Part shown: piece after piece, positions 1 through 64,000 of the stretch
Layout of the letters: each line of letters opens with the position of its first letter
Position numbering within the stretch: position 1 is the stretch's first letter
Source: Clostridia bacterium
GTDB lineage: Bacteria; Bacillota; Clostridia; Oscillospirales; CAG-272
NCBI GenBank assembly: GCA_017621655.1
Contig: JAGASS010000033.1
Span: forward strand, 124,001 to 188,000
Reading direction: 5' to 3'
DNA length: 64,000 nt
The notes under the pieces: model-generated
What the model was told of the DNA's origin: nothing
The model's input: the letters and a program-made list of their open reading frames with translations, nothing else
The model's database searches: none
Program-made: the position numbers and the translations under genes

Positions 1-960
1 CGCATTTCCCGTACCATAGGCGCGGCGCTTCACCTTAATCTTGACCTGATAGAAGCAATTTCTCTCGGTCACGATATAGGTCACACGCCCTTCGGTCACA
101 CGGGTGAGCATTATCTTGATGGGCTTTATAACGCTTATACGGGCAGACACTTCTACCACAACATTCACTCTGTTCGAGTTCTCGACGGAATATTCCCTTA
201 TAATATAAGTCTTCAGACGCTTAACGGCATTGCCGCGCACAACGGAGAAATTGAGGTTGAGGAGTATCATCCCGTTCCGCTTTCCTCTTTTGAGGAATTC
301 GACAAAATGATCGAGCGTTGCTACTGTGATCCCGCGGCGGCGGCAGAGCTTATGCCCTGCACTCTTGAGGGCAGCGTCGTTCGTCTTGCCGACATTATCG
401 CTTATCTCGGCAAGGACCGTCAGGACGCGATAATCCGCGCAAAGCTTGCTGACGAGAGTATGTTTATGAACGAGGAGATCGGTTCTATCAATTCCGAGAT
501 AATAAACAACCTAGTCGTAAACGTCATTGAAAGCAGCTACGGCAAGCCCTATATCAGTCTTGACGCAAAGCACTTCAAGGCGTTGAGCAAGTCGAAGATG
601 GACAACTATGCCCGCATTTACAACCGCGCGGCGGCGCTTGCTCATCTTGATACGACGGTCAAGCCGATGATGGCTGAAATATACGGACAGATGCTTGATG
701 ACCTTAAAAACGGCGTCAAGACCTCACCGATTTTCACTCATCATATTGACTACGTCAATGCGGTCTACTACAAGAAGCGCAAGGTTCCGTATGAGAACAG
801 CGAGCCGAACCAGATCGTAGTCGACTACATTGCAAGCATGACCGACAACTATTTTATCGAGCTTCACAATTACCTTTTCCCCGAAAGCGATCTGAAGGTC
901 GAATATGCGGGCTACTTTGACGAGGAGCTTCGCGCAAGAGAGGAAAAGAATAATGTTTGA
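1..960 (+). CDS. dGTPase-like HD-domain triphosphohydrolase (5' end cut off)
   Basis: The open frame enters from the left edge, so the N-terminus is missing; the visible part is 319 residues. It contains SLGHDIGHTPFGHTGE at visible residues 21-36, the HD metal-binding motif (H24, D25) of the deoxyguanosine triphosphate triphosphohydrolase family, which cleaves dNTPs to deoxynucleosides and triphosphate in the cytoplasm. The GHDIGHTPFGH spelling is characteristic of that family rather than of generic HD phosphodiesterases. The stop overlaps the start of the next gene by 8 bases, so it is probably translated as part of an operon with two nanoRNase-like genes and surE. Substrate specificity cannot be read from sequence. 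Confidence 0.85.
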   Translation, partial: RISRTIGAALHLNLDLIEAISLGHDIGHTPFGHTGEHYLDGLYNAYTGRHFYHNIHSVRVLDGIFPYNISLQTLNGIAAHNGEIEVEEYHPVPLSSFEEFDKMIERCYCDPAAAAELMPCTLEGSVVRLADIIAYLGKDRQDAIIRAKLADESMFMNEEIGSINSEIINNLVVNVIESSYGKPYISLDAKHFKALSKSKMDNYARIYNRAAALAHLDTTVKPMMAEIYGQMLDDLKNGVKTSPIFTHHIDYVNAVYYKKRKVPYENSEPNQIVVDYIASMTDNYFIELHNYLFPESDLKVEYAGYFDEELRAREEKNNV

Positions 961-1900
961 TAAGATACTCGATTTAATTAAGAAATACCCCGTTATCGTA
1001 ATTCACCGTCACAAGAATCCCGACGGTGACGCGCTTGGTAGCCAGATCGGTCTTAAGCATATTATACGCGACAGCTTCCCCGAGAAGACTGTCTATGCTG
1101 TCGGTGATATGACGCAAAGATACGCTTTTATGGTCGACGAGCCGATGGACGAGATCGCAGACGACATTTACAGAGGTGCGCTCGCTATCGTTCTTGACAC
1201 CTCGGCAAAAGCGCTTATAAGCGACGAAAGATACACTCTCGCGCCTGAAAATGCTCGTTTTGACCATCATCTCTTCGTTGAAGAGATCTGTTCCGAGGAG
1301 CACGTTGACACGAGCTTCGAAAGCTGTTGCGGTCTAATCGCTTCCTTTGCAAAGGAATGCGGTCTCACCGTTTCGGAGACTGCCGCAAAGGCGCTATATA
1401 CAGGTATGGTCACCGATTCGGGACGCTTCCGTTACGATTCGACGACCTCGCAGACCTTCCAGATGGCTTCTTTCCTTATGGAAAGAAAGTTCGATACGAA
1501 CGAGATATTCAGAAATCTCTACTCGGACGAGCTTTCGTCAATTCAGCTTCGAGCATCCTTTACTCTTAAAATAAATATTGCCGAAAACGGTGTTGCTTAC
1601 ATATACACGACTCTTGACGAAGCGAAAAGCTACGGCGTTGATAATTTCACCATCTCTCGCGGAATGGTAAACACTATGTCGGAGATCAAGGGGATTGACC
1701 GTTGGGTCAATTTCACCGAGACCGATAACGGCGTGCTTTGCGAGATCCGTTCGTCAAAAATGAACATAAATCCCATTGCCGTAAAGTACGGCGGCGGAGG
1801 TCACAAAAAGGCAAGCGGTGCCACGCTCAAGGATAAAAACGAGGCAATGGCGTTGCTTTCTGACCTCATTTCCCTTTCGGAGGACAACAATGAAGCTTGA
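953..1900 (+). CDS. DHH-family phosphoesterase, NrnA-like (first tandem copy)
   Basis: A 315-residue protein with the DHH/DHHA1 layout of bifunctional oligoribonuclease/pAp phosphatases (NrnA): motif I HRHKNPDGDALGS near residues 18-30, IVLDTS with D82, FDHH at 103-106, TGMVTDSGRFRY near 160, and the C-terminal substrate-binding GGGGHKKASGA. Family members degrade 2-5 nt RNA to mononucleotides and dephosphorylate 3'-phosphoadenosine 5'-phosphate. The ATG at 953 was chosen over an upstream in-frame start because it aligns with the family N-terminus (MFDKILDLIKKY) and overlaps the dGTPase stop. It is followed, with an 11-base overlap, by a paralogue. Confidence 0.88.
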   Translation: MFDKILDLIKKYPVIVIHRHKNPDGDALGSQIGLKHIIRDSFPEKTVYAVGDMTQRYAFMVDEPMDEIADDIYRGALAIVLDTSAKALISDERYTLAPENARFDHHLFVEEICSEEHVDTSFESCCGLIASFAKECGLTVSETAAKALYTGMVTDSGRFRYDSTTSQTFQMASFLMERKFDTNEIFRNLYSDELSSIQLRASFTLKINIAENGVAYIYTTLDEAKSYGVDNFTISRGMVNTMSEIKGIDRWVNFTETDNGVLCEIRSSKMNINPIAVKYGGGGHKKASGATLKDKNEAMALLSDLISLSEDNNEA

Positions 1901-2870
1901 AAATATGACGGCTATACTTAACAAAATAAAGGAATATGACTCTATAGTAATATTCCGCCACAAGCGTCCCGACGGTGACGCGGTCGGCTCGACAAAGGGA
2001 CTTCAGAGAGTTTTGCGTCTCTCCTTCCCTGAAAAGACGGTTCTGCTCTCTAACGCCGATTATTCCGATTACGTGAGCTTCCTTGGCGAAGAGGATGGCG
2101 TTATTTCGGATGAAGTTCTTAAAAAGTCGCTCGGCATCGTTATTGATACTGCGACGACCGAGAGAATTTCCGATAAGCGTTTTACCCTCTGCACCGAGCT
2201 TATCAAGATCGACCATCATATCAGCGTTGATAATTACGGAGATCCTTTTTGGGTCGTTGAGGAAAAGTCCTCGTCCTGCGAGATGATCGCGGAGTTTTAC
2301 TATGCTTTCCGCGACGAGCTTAAGATCGATACCGAAGCGGCTACCTATATTTACGCCGGAATGGTTACCGACTCGGGCAGATTCCGTTTCCGCTCGGTTT
2401 CGGGCGATACGATGAGATATGCAGGTATGCTTCTTGATCTCGGCGTTGATACCGACCATCTTTACGCGAACCTTTATATGAAGGAATTTCACGAATTCAA
2501 GTTCCACGGCTACGTTCTTGACAACATCAAGATGACCGAAAACGGCGTGGCTTACGTCAGAATCACTGCCGACACGCGCAAGGAATTCTCGCTTACCTAC
2601 GAGGAAGCGAGCGCTTGCGTTTCCTATATGGATTCGATCAAGAATTCGCTCATCTGGATCGCGTTTATTGATGCCGACGACGGCGAGATCAGAGTTCGTC
2701 TTCGTTCGCGCTTCGTCACCGTAAACGAGATCGCGGAAAACTACCGCGGCGGCGGTCACGACTGTGCAAGCGGTGCGACTGTTTATAATGATGAGGAAAT
2801 TGCGGCACTTCTACGCGACGCGGACGCGCGTCTGCGCGATTACAAGGAAAATAACGAGGGCTGGTTATGA
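1890..2870 (+). CDS. DHH-family phosphoesterase, NrnA-like (second tandem copy)
   Basis: 326 residues starting at the ATG that overlaps the previous stop by 11 bases. It keeps every family motif: FRHKRPDGDAVGS, IVIDTA, IDHH, AGMVTDSGRFRF and the C-terminal GGGHDCASGA. The N-terminal region is plainly paralogous to its neighbour (compare IVIHRHKNPDGDALGS with IVIFRHKRPDGDAVGS, and SFPEKTV in both), so the pair arose by tandem duplication. The glycine loop reads RGGGHDCASG rather than GGGGHKKASG, losing two lysines in the predicted substrate-binding DHHA1 segment. That suggests a shifted substrate, for example pAp or cyclic dinucleotide products versus oligonucleotides; this is inference. Confidence 0.86.
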   Translation: MKLENMTAILNKIKEYDSIVIFRHKRPDGDAVGSTKGLQRVLRLSFPEKTVLLSNADYSDYVSFLGEEDGVISDEVLKKSLGIVIDTATTERISDKRFTLCTELIKIDHHISVDNYGDPFWVVEEKSSSCEMIAEFYYAFRDELKIDTEAATYIYAGMVTDSGRFRFRSVSGDTMRYAGMLLDLGVDTDHLYANLYMKEFHEFKFHGYVLDNIKMTENGVAYVRITADTRKEFSLTYEEASACVSYMDSIKNSLIWIAFIDADDGEIRVRLRSRFVTVNEIAENYRGGGHDCASGATVYNDEEIAALLRDADARLRDYKENNEGWL

Positions 2871-3583
2871 AGATACTTATAGTAAACGACGACAGCATGT
2901 CGTCCCCTGTACTTCCCCATCTTATTCGCTGGGCGAGAACCCGCGGCGAGGTAACCGTAGTTGTTCCAAAAGTTGAGCAAAGCGGAATGAGCCAGTCTCT
3001 CGAATTCGTAAAGCCGGTTGCGCTTTCGAAGGAGTTTATTGCCGACGATATTGAGGTCTATGCTCTCGATTCTACGCCCGCCGACTGTGTACGTTTCGGC
3101 GTAACGGGACTTAAAACCACCTACGATCTCGTAATTTCGGGAATCAATAAGGGCTATAATCTCGGCGACGATATTGCATATTCGGGTACTGTCGGCGCGA
3201 TTCTTGAGGGCTCGCGTCTCGGAATCAAGGGCATTGCCCTTTCCGCCGGTCACGACAGATTTGTTACTGCCGTAGAGGAGCTTGACCGCATCTTCGATTA
3301 CGTTCTCGAGAAGGACCTGCTTTCAAAGGGTGATCTTTACAACATTAATATTCCGCACGAGATCAAGGGCTTCAAGATAACGAAGCAAGGCGGTGAATTC
3401 TACACCGACGAGTTCATCGACTGCGGTGACGGAACGGTTCTTCAGACGGGCGTACCCGTTGAGCGTGAGTTTAACGATCTTACGGTTGATATTGACGCCG
3501 TAAGAAACGGTTATGTTTCTATAACGCCGATAACTGCTTGTAAGACCGACCTTGCGGTTTTTGAAAATATTAAAAACATATAA
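2867..3583 (+). CDS. surE: 5'/3'-nucleotidase SurE
   Basis: 238 residues, the usual SurE length. Family signatures are MKILIVNDD at the N-terminus, VPKVEQSGMSQS around residue 40, STPADCVRFG near 66-75 and the long loop SGINKGYNLGDDIAYSGTVG near 88-107, which carries the conserved Asn and the phosphate-binding YSGTVGA-type segment. SurE removes phosphate from nucleoside 5'- and 3'-monophosphates and is metal dependent. The usual NDDG is NDDS here, while the two metal-binding aspartates are kept. The ATG overlaps the preceding stop by four bases (ATGA), implying translational coupling, and a terminator follows closely. Confidence 0.93.
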   Translation: MKILIVNDDSMSSPVLPHLIRWARTRGEVTVVVPKVEQSGMSQSLEFVKPVALSKEFIADDIEVYALDSTPADCVRFGVTGLKTTYDLVISGINKGYNLGDDIAYSGTVGAILEGSRLGIKGIALSAGHDRFVTAVEELDRIFDYVLEKDLLSKGDLYNINIPHEIKGFKITKQGGEFYTDEFIDCGDGTVLQTGVPVEREFNDLTVDIDAVRNGYVSITPITACKTDLAVFENIKNI

Positions 3584-3590
3584 CAAAATG

Positions 3591-3618
3591 AAAAGCACCG
3601 AGCGATCGGTGCTTTTTT
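3591..3618 (+). terminator. Rho-independent terminator after surE
   Basis: AAAGCACCG / CGGTGCTTT stem with loop AGCGAT followed by a T run, eight bases after the surE stop. Confidence 0.9.
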
Positions 3619-3620
3619 AA

Positions 3621-3670
3621 TATACCCTCTCCGTCGGCTGCGCCGACACCTCTCCCAAAGGGCGAGGCAT
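3621..3670. repeat. Intergenic palindromic repeat (CTCTCC...GGCGAGGC type)
   Basis: Contains GTCGGC-TGC-GCCGAC with flanks CCCTCTCC and CTCTCCCAAAGGGCGAGG. Near-identical palindromes of this form are scattered between genes in many gut Clostridia; that comparison is from memory, and only one copy is visible in this window. Confidence 0.6.
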
Positions 3671-3671
3671 G

Positions 3672-3709
3672 ATAAAAGAAAAGACTCCCGAGGGAGTCTT
3701 TTCAATTTT
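3672..3709 (-). terminator. Terminator of the transporter/nuclease operon (bidirectional)
   Basis: AAAAGACTCCC / GGGAGTCTTTT inverted repeat just beyond the stop of the minus-strand lipoprotein gene. It has a T run on either strand and could also back up the surE terminator. Confidence 0.85.
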
Positions 3710-3721
3710 ACCGTGAATTAA

Positions 3722-4885
3722 TTAAGCAGCGGTTACGCTCTTAAGATCGCCCTGGTTAACCTGTACCTTGCCCTTGTATGCGGAAACAGGACCTTCAACA
3801 GTGATGGTGTCGCCAACCTTGATGGTGTCAGCACCGTCGCCCTTAAGACGGAAGCACTGGAATGCCTTGCCCTCAACATCGATGGTAACGGTTACGTTTC
3901 CGTAGCCATCATCGTAAGGAGTATCGATAGAGGTGATAGTACCGGTAAGAGTGTACTTGTGTCCGCCGGAGAGGAGCGCGTTATCAGCGAGCTTAGCAGC
4001 TTCGTCGTAGATCTCTGCGATAGTATCGTAGATAACTACTTCGTCAGCGGGCTGAAGCTTTGCAACGTTTTCCTTGGTGATGAGGTTTGCGGGGAACTGA
4101 GTAGTTCCGGAGGTCTCGGGCTTCATGTAGGAGCCGTCAGAGATACAGAATGTGTCGTAGGAGCTGTAGGTTCCGAAGCAGTATTCGCCGCCGGTGATCA
4201 TGGTGAACCATGCCTTGCAGTCTTCTTTGTAGTACCAAACGGTGCCCTCTGCTGCATCGTACTTAAGACGCTTGGAGGTGCCTTCGAGGTAAGCGAGAAC
4301 GTAGGACTTGGCACCGTCGATCATAGTGTAGAACTTGTAGCCGCCTTCTACCTTTTCAGCGAAGAAGTCGGGAGCTGCATTTACATCATCGGTAGAAGCA
4401 TAGTACTTGCCACCGCTGATGGTATGAGTAGCGAAAAGGTTCTTTCCGCCGAGGGTACCCTGAGTAAGCATAAGCTTGAACGCAGTGTTTTCTGCGGGTT
4501 CAGACTCGTAAGGATCGAAGATGATTACGGGGAGAGTAAGGTTGAATTCCTTAGTCTTCTTCTGTCCGCCAATCGAAACGGTTGCCTTAAGAACGTAAGC
4601 CGCCTCAGTGTCATTTACGTCCGGAACGTCGATAGTATAGAACTTGCCGTCCTTTACTACCTTGATCGCGCTGTTGCTAACGGTCCAAGTAACCTTAACG
4701 GTCTTGCCGCTAACCGGGATACTGCCAACGAGCTGATAGTCAGCAGGGGTTCTGTTCATGTCCTTGTAGTTCATGTTGAGCATAGAAATAGCATCGTCAA
4801 GAGTCTTGCTATGATCCTCACCGCCACAAGCGACCATGCCGAGGCAGCAGATAACTGCCAGGATAAGTGCGAGAAGCTTTTTCAT
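3722..4885 (-). CDS. Secreted lipoprotein with Ig-like, central and OB-fold domains
   Basis: 387 residues with a lipoprotein signal (MKKLLALILAVICCLGMVAC, predicted lipidated Cys20). Residues about 30-125 look like an atypical bacterial Ig-like domain. Residues about 135-265 form a domain with patterns GGKYYAST, EGGYKFYTM and FGTYSSYDTF that also appears in the secreted endonuclease I at 46-49 kb. Residues about 305-387 look like an OB fold (LTGTITSIDTPY ... VGDTITVEGPV). OB folds often bind nucleic acid, but binding here is inference. It is the last gene of the minus-strand transporter operon, 43 bases after the SNase-like lipoprotein. Function unknown. Confidence 0.75.
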   Translation of the reverse strand: MKKLLALILAVICCLGMVACGGEDHSKTLDDAISMLNMNYKDMNRTPADYQLVGSIPVSGKTVKVTWTVSNSAIKVVKDGKFYTIDVPDVNDTEAAYVLKATVSIGGQKKTKEFNLTLPVIIFDPYESEPAENTAFKLMLTQGTLGGKNLFATHTISGGKYYASTDDVNAAPDFFAEKVEGGYKFYTMIDGAKSYVLAYLEGTSKRLKYDAAEGTVWYYKEDCKAWFTMITGGEYCFGTYSSYDTFCISDGSYMKPETSGTTQFPANLITKENVAKLQPADEVVIYDTIAEIYDEAAKLADNALLSGGHKYTLTGTITSIDTPYDDGYGNVTVTIDVEGKAFQCFRLKGDGADTIKVGDTITVEGPVSAYKGKVQVNQGDLKSVTAA

Positions 4886-4928
4886 TGTGATTTCTCCTTA
4901 TATATTAATATTTTTTGGAATCAATGAA

Positions 4929-6272
4929 TCAGTGTACTACGACGTCGTTTATCGAGAAGAGCTTTATCTGATAATCGTCTGCAAAGAAGGTAATAATGCC
5001 CTTAACATCGATAGTTTTGCCCATAAAGTAATCCTCGGTTACGAGTTCGTTGTTCTCATTGTAAAGAACGATAGTGCGAACCTGAACAGTTTTACCGTCG
5101 GGGGTAGTACAGGTAAGAGTAATAGCACCCTTGGAGGAGCTATCCTCTTTCGTTGTCGTATAGCAATCGGTAACAAGAAGTCCCTTCATCTCGACGGAGG
5201 TATCAAGAGCGAGTGCCGCGTACTTGACTGTTTTAGGCGCAGCATCCTCGATCTCTACTGTAATATCGGACTTATAGGTCTCGCCGTCTATCTCCTTATA
5301 GGAGGCGGAGTGACCGGTGCTTACGAGCTTGATATTGTTCGGGTCGGTAGGTCTCATCGGAGAATACTGAATTCCCGATACCTGGTAGTAACCGCCGGTC
5401 TCATAATAGGTTACGGTACCAACGATACGCACTCTGTTGCCTACGCTCATTATCTGAAGACCGTCGCCGTTAAGGTTATATCCGTAGTAGACCGAGATTC
5501 CGTAATAGAGACCGGTCTCCTCGTCATAATCCTCGATGTAAACGGTTTCGGAGCTGTTCATCGTGATAACGCCCTCGAAGGCAACCTTCGAGTTATCGTA
5601 ATCGGTTACGTTTACACGAAGCTCCTTGAGAGTAACTTCCTTAGCTTCACCGTACGGGAAAAGGGGATCCTTTTCGCTCGAATGAGCATGAAGCTCCTCG
5701 CGAGTTGCCTGCGCGATAGCCGCCATGCACGTCTCGCCGTAACGGTTATTAGCGGAATTGGATGCGATCGCAAGTCCGAGCTGAAGGATCTCGATATTGA
5801 GGTTACGGTATGTGTCGCTGTCTGCGGTCTTGTACCATACCCAAACGAGGTATCTACCGCCCGTCGAGTCTGCGTTCCACTTGTCGTCATCACTTTCGAT
5901 GATGATAGAGGTGGCGTTTTTAAGTTTTTCCTTCGTGAACTGAGCTGCGGTCTTACCCCACGGCTCGATTTTACCGGTAGATTCGGGGGTGTTTATTGCA
6001 AGGTATCTTGCCTTGAGAATTCCGCCCGGAAGAACCGACGTAGGAACGTTGAAGTGAGTCGTATCACCGTCAATATATGCGTGGACGGTAACTTCCTGCT
6101 TAAGCGTATTGCTTGACATATCAAGCTTTACGGATGCGGCATAGTCTACGTGCTTTTCTGTCGTCTTGCCGTCTTCCCCACCTGCGCAGGACGCGCAAGC
6201 GAGGATTACGGTAAGAAGAGCGAGCACAAGTGCCGTTAATTTAGTAAATCTTCTTACAAAAGCTGACTTCAT
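4929..6272 (-). CDS. Staphylococcal nuclease-like (thermonuclease) lipoprotein with OB-type C-terminal domains
   Basis: 447 residues; signal peptide followed by the lipobox-like CASC near residue 29, so it is predicted to be anchored outside the membrane. Residues about 55-215 carry the SNase fold: DGDTTHF, LKARYLAINTPEST with the catalytic Arg and Glu, EPWGKTAAQF, GGRYLVWVW with the second Arg, and NLNIEILQLGLA. The family cuts DNA and RNA to 3'-nucleotides and small oligomers with Ca2+. The usual Asp before Thr-Pro-Glu is Asn. Two further segments (about 225-330 and 365-447) look like OB/BOF domains. It sits 5 bases after the solute-binding protein gene, inside an ABC transporter operon. 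Confidence 0.85.
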   Translation of the reverse strand: MKSAFVRRFTKLTALVLALLTVILACASCAGGEDGKTTEKHVDYAASVKLDMSSNTLKQEVTVHAYIDGDTTHFNVPTSVLPGGILKARYLAINTPESTGKIEPWGKTAAQFTKEKLKNATSIIIESDDDKWNADSTGGRYLVWVWYKTADSDTYRNLNIEILQLGLAIASNSANNRYGETCMAAIAQATREELHAHSSEKDPLFPYGEAKEVTLKELRVNVTDYDNSKVAFEGVITMNSSETVYIEDYDEETGLYYGISVYYGYNLNGDGLQIMSVGNRVRIVGTVTYYETGGYYQVSGIQYSPMRPTDPNNIKLVSTGHSASYKEIDGETYKSDITVEIEDAAPKTVKYAALALDTSVEMKGLLVTDCYTTTKEDSSSKGAITLTCTTPDGKTVQVRTIVLYNENNELVTEDYFMGKTIDVKGIITFFADDYQIKLFSINDVVVH

Positions 6273-6277
6273 AGAGA

Positions 6278-7717
6278 TTACTTACCTATCTGGTATTTAC
6301 ACTCTTTGACTGCCTTATCGAACTCTGCCTTGATCTTTGCGTCAACCTCAGAATCCTTCCAGGTAGCAACGAAGCAACGCTGGATAAGGTATCCAACCTG
6401 GTCACGTGCAACGGACGAGCCGTTGAATGCGGGAGAGGTGTAGTATGCGTTCTCCTGCTCAAGACCAACCTTAACGGAAAGAGTGGTGATGAAGTCGCCG
6501 CCGTCTGCCTTGTTGAGGTAGTCAGCGTATATGGGGTTTTCCTTTACGCTCTTGATGACCGGAATGTAACCGGACGCCATAGAGAACTCTGCCTGGAACT
6601 CAACCTTAGTGGTGAGGTACTTAACGAAGAGCCAAGAAGCAAGTACTTCCTGAGGATTCGACTTCTTGAAGATGCAGAGAGAAGGACCCTGAGAAATAAC
6701 CTTAGGATTGTTTGCATCCATCTGAGGAACGGTTGCGATACCTACCTCGAAGGGATATGCGCCGTTAACCTTTGCGGGACGCTGGTGAGTAGCACCTGCG
6801 GAGGAACCGATAGACATATAGCTGTTACCCTTTTCGGTAGCTGCCATGGTGAAGAGAGAAGAGGTGTACGCACCGTGGATCTCCTGAGTGGTTACGTAAC
6901 CGAGCTTGTACCATTCTCTGAATCTCTTAACGAAGTTTCTGTTGGTCTCGTTATTAAAGATGAAGTTGTTGTCGCCGTTAGCGGTGGTGTAATCGGAGCC
7001 GAGCTGCTCACACATGGTGATAAACCAGTTTGCCTCAGAGTCGTAGCCGAGAGGGATACAGTCGGGGTCGATCTCCTTGATCTTTGCGCAGAGAGCTTCA
7101 AGCTCGTCCCAGGTCTTGGGAACCTGAAGATTATGCTCGTCAAAGAAGGTCTTGTTGTAGTAAAGAACCTCGGTAGACTTCGAGAGAGGAAGAGTATACA
7201 TCTTGCCGTCGCCGTACTGCATACCTTCTTCATAGTAACCCTTGATGAAGTCGTCCTTCTGTTCCTGGGTAAGACCGATGATGGTCTCGTTTCCGAGAGC
7301 GTCCTTTACGGTCTTATCGGAATTCATAAGAACGTCGAGGGTCTGTACTGCCTTCGACATGTTGTAAAGAGCAACGTGGTCGGGGTAGCAGTAAGCGATG
7401 TTAGGCTGGTCACCAACGGTGATCTCGGTAGAGATGGTCTTACGAACGTCGTCGTAGCCGCCTACCTGCTTGTGCTCGATCTTGATGTTAGGATAGAGCT
7501 TATTGAACTCTACGATGTAAGCATCAAGAACCTCACGAAGGTTTGCACCCATCGTGTGATAGAAGGTGATCGTTACCTTTTTAGAGATATCGAAGCCATT
7601 TTCAGGCATTTTGAATTCGGGAGCTACCTTATTGCCGCCGCACGAGAAGAGCGAAAGCATGCTCGTGAGCATTGCAACTACGAGGAGCACCGAGACGAGA
7701 ATTTTTCTGAATTTCAC
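6278..7717 (-). CDS. ABC transporter extracellular solute-binding lipoprotein (family 1)
   Basis: 479 residues with a lipoprotein signal (SMLSLFSCGGN, lipidated Cys near 26). It has the family 1 binding-protein pattern: VTITFYHTMG near the N-terminus, FNKLYPNIKIEHKQVGGYDD, YCYPDHVALYN, PLSKSTEVLYYNKTFFDEH and VPKTWDELEALCAKIKE. It captures solute outside the cell and delivers it to the two permeases encoded just downstream in gene order to the right. CUT1 relatives usually bind oligosaccharides or glycerol-phosphate compounds; the ligand is unknown. The nuclease gene 5 bases away makes a nucleic-acid breakdown product an alternative worth testing. Confidence 0.92.
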   Translation of the reverse strand: MKFRKILVSVLLVVAMLTSMLSLFSCGGNKVAPEFKMPENGFDISKKVTITFYHTMGANLREVLDAYIVEFNKLYPNIKIEHKQVGGYDDVRKTISTEITVGDQPNIAYCYPDHVALYNMSKAVQTLDVLMNSDKTVKDALGNETIIGLTQEQKDDFIKGYYEEGMQYGDGKMYTLPLSKSTEVLYYNKTFFDEHNLQVPKTWDELEALCAKIKEIDPDCIPLGYDSEANWFITMCEQLGSDYTTANGDNNFIFNNETNRNFVKRFREWYKLGYVTTQEIHGAYTSSLFTMAATEKGNSYMSIGSSAGATHQRPAKVNGAYPFEVGIATVPQMDANNPKVISQGPSLCIFKKSNPQEVLASWLFVKYLTTKVEFQAEFSMASGYIPVIKSVKENPIYADYLNKADGGDFITTLSVKVGLEQENAYYTSPAFNGSSVARDQVGYLIQRCFVATWKDSEVDAKIKAEFDKAVKECKYQIGK

Positions 7718-7770
7718 GGTAAAAATTCCTTTCTAATATTAATGTTTTATGACATCGGTTTCCCGAATTA

Positions 7771-8664
7771 TCAACCCTTGATACCGCTGCGCGATACACC
7801 CTTCATGATGTACTTGCGCAGGAAGAGGAATACGAGGAAGAGAGGCGCAGATACGATCGCAACCGCTGCCATCTGTACGGGGAAGTTAGTCTCTCCCGAT
7901 ACGTCGGAATACGCGTTACGCAGACCGTTCGTGATAAGCTCCATGTTCGGATTGGAAGTAACGAGCTTAGGCCACATATAGGAGTTCCATGCACCCATCA
8001 TCTTTAGTATCGTGATAGAGATAAGAGTAGGAAGTGCGAGGGGGATCATGACCTTCCAAAGATATTTTATATCGCTCGTACCGTCGACCTTTGCCGCAAG
8101 ATACAGCTCATTCGGTATCTGCAAGAAGTTCTGACGGAGGAGGTAGATATAGAATACGCTTACGAGGAAGGGGACGATAAGTACGGTATAGGTATCCTTC
8201 CAGTTGAACATACTTACCGTCTGATAGTTAGTGATGGTGAAAAGCTCACCGGGGATCATCATCGTTGCAAGAAGTGCAGCGAAGAGTGCGTTTTTACCCT
8301 TGAACTCAAGACGTGCAAATGCGAACGCCGAGAGGACGGTTATGATAAGCGAGAGGATCGTAGATACGATACCGACTATTACGGTGTTTTTGAAAAGAGT
8401 ACCGAGGTTTGCCGCATCAAAAGCTTCGACGTAGTTATGCCATACGATCTCCTTAGGGAAAAGCGTAGGAACGGGAAGCTTGTACTCGGCAAGCGTCTTA
8501 AGCGACGAGATTATCATCCAGTAGAAGGGGAAAAGCACTATTATAGCGATGAGGAAAAGGAATGCGTAGCAAAGTATTTTTGCGAATACGCCTGAGATCC
8601 TTTGTGCCACACCGACCTTTTTCAGGTCTTTTTCCTGAAGGGTAACGTTCATATTATCTGCCAT
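7771..8664 (-). CDS. Carbohydrate-type ABC transporter permease (MalG-like)
   Basis: 297 residues with six predicted membrane helices and the cytoplasmic EAA loop AAKVDGTSDIKYLWKVMIPL near residue 190, which docks on the ATPase. The N-terminal sequence ends in a helix near FPFYWMIISSLKT, typical of CUT1 inner permeases. It is the partner of the MalF-like permease 13 bases upstream. It forms the translocation channel with that protein in the cytoplasmic membrane. Confidence 0.93.
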   Translation of the reverse strand: MADNMNVTLQEKDLKKVGVAQRISGVFAKILCYAFLFLIAIIVLFPFYWMIISSLKTLAEYKLPVPTLFPKEIVWHNYVEAFDAANLGTLFKNTVIVGIVSTILSLIITVLSAFAFARLEFKGKNALFAALLATMMIPGELFTITNYQTVSMFNWKDTYTVLIVPFLVSVFYIYLLRQNFLQIPNELYLAAKVDGTSDIKYLWKVMIPLALPTLISITILKMMGAWNSYMWPKLVTSNPNMELITNGLRNAYSDVSGETNFPVQMAAVAIVSAPLFLVFLFLRKYIMKGVSRSGIKG

Positions 8665-8677
8665 TTTCGTTACCTCC

Positions 8678-9619
8678 TTAATAATGCGTCTTCTTCTTGC
8701 TTACGTAGAGGTTAATCATCGTAACAATGAAGATAATTCCGAATAGAATAAGTGCCGCGGCACTTGCAGTTCCCTGCTGGCTTTCAATAGCATTGTAAAT
8801 AAATCCGACCATCGTATTCAAGCTTCCGTCAGCACCCGTCGGTCCCATTTTTTCGCCGAATATACCGACGATGCTCGAATATTCCTTGAATCCGCCGATA
8901 AAGCCCGTAATAACGACGTACGCTATCATCGGGGAAAGAAGCGGAACGGTGATCTTTGTGAACACACGGAAGCGGCTCGTGCCGTCAACCTTTGCGGCAT
9001 CGTAATACTGCTTGTTTACGCTCTGAAGTCCGCCGAGAAGAATGAGTATCTTAAAGGGGAGAGCGTTCCATACGATATATATCGTCATAACCGTGATGTT
9101 TGCCCAGTATGACGATCCGGCGTTTATCCAGTTTACGGGATCTCCGCCGAAGAACTCAATAACGTTGTTGATTATTCCTGCCGTTGTGATCAGCTCGTTT
9201 TCGTTACCGATGTTGTTTCCGACTATATTGAACATAGCCGCGAAAACCATACCGATAGCGATAGAGTTTGTTACGTAAGGAAGGAAGTATATTGTCTGAA
9301 GGAATCTCGAAAGGGGCTTGATCGAGTTAAGACAAACCGCGATAACGAGCGCGAGGATCGTCGACAGCGGCACCGTCAGAACACAAAGAATCATCGTATT
9401 CTTAAGACAGGTTATAAAGTTGTCGTATTCGATTACTCTTTCGAAGTTACCGAAGCCGTATTCAAACTCGTGACCGGCAACGGCAAGAGACTGATTGTAT
9501 CCCTCCTGGACCGACATATGAAGTGTGTTTATGATCGGCCAGACGGTAAATATCAGAAGAAGTATGATAGCGGGGGCAAGATACAGCCACGCTTTCCACC
9601 TATGTTTACTTTCTACCAT
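8678..9619 (-). CDS. Carbohydrate-type ABC transporter permease (MalF-like)
   Basis: 313 residues with six predicted transmembrane helices. It has the first-helix LYLAPAIILLLIFTVWPIIN typical of the family and the EAA loop YYDAAKVDGTSRFRVFTKIT near residue 220. It pairs with the adjacent MalG-like permease. The start ATG is 11 bases from the stop of the ATPase gene, consistent with one transcript. Nothing in the sequence fixes the substrate. Confidence 0.93.
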   Translation of the reverse strand: MVESKHRWKAWLYLAPAIILLLIFTVWPIINTLHMSVQEGYNQSLAVAGHEFEYGFGNFERVIEYDNFITCLKNTMILCVLTVPLSTILALVIAVCLNSIKPLSRFLQTIYFLPYVTNSIAIGMVFAAMFNIVGNNIGNENELITTAGIINNVIEFFGGDPVNWINAGSSYWANITVMTIYIVWNALPFKILILLGGLQSVNKQYYDAAKVDGTSRFRVFTKITVPLLSPMIAYVVITGFIGGFKEYSSIVGIFGEKMGPTGADGSLNTMVGFIYNAIESQQGTASAAALILFGIIFIVTMINLYVSKKKTHY

Positions 9620-9630
9620 ATCACGTCACC

Positions 9631-10722
9631 TCAGAAGTAGATACGGCTCTCGTCTTCTTTGGAGAAGAGGAATACCTTATGGCTCTTGAGGGAGAAGGTA
9701 ACGGTCTCGCCCATTTCGATCTTGTTATCGGAATTTACGATAGAACGGATAACGGGATTGAGCGATGCTTCGTTCGTCGAAACGACGGAAACGTCACGTC
9801 CCATAATCTCAACGTTCTGAAGGTTACATACGAAGGTTCCGTTCGGGTCGATATTAAAGCCCTCGGGACGGATACCGACGGTAACGGGCTGGTCGCTGAC
9901 GCCGGGAACGTCAAGCACTGCCGCATCACCTATATAAAGCTTTTCGCCTTCTACTCTACCGTCGAATACGTTGATCGGAGGAGTTCCGAGGAACTTTGCA
10001 ACGAAGAGGTTTGTAGGATCGTCATAAACGTCCTGAGGTGCGCCGATCTGCTGAACAACGCCGAGCTTCATAACTACGATAAGGTCGGAAATGGACATTG
10101 CCTCTTCCTGGTCGTGCGTTACGAAGATCGTAGTAATACCGGTCTCCTTCTGGATACGGCGGATCTCTTCACGGGTCTGAAGACGGAGGCGCGCGTCAAG
10201 GTTTGAAAGCGGCTCGTCGAGAAGAAGAACCTTAGGCATCTTTACGAGCGCACGCGCGATAGCAACTCTCTGCTGCTGACCGCCCGAAAGCTCGCTCGGC
10301 TTACGGTCCATAAGATTGTCGATCTGAACGAGCTTTGCTGCCGTGTAGGCACGCTCGATCATAACATCCTTGGGAAGCTTGTCCTTGCCCTTCAGGTTCT
10401 GAAGGGGGAAGAGGATATTCTGCTTAACAGTCATATGGGGATAAAGTGCGTAGTTCTGGAACACGAGGCCGACACCGCGGTTTTCTGCCGAAAGTCCGGT
10501 TACGTCGTCGTCTCCAAAGAAGATCTTACCGCCGGACGGCTTCTGAAGTCCGCTGATCATGTAAAGAGTGGTACTCTTACCGCAGCCGGACGGTCCGAGA
10601 AGTCCAATAAGCTTTCCGTCGGGGATCTCAAATGTGAAGTCGCTTACAGCAACTACCTCGTCCTTGACCTTCTTGTTTCTGCTGGGGAAGATCTTGGTCA
10701 GATTTTGCAAAACAATTTTCAT
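9631..10722 (-). CDS. ABC transporter ATP-binding protein, MalK/UgpC/MsmX type
   Basis: 363 residues. Walker A GPSGCGKST near 40-48, Q-loop VFQNYALYPHMT, signature LSGGQQQRVAIARAL, Walker B VLLLDEPLSNLD and the switch histidine in IFVTHDQEEAMS are all intact. The last 120 residues form the MalK-type regulatory OB (TOBE) domain (VTVGIRPEGFNI). This class energises CUT1 importers. Many Firmicutes share one distant MsmX ATPase between several sugar transporters, so a dedicated ATPase gene inside this operon suggests a self-contained system. Confidence 0.95.
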   Translation of the reverse strand: MKIVLQNLTKIFPSRNKKVKDEVVAVSDFTFEIPDGKLIGLLGPSGCGKSTTLYMISGLQKPSGGKIFFGDDDVTGLSAENRGVGLVFQNYALYPHMTVKQNILFPLQNLKGKDKLPKDVMIERAYTAAKLVQIDNLMDRKPSELSGGQQQRVAIARALVKMPKVLLLDEPLSNLDARLRLQTREEIRRIQKETGITTIFVTHDQEEAMSISDLIVVMKLGVVQQIGAPQDVYDDPTNLFVAKFLGTPPINVFDGRVEGEKLYIGDAAVLDVPGVSDQPVTVGIRPEGFNIDPNGTFVCNLQNVEIMGRDVSVVSTNEASLNPVIRSIVNSDNKIEMGETVTFSLKSHKVFLFSKEDESRIYF

Positions 10723-10769
10723 ACCGTTTCGCCTTTCTTCTTTTTATATTCTTATTTTTTTGAACCGAT

Positions 10770-11519
10770 TTAATACGCGGCTTTATCCGCATTTTCCGCC
10801 TGAAGCTTATTTTTATATGCAACAAGCTCCTCGTGTGTATCGAATATCATCTGACTCGCCATATCGACCGTTACCGTCTGAGCGAGCTTATCGTGTATCG
10901 GCGTATGCGCTTTTGTGAACAGCACCAAAACGATCTGAGCGAAGATAATACCGACTACGATCACGATTCCCGCCAAGCCCAATATTCCGAAGAAGAGCAT
11001 TATGACAGCAAGAACCGGAAGCATCGTTTCAACGGTGAATTTTCCGAGGATCGAACGCGCGAACATCAAAACGCCGTTCACCCTCACTCCGTCCACGCGC
11101 ATTACGGCAATTCCGAATATCTTTTTGCCGAGCGTCTGACCGTTCTTGAAGAGAAGCGGAACGAAGAACTCGAGTATAAGAAACGCAAGAAGCGTCGGGA
11201 ACGTTACGATTATAAGCGAAAGATTAAACATCATCTGAACGGCGCGCATCACTTCTTTATCCTTGTTGTACTCATCCTTCGCGGCCTTGTATTGTTCCTT
11301 TTCCTCATCTGTCAGCTTGTCAAACTGAGTTGATTCGTCGAAGCCGTACTTTTCGTAGTAATACTCGCGTCGGTCGTTAAGCTTTTTTTCGTAACTGTCA
11401 TAATCGAGAGCCGCCGAAGCTCCCCACATGAGTCCGACTGCGAGCGTTACGAGAAGAATGAAGTCGAATATGGCAGCCGAAATACGTTTTAACATATTCG
11501 CTCTTTGCAGATCGAGCAT
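10770..11519 (-). CDS. RDD-family membrane protein
   Basis: 249 residues. ANMLKRISAAIFDFILL at the N-terminus matches the start of RDD domains (conserved Arg and Asp in the first helix), and QTLGKKIFGIAVMRVDG is the conserved segment before the last helices. A charged loop of about 60 residues (YDSYEKKLND ... KDKEVM) separates helices one and two. RDD proteins are small polytopic membrane proteins of uncertain role; some affect ion or solute transport. It is the first gene of the ABC/nuclease operon, behind a good promoter. Confidence 0.8.
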   Translation of the reverse strand: MLDLQRANMLKRISAAIFDFILLVTLAVGLMWGASAALDYDSYEKKLNDRREYYYEKYGFDESTQFDKLTDEEKEQYKAAKDEYNKDKEVMRAVQMMFNLSLIIVTFPTLLAFLILEFFVPLLFKNGQTLGKKIFGIAVMRVDGVRVNGVLMFARSILGKFTVETMLPVLAVIMLFFGILGLAGIVIVVGIIFAQIVLVLFTKAHTPIHDKLAQTVTVDMASQMIFDTHEELVAYKNKLQAENADKAAY

Positions 11520-11573
11520 ATTTTTCCTCCTTCATCTCATTTGGGCATAACTATCACGTTGATTTACCTATGT

Positions 11574-11603
11574 ATTATAACACAGGTAAGACCTAATAAT
11601 CAA
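11574..11603 (-). promoter_or_regulatory. Promoter for the RDD-ABC-nuclease operon
   Basis: On the minus strand, TTGATT at 11603-11598 and TATAAT at 11579-11574 are separated by 18 bases, about 55 bases upstream of the RDD start. Confidence 0.65.
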
Positions 11604-11652
11604 CAGTTTTTTGACAAAATTATCGATTTTTGGGGAAAAATATTTTTAAATA

Positions 11653-13356
11653 TCATTTTCTGTAGAACGCGTTGCCGCCGATAAACTCACGAACCAGACT
11701 TGTAGGCGGTATTTCATCGTCCACCGATGCCGGGTGAACGAAGTTTAGCACCTTTACTATCGATCTTACCTCGTCATAGTATTCGTCCTCGGGTCCGATC
11801 GAAATAAGAAGCGGGAAAATATGCTTGCAAAGGACAGCAAGCTCATATAGCGTCGAGCTGTTGAATATGACGTCCGCCTTTTCCTGGAACGGGAATATCC
11901 ACTTCTCTTCCCCGCGCCTTACCGACTGCCACATCGAAAGAGTTTTACTTACCGACGAGCCGCGCGTTTCGTAGTCGCGTACTATTCTGCGGAGCAGACG
12001 CAGATAGCTGCTTGCGATTCTGTTATGGTCGTCGAGGTTAAGCGGCAAGAACGGGCAAACGAAAAGCTTGAAGACAGCTTCCTCGGGGAGTCCCTCGGGA
12101 AGCATTGCGGGATTGAGCGCGTGAAGTCCCTCGACTATTATTACCGAGGTATCGCCCAGCTTCATAAAATGTCCGTTATATTCTCTTTTTCCCGTCTTGA
12201 AGTTGAAGGTCGGTATTTCGACTTCCTCTCCTCGCAGGAGTGCGGAAAGATGCTCACCGAAGAGCTTTGTGTCGATAGTGTTTATGTGCTCAAGGTCGAC
12301 CTCGCCGTTAGGACCTGTGGGGATCTTGTCGCGGTCAATATAGTAGTCGTCCAAACTCATCAGTATCGGCTTTCTGCCGTGAACGCGAAGCTGTGTAGCC
12401 AGACGATTAGCGGACGTCGTCTTTCCCGACGAGGACGGGCCTGCAAGCATTACCGCCTTGCTTCCTCTCGTACATATCATATCCGCAATTGCCGAAAAGC
12501 GTTTTTCGTGCAATGCTTCGTTTACTCTGATAAGCTCTCTGATCTTGCCCGAATCAACCAACTCATTAAGGTCGGCAACAGTCTCACATTCCATCAGCTC
12601 GCCCCATTTTTTGCCCTCGATGTAGACGTTAAAGGAGTTAGGCATTTCACGGTATTCCGCGACCTCGTCAGCACTTTTTCTGCCCGGGAAGATAAAGACG
12701 AAGCCGTCGGGGGCCGGGATTATATCCCATACGCGCAAAAAGCCCGTCGAGGGCGCCATTTCGCCGTAATAGTAATCGGAAAAGTCCTCGTATTCATATA
12801 CGTCAAGAGTCGGGACGGGACGGTAAGAAAAGAGACGGGCTTTATCGTCCTGACCTTCCTCCGCATAGTGCCTGATAGCATCCGCCGTGCTTATACGGCG
12901 GCGTCGAAGCGGAATATCCATATCGACTATTTCGTGAACTCTCTTTTCGAGCACGTCGGCATCAAATTCGGGCGCGTTCAGTATCTCGATATACAGTCCG
13001 TCGCCGACCGTGCAGTGCATTCTCGCCTTTGCTTTCGGCCAAAGCTGACGAAGCGCAAGGAAAATAACGAACTGCGCAGTGCGGAAATACACGTCGTAGC
13101 CGGCAGGATCGGTATAGCGTAAAAGCTTAATTTTTCCGCCCGATGCTTCCATCGCCTTGCGCTTGGTCTCGCCTATCTGACCGATGTCCTTGCTACGCAA
13201 GGGCACGTAATTCAGCGTGAATACCTCACCTGCGATCTTCGCAGCGATAGGATCGTTTGAAAGCTTTCCGTTCATTAAGCCGAGGCGCTTTACTATGTTA
13301 AGCAGCGACTCGTCAGGCATTACTTCTACTTCTCGTCCTTCAATGTATAATTTCAT
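11653..13356 (-). CDS. TGS-domain nucleoside (uridine-like) kinase
   Basis: 567 residues. Residues 1-60 resemble a TGS domain (MKLYIEGREVEVMPDESLLN). About 60-200 resemble the second additional domain of threonyl-tRNA synthetase (KARMHCTVGDGLYIEI). From about residue 290 comes a P-loop kinase with Walker A AGPSSSGKTT and the uridine kinase/phosphoribulokinase pattern LMSLDDYYID. Such proteins phosphorylate nucleosides or related sugars. The ATG at 13356 was preferred to a TTG at 13362 because GGAG lies 8 bases before it. It lies 17 bases after the YgjV-like gene, so it should fall under the same guanine-class riboswitch. Confidence 0.85.
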   Translation of the reverse strand: MKLYIEGREVEVMPDESLLNIVKRLGLMNGKLSNDPIAAKIAGEVFTLNYVPLRSKDIGQIGETKRKAMEASGGKIKLLRYTDPAGYDVYFRTAQFVIFLALRQLWPKAKARMHCTVGDGLYIEILNAPEFDADVLEKRVHEIVDMDIPLRRRRISTADAIRHYAEEGQDDKARLFSYRPVPTLDVYEYEDFSDYYYGEMAPSTGFLRVWDIIPAPDGFVFIFPGRKSADEVAEYREMPNSFNVYIEGKKWGELMECETVADLNELVDSGKIRELIRVNEALHEKRFSAIADMICTRGSKAVMLAGPSSSGKTTSANRLATQLRVHGRKPILMSLDDYYIDRDKIPTGPNGEVDLEHINTIDTKLFGEHLSALLRGEEVEIPTFNFKTGKREYNGHFMKLGDTSVIIVEGLHALNPAMLPEGLPEEAVFKLFVCPFLPLNLDDHNRIASSYLRLLRRIVRDYETRGSSVSKTLSMWQSVRRGEEKWIFPFQEKADVIFNSSTLYELAVLCKHIFPLLISIGPEDEYYDEVRSIVKVLNFVHPASVDDEIPPTSLVREFIGGNAFYRK

Positions 13357-13373
13357 GATCAATTCTCCAATCG

Positions 13374-13919
13374 TTAAATGCTTATTTTGTACGGCATGAG
13401 TATTTCGCTTCCCTCTGAAATGCCGCCGTTATTCTTAAGCTCGGTCATGAAGCGCATTACGACCTCGCCGTATTTATATCCGGGAGCAGAGTATCCGAAG
13501 CTTATTCGGAGATCCCCATTCTCTTCACCGCCGACAAATATCCCTACCGGCTCTTTTCCGGAATATACCATATATATTTTTGACCCGTTCCCAATATTCA
13601 AAACAAGATCGGGAAAGCGTTTTTTTATATCCTCGCAGTTTTTTTCCAAAAAGGCGTTAATGACTTCGTCATTTACATCCTTGGAAATAACGTTAAACTG
13701 CTTCTTTTTTATTCCTTCCATTACGAGATGTATAAGGTTTATCACGATCAGCCCCAGATTCAGCAGCACTACAGGCATCGCATCGGACAAATACGAATAC
13801 GCCGCACTGATGACCGAGCCGCATATATTAAAAATGCGAAGCATTGACAGCTTCGTCATCATCATTGATAAGAGCACGAGCGCTGTCCCTATATAACCGA
13901 AGATTTCAAGATATATCAT
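13374..13919 (-). CDS. YgjV-family membrane protein with soluble C-terminal domain
   Basis: 181 residues. The first about 75 residues are three hydrophobic helices (IYLEIFGYIGTALVLLS, LRIFNICGSVISAAY, PVVLLNLGLIVINLI) in the spacing of YgjV-type, PQ-loop-like small membrane proteins. The rest is soluble, and the segment EPVGIFVGGEE ... ISFGYSAPGYKYGEVV resembles a shortened GNAT acetyltransferase core. The start has AGGAGA seven bases upstream. It is the first gene behind a guanine-class riboswitch and is followed by a nucleoside kinase, so a purine-related role is suggested; transport or efflux of a purine is one possibility, not shown. Confidence 0.7.
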   Translation of the reverse strand: MIYLEIFGYIGTALVLLSMMMTKLSMLRIFNICGSVISAAYSYLSDAMPVVLLNLGLIVINLIHLVMEGIKKKQFNVISKDVNDEVINAFLEKNCEDIKKRFPDLVLNIGNGSKIYMVYSGKEPVGIFVGGEENGDLRISFGYSAPGYKYGEVVMRFMTELKNNGGISEGSEILMPYKISI

Positions 13920-13940
13920 TATTATTCTCTCCTAATGCAT

Positions 13941-13975
13941 AAAAAATAGCCGACTATCGGTAACCGGTAGTCGAC
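13941..13975 (-). terminator. Riboswitch expression-platform terminator
   Basis: Minus-strand stem GTCGACTACCGG / CCGATAGTCGGC with loop TTA, one mismatch and one G-U pair, followed by TATTTTTT. The 5' arm includes the aptamer's GACTACC, so this hairpin and the folded aptamer exclude each other. It ends 21 bases before the YgjV-like start codon. Confidence 0.85.
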
Positions 13976-14030
13976 CATTATCGGTGGATCGTAGAAACGC
14001 CTGCCCATATCGCAGGCATATACCAAATAT
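13964..14030 (-). promoter_or_regulatory. Guanine-class purine riboswitch aptamer
   Basis: Read on the minus strand it has every purine-aptamer hallmark. P2 is GCCTGC / GCAGGC around loop GATATGG. J2/3 is GTTTCTAC. P3 is CGATCCA / TGGTCG with one bulged T around loop CCGATAA, and the closing J3/1 is GAC followed by TACC of P1. The specificity base in GAC is C, which in this class selects guanine or hypoxanthine rather than adenine. P1 is short (about TTGGTA with TACCGG, including two G-U pairs). It lies between a strong promoter and the YgjV/nucleoside kinase genes. Confidence 0.88.
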
Positions 14031-14059
14031 TGCGGTGAGCTTACTTCGCCTACCGATTA

Positions 14060-14088
14060 ATTTTAGCATGTTTAAGCTGAAATGTCAA
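14060..14088 (-). promoter_or_regulatory. Promoter upstream of the guanine riboswitch
   Basis: Minus strand TTGACA (14088-14083), 17-base spacer, TAAAAT (14065-14060). Transcription would start near 14053, about 20 bases before the aptamer, so the riboswitch unit is independent of the purine permease upstream. Confidence 0.8.
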
Positions 14089-14163
14089 TACTTTTCAAAA
14101 AACGCTTATTAATTTTCATCAGAATGCACAAAATTCAGCGCCGTTTTTTTACTATTGGGATAA

Positions 14164-14199
14164 GCAAAAAACGGACCCGTGATCGGGTCCGTTTTCGGT
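14164..14199 (-). terminator. Terminator after the purine permease
   Basis: ACGGACCCG / CGGGTCCGT stem with a four-base loop and a run of T on the minus strand, within 20 bases of the permease stop. Confidence 0.88.
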
Positions 14200-14206
14200 T
14201 TTATAT

Positions 14207-15712
14207 TTACTTTGTCGGAACGAAGAAGTATATAAGGAACAGGATCGAAACAACGATAGCTACGACAGAGAAATCTCTCTTCGGCTTCTCGGTCTTCTTT
14301 ACCGCGCTCTTTATCAGATCGATCACATAAGAGATTATAGACATAGCGGTATAGGAAACGAGACCTACGCCGATACCCTTTGTTATCGAGTAGGAAAGAA
14401 CCATTACCGAGATGGTAAGGAATGCCGAGGTTGCACCTATTGCGTTGCTGAAATCTATAGACTTAGCGTTGTTCTTCATCATAAGAACGCCGACGTAGAT
14501 AAGCGCCGATGCGGCAGCAGCCGAGGGGATGACTGCGAAAAGAGGAAGCGCGAACATCGCGATGAAGAACATACAAGCGGTCGTAAATGCCGTAAGACCT
14601 GTTCTTCCGCCTGCCGATACACCCGAGCCGGATTCAACGAAGGTAGTAACGGTAGACGTACCGATCATTGCGCCCGAGCAGGTCGCGATCGCGTCAGACA
14701 TCATTATTTTTCCGTAGTTATGCGGCTTATTATTTTCGTCGGAAAGAACTCTGTTTCCGCCGCAGCAGCCAACGATCGTGCCCATAGTATCGAACATATC
14801 GATCATACACATGGTGATGATTATCATTATTATGGTAAATACCGAGATTCCCTCGGGAATAACGCCATCCTTGAACACGCTCGTAAACGAGCCGAATACA
14901 GTGTTATCGCCCGTGAAGAAGTTCTCAAAGTTTTCCCAGAATTTCCAGGAGATACCGGGGGTCGTACCCTTAAGGATTCCGAGGTCGGTTACACCAAACG
15001 GGATGCCGACGACGGTTGCACCAAGCAGACCGATAATGACCGATCCCTTGACCTTGAGCTTATCGAGAATTGCGATGATAAAAAGTCCGATCAACGCAAC
15101 CGCCGCGGTTTTCGCCGCATACGATTCGGGATTTCCGTCGTTAACGACCTGCTTACCCCAATTCGTGAAGTCGACAAAGCCGACCTGCGTAAAGTCGTTC
15201 TGGACTATTATTCCTGCATTCTGGAAACCAATGTATGCGATAAAGAGACCGATACCGACCGAGATAGCGCTTCTTACCGGAAGCGGCATTCCGTCAAATG
15301 CAAGCTCGCGGAAGGTCTTTCCCTTGATCTTGATAAGGGAGAGAAGGAGGAAAAGAATACCCGAAATAAGGACGAGGAAGAACGCCTGTCCGGGGGTAAA
15401 CTTAGCGGCATATCCTGCCCATCCGCCTATAAGTCCACCTGCCATGGAGTTCAGTCCCATGCCCGACGCCTGTGCAAGCGGCATCTTTGCAAGGAATGCC
15501 ATAAGCAGAGTTCCTATGACTGCACCGAGCGCCGTTGCAATAAACGCAGACGCCCAATAGGGGCTTGCGGTACTACCGAAGATCTGATTAGGGTTGACTG
15601 TCAGAATATACGACATCGCAAGGAATGTAACTATACCTGCAATTATCTCTGTTCTGACGTTCGTTTGCTTCTTTACGGGATCGTATCCCAAAAGCTTTGC
15701 GAATTTTTTCAT
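14207..15712 (-). CDS. NCS2 (AzgA/PbuG-type) guanine/hypoxanthine permease
   Basis: 501 residues, polytopic. GYDPVKKQTNVRTEIIAGIVTF at the N-terminus (shown in part), AMSYILTVNPNQIFG, ASGMGLNSM and the late ESGSGVSAGGRTGLTAF motif place it in the AzgA branch of the xanthine/uracil permease superfamily, which imports hypoxanthine, guanine or adenine by proton symport. The ATG at 15712 has AGGAGG six bases upstream; an in-frame start 27 bases earlier lacks this support. It has its own promoter and terminator. No purine riboswitch lies upstream, although one follows for the next unit. Confidence 0.92.
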   Translation of the reverse strand: MKKFAKLLGYDPVKKQTNVRTEIIAGIVTFLAMSYILTVNPNQIFGSTASPYWASAFIATALGAVIGTLLMAFLAKMPLAQASGMGLNSMAGGLIGGWAGYAAKFTPGQAFFLVLISGILFLLLSLIKIKGKTFRELAFDGMPLPVRSAISVGIGLFIAYIGFQNAGIIVQNDFTQVGFVDFTNWGKQVVNDGNPESYAAKTAAVALIGLFIIAILDKLKVKGSVIIGLLGATVVGIPFGVTDLGILKGTTPGISWKFWENFENFFTGDNTVFGSFTSVFKDGVIPEGISVFTIIMIIITMCMIDMFDTMGTIVGCCGGNRVLSDENNKPHNYGKIMMSDAIATCSGAMIGTSTVTTFVESGSGVSAGGRTGLTAFTTACMFFIAMFALPLFAVIPSAAAASALIYVGVLMMKNNAKSIDFSNAIGATSAFLTISVMVLSYSITKGIGVGLVSYTAMSIISYVIDLIKSAVKKTEKPKRDFSVVAIVVSILFLIYFFVPTK

Positions 15713-15759
15713 TTGTTTCCTCCTTTGCTCAAAGAGCAATAAATTAAGATACTGTTAAT

Positions 15760-15788
15760 AATATACACTAAAATGTGAATAAAGTCAA
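15760..15788 (-). promoter_or_regulatory. Promoter for the purine permease
   Basis: Minus strand TTGACT, 17-base spacer, TATATT. The leader that follows holds a perfect small palindrome TTGCTC-TTT-GAGCAA at 15725-15739, just before the ribosome binding site. Confidence 0.65.
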
Positions 15789-15811
15789 TAAAAGTCGAAA
15801 AATATCAAACA

Positions 15812-15844
15812 AAAAAAGAGAATGGATCGCATTCTCTTTTTTGT
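15812..15844 (-). terminator. Terminator of a miniature transcription unit
   Basis: AAAAAGAGAATG / CATTCTCTTTTTT inverted repeat with loop GATCG, placed 15 bases after the end of the small frame at 15856. It shields the purine permease promoter from upstream transcription. Confidence 0.85.
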
Positions 15845-15855
15845 TATTAGGATTA

Positions 15856-15979
15856 TTATAAACGCTTTGCTATCTCGCGGTTTACCTCCTCGCGGAAGGA
15901 GGTCATTTGCTCAGGTGAATCGGGAATCGTGAAATATTTTTGTTTGCGAATCGGTAATAAAGGTTATAAGGTTTGACAT
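15856..15979 (-). pseudogene. Small ORF broken by one extra A (or frameshifting small gene)
   Basis: Read on the minus strand, an ATG at 15979 follows GGGGAAATTAAA and opens MSNLITFITDSQTK. Frame zero stops after 22 codons (15911), but dropping one A from the five-A run at 15937-15941 continues into YFTIPDSPEQMTSFREEVNR and EIAKRL, ending at 15856, for about 40 residues. The unit has a promoter at 16022-16050 and a terminator right after it. It may be a decayed gene, an assembly error, a slippage-translated small protein, or a regulatory RNA. I do not recognise the product. Confidence 0.45.
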
Positions 15980-16021
15980 TTTAATTTCCCCATTAACAGC
16001 CACGTTTTTAATCTTTAGTAA

Positions 16022-16050
16022 AGTTTATCATTCCGACGGCGTGTTGTCAA
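16022..16050 (-). promoter_or_regulatory. Promoter of the miniature unit
   Basis: Minus strand TTGACA (16050-16045), 17-base spacer, TAAACT (16027-16022). Confidence 0.65.
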
Positions 16051-16062
16051 TACGATAAATAA

Positions 16063-16094
16063 TCAAAAGGTCACACGGAAATGCGACCTTTAAA
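16063..16094 (-). terminator. Terminator after the CPBP protease gene
   Basis: TTTAAAGGTC / GACCTTTTGA inverted repeat (AAAGGTC at 16066-16072 pairs with GACCTTT at 16085-16091), downstream of the minus-strand gene that ends at 16129. Confidence 0.65.
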
Positions 16095-16128
16095 TTTTTA
16101 TATTTATTTTTTGAGTCCCGACCTTAAT

Positions 16129-16797
16129 TTAATGTGTAAAAAGCATAAAGCCAATGGTATTTATCGCGAAATTCGCAAACATATGTATCAGCCACGACAT
16201 ATAGACGTTGTCGTATTTTTCGTTGAAATAGTTGAATATCACGCCTCCGACAAAAAGTCCGAGCAGGGTAAGAAGCAACACGGGCAGAGCGAACCATCCG
16301 ATCATCATAGCTATATGGTAAAGTGCGAACAGAGCCGCGCTGAAAACGTACGCAAATCTTCTCGTTGAAAGTCTTTTCAGCGTCAAAAAGGCAAAGCCGC
16401 GGAAGAAAAACTCCTCGAGCAGGGAGTTTACAAAGGATATATAAAGTGCTACGAATATGAAATTATCCTTGCTTACGCCCGTCTGCGAGGTCAAGCTTTC
16501 GGTCAGCGAAGAAAAGTCGAACACGTTCTTAAAAAGCAGATACGCGCACAGAATGAATGCGTACACCGCCGCGCCAAGCGCAAGTGCTATCCAAAAGCCC
16601 TTGGCTTTGAAGGAAAAAAGGCGTTTTAATTTGCAACTTTTGTCGTACAGTGAATAAAGCACGGGCAAAAGCAAGAAAAGCACGATTTTAATTGCAGATT
16701 TCGCTATATATCCGGGTTGGATCACCGCATCGACGAGCCCCATACACAGACAGGCAAAGACGACGATCGAAAGGATTATATATTTTTGTTTTTTCAA
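16129..16797 (-). CDS. CPBP-family intramembrane metalloprotease
   Basis: About 222 residues, mostly hydrophobic helices. The signature motif 1 is LLEEFFFRGFAF, with paired glutamates and Arg, followed by a second conserved region ALYHIAMMIGW with the catalytic-type His. This family (CAAX proteases and bacteriocin-processing enzymes) cleaves within membranes or serves in self-immunity. A TTG start at 16797 is preferred, with GGAGG seven bases upstream; a longer frame from 16818 would run through that site. The role here is unknown; it stands alone between a PAP2 gene and a small transcription unit. Confidence 0.85.
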   Translation of the reverse strand: MKKQKYIILSIVVFACLCMGLVDAVIQPGYIAKSAIKIVLFLLLPVLYSLYDKSCKLKRLFSFKAKGFWIALALGAAVYAFILCAYLLFKNVFDFSSLTESLTSQTGVSKDNFIFVALYISFVNSLLEEFFFRGFAFLTLKRLSTRRFAYVFSAALFALYHIAMMIGWFALPVLLLTLLGLFVGGVIFNYFNEKYDNVYMSWLIHMFANFAINTIGFMLFTH

Positions 16798-16850
16798 GTC
16801 TTCGCCTCCGCAGATCAAGATGTATGTTCTCTTCCCGTGAACCTTAAAAA

Positions 16851-17519
16851 TTAATTTTTCTTTCTTTCAAAAACTCTGCATGCTCCAACGTAAAACAGTA
16901 GCAATGAAACGCTGATGAGGATTCCCGCGATTATGTCGGTAAACCAATGAACTCCCGAAAGGAGTCGCCCAATGACTGTTGCGGCGATCAGAACGGTGCA
17001 AACGGAAACCAATGTAACGCGCAAAGCTTTATTGCTTATTCTGTTAAAAAACTGATGTATCGCGGCACCGAAAACGCAGAAGGAAAGCATCGTATGCGAC
17101 GAGGGGAACGACGCTTCAAGCTCTCCGTCGGTGATTATCGGGCGATAGTTGATCACTACTATTTCAAAAAGAACGTACGCGCAAGCCACAGCGACGAAAA
17201 ATCCGCCGAGAACCATCAAATTTCTGTCTACTGCCTTAATGCTCTTTCTTTTTGCAAGCTGACCTACTCCAAGTCCGGCAAAGTAAGCCGCGACCGCTAT
17301 TGCGAGATAGCCGAGAAGCTCCGTCACGTCGTAGAGCGTCATATTAACGCCGATAAGGTCACGGAAGTAGATGTTTATTCCCGAAAGACCTATTTCGCTG
17401 CCTAACGGTCCGATCGGCTTTACGTCAACGGTCTTGACGAGCAGGGTCAAAATTGCAAATAAAACGAACGATATTGCTCCGAATATGAAATATTTTTTTG
17501 CGTTTTTCTTGTCGGTCAT
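16851..17519 (-). CDS. PAP2-family membrane phosphatase
   Basis: 222 residues with about six transmembrane segments. The acid-phosphatase signature is present: NYRPIITDGE, then SFPSSHTMLSF with catalytic His, then RLLSGVHWFTDIIAG with the second catalytic His. PAP2 enzymes dephosphorylate lipid phosphates such as phosphatidic acid or undecaprenyl pyrophosphate at the membrane. The first motif (usually KxxxxxxRP) keeps the Arg-Pro. It is monocistronic or loosely grouped with the CPBP gene downstream. Confidence 0.88.
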   Translation of the reverse strand: MTDKKNAKKYFIFGAISFVLFAILTLLVKTVDVKPIGPLGSEIGLSGINIYFRDLIGVNMTLYDVTELLGYLAIAVAAYFAGLGVGQLAKRKSIKAVDRNLMVLGGFFVAVACAYVLFEIVVINYRPIITDGELEASFPSSHTMLSFCVFGAAIHQFFNRISNKALRVTLVSVCTVLIAATVIGRLLSGVHWFTDIIAGILISVSLLLFYVGACRVFERKKN

Positions 17520-17582
17520 TTTGTTTTCTCCAATAATTCATTGTTTATATTGTACCTGACAACTCGGTATTTGTCAACAATA

Positions 17583-17612
17583 GAAAAATCCACCCGTTCG
17601 GGTGGATTTTCA
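17583..17612 (-). terminator. Terminator after proS
   Basis: AAAATCCACCC / GGGTGGATTTT stem around GTTC, within five bases of the proS stop; symmetric enough to act in both directions. Confidence 0.88.
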
Positions 17613-17615
17613 TTA

Positions 17616-19058
17616 TTAATACGCTTTTGCCCAGAGGACAGTCGTCTTTGCGGGCTTACCGCAGCAGACGCACTTGCCTTCCTTACCCTGCATATCGAAA
17701 GGTATGCAGCGCGAGCCGACGCCCGTCAGCTCCTTGACCTTATCCTCGCACTCCTCGCTTTCGCACCAGAGAGCCGAGATGAAGCCGTCGCCCTTTTCGT
17801 TCAGGGTCTTGATGATCTCGTCGGTGTTTTCGCACTCGGTCATTTTGCTTGCTCTGTTTTCGAGCGCCTTAGCATAAATGCCTGCTCTTACTGCCTCGAG
17901 CTTATTTGCGACCTCGTCTTCGAGATTATCGAGCGAGACGAAGTCCTTGCTTCTGTCGTGACGCGCTACGAGCACGCACTGATTTCCCTCAATATCACGG
18001 GGACCGATCTCAAGGCGTACAGGCACGCCCTTCATTTCGTATTCGGAATACTTCCAGCCGGCGGAGTTGTCGGAGTCGTCAAGCTTTACTCTGAAGCCCG
18101 CTTTTGTGAGGCGGTCCTTAAGCTCGTTTGCCTTTTCGAGCACGCCTTCCTTATGCTGTGCAACGGGAATAATAACGACCTGAATAGGTGCGACCGCAGG
18201 GGGGAGAACGAGACCGTTATTATCACCGTGAGTCATTATGATAGCTCCGATAAGACGGGTAGTAACGCCCCAGGAGGTCTGATGCGGATACTGAAGCTGG
18301 TTATTCTTATCTGTATACTGGATATCGAACGCCTTAGCAAAGCCGTCGCCGAAGTAGTGAGAGGTTCCTGCCTGAAGTGCCTTACCGTCGTGCATAAGTG
18401 CCTCGATAGCATAGGTAGCTTCTGCGCCTGCGAACTTATCGCTTTCGGTCTTCGGTCCCTTGATTACGGGCATTGCGAGGTCGTGCTCGCAGAAGTCGGC
18501 GTAGATATTGAGCATGCGGATCGTTTCTTCCTGTGCCTCTTCCGCAGTTGCGTGCATCGTATGTCCTTCCTGCCAGAGGAATTCTCTTGTACGGAGGAAC
18601 GGACGCGTATTCTTTTCCCATCTTACTACCGAGCACCACTGATTATAGAGCTTCGGGAGGTCGCGGTATGACTTGATCACGTTTGCGTAATGCTCGCAGA
18701 AGAGCGTTTCGGAGGTAGGGCGCACGCAGAGCTTTTCGGCAAGCTTTTCGCTTCCGCCGAGAGTTACCCACGCAACCTCGGGGGCGAAGCCCTCAACGTG
18801 ATCCTTTTCCTTATTGAGAAGCGTCTCGGGAATGAACATCGGCATATACACGTTCTCGTGTCCTGTTTCCTTGAAACGGGTATCGAGGATCTTCTGTATA
18901 TTTTCCCAAATTGCATAGCCGTAGGGGCGGTATATCATACAGCCCTTTACGCTTGAATAATCTATAAGATCTGCTTTTTTAACGACGTCTGTGTACCACT
19001 GTGCGAAGTCTTCGTCCATAGATGTGATAGCTTCGACGAGCTTTTTGTCCTGTGCCAT
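17616..19058 (-). CDS. proS: Prolyl-tRNA synthetase (short, archaeal/eukaryotic-like form)
   Basis: 480 residues. Class II motifs include [14 protein letters not shown] (motif 1 region), [20 protein letters not shown] (motif 2) and the later [12 protein letters not shown] plus [19 protein letters not shown] (motif 3). The length and lack of the editing insertion identify the ProS3/eukaryote-like form, with a C-terminal zinc-type tail containing [10 protein letters not shown] and ending in tyrosine, as in that group. It charges tRNA-Pro with proline. A near-perfect promoter precedes it, and I see no T-box leader. Confidence 0.95.
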
Positions 19059-19101
19059 AGTTTTTCCTTTCTTTTCGCAGATAATTTCATAATTTCATAT
19101 C

Positions 19102-19130
19102 ATTATATAACAAAAAAGAAAGGTTGTCAA
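19102..19130 (-). promoter_or_regulatory. proS promoter
   Basis: Minus strand TTGACA, 17-base spacer, TATAAT, about 43 bases before the start codon. Confidence 0.85.
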
Positions 19131-19140
19131 GGTGATATTT

Positions 19141-19372
19141 TACCACTTTTCTTTGATATTCTACCACTTTTCTTTGCTCGTGCAAAGAAAAGTTCCAAAA
19201 GAAAACACGCCAAGGGGACAACCGACAAAATTTTGCCTACGCAAAATTTTGTACGTTTTCCCCTTTGGAATCCCCTTTCGGTTTTGGGAAGCTTCGCCAC
19301 ATTAAATCGTTGCTCCCACGTTGTTGTAGGGTGCGACGTCCTCGGCGCACCGTTGCTCCCGCGTTCACTCTG
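19141..19372. repeat. Mosaic intergenic repeat with nested hairpins
   Basis: No gene is visible. The stretch holds CTTTTCTTTGC / GCAAAGAAAAG (19167-19192), a CAAAATTTTG pair (19226-19251), CCAAGGGG facing CCCCTTTGG (19210-19268), and twice CGTTGCTCCC. The direct duplication TACCACTTTTCTTTG occurs at 19141 and 19162. Elements worded like this recur between genes in many gut Clostridia; from memory only. Confidence 0.55.
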
Positions 19373-19373
19373 T

Positions 19374-20255
19374 TCACAACATCAAAAATCGCTCGATTTC
19401 TGCGAACAGCGTTTCCTCGCATTTTGCGCTTGCGCGGGTGAGGGGAAGGCGAAGCTCGTGACGGCAAAGACCGAGCTTTTCCATTCCGCTTTTTATCGGC
19501 ATTGGGTTGGTCTCGGTAAAGAGCGAGCGCATAAGTGGAATGAAGCGGTGGTAGAGCTTTTTGCACTCTTCCCTATCGGCTTCATAGAGCTTACAAAGCT
19601 CTGCCATCTGACGCGGAAACATATTTGATACGACCGATATTACGCCGTATCCGCCGATTGCGAGGACGGGGAGAGTCATATCATCGTTTCCGCTATATAA
19701 TGGCAGATCAGCGCCGTATTTACTTGCGATATAGGCGCATTTCGATATACTTCCCGACGCTTCCTTGACCCCTGCCGCCATTGGGTGAGAGGCGAAGCCG
19801 TCGTAGACGCTTTCGGGTATATCGGTTCCCGTACGTGACGGTATGTTATACAGAATAGTAGGAACTCCTGCCCCCTCGGCTATCGTAAGGAAATGGCGCA
19901 GAAGTCCCGATGCGCCGGGTCGGTTATAATACGGCGTAACGGCGAGTATTCCGTCTGCACCTACGCGGACGGCTTCTTTTGACAGCTCGACCGAAGAGGC
20001 AGTATCGTTGCAGGTCGTTCCTGCTATTATCGGAACTCTGCCGTTTGCCACCTCGGCAACTGTCGCCGTTATTTCTATTTTTTCTTTTTTGCTCAGCGTC
20101 GGCGCTTCGCCCGTCGTTCCGCAGACGACGAGTGCGTCGATGCCCTCGCTTATTTGAAATTCCGTTAGCTTTTTTAATGCTTCAATATCTATTTTGCCGC
20201 CCGAAAACGGCGTTACAAGCGCGGTTGCCGCGCCCTTGAACAGCGGTTTTTTCAC
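19374..20255 (-). CDS. dapA: 4-hydroxy-tetrahydrodipicolinate synthase
   Basis: 293 residues from a GTG at 20255 with AGGAG seven bases upstream; the longer frame upstream has no family match. Family residues are visible: ATALVTPF, the GTTGEAPTLS carboxylate-binding loop, TPYYNRPGASG with the catalytic Tyr, and AGVKEASGS with the Schiff-base Lys. It condenses pyruvate with aspartate semialdehyde, the first step of the diaminopimelate and lysine branch, which feeds cell-wall synthesis. It runs divergent from queA and is followed by repeat sequence rather than an obvious terminator. Confidence 0.93.
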   Translation of the reverse strand: MKKPLFKGAATALVTPFSGGKIDIEALKKLTEFQISEGIDALVVCGTTGEAPTLSKKEKIEITATVAEVANGRVPIIAGTTCNDTASSVELSKEAVRVGADGILAVTPYYNRPGASGLLRHFLTIAEGAGVPTILYNIPSRTGTDIPESVYDGFASHPMAAGVKEASGSISKCAYIASKYGADLPLYSGNDDMTLPVLAIGGYGVISVVSNMFPRQMAELCKLYEADREECKKLYHRFIPLMRSLFTETNPMPIKSGMEKLGLCRHELRLPLTRASAKCEETLFAEIERFLML

Positions 20256-20291
20256 TATATTTCTCCTTTTACATTTATTTCTCGAAAACGG

Positions 20292-20320
20292 TTGAAATTT
20301 CGATGGATTTGTTATATAAT
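20292..20320 (+). promoter_or_regulatory. queA promoter
   Basis: TTGAAA, 17-base spacer, TATAAT in the dapA/queA divergent intergenic region, about 36 bases before the queA start. Confidence 0.75.
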
Positions 20321-20355
20321 TAAATGTATAATACCTATTTGAAAGATTTTTAGCT

Positions 20356-21405
20356 ATGATAAAAAATAATCTATCCCCTACCGACCTCAAAAAGAGTGAT
20401 TTCTTCTACGATCTTCCGACCGAGCTTATCGCTCAGACTCCCGCCGAGCCGCGCGATTCGTCGCGTTTGCTCGTTCTTCACAAGGAAAGCGGAGAGCGTG
20501 AGCACAAGGTCTTTTCCGATATAATCGATTATCTTAACGAAGGTGACGTTCTCGTCATAAACGACAGTAAGGTCATTCCTGCGCGTCTTTACGGAATAAA
20601 GGAAGACAGCGGAATTGAAATTGAGGTCGTTCTTCTCCGTTCGCGCGGTCTTGATACCTGGGAAACGCTCGTGCGTCCCGGAAGAAGATGCAAGCCGGGT
20701 ACTAAAATTATATTCGGAGACGGCATTCTTCGTGCCGAGGTGCTTGAGACCGTTGAAGGCGGAAACCGACTTATAAAATTCGAATATGAGGGAGACAATA
20801 TCTTCTCGATCCTCGACAAAGTCGGCAATATGCCGCTTCCGCCGTACATAACCGAAAAGCTGAAGGATAAGAGCCGTTATCAGACTGTCTACGCAAAGGA
20901 CGAGGGCTCAGCAGCCGCGCCTACAGCGGGACTTCATTTTACGTCGGAGCTTCTTGAAAGAATCAAGGCAAAGGGAGTTCAGATCGCGCCCGTTATGCTT
21001 CACGTCGGACTCGGCACCTTCCGTCCCGTAAAGGAAGACAAGATCACAGATCACGAGATGCACGCAGAGTTCATCTCTGTTTCAAAGGAATCGGCAGACA
21101 TTATAAACAACCGAAAAGGCCGTCTTTTTGCGGTAGGAACGACCTCCTGCCGAGTTCTTGAAAGTGCATCTGACGAAAGTGGTATAGTTCATCCGATAAC
21201 CGACGACACGGGTATATTTATTTACCCCGGCTACCGTTTCAAGGTGACCGATGCGCTTATTACCAACTTCCATCTTCCCGAAAGCACGCTTCTTATGCTC
21301 GTCTCGGCTCTCACATCGCGTGAAATGATGCTTGAGACCTATAACGAAGCGATCGAAAAGGGTTATCGCTTCTTCTCGTTCGGCGACGCGATGCTGATAA
21401 TATAG
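20356..21405 (+). CDS. queA: S-adenosylmethionine:tRNA ribosyltransferase-isomerase
   Basis: 349 residues, full length. [20 protein letters not shown] at residues 13-32, [23 protein letters not shown], the loop [23 protein letters not shown] and the C-terminal [16 protein letters not shown] are diagnostic. QueA transfers the ribosyl part of SAM to preQ1 in tRNA to make epoxyqueuosine. The start codon has only a weak ribosome binding site, and the first 12 residues extend slightly beyond the usual family start, so an internal start is possible. No tgt gene is in the window. Confidence 0.96.
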
Positions 21406-21406
21406 A

Positions 21407-21533
21407 AGCAAATGAAGAATGAAAAATGAAGTCGCTTCGCTGATGAATAATGAAAAATAAATGAGGATTTTCGCCGTGGCGAAAATCAACCAAAATTATT
21501 CATTATTCACTATTCATTATTCATTATTCATTT
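21407..21533. repeat. Long AT-rich palindromic element
   Basis: Left arm of AATGAAAAATGAA / ATGAATAATGA units, central hairpin ATTTTCGCC-GT-GGCGAAAAT (21467-21486), right arm of ATTCATTATTCACTATTC units that is complementary to the left. Positions 21425-21453 match the reverse complement of 63760-63788 at 27 of 29 bases. This looks like a small non-autonomous repeat. Confidence 0.65.
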
Positions 21534-21577
21534 CCCACATCTCATTATGATGATCGAATAATAGGAACACATCTCTT

Positions 21578-22354
21578 ATGAAAAAAACGCTTATTACGCC
21601 CGATTTAAGAGAATTTCCGTCTGAATTTCATTCGCTTCTCACGGGGAAGGTTTTTGACAGCAGCTGCTCCCCCGAGGCACGTGTCTACTATATCGCGGAC
21701 AAGCATCTGTTTCTCAAAAAAGCCCCTCTCGGAACGCTTGAGACCGAGGCGGTCTTGACCGATTATTTCGGTTCGATAGGGCTAGGTGCGAAGGTTATCT
21801 CCTATACTTCAGATGAAAGCGACTGGCTTTTGACGAGCGAGGTCAAGGGCGAGGATCTTACGCATGAAAAATATCTTTCGCGCCCCGAGCTTCTTGCCGA
21901 AAAGCTTGGAACTACGCTTAAAATGCTTCATTCTCTTCCAACGGACGGCTGTCCCGTAAACAGAACCGAAAGCTATCTGAAAAGTGCTGAATACGGCTAC
22001 AAAAACAAGCGTTACGACGATACCCTTTTCCCCGACAACTGGGGATATACTTCGCCCGAAAGTGCGTGGAGTGTTATTGAAAAAAGGGCTTGCGAGCTTG
22101 AGTGCAATACGCTTCTTCACGGCGACTACTGTCTGCCTAACATAATGTTTAACGGCGACTCCTTATCCGGCTTTATCGATGTTGGTAACGGCGGAATAGG
22201 CGACCGTCACATTGACATTTTCTGGGGAGCTTGGACGCTTCAATTTAACCTTAAAACAGATAGGTACAAGGACATATTTTTTGACGCTTACGGAAGAAGC
22301 GACATTGATTTTGACCGTTTTCCGCTGATCGCCGCCTGCGAGGTATTCGGATAG
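21578..22354 (+). CDS. APH(3')-like aminoglycoside phosphotransferase family kinase
   Basis: 258 residues, the usual length of APH(3') enzymes. ATP-site features include VYYIADKHLFLKKAP with a candidate Lys, LGTTLKMLHSLP in the middle, then the catalytic LLHGDYCLPNIMF and metal-binding GFIDVGNGGIGDRHIDI. The HGDxCxPN and DxGxxGxxDRxxD pattern is specific for the APH(3') branch rather than choline or fructosamine kinases. It would phosphorylate a hydroxyl on an aminoglycoside or a related amino sugar. Whether it confers resistance is unknown. It lies 13 bases before a glycosyltransferase-like gene, right after a palindromic repeat. Confidence 0.82.
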   Translation: MKKTLITPDLREFPSEFHSLLTGKVFDSSCSPEARVYYIADKHLFLKKAPLGTLETEAVLTDYFGSIGLGAKVISYTSDESDWLLTSEVKGEDLTHEKYLSRPELLAEKLGTTLKMLHSLPTDGCPVNRTESYLKSAEYGYKNKRYDDTLFPDNWGYTSPESAWSVIEKRACELECNTLLHGDYCLPNIMFNGDSLSGFIDVGNGGIGDRHIDIFWGAWTLQFNLKTDRYKDIFFDAYGRSDIDFDRFPLIAACEVFG

Positions 22355-22367
22355 AAAGGACTACGAT

Positions 22368-23393
22368 ATGGAAACCATAAAGGTACAGCTATACTGCCAT
22401 ATTCCGCACGTATGCCAGATTCTTTGCGGCTTCAATGAGCTAAATAAAAGCGGTGAATTTAAGGTCGTTTTTGAAGACGTTTCCGAAGAAGCGCAGCGCA
22501 AGTATACCGATATGTCGATTTTGCGCGTTTTGTATAAGGGCAAGGTAATAATATACGATCTTATGGACGGTTATATCGGTCCGTATATGATAAAGGATCT
22601 GCTTGAAAACTGCGATTTTTATTTCAAGCGCAGCTTTTCCGAGAGCCAAAATGAGCAGTTCGGTGAGCTTAAAAGCAAGATGTTCCCTCTCGGCTTCAAC
22701 TACCATCTGACCTACCGTGGAAACCCGCTGAACGACGGATTAATTAAGAGATCTATCAAGCTTTTTATGAAGCGTGAGAGCTTCGATCCGTTTACGCAGA
22801 AAAGGTTTGAATGCAAGCCGAAATACAAAGACAAGGATATAAAGATCCTCTTTTTGACGCGGCTTTGGGACCCGAAGGAATGCGTTCACGAAAACTATAT
22901 CGAAGAGAGAAAAAAGATAAATCTTGAGCGTATTGCTCTCATCCGCGCTCTGCGTGAAAAGTACGGAAGTAATATCGTCGCGGGGCTGAATGATTCGCCG
23001 CTTTCGCGCGAGCTTGCGCCCGATCTTATTGTCAGTGACAAATATACCAAGCGCAAAAATTATCTTAAGCTGATGAAATCAAGCGATATTTGTATTGCGT
23101 CAACGGGGCTTCACGGAAGCATCGGCTGGAAGACTGCAGAGTACGTTGCGGCGGGCAAGGCAATAGTGAGCGAACCGTTTAACTACAAGGTTGCGGGCAG
23201 CTTTGTTCCGGGCGAAAATTATCTTGAATTTTCGGAAATAAACGAGTGCTTAAGCGCTGTTGACCGCCTTGTCTCATCCCCCGAAAAGCTTTACGAAATG
23301 AAACTTAAAAATCACGAATATTATAAGCATTATCTTGACCCGCGTGAGCTTGTAAAAAGGTCGCTTGAAACGGTCGATTCGCTTATAAAGTAA
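22368..23393 (+). CDS. Glycosyltransferase-like protein (GT-B C-terminal half)
   Basis: 341 residues. The C-terminal third reads as a GT-B nucleotide-sugar domain: SDICIASTGLHGSIGWKTAE then YVAAGKAIVSEPF and PGENYLEFS, the family 1 pattern where a serine/glycine loop and a Glu contact the donor. The N-terminal half is unusual and lacks the common glycine-rich start. IKILFLTRLWDPKE near residue 163 begins the second Rossmann domain. No signal or membrane helix. It sits between an APH(3')-like kinase and miaA, 9 bases before the latter. Acceptor and donor are unknown. Confidence 0.6.
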   Translation: METIKVQLYCHIPHVCQILCGFNELNKSGEFKVVFEDVSEEAQRKYTDMSILRVLYKGKVIIYDLMDGYIGPYMIKDLLENCDFYFKRSFSESQNEQFGELKSKMFPLGFNYHLTYRGNPLNDGLIKRSIKLFMKRESFDPFTQKRFECKPKYKDKDIKILFLTRLWDPKECVHENYIEERKKINLERIALIRALREKYGSNIVAGLNDSPLSRELAPDLIVSDKYTKRKNYLKLMKSSDICIASTGLHGSIGWKTAEYVAAGKAIVSEPFNYKVAGSFVPGENYLEFSEINECLSAVDRLVSSPEKLYEMKLKNHEYYKHYLDPRELVKRSLETVDSLIK

Positions 23394-23402
23394 GGAATTA
23401 TT

Positions 23403-24323
23403 TTGGACAGCAAAATTAAAGTTTTAGCCGTCGTCGGTCCTACCGCATCGGGAAAGACTGACCTTTCCCTGCGCTTGGCGGAGCATCTTGACGGCGAGAT
23501 AATATCCTGCGATTCAATGCAGATATACCGCGATATGAATATCGGTACGGCAAAGCCGTCTGTAAGCGAAAGACGAGGCATTCCGCATCATCTTTTTGAC
23601 GTTTGCGACCCCGAAAATGAGTTCTCCTGCGCCGATTATAAGCATCTTGCCGAGAAAGCGATAAAAGACATATCGAAGAGAGGCAAGACGCCGATATTCT
23701 GCGGCGGAACGGGGCTTTATCTTTCCTCGGTCCTGCGCGGCGGTGATCTCTCGCCGACCGTTCCCGATGGGATAAGAGAATCGCTTGAAAAGCGTTCGCC
23801 CGATGAAAATTGGGAAGAGCTTTTATCAGTCGATCCCGATGCGGCGGCATCGACTCACAAAAACAACGTCAAGCGCGTGATAAGAGCGCTTGAGATATAT
23901 CGCGGAACGGGCAAGACCAAAACCGAATGGGACAAGCTTTCCCTTGAAGCGGAATCGTCCTACGACGCGCTTGTTTTCGGACTTGATTATAAAAGCAGAG
24001 ACACGCTTTACGATAGAATAAACCGACGCGTTGACATAATGATGAACGAGGGTCTTGAAGCCGAGGTGAGAGCCGTTGCTTCACGGCTTGGAAAGACCGC
24101 TTCGCAGGCGATCGGCTACAAGGAGCTTCTTTGCTATATAAACGGCGAGCTTTCCTATGATGAGGCAGTCGAGCTTCTTAAGAAAAACACTCGCAATTAT
24201 GCAAAAAGACAGCTTACATGGTTCAGACGCGACCCGAAAGTGATCTGGTCGTATCCCGATGAAAGCAGTGCCGACGTAATTTTTGAAAATATTGTAAATA
24301 TTGCAAAAAAGCACTTAAACTGA
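23403..24323 (+). CDS. miaA: tRNA dimethylallyltransferase
   Basis: 306 residues from a TTG start with AAGGA upstream. P-loop GPTASGKTDLS at residues 12-22, ISCDSMQIYRDMNIGTAKPS (substrate and tRNA recognition), GIPHHLFDV, and FCGGTGLYLSSVL are diagnostic of MiaA, which adds dimethylallyl to A37 of UNN-decoding tRNAs. The C-terminal region QAIGYKELLCYI and RNYAKRQLTWFRRD is also typical. It shares a strand and probably a transcript with the kinase and glycosyltransferase-like genes before it. Confidence 0.96.
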   Translation: MDSKIKVLAVVGPTASGKTDLSLRLAEHLDGEIISCDSMQIYRDMNIGTAKPSVSERRGIPHHLFDVCDPENEFSCADYKHLAEKAIKDISKRGKTPIFCGGTGLYLSSVLRGGDLSPTVPDGIRESLEKRSPDENWEELLSVDPDAAASTHKNNVKRVIRALEIYRGTGKTKTEWDKLSLEAESSYDALVFGLDYKSRDTLYDRINRRVDIMMNEGLEAEVRAVASRLGKTASQAIGYKELLCYINGELSYDEAVELLKKNTRNYAKRQLTWFRRDPKVIWSYPDESSADVIFENIVNIAKKHLN

Positions 24324-24343
24324 AAACGAAAATATGCTATACT
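24315..24343 (+). promoter_or_regulatory. Possible promoter for the HlyD-like gene
   Basis: TTAAAC, 17-base spacer, TATACT at the end of miaA; the -35 box is poor. Confidence 0.4.
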
Positions 24344-24382
24344 GATTGGGTTATAGCTTAAACCATCGAAAGGAGAGACGCC

Positions 24383-25633
24383 GTGGATACCAAATACCTA
24401 AAAAACGTAGTTAAATATATGCTCTCGGCAGTTCTCTGCCTTATATTGATCGCATACATAATCTATCACCTTACAGGCGGATTCAGAGAGGAGATCGGCA
24501 CTACCCCCGCTTCTTTTGTCACCGTCGAATCGACCTATACGACAGGCGTTACCCTTTTACGCAAGGAAAAGGTGCTTTATTCGCCGGTTAACGGTGAGGT
24601 CAGCTATCTCTTCGCGGACGGCGAAAAGGTCGCTGTCAAATCGTCGGTTGCCGAGGTCTATCCGCAGACCGGCTCCTCCGAGATACGGAAGAGGATAATG
24701 GAGATCGACCTTGCTATACGTCTTCTCGAGCAGAGCAATATGTCAAGCGCCGAAAAGCGAACCGACACCGCAAGCACCGACGCTATCATCAGAAAGAACA
24801 TTTACAAGCTTCTCGATTCTGTCGATAAAGGCAATATTTCAGGTGCTCATACCCTCTCGGACGACCTTCTTATTCAGCTTAACAGACGAAGAATAATTAC
24901 AAAGAGCGTCCTTAATTACAACAAGCAAATTGAGGAATTAAAGGCGGAAAAGAAGCTTCTTTCCGCTTCAATGCCCCAGAGCGAAAGCACCGTTAAGGCG
25001 TCAAGCGGCGGATATTTCTATTCCACCCTTGACGGATATGAAAACGTGCTTTCATCCGAAAACATTTCCTCTATGTCGTACAGAGAATACCTTGAGCTTG
25101 CGTCGCGCCCTGCCGAGGATCTGAGCGTAAGCGAAAACGGTTATCCCGTTGGAAAGATAGTTACCGACTACCTTTGGTACGTCGCGTGTGAGATCGACGT
25201 ATCCGAGCTTCACAATTACGAAACGGGCAAGGATTACAGCATTAAGTTCCCTTACAATAACGACATCGCGATTACGATGAAGCTCTACCGCATTCTTTCA
25301 GAAGCCGGTTCAGATACCGCGGTACTCGTATTCGAGACGGGAACGCTTCCTGCGAATTTCAATTATCTGCGTCACCAGACGGTACAGATAGTAAGAGAAT
25401 ACTACACCGGCTGCCGTATTCCGATCTCGGCTCTTCGTGTCGTAAACGGTCATGCGGGCGTATACGTTCTTCGCGGCTCAAAGATCGTCTTCAAGAAGGT
25501 CGAACCGCTTTACGAGTACGACGGTTACATAATTTCCGCGGACAAGTCGGCTGACGACTCGTCTTATATTGCAAAAAACGATTTTATCGTTACGAAAGGT
25601 AAGGACCTATATGACGGAAAGATCATTGAATAA
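24383..25633 (+). CDS. HlyD-like membrane-anchored adaptor protein of the division cluster
   Basis: 416 residues from a GTG with AAAGGAGAG upstream. One N-terminal membrane helix (about 9-30: VKYMLSAVLCLILIAYIIYH) is followed by an extracytoplasmic region with a split lipoyl/barrel-sandwich pattern: LYSPVNGEVSYLFADGEKV near 65-85, a coiled coil near 105-190, then IVTDYLWYVACEID. This is the layout of HlyD/periplasmic adaptor subunits, but no exporter gene is adjacent. In Clostridia such a gene often precedes yggS-sepF, suggesting an envelope or division role (inference). Confidence 0.7.
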   Translation: MDTKYLKNVVKYMLSAVLCLILIAYIIYHLTGGFREEIGTTPASFVTVESTYTTGVTLLRKEKVLYSPVNGEVSYLFADGEKVAVKSSVAEVYPQTGSSEIRKRIMEIDLAIRLLEQSNMSSAEKRTDTASTDAIIRKNIYKLLDSVDKGNISGAHTLSDDLLIQLNRRRIITKSVLNYNKQIEELKAEKKLLSASMPQSESTVKASSGGYFYSTLDGYENVLSSENISSMSYREYLELASRPAEDLSVSENGYPVGKIVTDYLWYVACEIDVSELHNYETGKDYSIKFPYNNDIAITMKLYRILSEAGSDTAVLVFETGTLPANFNYLRHQTVQIVREYYTGCRIPISALRVVNGHAGVYVLRGSKIVFKKVEPLYEYDGYIISADKSADDSSYIAKNDFIVTKGKDLYDGKIIE

Positions 25634-26315
25634 TATACCCGACGCCGTCAAGACAAGCGTAAAGGAAAGTATAGAAAAAATACGGGCAAATATCGGTGAC
25701 GCCGTTCTTATGGCGGCAACGAAGACAGTCCCCGTTGAGGTAATCAATTACGCAATAACGGAATGCGGTCTTACCGACATCGGTGAGAACCGCGTTCAGG
25801 AGCTTCTTTCAAAATACGATGCCCTTCAAAAGGACAAGGTCAATCTTCACTTCATAGGAACGCTTCAGGCGAATAAAGTGAAATATATTGTCGGTAAGGT
25901 CTGCCTTATACACTCTCTTGACAGCGTAAAGCTCGCCGAGGAGATCTCGAAAAGATCGCTTAAGATCGGAACGGTAACCGACTGCCTTTGTGAAATAAAC
26001 ATCGGCAGTGAGGAAGCAAAGGGCGGTATTGACGAAAGCTATGCCGAAGAGTTTATTCGAAGAGTATCTGCCTTAAGAGGAATCAGAATAAGAGGGATCA
26101 TGGTCATCGGTCCTCACTGCGAAAACGTCAACGATTACATACCGTTTTTTGATAGGACCAAGGCGCTTTTCGATGATCTTTCCGATAAGGGGCTTCTTTC
26201 CGACAGCCCGATACTGAGCATGGGAATGTCAGACAATTATTCCCTTGCGGTAAAGCACGGATCAACGCTCGTTCGTCCCGGAAGCGCGATATTCGGAGCA
26301 AGAAATTACGCTTGA
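25611..26315 (+). CDS. YggS-family pyridoxal phosphate-binding protein
   Basis: 234 residues, starting at the ATG at 25611 after AAGGTAAGGA and overlapping the HlyD-like gene by 23 bases. The alanine-racemase-type barrel is recognisable: LMAATKTVP with the PLP lysine, DIGENRVQELLSKYD, HFIGTLQANKVKYIV (usually HxIGxLQxNK), CLCEINIGSEEAKGG, LSMGMSDNYSLAVKHGSTLVR and RPGSAIFGAR. Members keep PLP homeostasis rather than catalysing a known reaction. In Gram-positives the gene (ylmE) sits in the sepF/divIVA cluster, as here. Confidence 0.93.
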   Translation: MTERSLNNIPDAVKTSVKESIEKIRANIGDAVLMAATKTVPVEVINYAITECGLTDIGENRVQELLSKYDALQKDKVNLHFIGTLQANKVKYIVGKVCLIHSLDSVKLAEEISKRSLKIGTVTDCLCEINIGSEEAKGGIDESYAEEFIRRVSALRGIRIRGIMVIGPHCENVNDYIPFFDRTKALFDDLSDKGLLSDSPILSMGMSDNYSLAVKHGSTLVRPGSAIFGARNYA

Positions 26316-26391
26316 ATTGATTTTGCGCGATTTTTACGCCGTTTTGCACAAAAAAAAGGCAAAATATTCGTCAAGGTTTTTGAAAAAACGG

Positions 26392-26420
26392 TTGCTTTAA
26401 GGAAAAAAGTGTGTTATAAT
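26392..26420 (+). promoter_or_regulatory. sepF promoter
   Basis: TTGCTT, 17-base spacer, TATAAT, about 78 bases before the sepF start, which leaves a leader of about 70 bases. Confidence 0.75.
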
Positions 26421-26497
26421 ATCTTTATGTATGGTGAACGATCGGTTTCACCGATAAAAATTTGAAAATATCATTACATATATTTGGAGGTACAAAA

Positions 26498-26962
26498 ATG
26501 GGACTTTTTGACAAGGCAAAAAATTTATTCAAAGGTGATACTTACGAAAGCGACGACGAGTTCGTTGATTACGGCGACGACAGCTTCGGCGAAGACGCAT
26601 ACGAGCCGGAATACACCCAGAACACCAACACAGCTCCTGCACCTAAGGCAAACCGCGGAATGGGCGTTAATTCCGGTGCGCTTGAGATGAAGGTCGTCAA
26701 GCCCGATAAGTACGACAGCCAGACCGCACAGAAGATCGCTGATCATCTTCTCAGCAACCGTACCGTAGTGCTTAACCTCGAATCTACAAATAAGGAATCC
26801 GCAAGACGCCTTATCGACTTCCTTTCCGGTGTTGCTTATTCTATCGGCGGATACATTCAGAGAGTTGCAGTCAACACCTTTATCATCGTTCCCGAGAACG
26901 TAGACATCTCCGGTGAGCAGCTTCAGGAAGCTCGCAAGACTGACGATAACGACATTTATTAA
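26498..26962 (+). CDS. sepF: Cell division protein SepF
   Basis: 154 residues; the ATG at 26498 has TTTGGAGG seven bases upstream and gives the canonical N-terminal membrane-targeting helix MGLFDKAKNLF. An acidic linker (about 15-50) leads to the globular core: KVVKPDKYDSQTAQKIADHL, TVVLNLESTN, ARRLIDFLSGVAYSIGG and NTFIIVPENVDISG. SepF polymerises into rings, tethers FtsZ to the membrane and can replace FtsA. A strong terminator-like hairpin follows, so much of the sepF transcription may end before yggT. Confidence 0.95.
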   Translation: MGLFDKAKNLFKGDTYESDDEFVDYGDDSFGEDAYEPEYTQNTNTAPAPKANRGMGVNSGALEMKVVKPDKYDSQTAQKIADHLLSNRTVVLNLESTNKESARRLIDFLSGVAYSIGGYIQRVAVNTFIIVPENVDISGEQLQEARKTDDNDIY

Positions 26963-27018
26963 TAAAACGCTCAAGCCGGGTTGTCCTATACGGGCAATCC
27001 GGTGTTGGTGCTTTTTTT
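26963..27018 (+). terminator. Terminator or attenuator after sepF
   Basis: Segmented stem: AAAA, GC, CAA, CCGG pair with CCGG, TTG, GC, TTTT, and the inner arm GTTGTCC pairs with GGGCAAT across TATAC; a seven-T run follows at 27012-27018. It lies directly behind the sepF stop. Confidence 0.7.
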
Positions 27019-27033
27019 ACCATACTTGATAAA

Positions 27034-27143
27034 CGGCTTAATGGGTCATTGGGGGCTTTTTTGACGCGCATTTTTCGCGCCTGATCCCCGTTTCCATCAA
27101 GCCGAAACGGTCTGCTCGGATACCTCCCTGCCGTACCGTTTGT
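27034..27143 (+). other. Structured leader region between sepF and yggT
   Basis: CGGCTTAATGG (27034-27044) pairs with CCATCAAGCCG (27094-27104) with one mismatch, enclosing GGGG (27051-27054) against CCCC (27086-27089) and a GCGC-ATTTTTC-GCGC hairpin. An adjacent AAACGGT / ACCGTTT inverted repeat spans 27105-27143 and competes for the AAACGG at 27031-27036. No frame is convincing. It could be a regulatory leader for yggT-divIVA-ileS; no known riboswitch class was recognised. Confidence 0.45.
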
Positions 27144-27191
27144 TTTGCTTTGTATGGGCTTTTTTCAAAATCGCGAGAGGACGGTTCTGCC

Positions 27192-27473
27192 TTGTCATAC
27201 GTAGTTTTAATGATAGCGCACGCAGTTGATTTTTACTGCGATATTCTTCTTATCGCGCTTATACTCCGAATGATACTCTCATTGTTCGACCCCGAGGGCG
27301 AGGGATTGATCCTCGGATTTACCGATTTCCTCGTTAGACCCGTTCTGATAATAAGCGATAAAATACTTGCACTTCTTAAGATCGGCAACAGCGGTCCCAT
27401 TGATTTTTCGCCTATGATCGCTTATATGCTTATCTTGATTTTGCAGTCATTTATTTCACCTTTTCTGTTTTAG
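27192..27473 (+). CDS. YggT-family membrane protein
   Basis: About 93 residues with two hydrophobic helices: MIAHAVDFYCDILLIALILRMILS, shown here in parts as DFYCDILLIALILRMI, and MIAYMLILILQSFI. The linker FTDFLVRPVLIISDKIL matches the YggT pattern in which a helix leads to a P-rich turn. A TTG at 27192 is chosen because GAGAGG lies 11 bases upstream; a TTG at 27150 has none, and an internal ATG at 27210 is also possible. YggT proteins are division-cluster membrane proteins linked to osmotic stress or envelope assembly; the function is not settled. Confidence 0.8.
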   Translation: MSYVVLMIAHAVDFYCDILLIALILRMILSLFDPEGEGLILGFTDFLVRPVLIISDKILALLKIGNSGPIDFSPMIAYMLILILQSFISPFLF

Positions 27474-27489
27474 ATTATTTCACTGCCTT

Positions 27490-27526
27490 TCCGCAGGGGC
27501 TTAAGCTGCGGAAGAAAGGATGCCGT
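27490..27526 (+). other. Hairpin between yggT and divIVA
   Basis: CTTTCCGCAG / CTGCGGAAGAAAG inverted repeat with loop GGGCTTAAG and no T run, so probably a processing or stability hairpin rather than a terminator. It sits where ylmH is found in many relatives. Confidence 0.4.
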
Positions 27527-27543
27527 TCACGGCGTAAATATCA

Positions 27544-28434
27544 ATGCTTGCACCACACGAACTCAAAAACACGGAATTTTCGAAGTCCCTCCGCGGCTAC
27601 AGCACCGTTGAGGTAGACGAGCATATAGAATTTATTATCGAGAAGTATACAGAGCTTTACCGTCTCAACGACGAGCTTGAAAAGAAGCTCAGGATCGTTG
27701 AAGGACAGCTCGAGGCGCTCAAAGCCGAGGAGGATTCGATCAAATCGACACTCGTAAACGCGCAAAAGGCGAGCACGCAGATCATCAACGAGGCAAACGA
27801 GCGTGCCGACGTTATCATGCGCTCGGCAAAAAACAGCTGCGACCGAATGATAGCGGAGCTTCAGGCAAACGTCGTTAAAGAAAACGAGCGTCTGCGCGAT
27901 GCCCAGAGAGAGACGGCTTCCTTCAAGGCGGCGCTCTTTGAGGCATACCGCGATCATATCGCAGGTCTTGAGAAGATCGTTCCCGAGATCAGAATCGAAA
28001 ATAACGATGACGCTATCGCGGAGAAGCTTTCGGGCGAGGTCATGGAAAGAATACGCCGCGACCTTACGGGAAGCAGTGAGCTTCTTTCCGGCTCTGATGA
28101 CCCATTCACTCCCGTAAACGAAGAGCATGATACGGTATCGGGCGGCTCGGGAAGCGCCGAATCACCGATTCCCGATGCTATCGATGACGATCTTCAGAAG
28201 CCCGATGAGGATGCCTTTACCGAAGCGCGTGACAGCGAGCAGGATTTTCTTTCCGAAAGAACGATAATCCTCGAAAAGGGCGAGAGCATTCTTGATTCGA
28301 TACGCAAGATAAGCAATGAGACGTCAGACGATGACGACCTTTTCTCAATGCTCGACTCGGTCTCCAAGGAAAACGACAAGAGCAATTCCTCAAACACAGA
28401 CGAATTCGACGTTGTTTACGACGGCAAAAAATAA
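27544..28434 (+). CDS. divIVA: DivIVA-domain protein
   Basis: 296 residues. The N-terminal LAPHELKNTEFSKSLRGYST and VEVDEHIEFII form the lipid-binding DivIVA domain, where the RGY turn contacts curved membrane. A coiled coil follows (about 30-160: LEKKLRIVEGQLEALKAEED, NERADVIMRSAKNS). The C-terminal half is acidic and low in complexity, ending DEFDVVYDGKK. DivIVA marks the poles and division site and recruits partners. The start has only a distant AAAGGA. It precedes ileS by 27 bases, as in other Firmicutes. Confidence 0.88.
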   Translation: MLAPHELKNTEFSKSLRGYSTVEVDEHIEFIIEKYTELYRLNDELEKKLRIVEGQLEALKAEEDSIKSTLVNAQKASTQIINEANERADVIMRSAKNSCDRMIAELQANVVKENERLRDAQRETASFKAALFEAYRDHIAGLEKIVPEIRIENNDDAIAEKLSGEVMERIRRDLTGSSELLSGSDDPFTPVNEEHDTVSGGSGSAESPIPDAIDDDLQKPDEDAFTEARDSEQDFLSERTIILEKGESILDSIRKISNETSDDDDLFSMLDSVSKENDKSNSSNTDEFDVVYDGKK

Positions 28435-28461
28435 ACTGACATTAAGACAGAGGTTATAATT

Positions 28462-31218
28462 ATGGCACAGGATTACACAAAGACACTTAATCTGCCGCAG
28501 ACGGAATTCCCGATGCGTGCTTCCCTTCCTCAGCGTGAGCCGGGATTTTATGAAAGCTGGACCGCTATGGACCTTTACGGCGAAATAAAGAAGAGAAACA
28601 AGGGAAAGACCCCCTTTATCGTTCACGACGGACCTCCCTTCTCTAACGGTTATATCCACATGGGTCACGCGCTCAATAAGGTCCTCAAGGACTTTATCGT
28701 AAAGAGCCATGCGATGATGGGATACTACACCCCTTACGTTCCAGGCTGGGATAACCACGGTCTTCCGATCGAAAGGGCTATCGAGCTTTCGAAGAAGAAG
28801 CTCAATAAGGAAATGTCGGTTCCCGAGTTCAGACGTGCGTGCGAGGAGTTTGCTGAAGACTTCATTCAGAAGCAGATGGCGGGCTTCAAGCGTCTCGGCG
28901 TTATCGGCGACTGGGAACGTCCTTACCGCACTATGGACAAGCATTTCGAGGCACAGGAAGTAAAGATCTTTGGAAATATGTTCGACAAGGGATATATTTA
29001 CAAGGGTCTTAAGCCCGTTACATGGTGTCCTTTCTGTACGACCGCAGTCGCAGAGGCAGATATTGAGTACAAGGACGATCCCTGTACCTCCGTTTACGTA
29101 AAATTCAAGATCAAGGACGACTGCGGCAAGCTCGCCGGCTACGACCTTGACAACACCTATTTCGTAATTTGGACGACCACCATCTGGACGCTTCCCGGAA
29201 ATATGGCGATCTGTCTGCATCCCCGTGAGAGCTACGCCCTTATCAAGGCGGATAACGGCGAGAACTACATTATGGCAGAAGCGCTCGCAGAGAAGACGAT
29301 GAAGATGGGCGGCTTCGAGAATTACGAGATCCTCGCGACCTTCCCCGGCGCTTTCTTTGAGAATATGTATGCGACCCACCCCTTCCTTGACAAAACCTCT
29401 CGTCTCGTTTACGCTGAGTACGTCACTATGGACAGCGGTACAGGTTGCGTTCACACTGCTCCCGGCTTCGGTGCAGACGACTATAATACCTGTATGAGAT
29501 ACGGCATGGACCTCGTCGTTCCCGTTGACGACCACGGCAGACATACCGATTATGCGGGCAAGTATGCAGGTCTTAAGACCGAGGAATCGAATCCTATCAT
29601 TCTTGAGGATATGCGTGAATCCGGTGCTCTCTTTGCGTCGGAGCAGATCATTCACTCCTATCCGCATCACGACCGTTGCAAAAAGCCCGTTATCTTCCGT
29701 GCTACTCCTCAGTGGTTCTGCTCCGTTGAGTCCTTCAAGGATCAGGCAGTAAAAGCCATTGAGAACGTTCAGTGGTTCCCTGCATGGGGCGAGGACAGAA
29801 TGACGAGCATGATCCGCGAGCGCGCAGACTGGTGTATCTCCCGTCAGCGCCGTTGGGGTATGCCCATTCCTGTATTCTACTGTAATGATTGCGGCAAGCC
29901 CGTTTCCAATTCTGATTCTATAGCTAAGATCAGCGCTCTCTTCGATGAGTACGGCTCTAACGTGTGGTTCGAAAAGACCGCTATGGAGCTTGTTCCCGAC
30001 GGATTCACCTGCCCTCACTGCGGCGGCAAGGAATTTGAGAAGGAAACCGACACTCTCGACTGCTGGTTCGACTCCGGCTCTACTCACTACGCTTCCCTCA
30101 TGCACGATACTCCCGAGCTTTGGCCCGCTGACGTATATCTTGAGGGTGCTGACCAGTACCGCGGTTGGTTCCAGGCATCGCTCCTCACCAGCGTAGGCGC
30201 GCTTGACAAGGGCGCTCCCTTCAAGCAGGTGCTTACTCACGGTTGGGTTGTTGACGGTCAGGGACGCGCAATGCACAAGAGCTTGGGTAACGGTGTTGAT
30301 CCTGCCGACCTTATCAAGGATTTCGGTGCAGATATCGTTCGTCTTTGGGCGGCTTCCTCCGATTACCACGCAGATGTTCGTTGCTCGAAGGAAATATTCT
30401 CCCAGCTTTCAGAATCCTACCGTAAGATCAGAAACACCGTTCGTATCCTTATGGCTAACGTAAGCGATTTCGATCCCGATAACGATATGGTAGCCGTAAG
30501 TGAGCTTTACGATATTGACAAGTGGGCGCTTTCCCGTCTTAACAAGCTCGTTAAGAACGTGCTCGATTCTTACAACACCTACGCATTCCACGTAGCATAT
30601 CACGAGATAAACAACTTCTGCTCCGTTGAGCTTTCCAAGCTTTACGTTGATATTACGAAGGACCGCGTTTATACCGACGCGAAGGATGGCAAGGGACGCC
30701 GCGCGGCACAGAGCACGATGTATATCATCCTCTCTGCTCTTACCCGTCTGCTCGCTCCTATCATCACATACACCGCTGACGAAGCATGGCAGATGATGCC
30801 TCACGCATCGACCGATGACGTCAGAAACGTTCTTCTTAACGATATGCCCGTTTACAGCGAGGAGTACTGCTTCGACGAGATCGAAGAGCGTTACAACGCA
30901 CTCTTCGAGCTTCGTGACGACGTTATGAAGTATCTTGAAGAGGCAAGAGCTGCGAAGACTATCGGTAAGTCGCTTGACGCAAAGGTCGAGATCACCGTTT
31001 CCGACAAGGAAAAGTACGCGCTTCTCTCCTCCTTTGGAGACGAGCTTGAGACTGTCTTTATCGTTTCGGGCGTTACCGTAAACGAGGGCGAGGACGAGAT
31101 CAAGGTCTCCCCCGCTGATGGCTGCAAGTGCGTTCGTTGCTGGAAATTCAGTGAGAACGGTAAGGACACCGAGGGCGGTTTCCTCTGCGTTCGTTGCTCC
31201 GACATTCTTGGTGTCTAA
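28462..31218 (+). CDS. ileS: Isoleucyl-tRNA synthetase
   Basis: 918 residues, a type 1 IleRS. The HIGH motif is YIHMGHALNK near 66-75. The editing domain includes WTTTIWTLPGN, and LEGADQYRGWFQ precedes the second ATP motif, which reads AMHKSLGN where KMSKS is usual; the KS pair is retained. The C-terminus has a zinc site CVRCWKFSENG ... CVRCSDIL. It charges tRNA-Ile and edits valine. No T-box leader fits the 27-base gap to divIVA, so expression depends on the division operon. Confidence 0.97.
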   Translation: MAQDYTKTLNLPQTEFPMRASLPQREPGFYESWTAMDLYGEIKKRNKGKTPFIVHDGPPFSNGYIHMGHALNKVLKDFIVKSHAMMGYYTPYVPGWDNHGLPIERAIELSKKKLNKEMSVPEFRRACEEFAEDFIQKQMAGFKRLGVIGDWERPYRTMDKHFEAQEVKIFGNMFDKGYIYKGLKPVTWCPFCTTAVAEADIEYKDDPCTSVYVKFKIKDDCGKLAGYDLDNTYFVIWTTTIWTLPGNMAICLHPRESYALIKADNGENYIMAEALAEKTMKMGGFENYEILATFPGAFFENMYATHPFLDKTSRLVYAEYVTMDSGTGCVHTAPGFGADDYNTCMRYGMDLVVPVDDHGRHTDYAGKYAGLKTEESNPIILEDMRESGALFASEQIIHSYPHHDRCKKPVIFRATPQWFCSVESFKDQAVKAIENVQWFPAWGEDRMTSMIRERADWCISRQRRWGMPIPVFYCNDCGKPVSNSDSIAKISALFDEYGSNVWFEKTAMELVPDGFTCPHCGGKEFEKETDTLDCWFDSGSTHYASLMHDTPELWPADVYLEGADQYRGWFQASLLTSVGALDKGAPFKQVLTHGWVVDGQGRAMHKSLGNGVDPADLIKDFGADIVRLWAASSDYHADVRCSKEIFSQLSESYRKIRNTVRILMANVSDFDPDNDMVAVSELYDIDKWALSRLNKLVKNVLDSYNTYAFHVAYHEINNFCSVELSKLYVDITKDRVYTDAKDGKGRRAAQSTMYIILSALTRLLAPIITYTADEAWQMMPHASTDDVRNVLLNDMPVYSEEYCFDEIEERYNALFELRDDVMKYLEEARAAKTIGKSLDAKVEITVSDKEKYALLSSFGDELETVFIVSGVTVNEGEDEIKVSPADGCKCVRCWKFSENGKDTEGGFLCVRCSDILGV

Positions 31219-31728
31219 ATGATGCTGATAATATCGTTTGCAGTAATTGCCGTTTCGATCATCCTTGATCAGATAACAAAGGTTATTGCGCTTAACGATC
31301 TTAAGCCGATCGTTTCACATCCTTTTATCGAAGGTCTTATTGAATTTCGTTTCACTACGAACCCCGGTATCGGTTGGGGACTTCTCAAGGGAATGAGATG
31401 GCTTTTTGTGCCCGTTTCAAGCATTGCTATCGTTCTCGTAATATTTGCATTGGTCAGATACAGAAAGAAGCTTTCGCCGCTTCTTTCGGTGTCTATGGCT
31501 ATGATAGCGGGCGGCGGTATCGGTAATCAGATCGATAGGATCTTCCGCGGCGAGGTCATTGATTTTCTGAATTTTCAGTTTATCGACTTTCCGATATTCA
31601 ACGTTGCCGACTGCTTTGTTTCCGTCGGTTGCGTGCTTGCAATTATATCGGTAATATTCATCGACAAGTGGATATTGTTCGATGATAAGGATAAGAAAAA
31701 GGTATCCGGAGAAAAGAATGATAAATAA
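31219..31728 (+). CDS. lspA: Lipoprotein signal peptidase (signal peptidase II)
   Basis: 169 residues with four membrane helices. Conserved boxes are LDQITKVIA, TTNPGIGWGLLKG, GGGIGNQIDRIFRGEVIDF with the first catalytic Asp, and FPIFNVADCFVSVGC with the second. It cleaves prolipoproteins after lipidation, so it would mature the several lipoproteins in this window. The start abuts the ileS stop with no gap. The tail is charged and overlaps the start of rluD by 11 bases. Confidence 0.96.
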   Translation: MMLIISFAVIAVSIILDQITKVIALNDLKPIVSHPFIEGLIEFRFTTNPGIGWGLLKGMRWLFVPVSSIAIVLVIFALVRYRKKLSPLLSVSMAMIAGGGIGNQIDRIFRGEVIDFLNFQFIDFPIFNVADCFVSVGCVLAIISVIFIDKWILFDDKDKKKVSGEKNDK

Positions 31729-32641
31729 CGAAAGCGTCGGCTTACGTCTTGACGTTTATGTGGCGGAACGCGAAGGAATTACGCGTTCCGCCTCTGCAAA
31801 ATTGATAGAAAGCGGTGCCGTTACGGTAAACGGCGAAACGGTAAGTAAAAACTACCGTTTACGCGAAGGTGATACCGTTGATACGGTCATTCCCGAGCCG
31901 ACCCCCGACAAGGCGGAGCCGGAAAACATACCGCTTGACATAGTTTACGAGGATAGCGATCTGCTCGTAGTTAACAAGCCAAAGGGGATGGTCGTTCATC
32001 CTGCGGCAGGAAACGAAAGCGGCACTCTCGTAAACGCGCTTCTTTACCACTGCGGTGATTCACTTTCGGGGATCAACGGCGTTATCCGTCCCGGAATCGT
32101 TCACCGTATCGACAAGGATACGTCGGGGCTTCTCGTCGTTGCAAAAAACGACGCTTCTCACGTCTCACTTGCCGAACAGATCAGTTCACACACCTTCGAC
32201 CGCTTTTACCGCGCAATTTCGCTCGGTCATCTGAAGGAAGAATATGGGCGCATCGACAAGCCGATCGGGCGTCATCCCGTCGACCGCAAGAAAATGGCGA
32301 TCGTCAAGGACGGACGCGATGCGGCAACGAATTACAAGGTTCTGAGCCAGCTTGACGGTGCGGACTATATAGAGCTTAAGCTCGAAACGGGAAGAACGCA
32401 TCAGATAAGGGTGCATCTGTCGTCTATCGGTCACCCGATTATGGGCGATACCGTTTACGGCGGAGGGAAAACGAGATTCGAATGTCAGCATCCATCGCTT
32501 ATTTCGGGGCAGTGTCTGCACGCGAAAACGATCTCGTTCATTCACCCGAGAAGCGGCGAATATATGTCGTTCGACAGTCCCCTTCCCGACTATTTTAAGA
32601 AGCTTCTGACACTTCTCGGAGGAAGTGAAAGCAATGGGTAA
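31718..32641 (+). CDS. rluD: RluA/RluD-family pseudouridine synthase
   Basis: 307 residues from the ATG at 31718, which has GGAG six bases upstream. The N-terminal S4 RNA-binding domain includes RSASAKLIESGAVTVNG. The catalytic core has VVNKPKGMVVHPAAGN, PGIVHRIDKDTSGLLVVAKN with the catalytic Asp, and LETGRTHQIRVHL. It isomerises uridines in 23S rRNA helix 69 if orthologous to RluD; the exact target is inference. lspA-rluD adjacency is normal in Firmicutes. Confidence 0.93.
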   Translation: MINNESVGLRLDVYVAEREGITRSASAKLIESGAVTVNGETVSKNYRLREGDTVDTVIPEPTPDKAEPENIPLDIVYEDSDLLVVNKPKGMVVHPAAGNESGTLVNALLYHCGDSLSGINGVIRPGIVHRIDKDTSGLLVVAKNDASHVSLAEQISSHTFDRFYRAISLGHLKEEYGRIDKPIGRHPVDRKKMAIVKDGRDAATNYKVLSQLDGADYIELKLETGRTHQIRVHLSSIGHPIMGDTVYGGGKTRFECQHPSLISGQCLHAKTISFIHPRSGEYMSFDSPLPDYFKKLLTLLGGSESNG

Positions 32642-33401
32642 ATTCGATAACATTCTTATATTAAGCGATTTCGACGGCACGTTTGCGGGCAAAAACAGCC
32701 GAATGGTCGACCGAAATCTAGAGGCAATCGAGTATTTCAAAAACAACGGCGGACATTTTACGATGTCAACAGGGCGTCTACCCTGCATGCTGAAAATCGT
32801 TTTCCCGACCTTCCGCGAGGTAGTTAATTACCCCTTGATCCTCGCAAACGGCTCGATCCTATTTGACCCGAAGACCGACGCCATCCTTTCCGAGCTTTTC
32901 TACGACGGAATTCAGGCGCGTCTTGACATCAAGGACGTAATGAGCAAATTCGACGTTATTAAGTTCGCCTGCTACACCGATGACGGCGAGCTTCAAAGCG
33001 GAATCACCCCCGACGAGGCGGTTGGTAATATGTGGCGCAAGGCAAATCTTACCTACGCTACCGACGTTGAAGCAATTCGCGCTCGCGACTATATAAACGA
33101 GACCTACGGCGACCGCTACGCTTGCTTCCGTTCAAGCTACTCGTTTACCGAGATCGTCGGTGTAGAATCCGGCAAGGGAAAGAGGATCCCTGCCCTTCGT
33201 AAGTTTTCCGATAAGAAGCTTACCGTCTGCTGCATCGGTGACTTTGAAAACGATATTGAAATGCTGAAGATGGGCGACGTTGCTTTCTGTCCGTCCAACG
33301 CAATAGAAGAAGTAAAAAACATCAGCGATCACGTGGTTTGTCATCACGACGAGGGTGCTATCGCGGATATGATAAAAATAATTGAGGAACAATACATTTG
33401 A
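32634..33401 (+). CDS. HAD-superfamily (Cof-type) phosphatase
   Basis: 255 residues from the ATG at 32634, which overlaps rluD by 8 bases; the GTG nine bases earlier is too close to the GGAGG. Motif I is LILSDFDGTFAG with the nucleophile Asp, motif II STGRLP, and motif IV CCIGDFENDIEML followed by AFCPSNAIEEVK. The IIB-type cap sits between. Such proteins dephosphorylate sugar phosphates or cofactors such as FMN and PLP. It lies between rluD and metG in a tightly packed operon. Confidence 0.9.
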   Translation: MGKFDNILILSDFDGTFAGKNSRMVDRNLEAIEYFKNNGGHFTMSTGRLPCMLKIVFPTFREVVNYPLILANGSILFDPKTDAILSELFYDGIQARLDIKDVMSKFDVIKFACYTDDGELQSGITPDEAVGNMWRKANLTYATDVEAIRARDYINETYGDRYACFRSSYSFTEIVGVESGKGKRIPALRKFSDKKLTVCCIGDFENDIEMLKMGDVAFCPSNAIEEVKNISDHVVCHHDEGAIADMIKIIEEQYI

Positions 33402-33436
33402 CTAAAATGCCGCTCATTCGCGGCAAGGAGGATAAA

Positions 33437-35350
33437 ATGAAAGAGAAATTTTACATTACAACAGCAATAGCGTACAGCTCGCGCAAGCCTCATATAGGCA
33501 ATACGTTCGAGGTCATTATGACCGACGCTATCGCACGCTACAAGAGAAAACAGGGCTACGACGTGTTTTTCTTGACAGGTACCGACGAGCACGGTCAGAA
33601 GATCGAAAACTGTGCTAAGGAAGCAGGTATCACGCCGAAGGAATACGTTGACGGCGTAGCAGGACAGATAAAAGAGATCTGGGATCTTATGGGCGCGTCC
33701 TACGACCATTTCATCCGCACAACAGACGATTATCACGAGGCGGCTGTTTCCGCCATCTTCAAGAAGCTCTACGACAAGGGCGATATATACAAGAGCGAAT
33801 ATGAGGGCTGGTACTGCGAGCCCTGTGAGGCGTTCCTTACCGACAGCCAGATAGTCGACGGCAAGTGTCCCGACTGCGGACGCGAGGTCAAGAGAATGAA
33901 GGAGGAATCCTACTTCTTCCGTATGAGCGCATATCAGGATCGCTTGATGAAGCACATCGAGGAGCATCCCGAATTCATTGAGCCCGAGGCAAGAAAGAAG
34001 GAAATGGTAAACAATTTCCTCAAGCCGGGTCTTCAGGATCTTTGCGTTTCGCGCAGTTCCTTCAAGTGGGGCGTTCCCGTTTCCTTTGACGACAAGCACG
34101 TTATCTACGTTTGGATAGACGCGCTTTCGAACTATATCACGGCGCTCGGCTACAATCCCGATATGCCCGAAACGGATGCGTTCAAGAAGAATTGGCCTGC
34201 AGACGTTCATATCATCGGTAAGGACATCATGCGTTTCCACACGATCTACTGGCCTATAATTCTTATGGCGCTTGATCTTCCGCTACCGAAAAAGGTGTTC
34301 GGTCATCCCTGGCTGAACGTCGGCGCGGATAAGATGAGTAAGTCTAAGGGCAACAGTATTTACGCTGACGACCTTGCAAATATTATCGGCGTTGACGCAG
34401 TAAGAGAATACGTGCTTGCCGAAATGCCTTATCTCAACGACGGTAGCATCACGTTCGACAACATTATAACCCGTTACAATACCGACCTTGCAAACAACCT
34501 CGGAAACCTCGTCAACCGTACTCTTGCGATGACCGCAAAGTATTTTGACGGTATCGTTCCCTCCCCCGCTTCCGAAAATGAAACCGACGCTGACCTTAAG
34601 GCATGCGTAAAGAAGGCATACGACGATATGGTCGCGCAGATGGACAGCTATCATATTGCTGATGCAGTTGAGACTGTATTCAGCGTGTTCCGCCGTGCTA
34701 ACAAGTATATCGACGAGACAACGCCTTGGACACTTGCTAAAAACGGCGACACAGAGCGTCTAAGCACCGTAATTTACAATCTTCTTGAAACTATCCGCGT
34801 TGGCGCTGTTATGGTCGAGCCGTTTATGCCTTCGACCTCGGTAAGTATTCTTAACCAGCTCGGTACTGCTATTGATTCCTATGAATTCGGCGGACTTGAA
34901 GCAGGCAAGCCGATAGGAGAGGCAAAGGTTCTCTTCTCGCGTCTTGACGAAAAGGAAACTCTTGAAAAGCTTGAGGCAATGAATCCCCCCAAGGCACCTG
35001 CAGTTCCCGTCCCCGAGGATCAGGAGGAGCAGATCGGAATCGAGAGCTTTGGAGCAGTTGAGCTTCGTACCGCGCAGGTAATCGCCTGCGAGAGAATACC
35101 GAAGGCAAAGAAGCTTCTTAAGCTTCAGCTTGACCTCGGCTACGAAACAAGACAGGTCGCATCGGGCATTGCAAAATGCTACGCACCCGAGGATCTTATC
35201 GGAAAGAAGCTGATCGTTGTTGCGAACCTCAAGCCCGCAGTCCTTTGCGGAGTTGAGAGCAACGGAATGATCCTCGCATCGGGCGAGGGCGATCAGATCA
35301 AGGTCGTATTCCTTGACGACGGCACACCCCTCGGACAGAGAGTAAGATGA
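33437..35350 (+). CDS. metG: Methionyl-tRNA synthetase
   Basis: 637 residues. The ATG at 33437 has AAGGAGG five bases upstream, better than the longer frame. Features are ITTAIAYSSRKPHIGNTFE (HIGH box), a zinc knuckle CEPCEAFLT ... CPDCGREV, KMSKSKGN in DKMSKSKGNSIY, and a C-terminal tRNA-binding (EMAP/Trbp111-like) domain from about 535, AVELRTAQVIACERIPKAKK. The fused C-terminal domain drives dimerisation and tRNA capture. Its stop overlaps tatD by 4 bases. Confidence 0.97.
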   Translation: MKEKFYITTAIAYSSRKPHIGNTFEVIMTDAIARYKRKQGYDVFFLTGTDEHGQKIENCAKEAGITPKEYVDGVAGQIKEIWDLMGASYDHFIRTTDDYHEAAVSAIFKKLYDKGDIYKSEYEGWYCEPCEAFLTDSQIVDGKCPDCGREVKRMKEESYFFRMSAYQDRLMKHIEEHPEFIEPEARKKEMVNNFLKPGLQDLCVSRSSFKWGVPVSFDDKHVIYVWIDALSNYITALGYNPDMPETDAFKKNWPADVHIIGKDIMRFHTIYWPIILMALDLPLPKKVFGHPWLNVGADKMSKSKGNSIYADDLANIIGVDAVREYVLAEMPYLNDGSITFDNIITRYNTDLANNLGNLVNRTLAMTAKYFDGIVPSPASENETDADLKACVKKAYDDMVAQMDSYHIADAVETVFSVFRRANKYIDETTPWTLAKNGDTERLSTVIYNLLETIRVGAVMVEPFMPSTSVSILNQLGTAIDSYEFGGLEAGKPIGEAKVLFSRLDEKETLEKLEAMNPPKAPAVPVPEDQEEQIGIESFGAVELRTAQVIACERIPKAKKLLKLQLDLGYETRQVASGIAKCYAPEDLIGKKLIVVANLKPAVLCGVESNGMILASGEGDQIKVVFLDDGTPLGQRVR

Positions 35351-36141
35351 TAATTTTCGACTCTCACGCACATTATAACGACGAGAAGTTTGGACTCGAA
35401 GATGAGCGCGACGCGAGGATAAGAGAGATAATGGACGGCGGAGTGCGGTACATTATCAACGCCGGAACGAATCCCGATTCGTCACGCGAGAGCTTGAGTA
35501 TTGCAGAGAAATTTGACGGCTTTTATGCGTCTGTCGGTATTCATCCGTCTGATCTATATGATCTTAATGATCCTTACGCGGCGCTTAAGGAGATCGAGGA
35601 GCTTGCATCTCATCCAAAGGCGGTAGCTATCGGTGAGATCGGACTTGACTATCACTGGCACGAGGAGCGTCACGATTTTCAAAAGGAGTTCCTGCACTGT
35701 CAGCTTGAGCTTGCCGAAAAGCTTGATCTTCCCGTCATAATTCACGACCGTGAAGCGCATGGCGACTGTCTTGAGGCAGTATTCGCTCATCCAAACGTCC
35801 GCGGTGTATTTCACAGCTACAGCGGAAGCGCCGAGAGCGCTAAGGAGCTTATAAAGCGCGGTTGGTACATCTCCTTTTCGGGAGTCGTTACCTTCAAAAA
35901 TGCTGCTCGACTTGCCGAGATCGTACCTACGATCCCGAGCGACCGACTTCTGACCGAGACAGACTGCCCGTATCTTACGCCGCATCCGCACCGCGGTGAG
36001 CGTAACGATTCGAGCTACCTCACTTATACGATAGAAAAGCTCGCTTCCCTTCGCGGAGCTACTCCCGATGAGATAGCCGCTTTAACTCTAAAAAATGCCG
36101 CAACGCTGTTCAGCAAATGCGGTATAGTTTCGGAGGAATAA
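35347..36141 (+). CDS. tatD: TatD-family metal-dependent hydrolase
   Basis: 264 residues beginning at ATGATAATT, overlapping the metG stop. Metal-binding FDSHAHYNDEKF at the N-terminus, ASVGIHPSD, AIGEIGLDYHW, VIIHDREAHGD, GVFHSYSGSAE and TETDCPYLTPHPHRGERN are the full TatD set. Members are 3'-5' DNases acting on single strands and also deaminate or process D-aminoacyl-tRNA in some species. metG-tatD adjacency is common in Firmicutes. Confidence 0.94.
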   Translation: MIIFDSHAHYNDEKFGLEDERDARIREIMDGGVRYIINAGTNPDSSRESLSIAEKFDGFYASVGIHPSDLYDLNDPYAALKEIEELASHPKAVAIGEIGLDYHWHEERHDFQKEFLHCQLELAEKLDLPVIIHDREAHGDCLEAVFAHPNVRGVFHSYSGSAESAKELIKRGWYISFSGVVTFKNAARLAEIVPTIPSDRLLTETDCPYLTPHPHRGERNDSSYLTYTIEKLASLRGATPDEIAALTLKNAATLFSKCGIVSEE

Positions 36142-36143
36142 TT

Positions 36144-37598
36144 ATGTATAGCTATTTAAGAGAAAATTACACGATGCTCTTTGACTTCTACGAGCTGACA
36201 ATGGGTAACGGATATTTTCTTTCCGGCTACGAGGATAAGATCTCATACTTTGACGTGTTTTACCGCAAAAATCCCGACGACGGCGGCTTCGCTATCGCCT
36301 GCGGACTTGATCAGGTTATCGACTACGTTAACGACCTGAAGTTCACAGACGATGATATTGATTTTCTCCGTTCAAAGGGTTGCTTTGACGAGAAGTTTCT
36401 TGAATATCTAAGGACCTTCCGCTTCTCGGGCGACATCTGGGCAGTACCCGAGGGAACTGTTATCTTCCCCGGTGAGCCGATAATGACGGTACGCGCTAAG
36501 ACTATCGAAGCGCAGTTTATTGAGACCTTCGTGCTTCTCACACTTAACCATCAGACGATGATCGCGACGAAGGCATCTAGAATCGTCCGCGCCGCCGAGG
36601 GCAGACCGGTAAGCGAATTCGGTTCGCGCCGCGCACAAGGCCCGTCAGGCGCTATTCTCGGCGCAAGAGCTTCCTATATTGCAGGTTGCTCAGGCACCGC
36701 CTGTGCTATCGCAGAGGAGCGATTCGGCGTGCCTGCAACGGGAACGATGGCTCATTCCTGGGTACTTATGTTCGATTCCGAATTCGAGGCATTCGACACC
36801 TACTGTTCCCTTTACCCCAATGCCGCAACACTTCTCGTTGACACCTACAACGTCCTCCAAAGCGGCGTTCCGAACGCTATAAAGGCATTCAAGAAGCACG
36901 GAATCACAAAGTGCGGCATCCGTATCGACTCGGGAGACCTTGCGTATCTATCGCGCAAGGCGCGCAAGATGCTTGACGAGGCAGGTCTTACCGAATGTAA
37001 GATAGTTGCGTCGAACTCGCTTGACGAGTACATCATCCGCGACCTACTAAAGCAGGGCGCAAAGCTCGACGCGTTCGGCGTCGGCGAACGCCTTATAACA
37101 TCGAAGAGCACGCCCGTTTTCGGCGGCGTTTACAAGCTTTGTGCGGTTGAGAATGACAAGGGCGAGATAATCCCGAAGATAAAGATCAGCGAAAATCCCG
37201 GAAAAGTCACGACCCCGCATTTCAAGAAGGTATACCGTCTTATCGAAAAGGAAAGCGGAAAGGCAATTGCCGACTATCTTACGGTTTATGACGAGACTGT
37301 CGACACTAGCAAGCCGCTTACGATATTCGACCCCATATACACATGGAAAGAAAAAACGCTTACCGACTTTGAGGCGATCGAGCTTCTCAAGCCGATATTC
37401 GTGAACGGCGTTTGTGTTTACGAGCGCCCGACGACCGAGGAGATTCGCAAGCATTGCGTAGAAGAGCTTGACCGTCAGTGGGACGAAGTAAAGCGCTTCG
37501 AGAATCCTCACAACTACTACGTTGACCTTTCGCCCAAGCTTTGGGACATCAAGCAGATGATGCTCCACGGCTTATTGAAAACGGAGGACAAGCAATGA
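36144..37598 (+). CDS. pncB: Nicotinate phosphoribosyltransferase
   Basis: 484 residues starting at the ATG at 36144 with GGAGG seven bases upstream. MLFDFYELTMGNGYFLSG at the N-terminus, ASRIVRAAEGRPVSEFGSRR, GTMAHSWVLMF and GIRIDSGDLAYLSRKAR are characteristic. It makes nicotinate mononucleotide from nicotinate and PRPP, feeding NAD salvage. In many Clostridia this gene neighbours mgsA; here the mgsA start overlaps its stop by 4 bases. Confidence 0.94.
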   Translation: MYSYLRENYTMLFDFYELTMGNGYFLSGYEDKISYFDVFYRKNPDDGGFAIACGLDQVIDYVNDLKFTDDDIDFLRSKGCFDEKFLEYLRTFRFSGDIWAVPEGTVIFPGEPIMTVRAKTIEAQFIETFVLLTLNHQTMIATKASRIVRAAEGRPVSEFGSRRAQGPSGAILGARASYIAGCSGTACAIAEERFGVPATGTMAHSWVLMFDSEFEAFDTYCSLYPNAATLLVDTYNVLQSGVPNAIKAFKKHGITKCGIRIDSGDLAYLSRKARKMLDEAGLTECKIVASNSLDEYIIRDLLKQGAKLDAFGVGERLITSKSTPVFGGVYKLCAVENDKGEIIPKIKISENPGKVTTPHFKKVYRLIEKESGKAIADYLTVYDETVDTSKPLTIFDPIYTWKEKTLTDFEAIELLKPIFVNGVCVYERPTTEEIRKHCVEELDRQWDEVKRFENPHNYYVDLSPKLWDIKQMMLHGLLKTEDKQ

Positions 37599-37960
37599 GC
37601 AAAAGAATAGCGCTTATCGCGCACGATAATATGAAGCCGATAATGATCGAGTGGTGCAAGGAAAACAAGGATAAGCTTTCGGAGCATTTCCTTTGCGGAA
37701 CAGGCACGACTGCGACGAAGATAAACGAGGCAACGAAGCTTCCCGTTAAGGCATACTTAAGCGGTCCTCTCGGCGGCGATCAGCAGATCGGCGCAAAGGT
37801 CGCGGCTGGGGAGATTGACATAATCATCTTCTTCTCCGATCCGCTTACCGCGATGCCTCACGACCCCGACGTTAAGGCGCTTCTCCGTATCGCTCAGGTC
37901 TACGACATACCGATTGCAAACAATCGCTCTACGGCTGATTGTATACTTAAATCACTGTAA
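37595..37960 (+). CDS. mgsA: Methylglyoxal synthase
   Basis: 121 residues from the ATG at 37595. KRIALIAHDNMKPIMIEWC, GTGTTATKINEATKLPV, LSGPLGGDQQIGAKVA, FFSDPLTAMPHDPDVKALLR and PIANNRSTADCIL cover the conserved phosphate-binding and catalytic sites. It converts dihydroxyacetone phosphate to methylglyoxal plus phosphate, an overflow route when phosphate is scarce. A good terminator ends this operon. Confidence 0.95.
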   Translation: MSKRIALIAHDNMKPIMIEWCKENKDKLSEHFLCGTGTTATKINEATKLPVKAYLSGPLGGDQQIGAKVAAGEIDIIIFFSDPLTAMPHDPDVKALLRIAQVYDIPIANNRSTADCILKSL

Positions 37961-37967
37961 TTAACTT

Positions 37968-38003
37968 AAAAGCGCGCAGACAAATCGTCTGCGCGCTTTT
38001 CTT
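37968..38003 (+). terminator. Terminator after mgsA
   Basis: AAAAGCGCGCAGACAAAT / CGTCTGCGCGCTTTT: ten-pair GC-rich stem and a T run 8 bases after the stop. Confidence 0.92.
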
Positions 38004-38010
38004 ATAAAGA

Positions 38011-38042
38011 AGAAAGCACGCTTCAAAGAAGCGTGCTTTAGT
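38011..38042 (-). terminator. Terminator of the small secreted-protein operon
   Basis: AAAGCACGCTTC / GAAGCGTGCTTT stem with loop AAA, ending just before the stop of the minus-strand small gene. Confidence 0.85.
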
Positions 38043-38047
38043 TTTAA

Positions 38048-38161
38048 TTATTCTCCGAACTCGGGGAGATTTACGTCGTCGCCTCCAAGGGAAACGGTGA
38101 TTACATCCTCATTATCAAAGATTATCGTCTCGCACTCGGGAGAAGTGAATTTTTCGTCCAT
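38048..38161 (-). CDS. Small acidic protein of unknown function (37 aa)
   Basis: Reading the minus strand from the ATG at 38161 (AAAGGA eight bases upstream; a second ATG two codons earlier is too close to it) gives MDEKFTSPECETIIFDNED then VITVSLGGDDVNLPEFGE, 37 residues. It has no signal peptide or membrane helix and one Cys. It is cotranscribed: 18 bases follow the Thr-rich lipoprotein gene and a terminator comes straight after. Its tail VNLPEF echoes the lipoprotein's final SVNLPGITF. Tiny proteins with a xPExExIxFxxEDVI pattern are frequent in gut Clostridia (from memory) and have no assigned role. Confidence 0.6.
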   Translation of the reverse strand: MDEKFTSPECETIIFDNEDVITVSLGGDDVNLPEFGE

Positions 38162-38179
38162 ATTCATCGTCCTTTCGTT

Positions 38180-38587
38180 TTAGAAGGTTATACCCGGCAG
38201 ATTTACACTGCCGTCTTCATTCGTTTCAAAGTCCTTATCCGTCGTTTCGGGGACGGTTGTTTCGGCTTCGGTCGTCGGTTCTTCAGTCGTCGTTACTTCC
38301 GTCGTTTGCGGCTCTGTCGTAACGTCCTTAACGGTCGTTGTTTCAGCTGTCGTGCCTTTGGAGGTATCTGTTTCCTTATTATCCGACGTTGTTTTGTTCA
38401 CCGTTGTATCGTACGGTATTTCGGTCGTGTCCGTGCCTTCGGTAGTATTACCGTCGGTCGTCTCGGGAGCCGTTGTATCCGATACCGTGGTGGTTTCCAT
38501 CGTCACCTTCGGCTTGCTGTCATCGTTACACGCTATAACAGTCAGCGCAAGAAGTGTCGACAGAAGGAAGAGAATTATTTTTCTCAC
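38180..38587 (-). CDS. Thr/Glu-rich lipoprotein
   Basis: 135 residues from a GTG. The signal MRKIILFLLSTLLALTVIAC ends in a lipobox, with lipidation expected at Cys20. The rest is low complexity (repeats of TTE, ETT, TTTEEPTTE) typical of cell-wall spanning, probably glycosylated linkers, ending NEDGSVNLPGITF. No catalytic domain is visible. It starts 7 bases after the stop of the 633-residue secreted protein, in the same operon. A role as a spacer or surface tag is inference. Confidence 0.75.
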   Translation of the reverse strand: MRKIILFLLSTLLALTVIACNDDSKPKVTMETTTVSDTTAPETTDGNTTEGTDTTEIPYDTTVNKTTSDNKETDTSKGTTAETTTVKDVTTEPQTTEVTTTEEPTTEAETTVPETTDKDFETNEDGSVNLPGITF

Positions 38588-38594
38588 TGTGCGA

Positions 38595-40496
38595 TTAAGC
38601 TCCTACGTAAGCTGATGCAGCTACACCGTAGTTATAAGCTGCGATTACGATGTTACGGTCAAGATCGTCCATATTTTCGTCGTTAGCGAGGAGCTTGAGG
38701 TAAGAGTTGAAGGTGAAGTCGATCGTAGAAACTACGGTATCACCGTCATAAATAGTAACCGTGATTACGTCGTCGAAGTTTGCAGGACGAATGTTCTCGA
38801 TGTAAAGAACGCCGTTATCGAGGTTGTCTGCGAGAACCATCTTGCCGGTGGTAGCAGTTCCGCGAGAAGCTTCGAAGGTGTAGCTCTCCTCTGCATTGAT
38901 GTTCAAGCCGATAGTCGCATATTCAGCAAGAACTACGTTAGTAAATCCGGTAATTACGGACTTGTCGGTAACAACGTGATCAGCGATCGCGTCGAAATCG
39001 GGAGCGGTGAGCGTCTGCTCAACCTTAGCTGCTGCCTTACCGTACGCATCAATAGCATCGAGGAGAGTGCAGAGCTTGGTATCGGTAGCGTAAGCCGCCT
39101 TTGCCTTTTCGATGTAGGTAGATACGCTTACGGTCTTGGTTACGTCACCAAGAGTAACGGTGAGATTCTCTCCGATCTTACCGGGTGTAAGAGTAGTCGT
39201 GAAGGTGTTTTCGCCAACGATAACATCGCACTCCTCGCCGTTGCTGAATACTGCCTTAGCAGTAGGATTAGCTGCAAGCCATTCTGCGGTTACGTTGAAC
39301 TTAACTCTTACGGTTACGCCCTTGTTAAGGGTAAGACCGAATCCCTTGTATGCAGGAGCTTCAACCTCGGGCTGCTCCGGCTCAGTTACTTCAACGAGCT
39401 TGTAGAGAGCTATGGGCTTCTGATTAACAGACTTATAATAACGGAATCTCATCTGGTTAGAATCAGCATTAAACTGGAGAGTCGATCCGCCAGAAGATTT
39501 TATAATCGCATTTCCGCTAGCATCAATCGAAATACTATTTGTATACTCTGTAGAAGCATTTGCATCCAATCCGTTGCTGTTTGCGGTTTTACCGATATAC
39601 ATACCGGAAGCACTCTGAATTGTGTATCCGCTAGAATTCCCGCCTATTATGAATTCATAGGCGCTAAAATCGCCTGTAATAGTATCGTTTTCTTTCGTTA
39701 TATCAAAGGTATTGGATATTGCATCCAAAGTTGTAAGAGAACCGTTAAACGCTGCATTTCCTGCTTCATATACAATGAGATATCTACCAGTAAAATCTGT
39801 CAAAGTAGATTTAACCTTTTCGTATACAGGAGTAGATTCGCCGCACACAGTACAAACACCGTTTACTCTTATATGACCGGCTTTAAGGATTTCAATCTTT
39901 TCGTCTTCGCACTTACTGCATACATAAGTAACTGAACCATCTTCTGTACAAGTCGCATTTTCGCGAGACTCTTCAACATAGTTATGATCACACAAGTCAC
40001 CAGTAATGAAAAATACTTCGACACTGCTCAATCTCCACTGTTTTGATGTAACAGGAAGTTCAACACTGGTCGCAGGTGTGTTAAGAGAAATCGTTACTGT
40101 TGTTCCGCTAGTAGTTGTAGTAGCACCACTAACCTTAACGTCTGTTGATACCGGCACATAACCAGAAACAGCAGTAATTACAATTTTCGAAATAAGTCTG
40201 CTGTCCTTTGCAGTTATAGTGCTTTTGTTACCCACATACACTCTAAAGTGCGCAGAATCCGAGGTGCGAATAGCTGTACTTGAGTTGTTCTTGTTAGTTG
40301 TCCATGTAAATTCATTACAGGTCCAACTAATTGACTTGCTATCACTAGCCAAAACGCCTGTTGTACCTTTAATAGCAAGAGACGCGCTGATTTCATCAGC
40401 AGCATGCGTGCTGACCGCGATGGCGGGAATCATGGAGAACACCATGATAGTGCCGAGGAGAAGTGCTGTCAATTTTTTGAGAAAATTGTGCTTCAT
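38595..40496 (-). CDS. Large secreted modular protein with Cys-rich repeat
   Basis: 633 residues, signal peptide to about residue 32 (VFSMIPAIAVSTHAADE). Residues 35-165 resemble the beta-sandwich found near the C-terminal third of the secreted endonuclease at 46-49 kb. Residues about 168-225 carry a CDHNYVEES ... TYVCSKCEDE ... CTVCGEST zinc-knuckle-like repeat, also shared with that protein. Residues 226-370 include SGMYIGKTAN, and the rest is an unassigned region ending NYGVAASAYVGA. No enzyme motif found. A promoter with an overlapping palindrome suggests tight control. Function unknown; an extracellular binding or scaffold role is likely. Confidence 0.7.
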   Translation of the reverse strand: MKHNFLKKLTALLLGTIMVFSMIPAIAVSTHAADEISASLAIKGTTGVLASDSKSISWTCNEFTWTTNKNNSSTAIRTSDSAHFRVYVGNKSTITAKDSRLISKIVITAVSGYVPVSTDVKVSGATTTTSGTTVTISLNTPATSVELPVTSKQWRLSSVEVFFITGDLCDHNYVEESRENATCTEDGSVTYVCSKCEDEKIEILKAGHIRVNGVCTVCGESTPVYEKVKSTLTDFTGRYLIVYEAGNAAFNGSLTTLDAISNTFDITKENDTITGDFSAYEFIIGGNSSGYTIQSASGMYIGKTANSNGLDANASTEYTNSISIDASGNAIIKSSGGSTLQFNADSNQMRFRYYKSVNQKPIALYKLVEVTEPEQPEVEAPAYKGFGLTLNKGVTVRVKFNVTAEWLAANPTAKAVFSNGEECDVIVGENTFTTTLTPGKIGENLTVTLGDVTKTVSVSTYIEKAKAAYATDTKLCTLLDAIDAYGKAAAKVEQTLTAPDFDAIADHVVTDKSVITGFTNVVLAEYATIGLNINAEESYTFEASRGTATTGKMVLADNLDNGVLYIENIRPANFDDVITVTIYDGDTVVSTIDFTFNSYLKLLANDENMDDLDRNIVIAAYNYGVAASAYVGA

Positions 40497-40565
40497 TTTG
40501 CAAATACTCCACTTTCTTTTTTATTATTTTTCGACGTTTTTCGACGTATATAAATAGTTAGTTTA

Positions 40566-40594
40566 ATTGTGGCATAGTTACTATGTTTTGTCAA
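40566..40594 (-). promoter_or_regulatory. Promoter with embedded palindromic operator
   Basis: Minus strand TTGACA (40594-40589), 17-base spacer, CACAAT (40571-40566). The perfect palindrome CATAG-TAA-CTATG (40573-40585) fills the spacer, where a repressor would block RNA polymerase. The leader also holds the direct repeat TTTTTCGACG twice. Confidence 0.6.
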
Positions 40595-40632
40595 CCTATT
40601 TAATAATATATTTCTTTTATTATACAATGATA

Positions 40633-40661
40633 TTGACAACCAAAAAAATGTGTGTTATATT
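40633..40661 (+). promoter_or_regulatory. Promoter of the SGNH-like gene
   Basis: TTGACA, 17-base spacer, TATATT, 33 bases before the start codon at 40694; divergent from the operator-bearing promoter. Confidence 0.75.
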
Positions 40662-40693
40662 CGGTTTATAACAACCATAAAGGAGCAAAAATC

Positions 40694-41347
40694 ATGCCTA
40701 TCAAAGTCGGTTTACAGTACATTGAGATCTGGAAGGAATCAATGGAAGAAGTTATTCAAGAATACGAAAAGGACCCCGTACAAAAGGGCAAGATCGTTTT
40801 CTACGGTCCGTCATACTACACACGTTGGTCTACAAAGTGGGGCAACAAGCCGCTCAGCGAATGCGTCCTCGGTAAAAGCGGAGCGCAGTGCTGTATAAAT
40901 CACGGATTCGGCTCGAGCTGTCCCGAGCATCAGCTATACTATTATCCTCGTATGATACGCCCTTACGAGCCGAAGGTTCTCGTTTACGGTTGCTTCGGAA
41001 ACTCCGAGGCGTTCGGATACACAAATGAAGAAGCTTGGGAGCTTGCGCAGAGAGTTATCATGTATACCCTCACGGATTTTCCCGAAGCCGAGGTCTACCT
41101 CGTAAGTGCGATAAGAAGTCACGATATTTCCGATGAACAAATTGAATACCGCCGCCAGCTCAATTCCTATATCAAGGAATTTGCCGAAAAGACGCCGAGA
41201 TGTCATTATCTTAACGCTTTCGACTATGCTCCTCTTACCGAAAACGATATTTACATCGAAGACGGCGTTCATTTTAACGAAAAGGGTTATGCGGCTTTTG
41301 CCGATTTCTTTAACGAGGCACTCAAGGACGAGCTTGCGAAATACTGA
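40694..41347 (+). CDS. SGNH/GDSL-like hydrolase (cytoplasmic)
   Basis: 217 residues, starting at the ATG at 40694 with AAAGGAGC upstream. The layout matches SGNH esterases: block I KIVFYGPSYYTRW with the nucleophile Ser, block III-like YGCFGNSEAFGY with Asn, and block V DIYIEDGVHFNEKGYAAFADFF with the catalytic Asp and His. No signal peptide. Such enzymes cleave ester or acyl groups from sugars or lipids; the substrate is unknown. The usual GDS is GPS. It is a single-gene unit with its own promoter and terminator. Confidence 0.75.
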   Translation: MPIKVGLQYIEIWKESMEEVIQEYEKDPVQKGKIVFYGPSYYTRWSTKWGNKPLSECVLGKSGAQCCINHGFGSSCPEHQLYYYPRMIRPYEPKVLVYGCFGNSEAFGYTNEEAWELAQRVIMYTLTDFPEAEVYLVSAIRSHDISDEQIEYRRQLNSYIKEFAEKTPRCHYLNAFDYAPLTENDIYIEDGVHFNEKGYAAFADFFNEALKDELAKY

Positions 41348-41355
41348 TATTGAGA

Positions 41356-41395
41356 CAAAAATCCCTCCGCATCAGCGGAGGGATTTTGATCTTTT
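41356..41395 (+). terminator. Terminator between the SGNH gene and the glycosidase gene (bidirectional)
   Basis: AAAATCCCTCCGC / GCGGAGGGATTTT stem around ATCA serves both converging genes. Confidence 0.9.
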
Positions 41396-41400
41396 ATTTA

Positions 41401-42546
41401 TTATTCGAGGGTGATAAAGCATGGCTCTGCGCCGTTAAGAGTAACGGTATAAACGCCGTTATCAGACGCAAGAACTGCCGTATTATCGGCGGTATAAAGC
41501 GTTACCTTACCGCTTGCTTTGATCGTGAGCGTGTTTTCCGATGCTGAATCGTACTCAACGGGTGAAACGAATATCGCTTTCTTTTCGCCGTTTACGAATT
41601 TACCGATGAGCGCTTCCTTTGCGCTCATGATGTTTTCGAATCCGCCGAAGGACGTATCTTTGCCTCTTACGGTCTCGATGCGGTCATACTTTACGTATTC
41701 CTTTGAGAGCGAGATCATCTTGTGGTTGACCTTCTTAAGCTTCTCGTACTGCTCGGTCTTGTTACCGTCAGCGTCGAGAACAAGATTATGCCACCAGCCC
41801 ATAGAATAGCAAGCCCACGATACTGCCATAGCACCGTATGCCATTGCGCTGAACGCCTGGAAAGCAAGCTCGTCTTCGGTTACGTAGTGATCGGGATCAA
41901 GCGAATTTACCTGTCCTACGTAGTAAAGCTTCTTGCCGTTTGCCTTGCAGTAATCGGCGTTTGTCTCAAGGTCGGAGAAAAGACGCTCGGGGCTTGAGGT
42001 GAGGTAGTAATGGTCGAAGCTTACGTACGGAAGGTCTATATTCTTACCGTATGCGTCAACGTAATCCTTGTAGGTCGGAACGCCAAGCTCCTTTTTCGAC
42101 TGCTCATCGCTGTTCGAAGCGAGCATACCGTAGGAAGGATAAATATTGAGATAAGGGAATTTTGACGGAGCAAGCTCCTTCATAAGCTCGATCATCTGTC
42201 CGTAATATGGGAAATCAACGCTCGACGGCTCGTCGCCTGCGTCGATACCGACGATAGCGGGATGGTCAACGAAGTTGTTTATGCCTTTTATGTATGCTTC
42301 TCTTTTGTTCGTTTCCGCCATCGTGCCTGCGTTGTCGCCGTTTCCGCCGAACCAACCGGGAACGACGCCACCTACTACTGCGGATACGCCGTATTTATAG
42401 AAGAGGTCAAGCATTTCCCTATCGTTGTCTATACAGAGAACGAGGTCTATTCCGCTTTCGCTCAGGTCCTTAATGCCCTCCTCTGTTCTTGCGTTTTTCT
42501 GAAAATAATACGTTCCTATATGGAATTTATCGAAAAAAGTGTTCAT
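41401..42546 (-). CDS. Putative glycoside hydrolase (TIM barrel)
   Basis: 381 residues, no signal peptide. GVVPGWFGGNGDN and PAIVGIDAGDEPSSVDFPYYG near residue 100 look like the strand 4 acid/base end of a clan A barrel, where DEP replaces the usual NEP. YVSFDHYYLTSSPE and FQAFSAMAYGAMAVSWACYS follow as later barrel strands. The last 90 residues form a beta domain (IKASGKVTLYTADNTAVLAS). Family not assigned. It has a promoter (TTGCAA, 16 bases, TATAAT) and converges on the SGNH gene. Confidence 0.6.
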   Translation of the reverse strand: MNTFFDKFHIGTYYFQKNARTEEGIKDLSESGIDLVLCIDNDREMLDLFYKYGVSAVVGGVVPGWFGGNGDNAGTMAETNKREAYIKGINNFVDHPAIVGIDAGDEPSSVDFPYYGQMIELMKELAPSKFPYLNIYPSYGMLASNSDEQSKKELGVPTYKDYVDAYGKNIDLPYVSFDHYYLTSSPERLFSDLETNADYCKANGKKLYYVGQVNSLDPDHYVTEDELAFQAFSAMAYGAMAVSWACYSMGWWHNLVLDADGNKTEQYEKLKKVNHKMISLSKEYVKYDRIETVRGKDTSFGGFENIMSAKEALIGKFVNGEKKAIFVSPVEYDSASENTLTIKASGKVTLYTADNTAVLASDNGVYTVTLNGAEPCFITLE

Positions 42547-42584
42547 ATTGTTCTCCGTGCTTTCGCCTGTCGGCTTTTTTGTTA

Positions 42585-42612
42585 ATTATATCAAAAAAAA
42601 TAAAATTTGCAA
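42585..42612 (-). promoter_or_regulatory. Promoter of the putative glycosidase gene
   Basis: Minus strand TTGCAA, 16-base A/T-rich spacer, TATAAT, about 40 bases before the start codon. Confidence 0.65.
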
Positions 42613-42624
42613 TAGTTTCAACAA

Positions 42625-42657
42625 AAATAAAAAAGTGCCTTTCGGCACTTTTTTATT
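42625..42657 (-). terminator. Terminator of the PadR-DUF1700-DUF4097 operon
   Basis: AAAAAAGTGCC / GGCACTTTTTT stem around TTTC at the end of the DUF4097 gene. Confidence 0.88.
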
Positions 42658-43558
42658 TTGCTATTTTGATTTTAATATCGCCCGTGTTGGTTATTAGCTC
42701 ACATTTACCGCCCGTTGTCGTTTTGGGAACGTCAACATCGCCGGTGTCACTTCTTGCAATAAATATTTTCTCCGAAAGAAGCGTTCCCTTGACGTCGCCC
42801 GTGTCGGTTCTCGCAAAGATTTCAGCCGCATCGGAACGCTCAAATTCAACGTCACCCGTGCCGCACCTTATATTGAATTTTTCAGTTGCTATAACATTTT
42901 TCAGTTTGATGTCACCTGTTGACATCTCGGCTTTGAGACTACCCGAGCAAACGACGTTTGTGAGCTTTATATCACCCGTTGAAGTCGCAATGTCAATATC
43001 ACCTGTCGTTATATCTTTGACGGAAACATCACCCGTTGACGATCTAATTTTAAGGTATTCGGTAGCAGACGCGTTGAATTTCACATCGCCCGTCGAGACC
43101 TTGATGTATACTGTGTAAAATGTAAATACGTCAGATATGTTTACGTTGCTTGTATCTGCCTTAATATTGAGTGAACCGTATTCCCCCTCGGGAAGATATA
43201 TCGTTATCTTCGCACTCTTGAAGTTTATCCTGAAAAATTCCGACCAATTAAAATTGCTTTCACGCTTTACTGTAAGAGTATTTTCCCGGATCTCAACCGT
43301 ATGTTTATCGTCCTTAGGAAGATACGTCTCGACCTTGATCTTTTCGTCGGTAGATTTTACGAAGATCACGTCTGCGGTATCGGTTATGACCGATATATTA
43401 TCGATACTTTCTTCAATAACGTAGGTTTTGGATTCATATTCTACTGTCGTAAGCTTTGAAAAATCCCAGCCGTGTGCCGACATTGCTGATGTAAAAACTA
43501 TGCCTCCAACAAGAATGAGAATAGTCGCAACTGTCATTGCAAGCTTCATTTTCTTCAT
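42653..43558 (-). CDS. DUF4097-type beta-repeat membrane protein
   Basis: 301 residues with one N-terminal anchor helix (about 8-28). From residue 150 on it is a right-handed beta-repeat carrying STGDV, STGDI, GTGDV and DTGDV about every 17-22 residues, the DUF4097/LiaG adhesin-like pattern. Members sit on the outer face of the membrane and accompany PadR or phage-shock systems. Its ATG overlaps the DUF1700 stop by one base (TAATG), so translation is coupled. Function unproven, likely envelope stress related. Confidence 0.82.
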   Translation of the reverse strand: MKKMKLAMTVATILILVGGIVFTSAMSAHGWDFSKLTTVEYESKTYVIEESIDNISVITDTADVIFVKSTDEKIKVETYLPKDDKHTVEIRENTLTVKRESNFNWSEFFRINFKSAKITIYLPEGEYGSLNIKADTSNVNISDVFTFYTVYIKVSTGDVKFNASATEYLKIRSSTGDVSVKDITTGDIDIATSTGDIKLTNVVCSGSLKAEMSTGDIKLKNVIATEKFNIRCGTGDVEFERSDAAEIFARTDTGDVKGTLLSEKIFIARSDTGDVDVPKTTTGGKCELITNTGDIKIKIAK

Positions 43559-44166
43559 TACGCCACCTCCTTTTTAGAGAACAGACGAGCAATACGCTTG
43601 AAGCTCCAAACGGTAAGTCTTATTATCTGTTTTGACAGGGCAAGACAACCGTAGAAGGCAAAAACGGTAATACCTGCGCAGGCAAGTGATGCACCGATAA
43701 GCGCGATTCCTGTTATCGTGTGAGAACTGATTATCTGAACGATTCCAAGCACAAGCAAATACGGAGAACCGACGGCAAGCACGCCAAAGCACGCCCAAAG
43801 CGAGATCAATATAGCCCAAGCGGATATGTAAATCGAAAGTCCGACGACGAACGCCGCGAGAATAAGCGAAACCCAAACGGGTATTCCGAGTATCAAAAGA
43901 ACTATGACCCATCCCTTAAGACGTTTTACTGTCTTTTCTTTTGATTGCGGCTCTTCTTCAGCTGAGCTCACGGCGGATTCTGCCATTATACTCCTTGCAA
44001 TTTCGTCAACATCTCCGACTGCCGCAACCGCTTCTTCTTCGGTCAGCCCCTCTTCCATACGGTCCTCGATCATTTCGCTGTAAAACGTAAGCCGTTCCTC
44101 TATTTCATTTTTCGGCATGTCCGAAAGCTTTTCGTTAAGCGTCAGCATAAACTGAATCTTAGTCAT
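43558..44166 (-). CDS. DUF1700 (HAAS-domain) membrane protein
   Basis: 202 residues, starting at the ATG at 44166 with AGGAGG nine bases upstream and overlapping the PadR gene by 8 bases. The N-terminal cytoplasmic HAAS domain is KNEIEERLTFYSEMIEDRMEE followed by GLTEEEAVAAVGDVDEIARS (shown as separate pieces). Four or five membrane helices follow (WVIVLLILGIPVWVSLILAA and others). HAAS proteins pair with PadR regulators and may sense envelope state; inference. Confidence 0.85.
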   Translation of the reverse strand: MTKIQFMLTLNEKLSDMPKNEIEERLTFYSEMIEDRMEEGLTEEEAVAAVGDVDEIARSIMAESAVSSAEEEPQSKEKTVKRLKGWVIVLLILGIPVWVSLILAAFVVGLSIYISAWAILISLWACFGVLAVGSPYLLVLGIVQIISSHTITGIALIGASLACAGITVFAFYGCLALSKQIIRLTVWSFKRIARLFSKKEVA

Positions 44167-44479
44167 CGCTACCGTCCTCCTTTGCGACAAAATTATATAT
44201 CGAAACTATTTCTTTCCATTCGGACTTGAATTCCTCTATTCTTTTTCGTCCAATGTCGGTTATTCTATAATACTTTCTAAGTCGCCCGCCGTGCTCTGCC
44301 GTCCATACCGTCAGCATTTCGGCGTTTTCAAGGCGTTTGAGAATCGTATATAAGGTCGATTCCGAAAGCTCTATATAAGGTTTCATATCCTTTATTATTT
44401 TATAGCCGTAGGAGTCTTCGTTTTTTATAGCCGCAAGCACGCATACGTCAAGCAGACCGCGTTTTAATTGTATATCCAT
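44159..44479 (-). CDS. PadR-family transcriptional regulator
   Basis: 106 residues, a minimal PadR. LLDVCVLAAIKNEDSYGYKI, SESTLYTILKRLENAEMLTV and GRLRKYYRITDIGRKRIEEF form the winged helix with the GxGRxRKYYxIT wing. The short length lacks most of the dimerisation tail, as in subfamily 2. It heads a classic three-gene operon with DUF1700 and DUF4097 genes and probably represses its own promoter through the overlapping inverted repeat. Confidence 0.92.
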   Translation of the reverse strand: MDIQLKRGLLDVCVLAAIKNEDSYGYKIIKDMKPYIELSESTLYTILKRLENAEMLTVWTAEHGGRLRKYYRITDIGRKRIEEFKSEWKEIVSIYNFVAKEDGSDD

Positions 44480-44498
44480 ATCATACCTCCTCTTGCAT

Positions 44499-44532
44499 AA
44501 TACATCATATCACGAAGTATTGTGCTTGTCAA
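44499..44532 (-). promoter_or_regulatory. PadR-operon promoter with likely autoregulatory operator
   Basis: Minus strand TTGACA (44532-44527), 17-base spacer, TATGAT (44509-44504). The inverted repeat AATAC-N13-GTATT (44499-44521) spans the -10 box and spacer. Confidence 0.7.
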
Positions 44533-44551
44533 GAGGAAAATAAAAAAATCA

Positions 44552-44580
44552 TTGCAGTTTTTTGCTCTTTGTATTATAAT
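44552..44580 (+). promoter_or_regulatory. Promoter of the rRNA methyltransferase gene
   Basis: TTGCAG, 17-base spacer, TATAAT, 33 bases before the ATG; divergent from the PadR promoter. Confidence 0.75.
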
Positions 44581-44613
44581 AGTATTAACTTCGATAATAC
44601 CGAGGAATGAGCT

Positions 44614-46059
44614 ATGAAATTACCTGAAGCGTTCTGCGCGCGGATGAAAATTATGCTCGGCGATCAATATGAAGACTTTCTATCCTCGTATGACAGACCG
44701 AGCACGCCGTCTCTGCGCCTGAATCCTTTGAAAAAGAATAATATTTGCTTAAGTGACGTTTGGGAAATGCCGTGTATAGGTGAGCGCGTGATGTGGGCTG
44801 ATAACGGATATTACTACGATCTCGAAAGCGAAACGCGCCCCGGCAAGCATCCGTATCACGAAAGCGGCGCTTACTACATACAGGAGTCGAGCGCGATGCT
44901 CCCTGCTTCCCTTTTTCCGCCGTGTGAAAATGACAAGGTGCTTGATCTTTGCGCCGCGCCGGGCGGAAAAAGCACTCAGCTTGCGGCGTCCCTAAACGGA
45001 AACGGACTTCTCGTTTCTAATGAGATACATCCGCAAAGAGCGTCGATCCTTTCGCAGAACGTTGAGCGAATGGGAATACGAAACGCAGTCGTTACCTGCC
45101 ACACTCCGAAGGAGCTTATCCCGCATTTCCCCTGCTTTTTTGACAAGATAGTCGTTGACGCGCCCTGCTCGGGCGAGGGAATGTTCCGCAAGGAGGAACA
45201 GGCACTTACGATGTGGAGCCAAGAGAACGTCGACCTATGCGCTACGCGCCAGAAGGACATTCTCGAATCTGCTTCCGAAATGCTGAAGCCCGACGGTTAT
45301 CTGACGTATTCGACATGTACATTTGCTCCCGAGGAAAACGAGGGCGTAATCCTTCACTTCCTGCGCAATCATCCCGAATTCGAGGTCGTTCTGCCGAAAA
45401 ATCAGGCGGTGCTTGACTGTATTGAAAATGGGCTTATCGACCGAGGAAACCCCGCGTGGGTAGATGGCGGCGAGGAATATGCAGAGCAGCTGAAAAACAC
45501 GCTTCGCATCTTTCCTCATCACGCAAACGGCGAGGGGCATTTTGCGGCACTTCTTCACAAGTCGGAGAGCGCGCCGACATTCAGCGCAAAGGAGCGCAAA
45601 AACGACAAGAAAAAGCAAAAAGAAAAGGGCGGACGCGCTCAAACGACGCCCGAGAGCGCATATAAGCTTTTCTTGCAGTTTATCAAGGACGTCACCGACG
45701 AGACGATAGACGGTGTTCCCTGCCTTTTCGGTGAACAGCTTTATCTGTGTCCAAATGATCTGCCGTCGCCGCGCGAGGGGCTTAAGACGCTTCGACACGG
45801 CTTGCATCTCGGTACAATTGTAAACGGCAACCGTTTTGAGCCGTCGCACGCGCTGGCTATGGCGCTTGATTCCTCAAAAGCAAAAAAGGTATTCTCTATA
45901 GACATTGATACTGCTATCTCTTACCTACGAGGTGAGGTCGTTCCCTGCGGCGATGAAAAGGGCTGGTACATAGTAACTCATGATTCCTTTCCTCTCGGCT
46001 GGGGCAAGTCAAGCGACGGAATGATGAAAAACCATTACCCGAAGGGGTTAAGAAAGTAA
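44614..46059 (+). CDS. RsmF-type rRNA (cytosine-5) methyltransferase
   Basis: 481 residues. SAM site DLCAAPGGKSTQLAASL near 112-128, catalytic VDAPCSGEGMFRKEE with one active Cys, and YSTCTFAPEENEGVI with the second Cys identify the RsmB/RsmF/NOP2 group. Residue order YIQESSAMLP before the SAM site fits RsmF/YebU. The C-terminal part from about 340 carries a lysine-rich linker and a PUA-like RNA-binding tail. It methylates C5 of a 16S rRNA or tRNA cytosine; the exact site is not deducible. Confidence 0.9.
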   Translation: MKLPEAFCARMKIMLGDQYEDFLSSYDRPSTPSLRLNPLKKNNICLSDVWEMPCIGERVMWADNGYYYDLESETRPGKHPYHESGAYYIQESSAMLPASLFPPCENDKVLDLCAAPGGKSTQLAASLNGNGLLVSNEIHPQRASILSQNVERMGIRNAVVTCHTPKELIPHFPCFFDKIVVDAPCSGEGMFRKEEQALTMWSQENVDLCATRQKDILESASEMLKPDGYLTYSTCTFAPEENEGVILHFLRNHPEFEVVLPKNQAVLDCIENGLIDRGNPAWVDGGEEYAEQLKNTLRIFPHHANGEGHFAALLHKSESAPTFSAKERKNDKKKQKEKGGRAQTTPESAYKLFLQFIKDVTDETIDGVPCLFGEQLYLCPNDLPSPREGLKTLRHGLHLGTIVNGNRFEPSHALAMALDSSKAKKVFSIDIDTAISYLRGEVVPCGDEKGWYIVTHDSFPLGWGKSSDGMMKNHYPKGLRK

Positions 46060-46092
46060 AAAAGAACGCGGAAGATTCCGCGTTCTTTTCAT
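46057..46092. terminator. Bidirectional terminator between rsmF-like and endonuclease genes
   Basis: AAAAGAACGCGGAA / TTCCGCGTTCTTTT stem with two-base loop region, shared by converging genes. Confidence 0.9.
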
Positions 46093-48777
46093 TTATTCCT
46101 TCTTTTTCTTGATGATGATCACAGTAACTACTGCGCCGATTGCCGCTACAGCGACTACTCCAATAATTATCGGGAGAACAAGGTTATTATCCTTGTCGTT
46201 ATCCTTTTTCTCCTCGCCGTCAGTCGTATCGACAGGACCTGTCACGTCGGGAACGGTCGTATCTGTGCCGTCGGTCGTTTCGTCGGGATCAGTCGTCACG
46301 GTTCCGTCTGTTGTCGTATCATCGGGGAGCTTACCGCCCTCGGAAGCGCCGCACTTTGTGCACTTGCCGTTCTCGTCAAAGCTGTGACCGAGTGCACTGC
46401 CCTCGGTTGCCTGACACTTAGTACAGGTCTTGGGAGTGTCGCAGTCCGCAGGCGTCCAGTTGTGTCCGGTTGCCTTTATCGTCTGTCCATTGTTTATGAT
46501 CTGCTTACAAGAGGTACACTTGACATTTCCCGTGTGTCCGTCAACGGTACAGGTAGGAGCTTTAGTGCCCTCGATAGTTGTATTGGTATGAGTGCAGGTC
46601 GGAGTTGTCGATCCCGAGCTTGAGCCGTCTCCAGTGTAGACCGTAATGCTCATTGCACGGCTCTGCTTTGCCAGATTAGAATACGTAACAGAATTAACGG
46701 GGGAGGCAAAGACAACGGTAATGATACCGTTATTATTCGTTGCGGTTGCGCCATCGGGGGCATTCAGCCAGCTGCCGGTGTACTTGCTGTCTGAAATTCC
46801 AACGCAGTTTATCTCAAGCTTTGTTATACCGGGATATTCAATAATAACATCAGAGCCCTGATAGAAGCGTGCGGGATTGCTGTAATCCTTGACGTCGCTT
46901 TGCGAGTTTGCTTTATTGTTTGTAACGGTTATACCGCTCTGCTTCCAAACCTGCTTTGACGTATTGTACTCGATAAGATTTGCCTTGTCAGTAAAGCTGA
47001 TAATAACGGTCGTACCGCCCGAGTTTGTCGGTTCATCAGCGCCGCAGACGGTACACTTATTATTGCTGAAATTATGTCCGGTTGCGCTTGTCTTATCGCC
47101 TGTGTAGGTGTCGCCGCAGAGCGAGCAGGTATAAGCCGTAAATCCGCCGCTTACGCAGTTCGGCTTAATTACGATGGCGGTATACTTATGAGTACAGGTA
47201 GCGGGAGGAGTAACGTCGGTGTTTCCGCCCGAGCTTCCACCGGAGCTGCCGCTTCCGTCAGTCGTATAAAGACGTGCAATATAGTCGGTATCCTTGAGCT
47301 TTGTCGTAGTAAGAACGCTCATCGTGAAGTACGAGCCGTAAGTACCGATATAGCTCTGCTCGCCCGAGACATTGGTCTTAAGAGCGTTTTTCGCGCTGTC
47401 CCAGGTATATACGGAGGATGCCGTAGTGCCAAATGTAAAGTTATAATGCTCATTGCCGTCCGAGCCGGTAGCAAGAACGAGGTTTATATACTGCTTCTTA
47501 TTACTGCTATCCTTGAAATAGAGGTAATAGCCGCCCGTCGCGGTCTCGACAAAGACGTCAACGCCCTTCGTCTGATCGCTGTCGGTTGCACCGTAGTAAC
47601 CCGACATAGCGCCTGTGAAGTAGTATTCCATCGCCGCCGCATCGGAATAGAAACCGAGCTTGTACGCCTTGCCGGTAGCAACCGAGGTAGCGTATGTCGG
47701 CTTTACTGCTTCCTTTGCTCCGCAGAGAGAGCAGGTGCCGGAAACGTAGTTATGATTCTTTGCTTCTACGTAGTTTGTCTTGTAGCTGTAGGTACAGCCC
47801 GATGTCTTACACTTGAAGATCGTGTAGCCCTTTGTCGTGCAGGTTGCAGGTACTGTAGTTCCTGCGTCAAAGTTATTATGGCTGCACTTTTTACTGCTTG
47901 CGCCCGAGGGCGTAGTCATATTCGAGGGAATCTCTTCGCCGAAGAGAAGGAATCCAAGCTCAGGATAGTCAACGAATACGTTACGGGTTCCCGTAATTGA
48001 TTCAACTGAGTCGTTACGGCCAAGCTCCCAGGTATCAACAGGGTCAGCTTCCATCCACTCTAGCATAACGTCGAGACTTTCCATTACGCCGCTCTTGCCC
48101 CAAGCGTAGTTACGGTTGCCCCAACGAACGTAAACGTAGAGGAAGATACGCGCAACGTCACCGCGAAGGTCGTACTTATTGTTCGATTCGTTGTTAGGAT
48201 TATAGTATCCGCTGCTCTTTCCGTAAGCGGTGTTACCGCGCGAGCTGTTTTCACTCGTCGAGGTCGGGCGAAGCATCATAAGGTCGTTTTCATCGCTTCC
48301 GCCGAGACCCTTACTGTTAGGCCAGGTGTGCTCGCGGTTCCAACCGCCGTTCCAGGTAGGACCGATCTGATTTCCCGAATAGAAGGACGAAATCTTTCCG
48401 CCACCACCCTGACAGTCGGTATACTGGAAAAGACTCTTTGTTGCGTCATAGCTCGTAATGTAGCTGTGCGCGCTCTTCATCATATCCTGCAGTGCCTTAA
48501 AGAGAGCACTGTTAGGCGCGTCAGACGTACCCGTTCCGCCTGCGTAAGTTGAAAGCACGTCGTATGACGTGTACTTATCATAGAACTTTTCGGCGTTCGG
48601 GGACATGAACGTCGCGACTGTTCCTCGAGTACCCCAGTTGTATATGTATTTACCATTATCGGCATACTTGTAGGTTACTTCTGCGGCTTCTGCCTGCATA
48701 CCGATAAAGGGAAGCGTCGATATACAGCAAACCAGTACCAGAATGACCGCTAATCCGCGTTTCAAGATATTGTTCAT
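46093..48777 (-). CDS. Surface-anchored modular endonuclease I
   Basis: 894 residues from the ATG at 48777 (GGAGA six bases upstream). Signal peptide to about 33. Residues about 35-290 are an endonuclease I domain: WNREHTWPNSKGLGGSDEND with the metal-finger His, and LRPTSTSENSSRGN. Then three Cys-rich repeats (CSHNNF ... CSLCGAKE; CTHKY ... CTVCGADE; CTHTN ... CTKCGASE), a YKL ... GGYYLYF ... GTYGSYF domain near 370-505 also seen in the lipoprotein at 3.7 kb, a beta-sandwich near 600-730, a Thr-rich linker, and a C-terminal helix VLPIIIGVVAVAAIGAVV with a KKKKE tail. It would digest DNA or RNA outside the cell while tethered to the membrane. Confidence 0.88.
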   Translation of the reverse strand: MNNILKRGLAVILVLVCCISTLPFIGMQAEAAEVTYKYADNGKYIYNWGTRGTVATFMSPNAEKFYDKYTSYDVLSTYAGGTGTSDAPNSALFKALQDMMKSAHSYITSYDATKSLFQYTDCQGGGGKISSFYSGNQIGPTWNGGWNREHTWPNSKGLGGSDENDLMMLRPTSTSENSSRGNTAYGKSSGYYNPNNESNNKYDLRGDVARIFLYVYVRWGNRNYAWGKSGVMESLDVMLEWMEADPVDTWELGRNDSVESITGTRNVFVDYPELGFLLFGEEIPSNMTTPSGASSKKCSHNNFDAGTTVPATCTTKGYTIFKCKTSGCTYSYKTNYVEAKNHNYVSGTCSLCGAKEAVKPTYATSVATGKAYKLGFYSDAAAMEYYFTGAMSGYYGATDSDQTKGVDVFVETATGGYYLYFKDSSNKKQYINLVLATGSDGNEHYNFTFGTTASSVYTWDSAKNALKTNVSGEQSYIGTYGSYFTMSVLTTTKLKDTDYIARLYTTDGSGSSGGSSGGNTDVTPPATCTHKYTAIVIKPNCVSGGFTAYTCSLCGDTYTGDKTSATGHNFSNNKCTVCGADEPTNSGGTTVIISFTDKANLIEYNTSKQVWKQSGITVTNNKANSQSDVKDYSNPARFYQGSDVIIEYPGITKLEINCVGISDSKYTGSWLNAPDGATATNNNGIITVVFASPVNSVTYSNLAKQSRAMSITVYTGDGSSSGSTTPTCTHTNTTIEGTKAPTCTVDGHTGNVKCTSCKQIINNGQTIKATGHNWTPADCDTPKTCTKCQATEGSALGHSFDENGKCTKCGASEGGKLPDDTTTDGTVTTDPDETTDGTDTTVPDVTGPVDTTDGEEKKDNDKDNNLVLPIIIGVVAVAAIGAVVTVIIIKKKKE

Positions 48778-48896
48778 CTGAATTCTCCTCAATAGATATT
48801 TATCTTATATAGTTTACCCTATAACACAGATAAAATCAATAGCTTTTCAAAAACTTTGTCGTTTTGTCTGCTTTTTAATATTTTTGTAAAATGTAC

Positions 48897-48925
48897 TTGA
48901 CATTTTGTATCGGGCATGCTATAAT
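48897..48925 (+). promoter_or_regulatory. Consensus promoter for the small HTH gene
   Basis: TTGACA, exactly 17 bases, TATAAT: a perfect match to consensus. AAAATG-TACTTGA-CATTTT forms an inverted repeat over the -35 box. Confidence 0.85.
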
Positions 48926-48931
48926 CAAAAT

Positions 48932-48947
48932 GTAAAGCGTACTTTAC
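48932..48947 (+). promoter_or_regulatory. Likely operator for the HTH repressor
   Basis: Perfect palindrome GTAAAG-CGTA-CTTTAC at the expected transcription start, just before the GGAGGAG ribosome binding site. Confidence 0.6.
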
Positions 48948-48963
48948 TTTTGGAGGAGCTATT

Positions 48964-49161
48964 TTGGAAAACAGAATCAGAGAATTACGCAAAGAAGGTA
49001 AGATCACGCAGGATGATCTCGCTAACGCAGTAGGTGTGACACGCCAGACGATAATATCGCTTGAAAACGGTAAATACAACGCATCGCTTCAGCTCGCGCA
49101 TAAGATCTCCGCGTATTTCGGACTTACCATAGAAGAAGTTTTTATTTTCGAGGAGGAATGA
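48964..49161 (+). CDS. Small XRE-family HTH regulator (YozG-like)
   Basis: 65 residues from a TTG with GGAGGAG upstream. MENRIRELRKEGKITQDDLA then VGVTRQTIISLENGKYNASL is a clean XRE helix-turn-helix, and AHKISAYFGLTIEEVFIFEE matches the compact YozG type that consists of the DNA-binding domain alone. It is followed 3 bases later by a small membrane protein, a usual partner. The perfect promoter with palindromes suggests autorepression. Confidence 0.92.
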   Translation: MENRIRELRKEGKITQDDLANAVGVTRQTIISLENGKYNASLQLAHKISAYFGLTIEEVFIFEEE

Positions 49162-49164
49162 TCA

Positions 49165-49581
49165 ATGGAATTCAAAAAGAAGCTAAAAATCAGACTTTGG
49201 GTCGCGATTTCTTATATCGTGCTTGGAATAGCAATGGCAACGGTTGCGATCGTAAGTAAGACGGAAAATCAGTTTATATCCTCGTTCGGTCTTGCTCTTG
49301 CCGTTATGGGAATCGCACGTATAAGAAACTATTTTCTTATAACGAAAAACGAGGACACCTTAAGAAAGCGCGAAATAACGGAAACCGACGAAAGAAATGT
49401 ATCTATTGTCAACAAGGCGAGAAGCGCCGCGTTTACGGTATATATTTTACTCGCAGGCGTTTTCGTAATCGTTATGGGGCTTTTGGATAAAATCGAGATC
49501 TCCGTCTGGGTCTCGTATTCGGTCGCACTTCTCGTGTTCGTTTATTGGATATGCTATATCATATATCAAAAGAAATCGTAA
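49165..49581 (+). CDS. Small membrane protein, partner of the HTH regulator
   Basis: 138 residues with four predicted helices (about 9-30, 36-50, 90-110, 115-133). Between helices two and three lies the charged signature RKREITETDERNVSIVNKAR, typical of the DUF2178-like proteins that travel with YozG-type regulators. It is probably a membrane sensor that modulates the repressor or confers tolerance to a membrane-active compound; this is inference. The gene is coupled to the regulator and ends in a terminator. Confidence 0.75.
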   Translation: MEFKKKLKIRLWVAISYIVLGIAMATVAIVSKTENQFISSFGLALAVMGIARIRNYFLITKNEDTLRKREITETDERNVSIVNKARSAAFTVYILLAGVFVIVMGLLDKIEISVWVSYSVALLVFVYWICYIIYQKKS

Positions 49582-49585
49582 AAAT

Positions 49586-49608
49586 GTCCCCTAACGGGGA
49601 CTTTTTTT
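49586..49608 (+). terminator. Terminator of the HTH/membrane protein pair
   Basis: GTCCCC-TAAC-GGGGAC plus seven T, overlapping the stop of the converging MFS gene by two bases. Confidence 0.9.
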
Positions 49609-50818
49609 AATTTGACAGTATGAAATTCTTAACTCTCGGGTGGAAGCAGAGGTAGATCATCGGAAGAAGCGATATTGCGCTTCCTATCGCAAATACGATA
49701 TACAGCGGGAAAAGGTCTCCTAGTACACCGTAAAGGACGGTTGAAAGTGCCGAGCCGCCAACGCATGCAGACTGAACGAAGCCGAGTATCGCGCCGCGGT
49801 TATCCTCGGGCAGCGCAAGCATAAGTGACGCGTTGAACACCGCGTTTCCCGCGCTGTTCATAAACGCTCCGAGGAAGCCGAATATGCACATCATAACGAA
49901 GCTTTCGGTCAAGAATGCCGGCACCATAAAGACGACCGAAGAGGTGAAGCTGATAGCCATTACCCAAAATCGCGTCTTCGGCTTCAGCTTGATTATTCCG
50001 AGAAGAACCACGCAGATGAGTGACGCTACAGTCGTTATCGACATAAGGTAGCCGTACATATCGACCGAGAATCCCTTTTGCATACAGAACGGGAGCATAA
50101 GGGAAAATGATCCCGCGGAGAGGAAATTAAGTATTATTGCGCATGGAATGAATATCTTAAGACACGGCTCGGAAAATATCGTCTTTACAGCCGAACCCAT
50201 ATCTCGTAAAACACCCTTTACCGTTACCGATTCACCTTGGCGGAGCGTTTTCGGAACGCGTATAAAAAGCTCGCTGATCGCGGAATAGAGATTACTTAAG
50301 CCGTTAATTATCACGATGAGTGGCACGCCGAAAAATGCGACCATTACACCGCTGAACGCCGTACCGACGGTATTGATAAGCGAGCTTGACGCAGAAAATA
50401 CCGACTGACCGCGCACCATGTCGTCACGCGGAATAATGTCGATAAGAAGCGTGTTCGCGGCAGGTGAATAAAAGACGCTTCCGAATGCGGCGAGGAACGC
50501 GGCAACGAGAACACCCGCGATGCTCAATTTATTCGTATACGCGAAAATGCCGACTGTTATCATTACCGCGCTCTGCAAAAGGTCGAGCCCGATCATTACC
50601 CATTTACGGTTCAGCTTGTCTACGATACTTCCGCAAAACGGCGAGAGGAACATCGTAACGAACATCGAGATCGCCGACATAACGCCCATAAGCGCACTCG
50701 AGCCGGTTTGATCGTATACCCAATATCCGATAGCGACACTGTACATAAGATCGCCGAGGGTACTGACCGTGCTACCCTGCAGAAGCAGTACAAAATCCTT
50801 GTTCCAGAGCTTTTTCAT
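49607..50818 (-). CDS. MFS transporter, DHA3-type drug/macrolide efflux-like
   Basis: 403 residues with about 12 helices. LWNKDFVLLLQGSTVSTLGD at the N-terminus, SPFCGSIVDKLNRKWVM (motif A between helices 2 and 3) and FLAAFGSVFYSPAANTLL fit the DHA3 family of MefA-like exporters. Helix 1-2 carries GYWVYDQTGSSALMGVM. It exports small hydrophobic compounds by proton antiport. The start has a spaced AGGA. Upstream lies a long perfect inverted repeat with TATAAT beside it. Confidence 0.87.
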   Translation of the reverse strand: MKKLWNKDFVLLLQGSTVSTLGDLMYSVAIGYWVYDQTGSSALMGVMSAISMFVTMFLSPFCGSIVDKLNRKWVMIGLDLLQSAVMITVGIFAYTNKLSIAGVLVAAFLAAFGSVFYSPAANTLLIDIIPRDDMVRGQSVFSASSSLINTVGTAFSGVMVAFFGVPLIVIINGLSNLYSAISELFIRVPKTLRQGESVTVKGVLRDMGSAVKTIFSEPCLKIFIPCAIILNFLSAGSFSLMLPFCMQKGFSVDMYGYLMSITTVASLICVVLLGIIKLKPKTRFWVMAISFTSSVVFMVPAFLTESFVMMCIFGFLGAFMNSAGNAVFNASLMLALPEDNRGAILGFVQSACVGGSALSTVLYGVLGDLFPLYIVFAIGSAISLLPMIYLCFHPRVKNFILSN

Positions 50819-50862
50819 TAAAGAAACCGTCCTATATCATTTACTAGCGCCATTATAACATA

Positions 50863-50913
50863 AAGATCAAGCATCTTGTAGACCCTTTTAAGACCTCTTG
50901 ATGCTTGATCTTT
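50863..50913 (-). promoter_or_regulatory. 14-bp perfect inverted repeat before the MFS gene
   Basis: AAAGATCAAGCATC (50863-50876) pairs perfectly with GATGCTTGATCTTT (50900-50913) around a 23-base loop. On the minus strand it follows the UPF0340 stop and is then followed by ATGTTATAATGG, which includes a -10 box TATAAT for the MFS gene. It may terminate the upstream gene, act as an operator, or form a leader hairpin. Confidence 0.55.
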
Positions 50914-50922
50914 ACCTGTTAG

Positions 50923-51468
50923 TCAGAGTAAGCTTTCGTCGTAAATTGCGCGGACTCCGCCGATGAACTTCGGGCGTGTACGCGCGGCGACGACAAGCGC
51001 CTCGCCGATGTGATCGTTAGTCAGACGCAGAGGAACTGCTACCTTTTTAAGGTGCATTCCGATGAGCGTAAGACCTATATCAAGTCCTGCGTCTGCCTTA
51101 ATTTCTTCAACAACAACGGGGTCGGTAAATGACTTATACGCCTGCGTTGCCATTGATCCGCCCGCCTTCGGCTGGGGAATCACATTTACCGCTTCAAGGT
51201 TCGGCGCAGCTTCCCTCTCAATCACTACTGCGCGGTTAAGATGCTCACAGCACTGAAATGCGAGGTATATTCCCTTTTCTTTTGCAGATTCGTAAAGAGC
51301 AGAAAAGACCTCTGCCGCCGCTTCGGGCGCGGAATTCGTTCCGATCCTCGAGCCGAGTATCTCACTCGTCGAGCAACCGATTATCAGTATATTTCCCTTT
51401 TTAAGCGCCGCCTTCTCGATGATCTCATTCACCGTCAGACGCGCTTGTTCGTAAAGTGTTTTATCCAC
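50923..51468 (-). CDS. UPF0340 (YwlG-type) protein
   Basis: 181 residues. NILIIGCSTSEILGSRIGTN, LAFQCCEHLNRAVVIERE, IPQPKAGGSMATQAYKSF and GIGLTLIGMHLKK-type text (here DIGLTLIGMHLKKVAVPLRL) are the hallmarks of this conserved Firmicutes family. The biochemical role is unknown; the cysteine and glycine-rich loops suggest a ligand-binding or metal site. It is the third of three tightly spaced genes, after two tiny ones. Confidence 0.88.
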   Translation of the reverse strand: MDKTLYEQARLTVNEIIEKAALKKGNILIIGCSTSEILGSRIGTNSAPEAAAEVFSALYESAKEKGIYLAFQCCEHLNRAVVIEREAAPNLEAVNVIPQPKAGGSMATQAYKSFTDPVVVEEIKADAGLDIGLTLIGMHLKKVAVPLRLTNDHIGEALVVAARTRPKFIGGVRAIYDESLL

Positions 51469-51476
51469 AGTTATAT

Positions 51477-51683
51477 TTACCTTTCCAATTTCTTGAATCG
51501 TGTCTCGGACATTACGTTGACATAACCTTCATCAAACTTATTTGCCGAGCGGAATATTCCGTCGTCAAGACCTGTTATAACAGTCGGTTTACCCATTATA
51601 ACGACGATCCTTACGTATTCCTTCGACTGCTTTACGCTTAATATGCGTTCCTTCTTTATACCGTAAACGCCTCCCCAGCTCAT
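51477..51683 (-). CDS. Small protein of unknown function (68 aa)
   Basis: ATG at 51683 overlaps the stop of the preceding small gene (ATGA), giving MSWGGVYGIKKERILSVKQS then 48 more residues, ending in KKLER. The pattern ILSVKQSKEYVRIVVIMGKP looks like a beta strand pair. No signal, membrane helix or known motif. Coupled translation with its neighbour suggests a joint function. A longer frame starts at 51707, inside the neighbour. Confidence 0.5.
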   Translation of the reverse strand: MSWGGVYGIKKERILSVKQSKEYVRIVVIMGKPTVITGLDDGIFRSANKFDEGYVNVMSETRFKKLER

Positions 51684-51883
51684 AGCCAAAGAGGAAGCTG
51701 TTCCCATTCGATATAATTGTCAACGCAATTTATAATAGTGCGTTTGTTCGCGCGCTTTGCCGTAAAATAGACCTCGTAATTCTTGTCACCGTCACTGAAT
51801 CTGACGAGATTCATTTTTTCAAAAGTCGTCGGCACAGCCGAGCTTTTTGCGGCTTGTTTGAAAAGGTCGTAAATTTTTGACAT
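51680..51883 (-). CDS. Small protein of unknown function (67 aa)
   Basis: Starts at ATG 51883 with GAGAGGATCAATT upstream and encodes MSKIYDLFKQAAKSSAVPTT then NLVRFSDGDKNYEVYFTAKR and a C-terminal VDNYIEWEQLPLWL. It ends inside the start of the 68-residue gene. The centre (YEVYFTAKRANKRTIINCVD) reads as a small mixed fold. Not recognised. It leads a three-gene run ending with a UPF0340 gene. Confidence 0.5.
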   Translation of the reverse strand: MSKIYDLFKQAAKSSAVPTTFEKMNLVRFSDGDKNYEVYFTAKRANKRTIINCVDNYIEWEQLPLWL

Positions 51884-51927
51884 AATTGATCCTCTCTTTC
51901 AGTTTAACAATAATAATTATTTCAAGA

Positions 51928-52476
51928 TCAGCGCAGTTTTCGAAGAAATCCGTCTCCCGAAAAGAAAATGCCCTCTTTAATGCGGTCTCCGTTTTCAATC
52001 GGCTTTCTTTGTTCTTTTTGCGTTGTAACGTTCACGACAAGCGGAACGGGATTCATAAGAATTACGTTTTCACGGTTTTTTCTCAAATGCTCATCGGTAA
52101 GCTTGTAATCAAAATTGTACGGATTTTTTGTTTTCGGCTCATATTGGATACCGGATGCCGCCTGCGAAAACTGAAACATCATATTCTTCGTAGAATAGTT
52201 TTTCTCGTCGAGGAAGTTAAAGCAAATGCGTTTGGAAAGCGTGCCGATAAGCTTGACGGAGTATGCCGTCTCCGCCGTTATAACGTGAAAATCGGCGTTT
52301 GTTCCTTTAGTCCAACCGAGCCACCAAAAACTGTGCGTCGGAATCAGCTCGTGTTTTTTCGCTTTGCATACTGATTTTAATCTACAAACCAAGCTTATAC
52401 GCTTGCAAAGCAATCTGACAAACAGAAATACCGGTACAACGCATAACAGCGCCGATATAACAAGAAACCATTTCAT
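51928..52476 (-). CDS. Membrane-anchored protein of unknown function
   Basis: 182 residues from the ATG at 52476 with GGAGG eight bases upstream. One N-terminal helix (KWFLVISALLCVVPVFLFVR) is followed by a soluble part with basic and aromatic residues: HSFWWLGWTKGTNADFHVIT, then FLDEKNYSTKNMMFQFSQAA. Unknown family. It has no partner in an obvious operon; the GH30 gene ends 44 bases upstream and the small-gene trio begins 44 bases downstream. Confidence 0.55.
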   Translation of the reverse strand: MKWFLVISALLCVVPVFLFVRLLCKRISLVCRLKSVCKAKKHELIPTHSFWWLGWTKGTNADFHVITAETAYSVKLIGTLSKRICFNFLDEKNYSTKNMMFQFSQAASGIQYEPKTKNPYNFDYKLTDEHLRKNRENVILMNPVPLVVNVTTQKEQRKPIENGDRIKEGIFFSGDGFLRKLR

Positions 52477-52520
52477 AGCTGACACCTCCGAGTTATTTAT
52501 TAAATAATTAATTATTTTCG

Positions 52521-53792
52521 TTAAACAATCACCGTGTTAACGGAGCGAGGCGGGAGTGCGTATGACGAAGAACCGAACGTGACGATCTTTTCGTCATAAT
52601 ACGGATTTGCCACGACGAGCACTATTTGACCGTCGGGATTCTTAAACGCAACAGTTGATGATGAATACTCGCCCTTGATCTTCAGGTATCTCGCACCGCG
52701 CTTTACGAAATGCGAAAAATGCTTCATAAGGTAAAATTCCGGTGTAAGAACGCCCTTTCCGTCGACAACGTGAATGAGCGAATTCTGCTTCCAGCCCCAA
52801 GTGCTCATGCTATCGCCCTCGAGAGCAATATTCCAATAAACGTAAGAGGATGCGCCCATGCGGAAATAGAGTCTCATCAGCTCGAAAATATACATCATAT
52901 GGTCGAACGAGTTGTCACCGTTGCCGCACTCGCTTTCGCTTTGTATTATCTCAAGATCGGGATAGTCGTCGTGTGTCTCAGTCAAGGCGTATCTGCCTGC
53001 CCACTGATAAGCAACGCCCTTTATATATTTTCGTGCGCGTTTATCGTGCATCGCAACACCGAGATAATCCGAATATCTTGTATAAAGCATTCTCTTGTCG
53101 GTCTCGGGACCGTTTACTGTACCGAAGATAATATCTACGCCTGTCTTGTCAAGCGCTTCTCCGAGATAGCCGCCAATAAAGTCAGCCATTTCCTTGCCCG
53201 TCCACACGCAGGACGGAAAGACCTGTCTTGAGCACGGCTCGTTCTGAGGGCAGACCTGAATTATCGGGATGTTCTCCTTATGATACGCTTCAACGTACTT
53301 TTTGAAGTACAGCGCATATGCCTTTAGGTTTTTCTCCGTCATATTAAAGGTGCCGTTACTGTAAGCGCGCTTCGTCTTCATCCAAAGCGGCGGACACCAG
53401 GGGGACGCAAACATCTGCATATCATTCTGACGCTTAAGTCCCTCTCTGATAAGCGGTATAAGCAGCTCTTTATCCCTCTCAATAGAGAAGTTTTTCATTT
53501 CATAGTCGCCCGCCGTCTCGTTATACGAGAAAAAATCAAGCGAAAAGTCGCTTGCGCCGATTGGAGTTCTGCAGTAATTGAAATTACACTTATCCGCGTC
53601 AAAAAGCTCGTCAAGCAGTTTTTCACGCTCGGAGTCATCAAGCTTCTGAAGCGCCTGCGCGCTAAGCTCTGAAAAGCACGTGCCGAAGCCGCGGATCTTT
53701 TGCCTTTCACCTACAACTGTAAGCTCTATTCCCTTTTCTTTGACCTCGCTTATCTCCGCCCAAGCTCTTTTTTCGGTAGTTGATATTATCAT
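52521..53792 (-). CDS. Glycoside hydrolase family 30 (glucosylceramidase/xylanase-like)
   Basis: 423 residues, no signal peptide. GERQKIRGFGTCFSELSAQAL at the start (shown in part), CNFNYCRTPIGASDFS, FASPWCPPLWMKT, VCPQNEPCSRQVFPSCVWTG with the acid/base Glu, and LEIIQSESECGNGDNSFDHM with the nucleophile Glu are all GH30 hallmarks. The last 80 residues form the beta domain. It would cleave beta-linked glucose, xylose or fucose from oligosaccharides. Lack of secretion signal suggests it acts on imported sugars. Promoter TTGAAA-N17-TATAAT sits upstream. Confidence 0.9.
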   Translation of the reverse strand: MIISTTEKRAWAEISEVKEKGIELTVVGERQKIRGFGTCFSELSAQALQKLDDSEREKLLDELFDADKCNFNYCRTPIGASDFSLDFFSYNETAGDYEMKNFSIERDKELLIPLIREGLKRQNDMQMFASPWCPPLWMKTKRAYSNGTFNMTEKNLKAYALYFKKYVEAYHKENIPIIQVCPQNEPCSRQVFPSCVWTGKEMADFIGGYLGEALDKTGVDIIFGTVNGPETDKRMLYTRYSDYLGVAMHDKRARKYIKGVAYQWAGRYALTETHDDYPDLEIIQSESECGNGDNSFDHMMYIFELMRLYFRMGASSYVYWNIALEGDSMSTWGWKQNSLIHVVDGKGVLTPEFYLMKHFSHFVKRGARYLKIKGEYSSSTVAFKNPDGQIVLVVANPYYDEKIVTFGSSSYALPPRSVNTVIV

Positions 53793-53843
53793 TTTAGTTC
53801 TCCTGAAAGCACAAGACTTTATTTATTGATCGGAACATAATAT

Positions 53844-53872
53844 ATTATATCATAATGTCCTCTCATTTTCAA
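53844..53872 (-). promoter_or_regulatory. Promoter of the GH30 gene
   Basis: Minus strand TTGAAA, 17-base spacer, TATAAT, about 50 bases before the start. Confidence 0.75.
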
Positions 53873-53902
53873 TACAGTATTATTACTTCATAAAAAACGG
53901 TA

Positions 53903-53931
53903 TTGAAAAATCGGAGCAAAAGTAGTAAAAT
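53903..53931 (+). promoter_or_regulatory. Promoter of the C69 dipeptidase gene
   Basis: TTGAAA, 17-base spacer, TAAAAT, 30 bases before the start codon, divergent from the GH30 promoter. Confidence 0.7.
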
Positions 53932-53961
53932 GAGATTATAAATCAGAGAGGAAGCTTTTAT

Positions 53962-55329
53962 ATGTTCTCATGTGATACTATGCTCGTGAGCAGTGCCTGC
54001 TCGCGTTACGGCAAAAACATACTTGCAAAAAACAGTGACCGTCCGTCGGGCGAGCCGCAGCCGCTTTGCTTTTATGAGGGTCGTGAATATCCCGACGGTG
54101 CGACTGTAAAAACAACGCATATAACGATCCCGCAGGTACGCAAAACCTACTCGGTCGTTGGATCAAGGCCTTACTGGATATGGGGCTTTGAGATGGGCTA
54201 TAACGAAAAGGGGCTTGTTATCGGCAACGAGGCGGAGGGCTCGCGTATGGATCCCGAAACCGAGGACGGTATACTCGGAATGGACCTTTTGCGTCTTGCA
54301 CTTGAGCGTTCGGCAACCGCAAAAGAGGCGATAGAGGTCATCACGTCACTGCTCAAAAAATACGGTCAGAAGGCAAACGCAAGCGCGCTCACACAGCGCA
54401 CATATGAAAACACCTTTCTTATAGTTGACAAGGACGAATGCTGGATTCTTGAGACCGCAGGGCGCGAATGGGCGGCAAAGCAGGTCAAGACCATGCAGGG
54501 CATCTCAAACTGTTATTCCATCGGAACCGACGCGGATATGCTCTCGGAAAACGCCGAGAGGATTGCAAGAGAAAAACGGTGGCTGTCTCCTTGCGAGCCG
54601 TTTGACTTCGCTAAGGCATACTCGGGACGTATTATCCGTCAGCCACTCGGCGTTCAGCGCTTCCGCCGTCTGAACAAGCTCCTTTCTCAGAAGGAAATGC
54701 ACGATTTCGAGTCGCTTTCCGACATCTTGCGCGATCATTTCGAGGGGGAGCTTATCGAGCCGCGCTTCGGTGCAACCGCAGGCACGTTTTTAAGCATCTG
54801 CATGCACATGCGCGAATGGGGCGAGAGCGAAACGTCCGCTTCCCTTTTGGCAAGATATGATGAGACGATAGGTATTATTGCGCGTTATGCGCCCGTCCAG
54901 CCGTGTCTATCTGCTTATATTCCCGTTTATATGGTCGGAAAGCTCCCGAAGAAGATGCAGACCGCCGACCGCGCTTTCAGCGAAAGCTCGCTTTGGTGGC
55001 AGGTGAAGCTGCTCAGCTTGCTCGTTACCGTTAACGAAGAAAAATTCGCTTCCGAGATAAGAGAAAAGCTCAAGCAGCTTGAAACGCAGTTTGCCGACAA
55101 GGCGGAAAAAGCCGAAAAACAAGCTACCGAGCTTATCTTAAGCGGCAAGCGCGAAGAGGCAAATGAGCTTCTTTATTCCGTTACCGACGAATGCACCGAA
55201 ATTCTTTACGACTTTGCAAAGGCGGAGATCGCTCGCCTTTCGGGCATAATCAAAGAAATGGGCGGTCTCTACGGCAGACAAAAGGAAGCCATCGAAGAAT
55301 ATTTCGAGTATGCTGATATCGACCTCTGA
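53962..55329 (+). CDS. C69-family dipeptidase
   Basis: 455 residues. MFSCDTMLVSSACSRYGKNI starts the N-terminal nucleophile hydrolase, with Cys4 exposed after removal of a three-residue propeptide. AKNSDRPSGEPQPL, GSRPYWIWGFEMGYNEKG, VIGNEAEGSR and ENTFLIVDKDECWILETAGR are PepD signatures. It cuts dipeptides and related amides in the cytoplasm. The C-terminal 120 residues form an alpha-helical, partly coiled-coil part (KLKQLETQFADKAEKAEKQA). The start sits behind AGAGAGGAAGC. Confidence 0.92.
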   Translation: MFSCDTMLVSSACSRYGKNILAKNSDRPSGEPQPLCFYEGREYPDGATVKTTHITIPQVRKTYSVVGSRPYWIWGFEMGYNEKGLVIGNEAEGSRMDPETEDGILGMDLLRLALERSATAKEAIEVITSLLKKYGQKANASALTQRTYENTFLIVDKDECWILETAGREWAAKQVKTMQGISNCYSIGTDADMLSENAERIAREKRWLSPCEPFDFAKAYSGRIIRQPLGVQRFRRLNKLLSQKEMHDFESLSDILRDHFEGELIEPRFGATAGTFLSICMHMREWGESETSASLLARYDETIGIIARYAPVQPCLSAYIPVYMVGKLPKKMQTADRAFSESSLWWQVKLLSLLVTVNEEKFASEIREKLKQLETQFADKAEKAEKQATELILSGKREEANELLYSVTDECTEILYDFAKAEIARLSGIIKEMGGLYGRQKEAIEEYFEYADIDL

Positions 55330-55405
55330 CAGATAAAAATGCAATGTTCGTTAATATTTTGTTATCACGCTGTGAAAATATTTTTAACTAGAGCGTCAAA
55401 AAGTA

Positions 55406-55434
55406 TTGAAATAGATAAAAATCTGTGATATACT
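55406..55434 (+). promoter_or_regulatory. Promoter of the zinc-ribbon membrane protein gene
   Basis: TTGAAA, 17-base spacer, TATACT, about 47 bases before the ATG at 55481. Confidence 0.72.
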
Positions 55435-55480
55435 GTCGGTATGAAATACCCATAACTTTATAACTTTGGAGGAATTTATT

Positions 55481-55972
55481 ATGTTTTGTAAAAACTGTGG
55501 ACAGGAATCCACTGATAGCAGCCGTTTTTGCCGTTATTGCGGTGCTGAATTAGTCCCCGAGTCTGCCCCCGTTGAGGAACCGACTGCTCAGCAGACCGAA
55601 GCTAACACTGCAAATTATTCCGCGCCTATCTATAATACCGCGCCCGTTCCGACCGTAGATCCCGGCTCGGGTCTTGGCATTACTGCGATGATCCTCGGTA
55701 TCGTAGCTCTGTCGCTCGGTGCTATCTGCTCCTGCCTGTTTGCTCTCCTTGGCGGCATTATCCCGTTGGCTTGTGCCATCGTCGCCGTATCTCTCGGCGT
55801 TGTCGGTAAGAAGAAATCCGCCGCTGTCGGAATCGAAAACAAGAAGGCAAAGGTCGGAATTACCCTTGGCATTATCGCTATTGCCGTTATCATCGTCTTT
55901 ATCATTCTCAACGGTATATTGGGCGCATTAATGGGTGCGTCAATTGCGGCAAAATACGACAGCTACTATTAA
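55481..55972 (+). CDS. Zinc-ribbon membrane protein (DUF4190-like)
   Basis: 163 residues from the ATG at 55481 with GGAGG eight bases upstream. The N-terminal zinc ribbon MFCKNCGQE ... FCRYCGAEL is followed by a Pro/Thr/Glu-rich linker (30-70) and two or three membrane helices with glycines (LGITAMILGIVALSLGAICS, CAIVAVSLGVVGKKKSAAVG, GITLGIIAIAVIIVFIILNG). This is the zinc ribbon plus DUF4190 layout common in Clostridia. Function unknown. A terminator hairpin follows. Confidence 0.85.
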   Translation: MFCKNCGQESTDSSRFCRYCGAELVPESAPVEEPTAQQTEANTANYSAPIYNTAPVPTVDPGSGLGITAMILGIVALSLGAICSCLFALLGGIIPLACAIVAVSLGVVGKKKSAAVGIENKKAKVGITLGIIAIAVIIVFIILNGILGALMGASIAAKYDSYY

Positions 55973-55993
55973 TTTTCATTATATTTGATTCAT

Positions 55994-56024
55994 AAAGGCC
56001 ATCGTTTCGGCGATGGTCTTTTCA
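55994..56024 (+). terminator. Terminator after the zinc-ribbon gene
   Basis: AAGGCCATCG-TTTCG-GCGATGGTCTT with TTTTC after it. Confidence 0.8.
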
Positions 56025-56047
56025 ATACCGAAAAGGACTGCCGCATC

Positions 56048-56467
56048 ATGAAAACATGGGTAAGAAAATACAAAAAACGGCTTCTCTTAGCCGCACATAT
56101 TCTCGCCGTCCCTGCCATTATGCTCCTTCATCTGCTCAGCGACGGCATGCTGAACACAAACAGAGTCTGCTCATGGCGGCGCATCGGCGCGCTTTGCCCT
56201 ACTTGCGGCGGAACGCATTTTATTAACGCTCTCTCAAGAGGCGATCTTTTGGGGGCGCTGAAGTACAATGCGTTCCTGTTCTTGCTGACGGTATTTTTTG
56301 TTCTCACTCTGGTATTCATCGATCTTGCCGTTTGGCTTGATCTTAGCTTTCCAAAAAAAGCACTGCGGAAAATGTACAGTATTCCTATGCTGATTATTCT
56401 CGGCGTGATCATGATACTGTTTTTGATCCTGCGAAATTGGCGGATCTGGATATTGCTGTTTCAATAA
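56048..56467 (+). CDS. DUF2752-family membrane protein
   Basis: 139 residues from the ATG at 56048 with AAAGGA ten bases upstream. CPTCGGTHFINALSRGDLLGALKYN is the family core, starting with the CPxCGGTH motif and ending in the ALxxN segment. Three helices flank it. The family often sits next to zinc-ribbon/DUF4190 proteins, as here. Function unknown; the cysteines may bind metal. Confidence 0.85.
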   Translation: MKTWVRKYKKRLLLAAHILAVPAIMLLHLLSDGMLNTNRVCSWRRIGALCPTCGGTHFINALSRGDLLGALKYNAFLFLLTVFFVLTLVFIDLAVWLDLSFPKKALRKMYSIPMLIILGVIMILFLILRNWRIWILLFQ

Positions 56468-56470
56468 CCG

Positions 56471-56502
56471 CAAAAAAGACACCCTTTCGGGTGTCTTTTT
56501 TA
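56471..56502. terminator. Bidirectional terminator between DUF2752 and FAD dehydrogenase genes
   Basis: AAAAAAGACACCC-TTTC-GGGTGTCTTTTTTA, symmetric and T-flanked on both strands. Confidence 0.92.
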
Positions 56503-57864
56503 TTTTGCAATATCTCTTGCGACGTGAACGCCACTTGCCGAGGCGTGAGAAAGCGAATGCGTTATGCCGCTTCCGTCGCCGATAATATAGAGTCCCGGAT
56601 AGCAGGATTCGAGCTTGTCGTTAACCTCGACCTCCATATTATAGAACTTGACTTCAACTCCGTAAAGAAGCGTATCGTCGTTTGCAGTACCGGGCGCGAC
56701 CTTGTCGAGCGCATATATCATCTCGATGATTCCGTCAAGCAAACGCTTCGGCAGAACCAAGCTCAGATCTCCCGGAGTCGCCTGAAGAGTAGGCGCGAAG
56801 AAGGAATCACCCATTCGGTTTGGAGTCGAGCGCTGTCCGCGTATCAAGTCACCGAAACGCTGAACTATAACTCCGCCGCCGAGCATGTTGCTTAAACGCG
56901 CAATTGATTCGCCGTAGCCGTTCGAATCCTTGAACGGCTCGGAAAAGTGCTTCGACACAAGAAGCGCGAAATTTGTATTGTCGGTCTGAAGTGCGGGATC
57001 GTCATAGCTGTGACCGTTGACTGTAATTATACCGTTCGTATTCTCGTTTACAACTGCGCCGCGCGGATTCATACAGAATGTGCGCACCTTATCTCCGTAC
57101 TGCTTCGTACGGTAAACGATCTTGCTTTCGTAAAGCTCGTCGGTGAGGTGTGCAAATACAGCCGCGGGAAGCTCAACTCGGACGCCGATGTCGACACGGT
57201 TTGACTTCGTCGGTATTTTAAGATCACCGCATACCTTTTCCATCCACTTGCTTCCGCTTCTGCCAACGGAAACTATGCACTTCTCGCATTCAAGTGCGTT
57301 GCCGTTATACTTGACCGCGTAGCCGCCGTCGATGACCTCTATCGAATCGACAGGCGTATCGAAGAAGAAGTCGACCTTATTTTCAAGATAAGCGTAGAGA
57401 TTTTCAAGAACAACGTAATTCTTATCGGTGCCGAGATGACGTACCGAGGCGTCAAGCAGATGAAGACCGTTCTGAATGCAAAGCGTCTTGAAGCGAGTGC
57501 CTGCCGTCGAATAAAGCTTCGTTCCCTCTCCGCCGTATTTCAAATTGATCTCGTCAACGTAGTGCATAAGGTCAATCGCCTGCTTTTTGCCGATGTACTC
57601 ATAAAGTGTGCCGCCGAAATCGTTTGTAATATTATATTTTCCGTCCGAGAATGCGCCTGCGCCGCCAAATCCGCTCATAATAGAACAGCTTTTACAGCCG
57701 ATACAGGTCTTTATTTTCTCTCCGTCTATAGGACAATGGCGCTTGCTTAATGCGTGTCCTGCCTCGAAAACGGCGATCTTCATTTCGGGCTTGATGCGCA
57801 CAAGCTCGTACGCCGCAAAAATTCCTCCGGGACCTGCACCTATAATTATAACGTCATATTTCAT
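56500..57864 (-). CDS. FAD-dependent dehydrogenase of the COG2509 type
   Basis: 454 residues. The N-terminal dinucleotide fold reads VIIIGAGPGGIFAAYELV, with a cysteine-rich insert CPIDGEKIKTCIGCKSCSIM then GFGGAGAFSDGKYN, and a second FAD motif at the end, GLYIIGDGSGITHSLSHAS. This matches the uncharacterised FAD dehydrogenases with a CPID/CxxCxxC insert, which may hold a metal or Fe-S site. Substrate unknown. The start has GGAGATAAAAGT upstream. Single-gene transcript between converging terminators. Confidence 0.88.
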   Translation of the reverse strand: MKYDVIIIGAGPGGIFAAYELVRIKPEMKIAVFEAGHALSKRHCPIDGEKIKTCIGCKSCSIMSGFGGAGAFSDGKYNITNDFGGTLYEYIGKKQAIDLMHYVDEINLKYGGEGTKLYSTAGTRFKTLCIQNGLHLLDASVRHLGTDKNYVVLENLYAYLENKVDFFFDTPVDSIEVIDGGYAVKYNGNALECEKCIVSVGRSGSKWMEKVCGDLKIPTKSNRVDIGVRVELPAAVFAHLTDELYESKIVYRTKQYGDKVRTFCMNPRGAVVNENTNGIITVNGHSYDDPALQTDNTNFALLVSKHFSEPFKDSNGYGESIARLSNMLGGGVIVQRFGDLIRGQRSTPNRMGDSFFAPTLQATPGDLSLVLPKRLLDGIIEMIYALDKVAPGTANDDTLLYGVEVKFYNMEVEVNDKLESCYPGLYIIGDGSGITHSLSHASASGVHVARDIAK

Positions 57865-57932
57865 ACTTTTATCTCCATATTACATAAAGTAACAAATTTG
57901 CTGAGTTTATCCGAACGTTCTCGTTATCAATA

Positions 57933-58607
57933 TCACCAGACCGAATAATAGAACGTGATTCGGTTTGCCGCTTCGTCGATCAGCACGTAGCAGATCTCTC
58001 CGTGGTTAAAGCCGCCGTTCAGGTAAAGCTGATATCGCGTCGCGTCAATGCCGTCAGACGACCAGCCGTTTTCATTACACCATTTTTCATTTGAGCCGAC
58101 CCACGTCGCGCGATATTCAAGCTTCGCTTTCCATTCCGCGATTTTATCGGCAGTCGTAGTATAAGAAAGCTCAAAGACCTCGCCTCCCTGCAGAAGCTGA
58201 GGGGAATATGAAAACTTAACGTCTTTTGCATCTGAAGGAATGGATTTCGGAAAGGAGTTGCGAACGTACTTTACGTCATCGATCTGTCCGTAAGCGCGGC
58301 TGTAATAGCGAACGTCGGTAGTTACCGTAGTTGACGTCCACACCGAAAGCAAAAAAGTGTAAAAAATTGACGCAAGCAAAAGAACGACCGACAGAACGGT
58401 TGTAAGTGCCGTCGTTGAAGCAACGCCCAATTTGCCTTTGGCGGCAAAAATTGCTACGGTTCCGAGGAAAAGCGCGGGTATTATAAGGAGCATCATTCTT
58501 CCCCACAGCGGCTCTACAGCACCTTCAAAAAGGATCAATACCGCAACAAAGCCGAGGAGTGCCAACGCACTCATAATAATCGGATAAATAGCGTATTTTT
58601 TCATCAT
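57933..58607 (-). CDS. Membrane protein of unknown function
   Basis: 224 residues with a tandem ATG start; the second at 58604 has slightly better spacing to AGGAGG. Four helices fill the first 110 residues (ALALLGFVAVLILFEGA, MMLLIIPALFLGTVAIFAAK and others), then an extracellular domain of about 110 residues with an EANEK-like region, ending NRITFYYSVW. No recognisable catalytic motif. Promoter TTGCAA-N17-TATAAT lies upstream. Confidence 0.7.
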   Translation of the reverse strand: MMKKYAIYPIIMSALALLGFVAVLILFEGAVEPLWGRMMLLIIPALFLGTVAIFAAKGKLGVASTTALTTVLSVVLLLASIFYTFLLSVWTSTTVTTDVRYYSRAYGQIDDVKYVRNSFPKSIPSDAKDVKFSYSPQLLQGGEVFELSYTTTADKIAEWKAKLEYRATWVGSNEKWCNENGWSSDGIDATRYQLYLNGGFNHGEICYVLIDEAANRITFYYSVW

Positions 58608-58635
58608 TTTCCTCCTTCCGTGTGCTTACGCTTTT

Positions 58636-58664
58636 ATTATAACACAATAATGCGGCATTTGCAA
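58636..58664 (-). promoter_or_regulatory. Promoter of the 224-residue membrane protein gene
   Basis: Minus strand TTGCAA, 17-base spacer, TATAAT. Confidence 0.75.
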
Positions 58665-58699
58665 CAGTATGCATATTCTTTGTTCTACGTCGAGCAGAA

Positions 58700-58734
58700 G
58701 CAAAAAGACACCCGAACGGGTGTCTTTTATTATA
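58700..58734 (-). terminator. Terminator after the TrmH-family gene
   Basis: AAAAAGACACCCG-AA-CGGGTGTCTTTTAT; nearly the same stem as the terminator at 56471, in the opposite setting. Confidence 0.88.
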
Positions 58735-58736
58735 AC

Positions 58737-59555
58737 TCATATACTGCCCGTTTTATTGCCGAGCTGATAGAATGCAACCGCAGAAGCGGCGGCTACGTTG
58801 AGCGAATCAACGCCGTGATACATAGGTATTTTTACAGTATAATCGCAGCCCATTATTGTCGCGTCGGACAGTCCGTCGCCCTCTGTTCCCATTATGATTG
58901 CAAGTTTTTCTTCACTTATCAGCTTGGGATCGTTTATCGAAACAGAATCATCCTTCAGCGCCATAGCTACCGTTTTGAAGCCGAGCGACTTGATCTCGTC
59001 AAGCCCGTCGCTGCTTAAAAACGTCCATTCGATCTGAAAGACCGTTCCCATGCTGACTCTCGCCGCGCGTCTGTATAAAGGATCGGAGCATCCGGGTGTA
59101 AGAAGCACAGCGTCCATTCCGAGCGCCGCGGCAGAGCGGATTATAGCTCCAACGTTCGTCGGGTTCATCACCTTATCGAGGACCACTATTCTGCTTTTGT
59201 TTTCGCAGATCTCCTTGACACCGAGGAGCTTCTTCCTTCTCATAGCGCACAGCATGCCTCTTGTGAGCTTGAAGCCCGTCAGCTGAGTAAGGACGTCAAA
59301 CTCGGCGCAAAATACGGGGACGTTCTTTATTCTTTCAAGAATACGCTTGCCCTCGCCCTCGATGTGTCTTTTTTCCATAACGCATGAGATCGGCTCGTAT
59401 CCTGCGTCAAGTGCACGCTCGATGACCTTTGGGCTTTCCGCGATAAACATCCCTTTTTCGGGGAACTCTCTGTTTAACAGCTGTCCCTCGCTCAGACGTG
59501 CGTATACGTCAAGCTCAGGATCGAGAAAATCTGTAATTTCTTTAACGTTTATCAT
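58737..59555 (-). CDS. TrmH/SpoU-family RNA 2'-O-methyltransferase
   Basis: 272 residues. KGMFIAESPKVIERALDAGY marks the substrate-binding N-terminal domain, and the SPOUT core shows MNPTNVGAIIRSAAALGMDA (motif 1), IIMGTEGDGLSDATI (motif 2) and IPMYHGVDSLNVAAASAVAF (motif 3) with the SAM-binding knot. It methylates ribose in rRNA or tRNA; the target is unassigned. It is the last gene of a GDPD-MBL-TrmH operon, 6 bases after the MBL gene. Confidence 0.92.
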   Translation of the reverse strand: MINVKEITDFLDPELDVYARLSEGQLLNREFPEKGMFIAESPKVIERALDAGYEPISCVMEKRHIEGEGKRILERIKNVPVFCAEFDVLTQLTGFKLTRGMLCAMRRKKLLGVKEICENKSRIVVLDKVMNPTNVGAIIRSAAALGMDAVLLTPGCSDPLYRRAARVSMGTVFQIEWTFLSSDGLDEIKSLGFKTVAMALKDDSVSINDPKLISEEKLAIIMGTEGDGLSDATIMGCDYTVKIPMYHGVDSLNVAAASAVAFYQLGNKTGSI

Positions 59556-59561
59556 AGTTGA

Positions 59562-60833
59562 TTAATTTTGACGCTTTTCGCCATACTTATATCTTCCGAC
59601 TCTGTAGGGGAATTCCAATACGGTAGGTCCGTTCTGAAGCTCCAGGACCTCCTTTGATCTTTCCGCGAGCACTGCGTTCGGGTAATACCAATTTCCCGTT
59701 TTCGCTTCACTATCGGGAGTTGCAAGATACTTATCAGTTACAAGGACAGTATCCGCCTCAACAAACAGACTGAACGGCATATACGGATTCCAGGAGTGGT
59801 GAGGAGTATCTACTGCGGTAAGCTTGAAGTAGTCCATGTCATAGATATTCATAACGTGGTCCATAGACCCCTTGTCTGCATCGCCCGTCAGAAGCACCTT
59901 CTGCTCCTCAATGTTAAGCATGCACCAGGTACTGCTGTCATTGAAGTTTGACCTTTTCGTATCTTTGAGAAAGTCGGTGCTATAGTAGCAATTTCTCGGA
60001 AGCTGCTCCTGGGTGAAGACTATGTCTATAGATATATCGTCAAAATAATACCTTTGACCGATCCTTACGCGGTAAACAAGAGGATGTCCGCCGTCGCCGG
60101 TTTTCAAAAGCTTTGCGGCTTCTCTTACCTTTTTTTCGTCCTCACGCGCGCCTATATCAAGCTCGAATACGTCCTCTGCAGGAGTATTGAAATAGAAGCC
60201 GTCAACAGTGAGGGATTCCGCATCGGATGTGCCGTTAAGAAAATCTCCTAAAAGTCCGCAGTGATCTCTGTGCAAATGGGTGATAAACCACGCCTCAACA
60301 ACCGGCTTTTCCCCTTCGGGCAAAAGCTTCTTCATGTAATCAAGAAGATAGACGCTCTCGCCCGGAAGTCCGCCGTCGCTGATTATGAAATGGCGGTTCT
60401 TGAGCTGAATGAGAAAGCTGTTTCCAAATGCCTTCAAAGGAATATTGTGCAGCGTTGTCTTTGTATCACGTTTTTCATCGGTGAGAACGCTTCTTTTCAG
60501 GTGGGGTGACAGGGGCATTGTCGGACTGATGCAAAGATAGGTGGTCTTTGTTCTCACAAGATACGTAAGAGTGCAAAATATGCCGTCCTTTTCATACGAA
60601 ACGCATCTGACGTAATCGTAGATCTCCTTTCTCTGTATCTGAGTGCTACGTGCATGCTCATTATCATAGCACAAGCTGTAGCCACGCTCTCTAAGACGTG
60701 ATTCGAACACCTTATAAGCCATAGCGTCAGTATCGTAGGCAACGGTGATAACGTAGTTATCCTCGCCGTAGCACACCGCCTCTTCGGTGTTCATATTAAT
60801 ATCTTTTATAGCATTTAAAAGCTTTTCTGTCAT
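59562..60833 (-). CDS. MBL-fold metallohydrolase with N-terminal extension
   Basis: 423 residues. HLHRDHCGLLGDF near residue 190 is the first metal motif, TGDADKGSMDHVMNI supplies a later Asp, and DTPHHSWNPYMPF a further His pair. The first 150 residues are an unusual extension with basic and aromatic patterns (IYDYVRCVSYEKDGIFCTLT) that I cannot assign. No signal peptide. It may hydrolyse phosphodiesters or lactones; the neighbouring GDPD gene makes a phosphodiester substrate plausible. RBS AAAAGGA lies upstream. Confidence 0.75.
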   Translation of the reverse strand: MTEKLLNAIKDINMNTEEAVCYGEDNYVITVAYDTDAMAYKVFESRLRERGYSLCYDNEHARSTQIQRKEIYDYVRCVSYEKDGIFCTLTYLVRTKTTYLCISPTMPLSPHLKRSVLTDEKRDTKTTLHNIPLKAFGNSFLIQLKNRHFIISDGGLPGESVYLLDYMKKLLPEGEKPVVEAWFITHLHRDHCGLLGDFLNGTSDAESLTVDGFYFNTPAEDVFELDIGAREDEKKVREAAKLLKTGDGGHPLVYRVRIGQRYYFDDISIDIVFTQEQLPRNCYYSTDFLKDTKRSNFNDSSTWCMLNIEEQKVLLTGDADKGSMDHVMNIYDMDYFKLTAVDTPHHSWNPYMPFSLFVEADTVLVTDKYLATPDSEAKTGNWYYPNAVLAERSKEVLELQNGPTVLEFPYRVGRYKYGEKRQN

Positions 60834-60857
60834 GGCGCGGTCCTTTTAGCGTGTGAT

Positions 60858-61583
60858 TTATCTGTTCTTCAGACATTCAATAAGAGGTCTCGGGTCGTTT
60901 GCGGTGATAAGAGATGCGCCCTTTTCGATGCACAGCTGTACGTCTTCCTTCGTATCGGCGCAGTACATGTGGATCGGAAGTCCCTTTTTACGGTAGAAAT
61001 CGCTCTTTCCGGATCGCATATATCTCATATCAAGACCGATCTCATCATAGAAATCGTAGTTCTCGAATTCGAGCATATCAATATCGGGATAACCCATAGT
61101 ACGACCGTTGTACTTTTCCTTGATATATCGGATGATCCTGCCGTTAAATGCGTAGAACCAGCAGTCATCAAAGAAGCCGTATTCCTTGAGCGCCTTAACA
61201 GTAATATCAACGGTCTCCTCGGTGTATTCTTTTATCTCAACGCCAAGTCGGAAATTCGGATTAACGCTCTTGACAAGGTCAAGAAGCTCGTAAAGAGTCG
61301 GGATTTCGACCTGTCCCTTGAACTTATCGCCGAACTTCTGCTCGTAACAGGGGCAAAGCTCCTTGATCTCGGAAAGTGTCATATCGCGCAGGCATTTATC
61401 TACACCGCAGGTGCGAAGCGTGTTCTGGTCGTGCATAAGAACCGGAACCTTGTCCTTTGAAAGCCAAACGTCAAATTCAAAGGCGTCAATTTCAAGCTCA
61501 AGTGCTTTTCTAAAGGATAGAAGTGTGTTTTCAGGGTAGAGTGCGCAGAATCCGCGATGTCCTTCAGCGTATATTTTGTTCAT
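60858..61583 (-). CDS. Glycerophosphodiester phosphodiesterase (GDPD, UgpQ-type)
   Basis: 241 residues. EGHRGFCALYPENTLLSFRK at residues 7-26 (catalytic HR and ENT), EIDAFEFDVWLSKDKVPVLM and HDQNTLRTCG complete the metal-binding site, and the later ANDPRPLIECL is the usual C-terminal loop. It hydrolyses glycerophosphodiesters to glycerol 3-phosphate and an alcohol in the cytoplasm. No signal peptide, as in UgpQ. GGAGG stands five bases before the start; promoter TTGCAT-N17-TACAAT. Confidence 0.93.
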   Translation of the reverse strand: MNKIYAEGHRGFCALYPENTLLSFRKALELEIDAFEFDVWLSKDKVPVLMHDQNTLRTCGVDKCLRDMTLSEIKELCPCYEQKFGDKFKGQVEIPTLYELLDLVKSVNPNFRLGVEIKEYTEETVDITVKALKEYGFFDDCWFYAFNGRIIRYIKEKYNGRTMGYPDIDMLEFENYDFYDEIGLDMRYMRSGKSDFYRKKGLPIHMYCADTKEDVQLCIEKGASLITANDPRPLIECLKNR

Positions 61584-61619
61584 GGTTACCTCCGATTAGG
61601 TAGTATTTTGGTGTAATTG

Positions 61620-61648
61620 ATTGTAGCATATTTGATTTGGAAATGCAA
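61620..61648 (-). promoter_or_regulatory. Promoter of the GDPD-MBL-TrmH operon
   Basis: Minus strand TTGCAT, 17-base spacer, TACAAT, 37 bases before the GDPD start. Confidence 0.7.
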
Positions 61649-61739
61649 GGGGGATATGAGAAAAAAGGGCAATTATTTACTCGTTTTGAATGGTTAAAAT
61701 AAGACTTGAAAGGCCACACCTCCGCCGAAGGCGGAAGCA

Positions 61740-61772
61740 AAAGAAAAGCCACCCGAATGGGTGGTTTTCTTT
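61740..61772 (-). terminator. Terminator of the SGNH/SemiSWEET-like pair (bidirectional)
   Basis: AAAAGCCACCC-GAAT-GGGTGGTTTTC, with T runs on both sides. Confidence 0.8.
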
Positions 61773-61799
61773 TGAGTAGAGTTTCCGAAAAAGATTCCA
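61765..61799 (+). repeat. TTTTCTTTTGAGTAGAG repeat, copy 1
   Basis: TTTTCTTTTGAGTAGAG then TTTCCGAAAAAGATTCC directly after a terminator hairpin; a second copy lies at 63885-63920 behind another hairpin. Confidence 0.6.
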
Positions 61800-61836
61800 T
61801 TAGTTAGTGAAATATTTTGCCTGCGTTTACGTGCTT

Positions 61837-62391
61837 TTATAGGCCCGTTAACTCAAAAGCATCACCCATTGTTATGGGATTTGTACGAAAAAAACTGCTT
61901 ATCTGTTTGAATTGCGCCTTAAAAAGAGCGTTTTCTGACGGTCCTTTTTTAACGAGCTCTACGTACTTGACTTTTTTATTGTCGCACAGACTTAACATAC
62001 TTTTATTAAAGCTTTCAGCAAACGAGCTTCCATTCATTAAACCAATTAGAATAATTACGGCTTCAGGCAATTTTTGACGTATTGCAGAAACAAGGTCTAC
62101 ATACTCCGAGAATGCGTTTGGGTTGGATTCATCCTCTTCGCCGAGTGAAATAAATACCTTGTTTGGATGAATATCCACAACACAGTCATCAAGGATCTCT
62201 ATTGCTTCTTTTACCGTCAAGCCTTTAACGCTTCGATTATATACCGCATTCTCGGACTTGCATTTATTGATCAGCTCGTATATGGGAAATTCAGACATAT
62301 ACGTCGAGCCAAAAATCACGATCTCTCCCGGAAGTGCAAGATCATTTATCTTTTTCATAGAGTTTGCTTTGGTCCGCACATACTCTTTCAT
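61837..62391 (-). CDS. Degenerate SGNH-hydrolase-like protein
   Basis: 184 residues from the ATG at 62391 with GGAGG seven bases upstream. The SGNH outline is visible but weak: IVIFGSTYMSEFPIYELI in place of GDSLT, NRSVKGLTVKEAIEILDD in place of NxGxSGxT, and FISLGEEDESNPN in place of GTND. No clear DxxH triad end is seen. It may be a catalytically altered esterase or a binding fold. The start overlaps the stop of the small transporter by one base (TAATG), so the two are translationally coupled. Confidence 0.6.
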   Translation of the reverse strand: MKEYVRTKANSMKKINDLALPGEIVIFGSTYMSEFPIYELINKCKSENAVYNRSVKGLTVKEAIEILDDCVVDIHPNKVFISLGEEDESNPNAFSEYVDLVSAIRQKLPEAVIILIGLMNGSSFAESFNKSMLSLCDNKKVKYVELVKKGPSENALFKAQFKQISSFFRTNPITMGDAFELTGL

Positions 62392-62675
62392 TACACTACC
62401 TCCGTTGATTGATAGCTTTTTTCGCGCCACGAATTGACAAAGTACAGCGCAAGATCTATGCTTACAACGATCAAATTGATCAAGTAAAGAATCACAACGT
62501 AATTTAATTGATGATTTACGATCTTACCGATAATTCCGGATATATATCCGATTATAATAGCAATGATAAAGACGACGCTTTTACCCTTTGTTGATTTTGA
62601 GCGTATGCTTTTATATACAGAGATAGGCCAAGACATACCGAAGCATATTAGCATGATAATTTCGAAGATCTGCAT
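62391..62675 (-). CDS. SemiSWEET/PQ-loop-like small membrane protein
   Basis: 94 residues from the ATG at 62675 with AGGAGG eight bases upstream. Three helices (FEIIMLICFGMSWPISVYKS; VVFIIAIIIGYISGIIGKIV; YVVILYLINLIVVSIDLALY) and the loop SIRSKSTKGKSVVF match the size and shape of SemiSWEET transporters, although the Pro-Gln pair is replaced by Trp-Pro. It would work as a dimer and move a small sugar or related solute. Coupled to an SGNH-like gene and divergent from a LysR gene. Confidence 0.6.
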   Translation of the reverse strand: MQIFEIIMLICFGMSWPISVYKSIRSKSTKGKSVVFIIAIIIGYISGIIGKIVNHQLNYVVILYLINLIVVSIDLALYFVNSWREKSYQSTEVV

Positions 62676-62703
62676 TTTCCATTCCTCCTGATAAGATACC
62701 ATA

Positions 62704-62741
62704 ATTATACTCTTGACAAACGCAAAAGTAAAATATATAAT
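62704..62741. promoter_or_regulatory. Overlapping divergent promoters of lysR and the transporter pair
   Basis: Plus strand: TTGACA (62713-62718), 17-base spacer, TATAAT (62736-62741), a perfect consensus for lysR. Minus strand: TATAAT (62709-62704) with a weak TTTACT -35. The two share DNA, so one polymerase can exclude the other. Confidence 0.75.
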
Positions 62742-62754
62742 TTTTATAAAAATC

Positions 62755-62769
62755 ATAGGTTGTGCCTAT
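62755..62769 (+). promoter_or_regulatory. LysR-type operator candidate
   Basis: ATAGG-TTGTG-CCTAT: a 15-base inverted repeat of the LysR T-N11-A kind just before the lysR ribosome binding site. Confidence 0.6.
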
Positions 62770-62783
62770 ATAACGGAGGAATT

Positions 62784-63641
62784 ATGGATATACAAAAGCT
62801 GAAATACTTTTATACAACAGCCCAGCTTGAGCATGTCACACGGTCTTCAGAAGTATTGCATATATCTCAGCCGTCTCTTACCCAAGCGATTCATTCACTT
62901 GAAAGTGAGCTTGGGGTCCCGTTATTTCGACGCGAAGGAAGAAAAGTGGCATTAACAGAGTTTGGCGTTTACTTGAAGCAGAGATTAGATGTGTTGATAC
63001 CGGAATTTGACCATCTTGCAATTGAAATGGAAGAATTAAAGCAATCTGTTACTAAGAAAATACGGCTCAATATACTTGCGGCCTCTTCATTTGTCATAAA
63101 TGCGATCATGGAATACAAAAAGGAGAACCCTGAGGCGATCTTTGACTTCGAGCAGAACAAAACAAAGAACAACTGCGATATATTGATTACAACAAACGGT
63201 TTGAAGAACGATTCGGAAAAGAAATACTTGCACCGATGCGTCAAAAAAGAAAAAATTTATCTTGCAGTCCCGAAAGACTCAAGTTATGCCAAGGTTTCAT
63301 CGGTTGAGCTGAGCGCGGTAAGGGATGAAAGCTTCATTATGCTGTCCAATACACGATTGTTCGGTGCAATATGCAGCAGATATTGTTCTATCGCAGGTTT
63401 TTATCCCAAGGTCATATTTGAATCCGATTCACCTACCGCAGTGCAGAATATCATAAGTATGGGCGCAGGAATAGCATTCTGGCCCGAATATTCGTGGGGA
63501 AAGCTTCACAATAATAATTTGAAGCTCGTCACCATTGCCGATCCTGTCTGTGAACGAGATCTGATAGTAGAACAATATGAACGACAACCAAAATCCTTAT
63601 ACGCAGAAGATTTTTATAATTATCTGATAAATAAATTATAA
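62784..63641 (+). CDS. LysR-family transcriptional regulator
   Basis: 285 residues from the ATG at 62784, just after GGAGG. MDIQKLKYFYTTAQLEHVTR then SEVLHISQPSLTQAIHSLES and ELGVPLFRREGRKVALTEFG is the LysR winged helix; the effector-binding domain follows (about 90-285). The C-terminus VEQYERQPKSLYAEDFYNYL is typical. It is divergent from the SemiSWEET-like/SGNH-like pair, which it probably controls together with itself. Effector unknown. Confidence 0.93.
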   Translation: MDIQKLKYFYTTAQLEHVTRSSEVLHISQPSLTQAIHSLESELGVPLFRREGRKVALTEFGVYLKQRLDVLIPEFDHLAIEMEELKQSVTKKIRLNILAASSFVINAIMEYKKENPEAIFDFEQNKTKNNCDILITTNGLKNDSEKKYLHRCVKKEKIYLAVPKDSSYAKVSSVELSAVRDESFIMLSNTRLFGAICSRYCSIAGFYPKVIFESDSPTAVQNIISMGAGIAFWPEYSWGKLHNNNLKLVTIADPVCERDLIVEQYERQPKSLYAEDFYNYLINKL

Positions 63642-63653
63642 ACATGCATTTTC

Positions 63654-63850
63654 CACAATAGCGTTGCGCCTCTACCGCCGCATAGTCACCGCGCGTCGCT
63701 CGCTCACTCGCTTCTTCGGCTTCTTGCTTTCCGGCACGGCAAAAAGCCGCCTAAATTATTCATCATTCATCAGCGAAGCGGCTTCATTATTCATTTGAAA
63801 ATCCGTTCTTGTTTAATGAATAATGAATGATGAATAATGAATAGTGAATA
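63654..63850. repeat. Repeat cluster with AT-rich palindromic element
   Basis: No gene seen from 63642 to the window end. CGCGTCGCTCGCTCACTCGC at 63692 begins a GC-rich stretch, then ATTATTCATCATTCATC and AATGAATAATGAATGATG arms (63755-63850) face each other. Positions 63760-63788 are the reverse complement of 21425-21453 at 27 of 29 bases. Another ATTCACTATTCACTATT fragment runs off the end at 63980-64000. Confidence 0.6.
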
Positions 63851-63861
63851 ATACAAACAAA

Positions 63862-63962
63862 AATCCGTCCACTTTCGTGAACGGATTTTCTTTTGAGTAG
63901 AGGTGCCGAAAAAGATGCACACGATTTTATAATAAAAATGCTTTTTGCCACGGCAAAAAGAT
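63862..63962. repeat. Hairpin plus GAGTAGAG repeat, copy 2
   Basis: AAAATCCGTCCAC / GTGAACGGATTTT hairpin (63860-63888), then TTTTCTTTTGAGTAGAG and TGCCGAAAAAGATGC (63886-63920), the same order as at 61740-61799. A second hairpin GCTTTTTGCC-A-CGGCAAAAAG follows at 63941-63962. Confidence 0.6.
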
Positions 63963-64000
63963 ATATTAAAACCCCTTTTCACTATTCACTATTACTTATT

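Follow-up and report, generated by a model that had tools for sequence, protein, structure and literature searches.

On its own sequence and those of its relatives, the leader described here is very probably a guanine-class riboswitch acting as a kinetic transcriptional ON switch for two genes, one encoding a YgjV-like protein and the other a two-part kinase. It lies on the minus strand of the window, by which we mean the whole 64,000-nucleotide stretch of DNA analysed, between an NCS2 permease gene (end at 14207, minus strand) and the two-gene unit. In the order of transcription, its parts and targets are:

14172..14190, minus strand: terminator hairpin GGACCCGATCACGGGTCCG of the upstream NCS2 permease gene, read from the sequence, splitting two transcription units
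14060..14088, minus strand: sigma-70-type promoter, -35 TTGACA at 14088-14083, 17-nt spacer, -10 TAAAAT at 14065-14060
13964..14026, minus strand: guanine-class purine aptamer (RF00167 at 43.5 bits, with P2 covarying across 13 relatives)
14026-14021 with 13969-13964, minus strand: aptamer P1
14017-14012 with 14004-13999, minus strand: aptamer P2
13998-13991, minus strand: aptamer J2/3, GTTTCTAC
about 13991-13985 with 13977-13972, minus strand: aptamer P3, bulged
13971-13970, minus strand: aptamer J3/1 residues A73 and C74, with C74 at 13970
13941..13979, minus strand: intrinsic terminator, loop UUA, U tract 13946-13941, hairpin of -18.1 kcal/mol
about 13979-13964, minus strand: terminator 5′ arm GTCGACTACCGG (the quoted letters at 13975-13964), made of the P3 3′ strand, GAC and the P1 3′ strand
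about 13960-13945, minus strand: terminator 3′ arm CCGATAGTCGGC (the quoted letters at 13960-13949)
13927..13933, minus strand: Shine-Dalgarno sequence AGGAGAG of the first gene, 3′ of the terminator, read from the sequence
13374..13919, minus strand: YgjV-like membrane protein of 181 aa, with three predicted N-terminal TM helices and a C-terminal GNAT-like domain
11653..13362, minus strand: kinase of 569 aa from a TTG start (567 aa from the ATG at 13356), PF00485 at 59 bits

The match to the purine riboswitch model RF00167 spans 14045..13948 on the minus strand and scores 43.5 bits against a gathering threshold of 37 (cmscan; E = 0.00068 for the 64-kb window). It is the sole purine riboswitch found in the 2.1-Mb genome, and no other Rfam family reached its own threshold in the window, which agrees with the remark in a preliminary description of this DNA that the adjoining permease gene has no switch. 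That description had also announced a complete aptamer core behind its own promoter, and both are in place: L2 reads GATATGG, L3 reads CCGATAA, J2/3 stands between P2 and P3, and J3/1 is GAC with C74, while the promoter matches the consensus at 11 of 12 positions. Comparable TTGACA/TATAAT-like promoters precede the leaders of aligned relatives. On the upstream side, the permease hairpin was also picked up on the other strand, at 14168-14195, as a stem with a T tail. L2 and L3 of the window are near the consensus for guanine-I kissing loops, yet P3 is imperfect, pairing C53-G72, G54-C71 and A55-U70 before a bulged U56, and L3 ranges from 5 to 9 nt in relatives. Since the terminator ends before the Shine-Dalgarno sequence of the first gene, control is transcriptional.

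How could such a leader turn its genes on? The preliminary description had placed the end of P3, the core GAC and the P1 3′ strand within the terminator 5′ arm; we find them there at 13975-13964, and the arrangement recurs in relatives. Because this arm consists of aptamer strands (P3 3′, J3/1 GAC and P1 3′), terminator and aptamer are mutually exclusive, and the window leader has, as far as its sequence tells, a pbuE-type ON layout. The overlap hairpin of -18.1 kcal/mol was equalled by none of 1000 dinucleotide shuffles of the downstream segment, whose mean was -1.4. In folding calculations, the best structure of the transcript up to the aptamer end is the aptamer (-19.7 kcal/mol). The full leader, folded as had been suggested with and without a P1 constraint, favours the terminator form by about 11 kcal/mol (-34.0 vs -23.2 kcal/mol with P1 enforced). 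In the mechanism that we propose, RNA polymerase would make the aptamer first, and the aptamer would fold. Guanine or a closely related oxopurine, hypoxanthine for instance, would then pair with C74 and lock P1 and the junction, withholding the P1 3′ strand, GAC and the P3 3′ strand from the terminator, so that transcription would reach the ygjV-like and kinase genes. With no ligand bound, the newly made 3′ arm would invade P1, J3/1 and P3, the terminator would form and transcription would stop.

The reverse logic, that of the usual xpt-type OFF switch in which ligand-bound P1 releases a terminator, would bring this leader into line with the majority of guanine riboswitches characterised so far, the four of C. 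difficile among them (PMC11477304). We hold it to be highly improbable here: the only terminator-like site in the window leader uses the P1 3′ strand, which is impossible while P1 is intact, and OFF-type leaders of the same family place their terminators downstream of P1. For an ON switch working by strand exchange, the bulged P3 and the variable L3 may even be of help and could explain the low RF00167 score; we infer this from work on pbuE, in which strand exchange is blocked by a very stable L2-L3 contact and regained when L3 has a mismatch at its base (PMC7707468).

Does the layout extend beyond the window? When 146 genomes of the family were surveyed with RF00167, the 36 matches formed two populations, with an overlapping terminator in 10 of 11 leaders before kinase and/or ygjV-like genes vs 0 of 21 before xpt, BMP-lipoprotein, purF and NCS2 genes (Fisher p = 1.7e-7, relatedness not removed). 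R1, a covariance model built from the ON aptamers, found loci in 63 of 395 genomes of the family, with OFF-type leaders as the low scorers, and weaker matches outside the family. Over all non-redundant loci, a terminator 5′ arm containing C74 is present in 34 of 37 kinase/ygjV leaders (the window included) vs 0 of 45 OFF-class leaders (xpt, BMP, purF, NCS2), a census biased towards the ON type by the derivation of R1 from ON leaders; the RF00167 set is the fair test. The overlap test applied to the kinase set follows a relaxed rule, an earlier strict detector having missed hairpins mismatched beside C74. A first-U-run rule was misled by weak early U-runs and scored 11 of the 45 OFF-class leaders as users of an aptamer strand; because of these false positives we relied on the relaxed direct test for the kinase set.

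On inspection, the three leaders lacking a detected overlap hairpin still use aptamer strands. The U-tract hairpin begins in P3 in one (L065) and at the P1 3′ end in another (L056); in the third (L012), where the ygjV-like gene stands alone behind the aptamer, the P1 3′ end pairs with the Shine-Dalgarno sequence, possibly a translational version of the ON switch. The predicted ON layout is common to dozens of related gut bacteria, the genomes surveyed being mostly MAGs. Roe deer gut is the source of two of the related Clostridia MAGs.

Covariation links the two alternative structures at a residue that has no Watson-Crick partner in the aptamer. Of the 37 leaders, 25 have A at residue 73 and 12 have U; in the terminator, A73 faces U in 18 of 21 cases and U73 never faces U (12 of 12, with 5 A and 7 G), giving p = 1.3e-6 with relatedness ignored. 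On the kinase tree this residue changed about four times, and independent pairs are never contrary; after correction for relatedness, some four changes are not significant alone. Residue 71 behaves similarly, three C71 leaders pairing with G and U71 leaders with A (one with G). Within the aptamer, P2 covaries at all six pairs in 13 relatives. These data bear on a further reading, namely that the aptamer is decaying or non-binding and that a plain attenuator or constitutive terminator has been kept by descent. The weakened P3, the variable L3 and the low RF00167 score would be expected of such a relic, yet we find the idea scarcely credible, given that diverged genera keep the ligand contacts unchanged and show covariation in P2, that the terminator 3′ arm tracks residue 73 and that the element is kept in 11 of 11 close kinase orthologs. 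The ON direction offered in the preliminary description, whereby guanine would trap the 5′ arm, instead gains support from the anatomy, the platform conserved in 37 leaders, the residue-73 covariation and the gene context.

Which ligand would operate the switch? J1/2 (GUAUA), J2/3 (GU(U/C)UCUAC, 8 nt) and C74 are invariant in all 37 non-redundant kinase/ygjV leaders. This conservation extends to the ligand contacts U22, U47, U51 and C74, and guanine is therefore the likely ligand. The window carries C74 where adenine riboswitches have U74; it keeps U51 and has no J2/3 insertion, the marks of xanthine-II being U51G and a two-nucleotide insertion there; and its 8-nt J2/3, GUUUCUAC, is without the single inserted nucleotide of guanine-II. 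As for the specific pocket substitutions of the 8-oxoguanine type, the standard ligand contacts of the window aptamer showed no change. Within the family, OFF-type leaders keep A73 apart from the two of purF, and the U73 found in 12 of 37 kinase/ygjV leaders could shade specificity. That A73U occurs in a third of the kinase leaders, together with the altered base of P3, leads to the alternative of an ON switch with the same mechanism and another natural ligand, for example hypoxanthine, guanosine, 2′-deoxyguanosine or 8-oxoguanine; published variants of the scaffold do sense xanthine, 2′-dG and other purines, several of them as ON switches (PMC9295807). We consider such a ligand unlikely in view of the four invariant contacts and of a pocket with neither a J2/3 insertion nor a xanthine-II-like change at U51. 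Moreover, the same kinase stands behind leaders with A73 and with U73, which probably share one ligand. Guanine thus remains the preferred candidate, and its affinity could be modest, judging by the low RF00167 score, the bulged P3 and an L3 of 5-9 nt.

What is being switched? The kinase has a threonyl-tRNA-synthetase-like N-terminal region (residues 77-214 match ThrRS) and a PRK/uridine-kinase-like C-terminal domain (residues 304-520 match uridine kinases). Among the 146 genomes, the switch stands directly upstream of 11 of 11 near-full-length close orthologs (64-73% identity, the window's included), with the ygjV-like gene in between or absent. A twelfth, truncated kinase match (in G125) has no switch upstream, and no R1 match adjoins the distant two-part kinases found at ~40% identity in six genomes. 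The preliminary description had named the two genes as joint targets, of which the kinase has proved constant, whereas the ygjV-like gene, with eight changes on the kinase tree, is optional. Since the latter comes and goes, the kinase is, by this distribution, the main target and the ygjV-like gene a variable passenger. When assayed, the T. maritima two-part kinase, which carries a uridine kinase annotation, formed no NMP (PMC10248530), and we found no established substrate for the two-part family in the literature searched.

The name 'YgjV-like' suits the homologues, two of which score above the PF10688 cut-off, better than the window protein itself, whose match is very weak (E = 1.2) and which hits no Pfam or NCBIfam family at E 0.001. 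These proteins cover the C-terminal half of the YgjV profile, and longer forms add the GNAT-like domain: PF13673 (GNAT) falls just below its cut-off in one homologue, and an AlphaFold2 model of the YgjV-like protein (pLDDT 68) has GNAT folds as its best, if weak, Foldseek matches (E about 2e-3). The AlphaFold2 model of the kinase (pLDDT 41) was not used. The RDD gene that follows was considered as the operon's third gene and set aside, since it is preceded by a promoter-like site; the transcription unit therefore probably comprises two genes. Genes for this RDD protein and a MalK-like ABC ATPase come after the kinase in the window (9631-11519, minus strand) and, in the same order, in two related MAGs (L031, L032).

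A physiological purpose is hinted at by leaders from other families of the order and class, in which R1 matches precede genes for guanine deaminase (TIGR02967 at 331 bits, below the 375 cut-off), MATE and an FAD protein. Terminators using aptamer strands were scored in 8 of 9 guanine deaminase, 18 of 21 FAD-protein and 2 of 2 MATE leaders by the first-U-run rule, with its 11 of 45 false positives in OFF classes. Guanine inducing guanine deaminase fits the proposed ligand and direction, and the genes behind the related leaders suggest a response to excess guanine, with guanine disposal as a plausible purpose. We put forward, as a serious possibility that stops short of being probable, that uncultured Clostridia hold a clade of guanine-I-core switches rewired to the ON direction, which runs a guanine-overload response. 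MATE efflux, guanine deaminase, the FAD protein and YgjV-like membrane/GNAT proteins would take part in it alongside the orphan ThrRS-like/uridine-kinase-like enzyme, whose substrate would be a guanine-related compound or which would lessen the guanine excess in some other way. If true, this would give a first hint of what this kinase family does. Tying the two-part kinase to guanine sensing also makes its function directly testable.

Individual leaders depart from the common pattern. In five guanine deaminase leaders (L075, L076, L078, L080, L082), the terminator 5′ arm is formed by the P3 5′ strand and L3, a second ON layout. One leader of the adenine type (L138, U74) precedes an adenosine-deaminase-like ORF, and its hairpin of -30.6 kcal/mol uses the P1 3′ strand. 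L117, from a genome with three matches (G1001), is a C74 guanine-type leader before a xanthine-dehydrogenase-like ORF. Two FAD-protein leaders (L017, L020) have C73, with J3/1 GCC in place of GAC, possibly a specificity variant.

How does this switch compare with known systems? Its parts are known, and an ON direction with guanine was already predicted for guanine-II; the open-licence PMC literature searched held no case of a guanine-I core joined to a pbuE-like ON platform and conserved ahead of this kinase. The same literature yielded no guanine riboswitch linked to a uridine kinase, nor did YgjV appear in the riboswitch papers retrieved from it. The 8-oxoguanine riboswitch is an ON variant of the same scaffold and is associated with purine breakdown genes. 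It is mentioned in PMC11625349. Xanthine-II, which has U51G and a two-nucleotide J2/3 insertion, and 2′-dG-III are further ON variants tied to purine breakdown genes (PMC9295807); both alter pocket residues (U51G and C73 pairing, respectively), and the window has neither change. Guanine-II of Paenibacillus, predicted to be ON and associated with phosphoribosyltransferase genes (PMC9295807), would share guanine sensing and direction with our leader, but carries a one-nucleotide insertion in J2/3, which in the window is the plain 8-nt GUUUCUAC.

A mechanistic parallel is the B. subtilis pbuE adenine switch, for which experiments have established that ligand locks the junction and so keeps the terminator from invading P1, J3/1 and P3 (PMC7707468). 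The window leader would follow the same path of strand exchange, an ON layout deduced here from sequence; unlike pbuE, with its U74 and efflux pump, it has C74 and serves a kinase with or without a YgjV-like protein. With guanine-I switches such as B. subtilis xpt and C. difficile guaA/xpt it has in common the three-way junction and the contacts U22, U51 and C74. Those of C. difficile (PMC11477304) and Paenibacillus (PMC9295807) are OFF switches, and the known guanine-I examples use a separate downstream terminator, whereas the window terminator takes up the P1 strand, and P3 and L3 differ. One aptamer family would thus follow opposite logic within one bacterial family: OFF for uptake and salvage genes, ON for the kinase and possible disposal genes.
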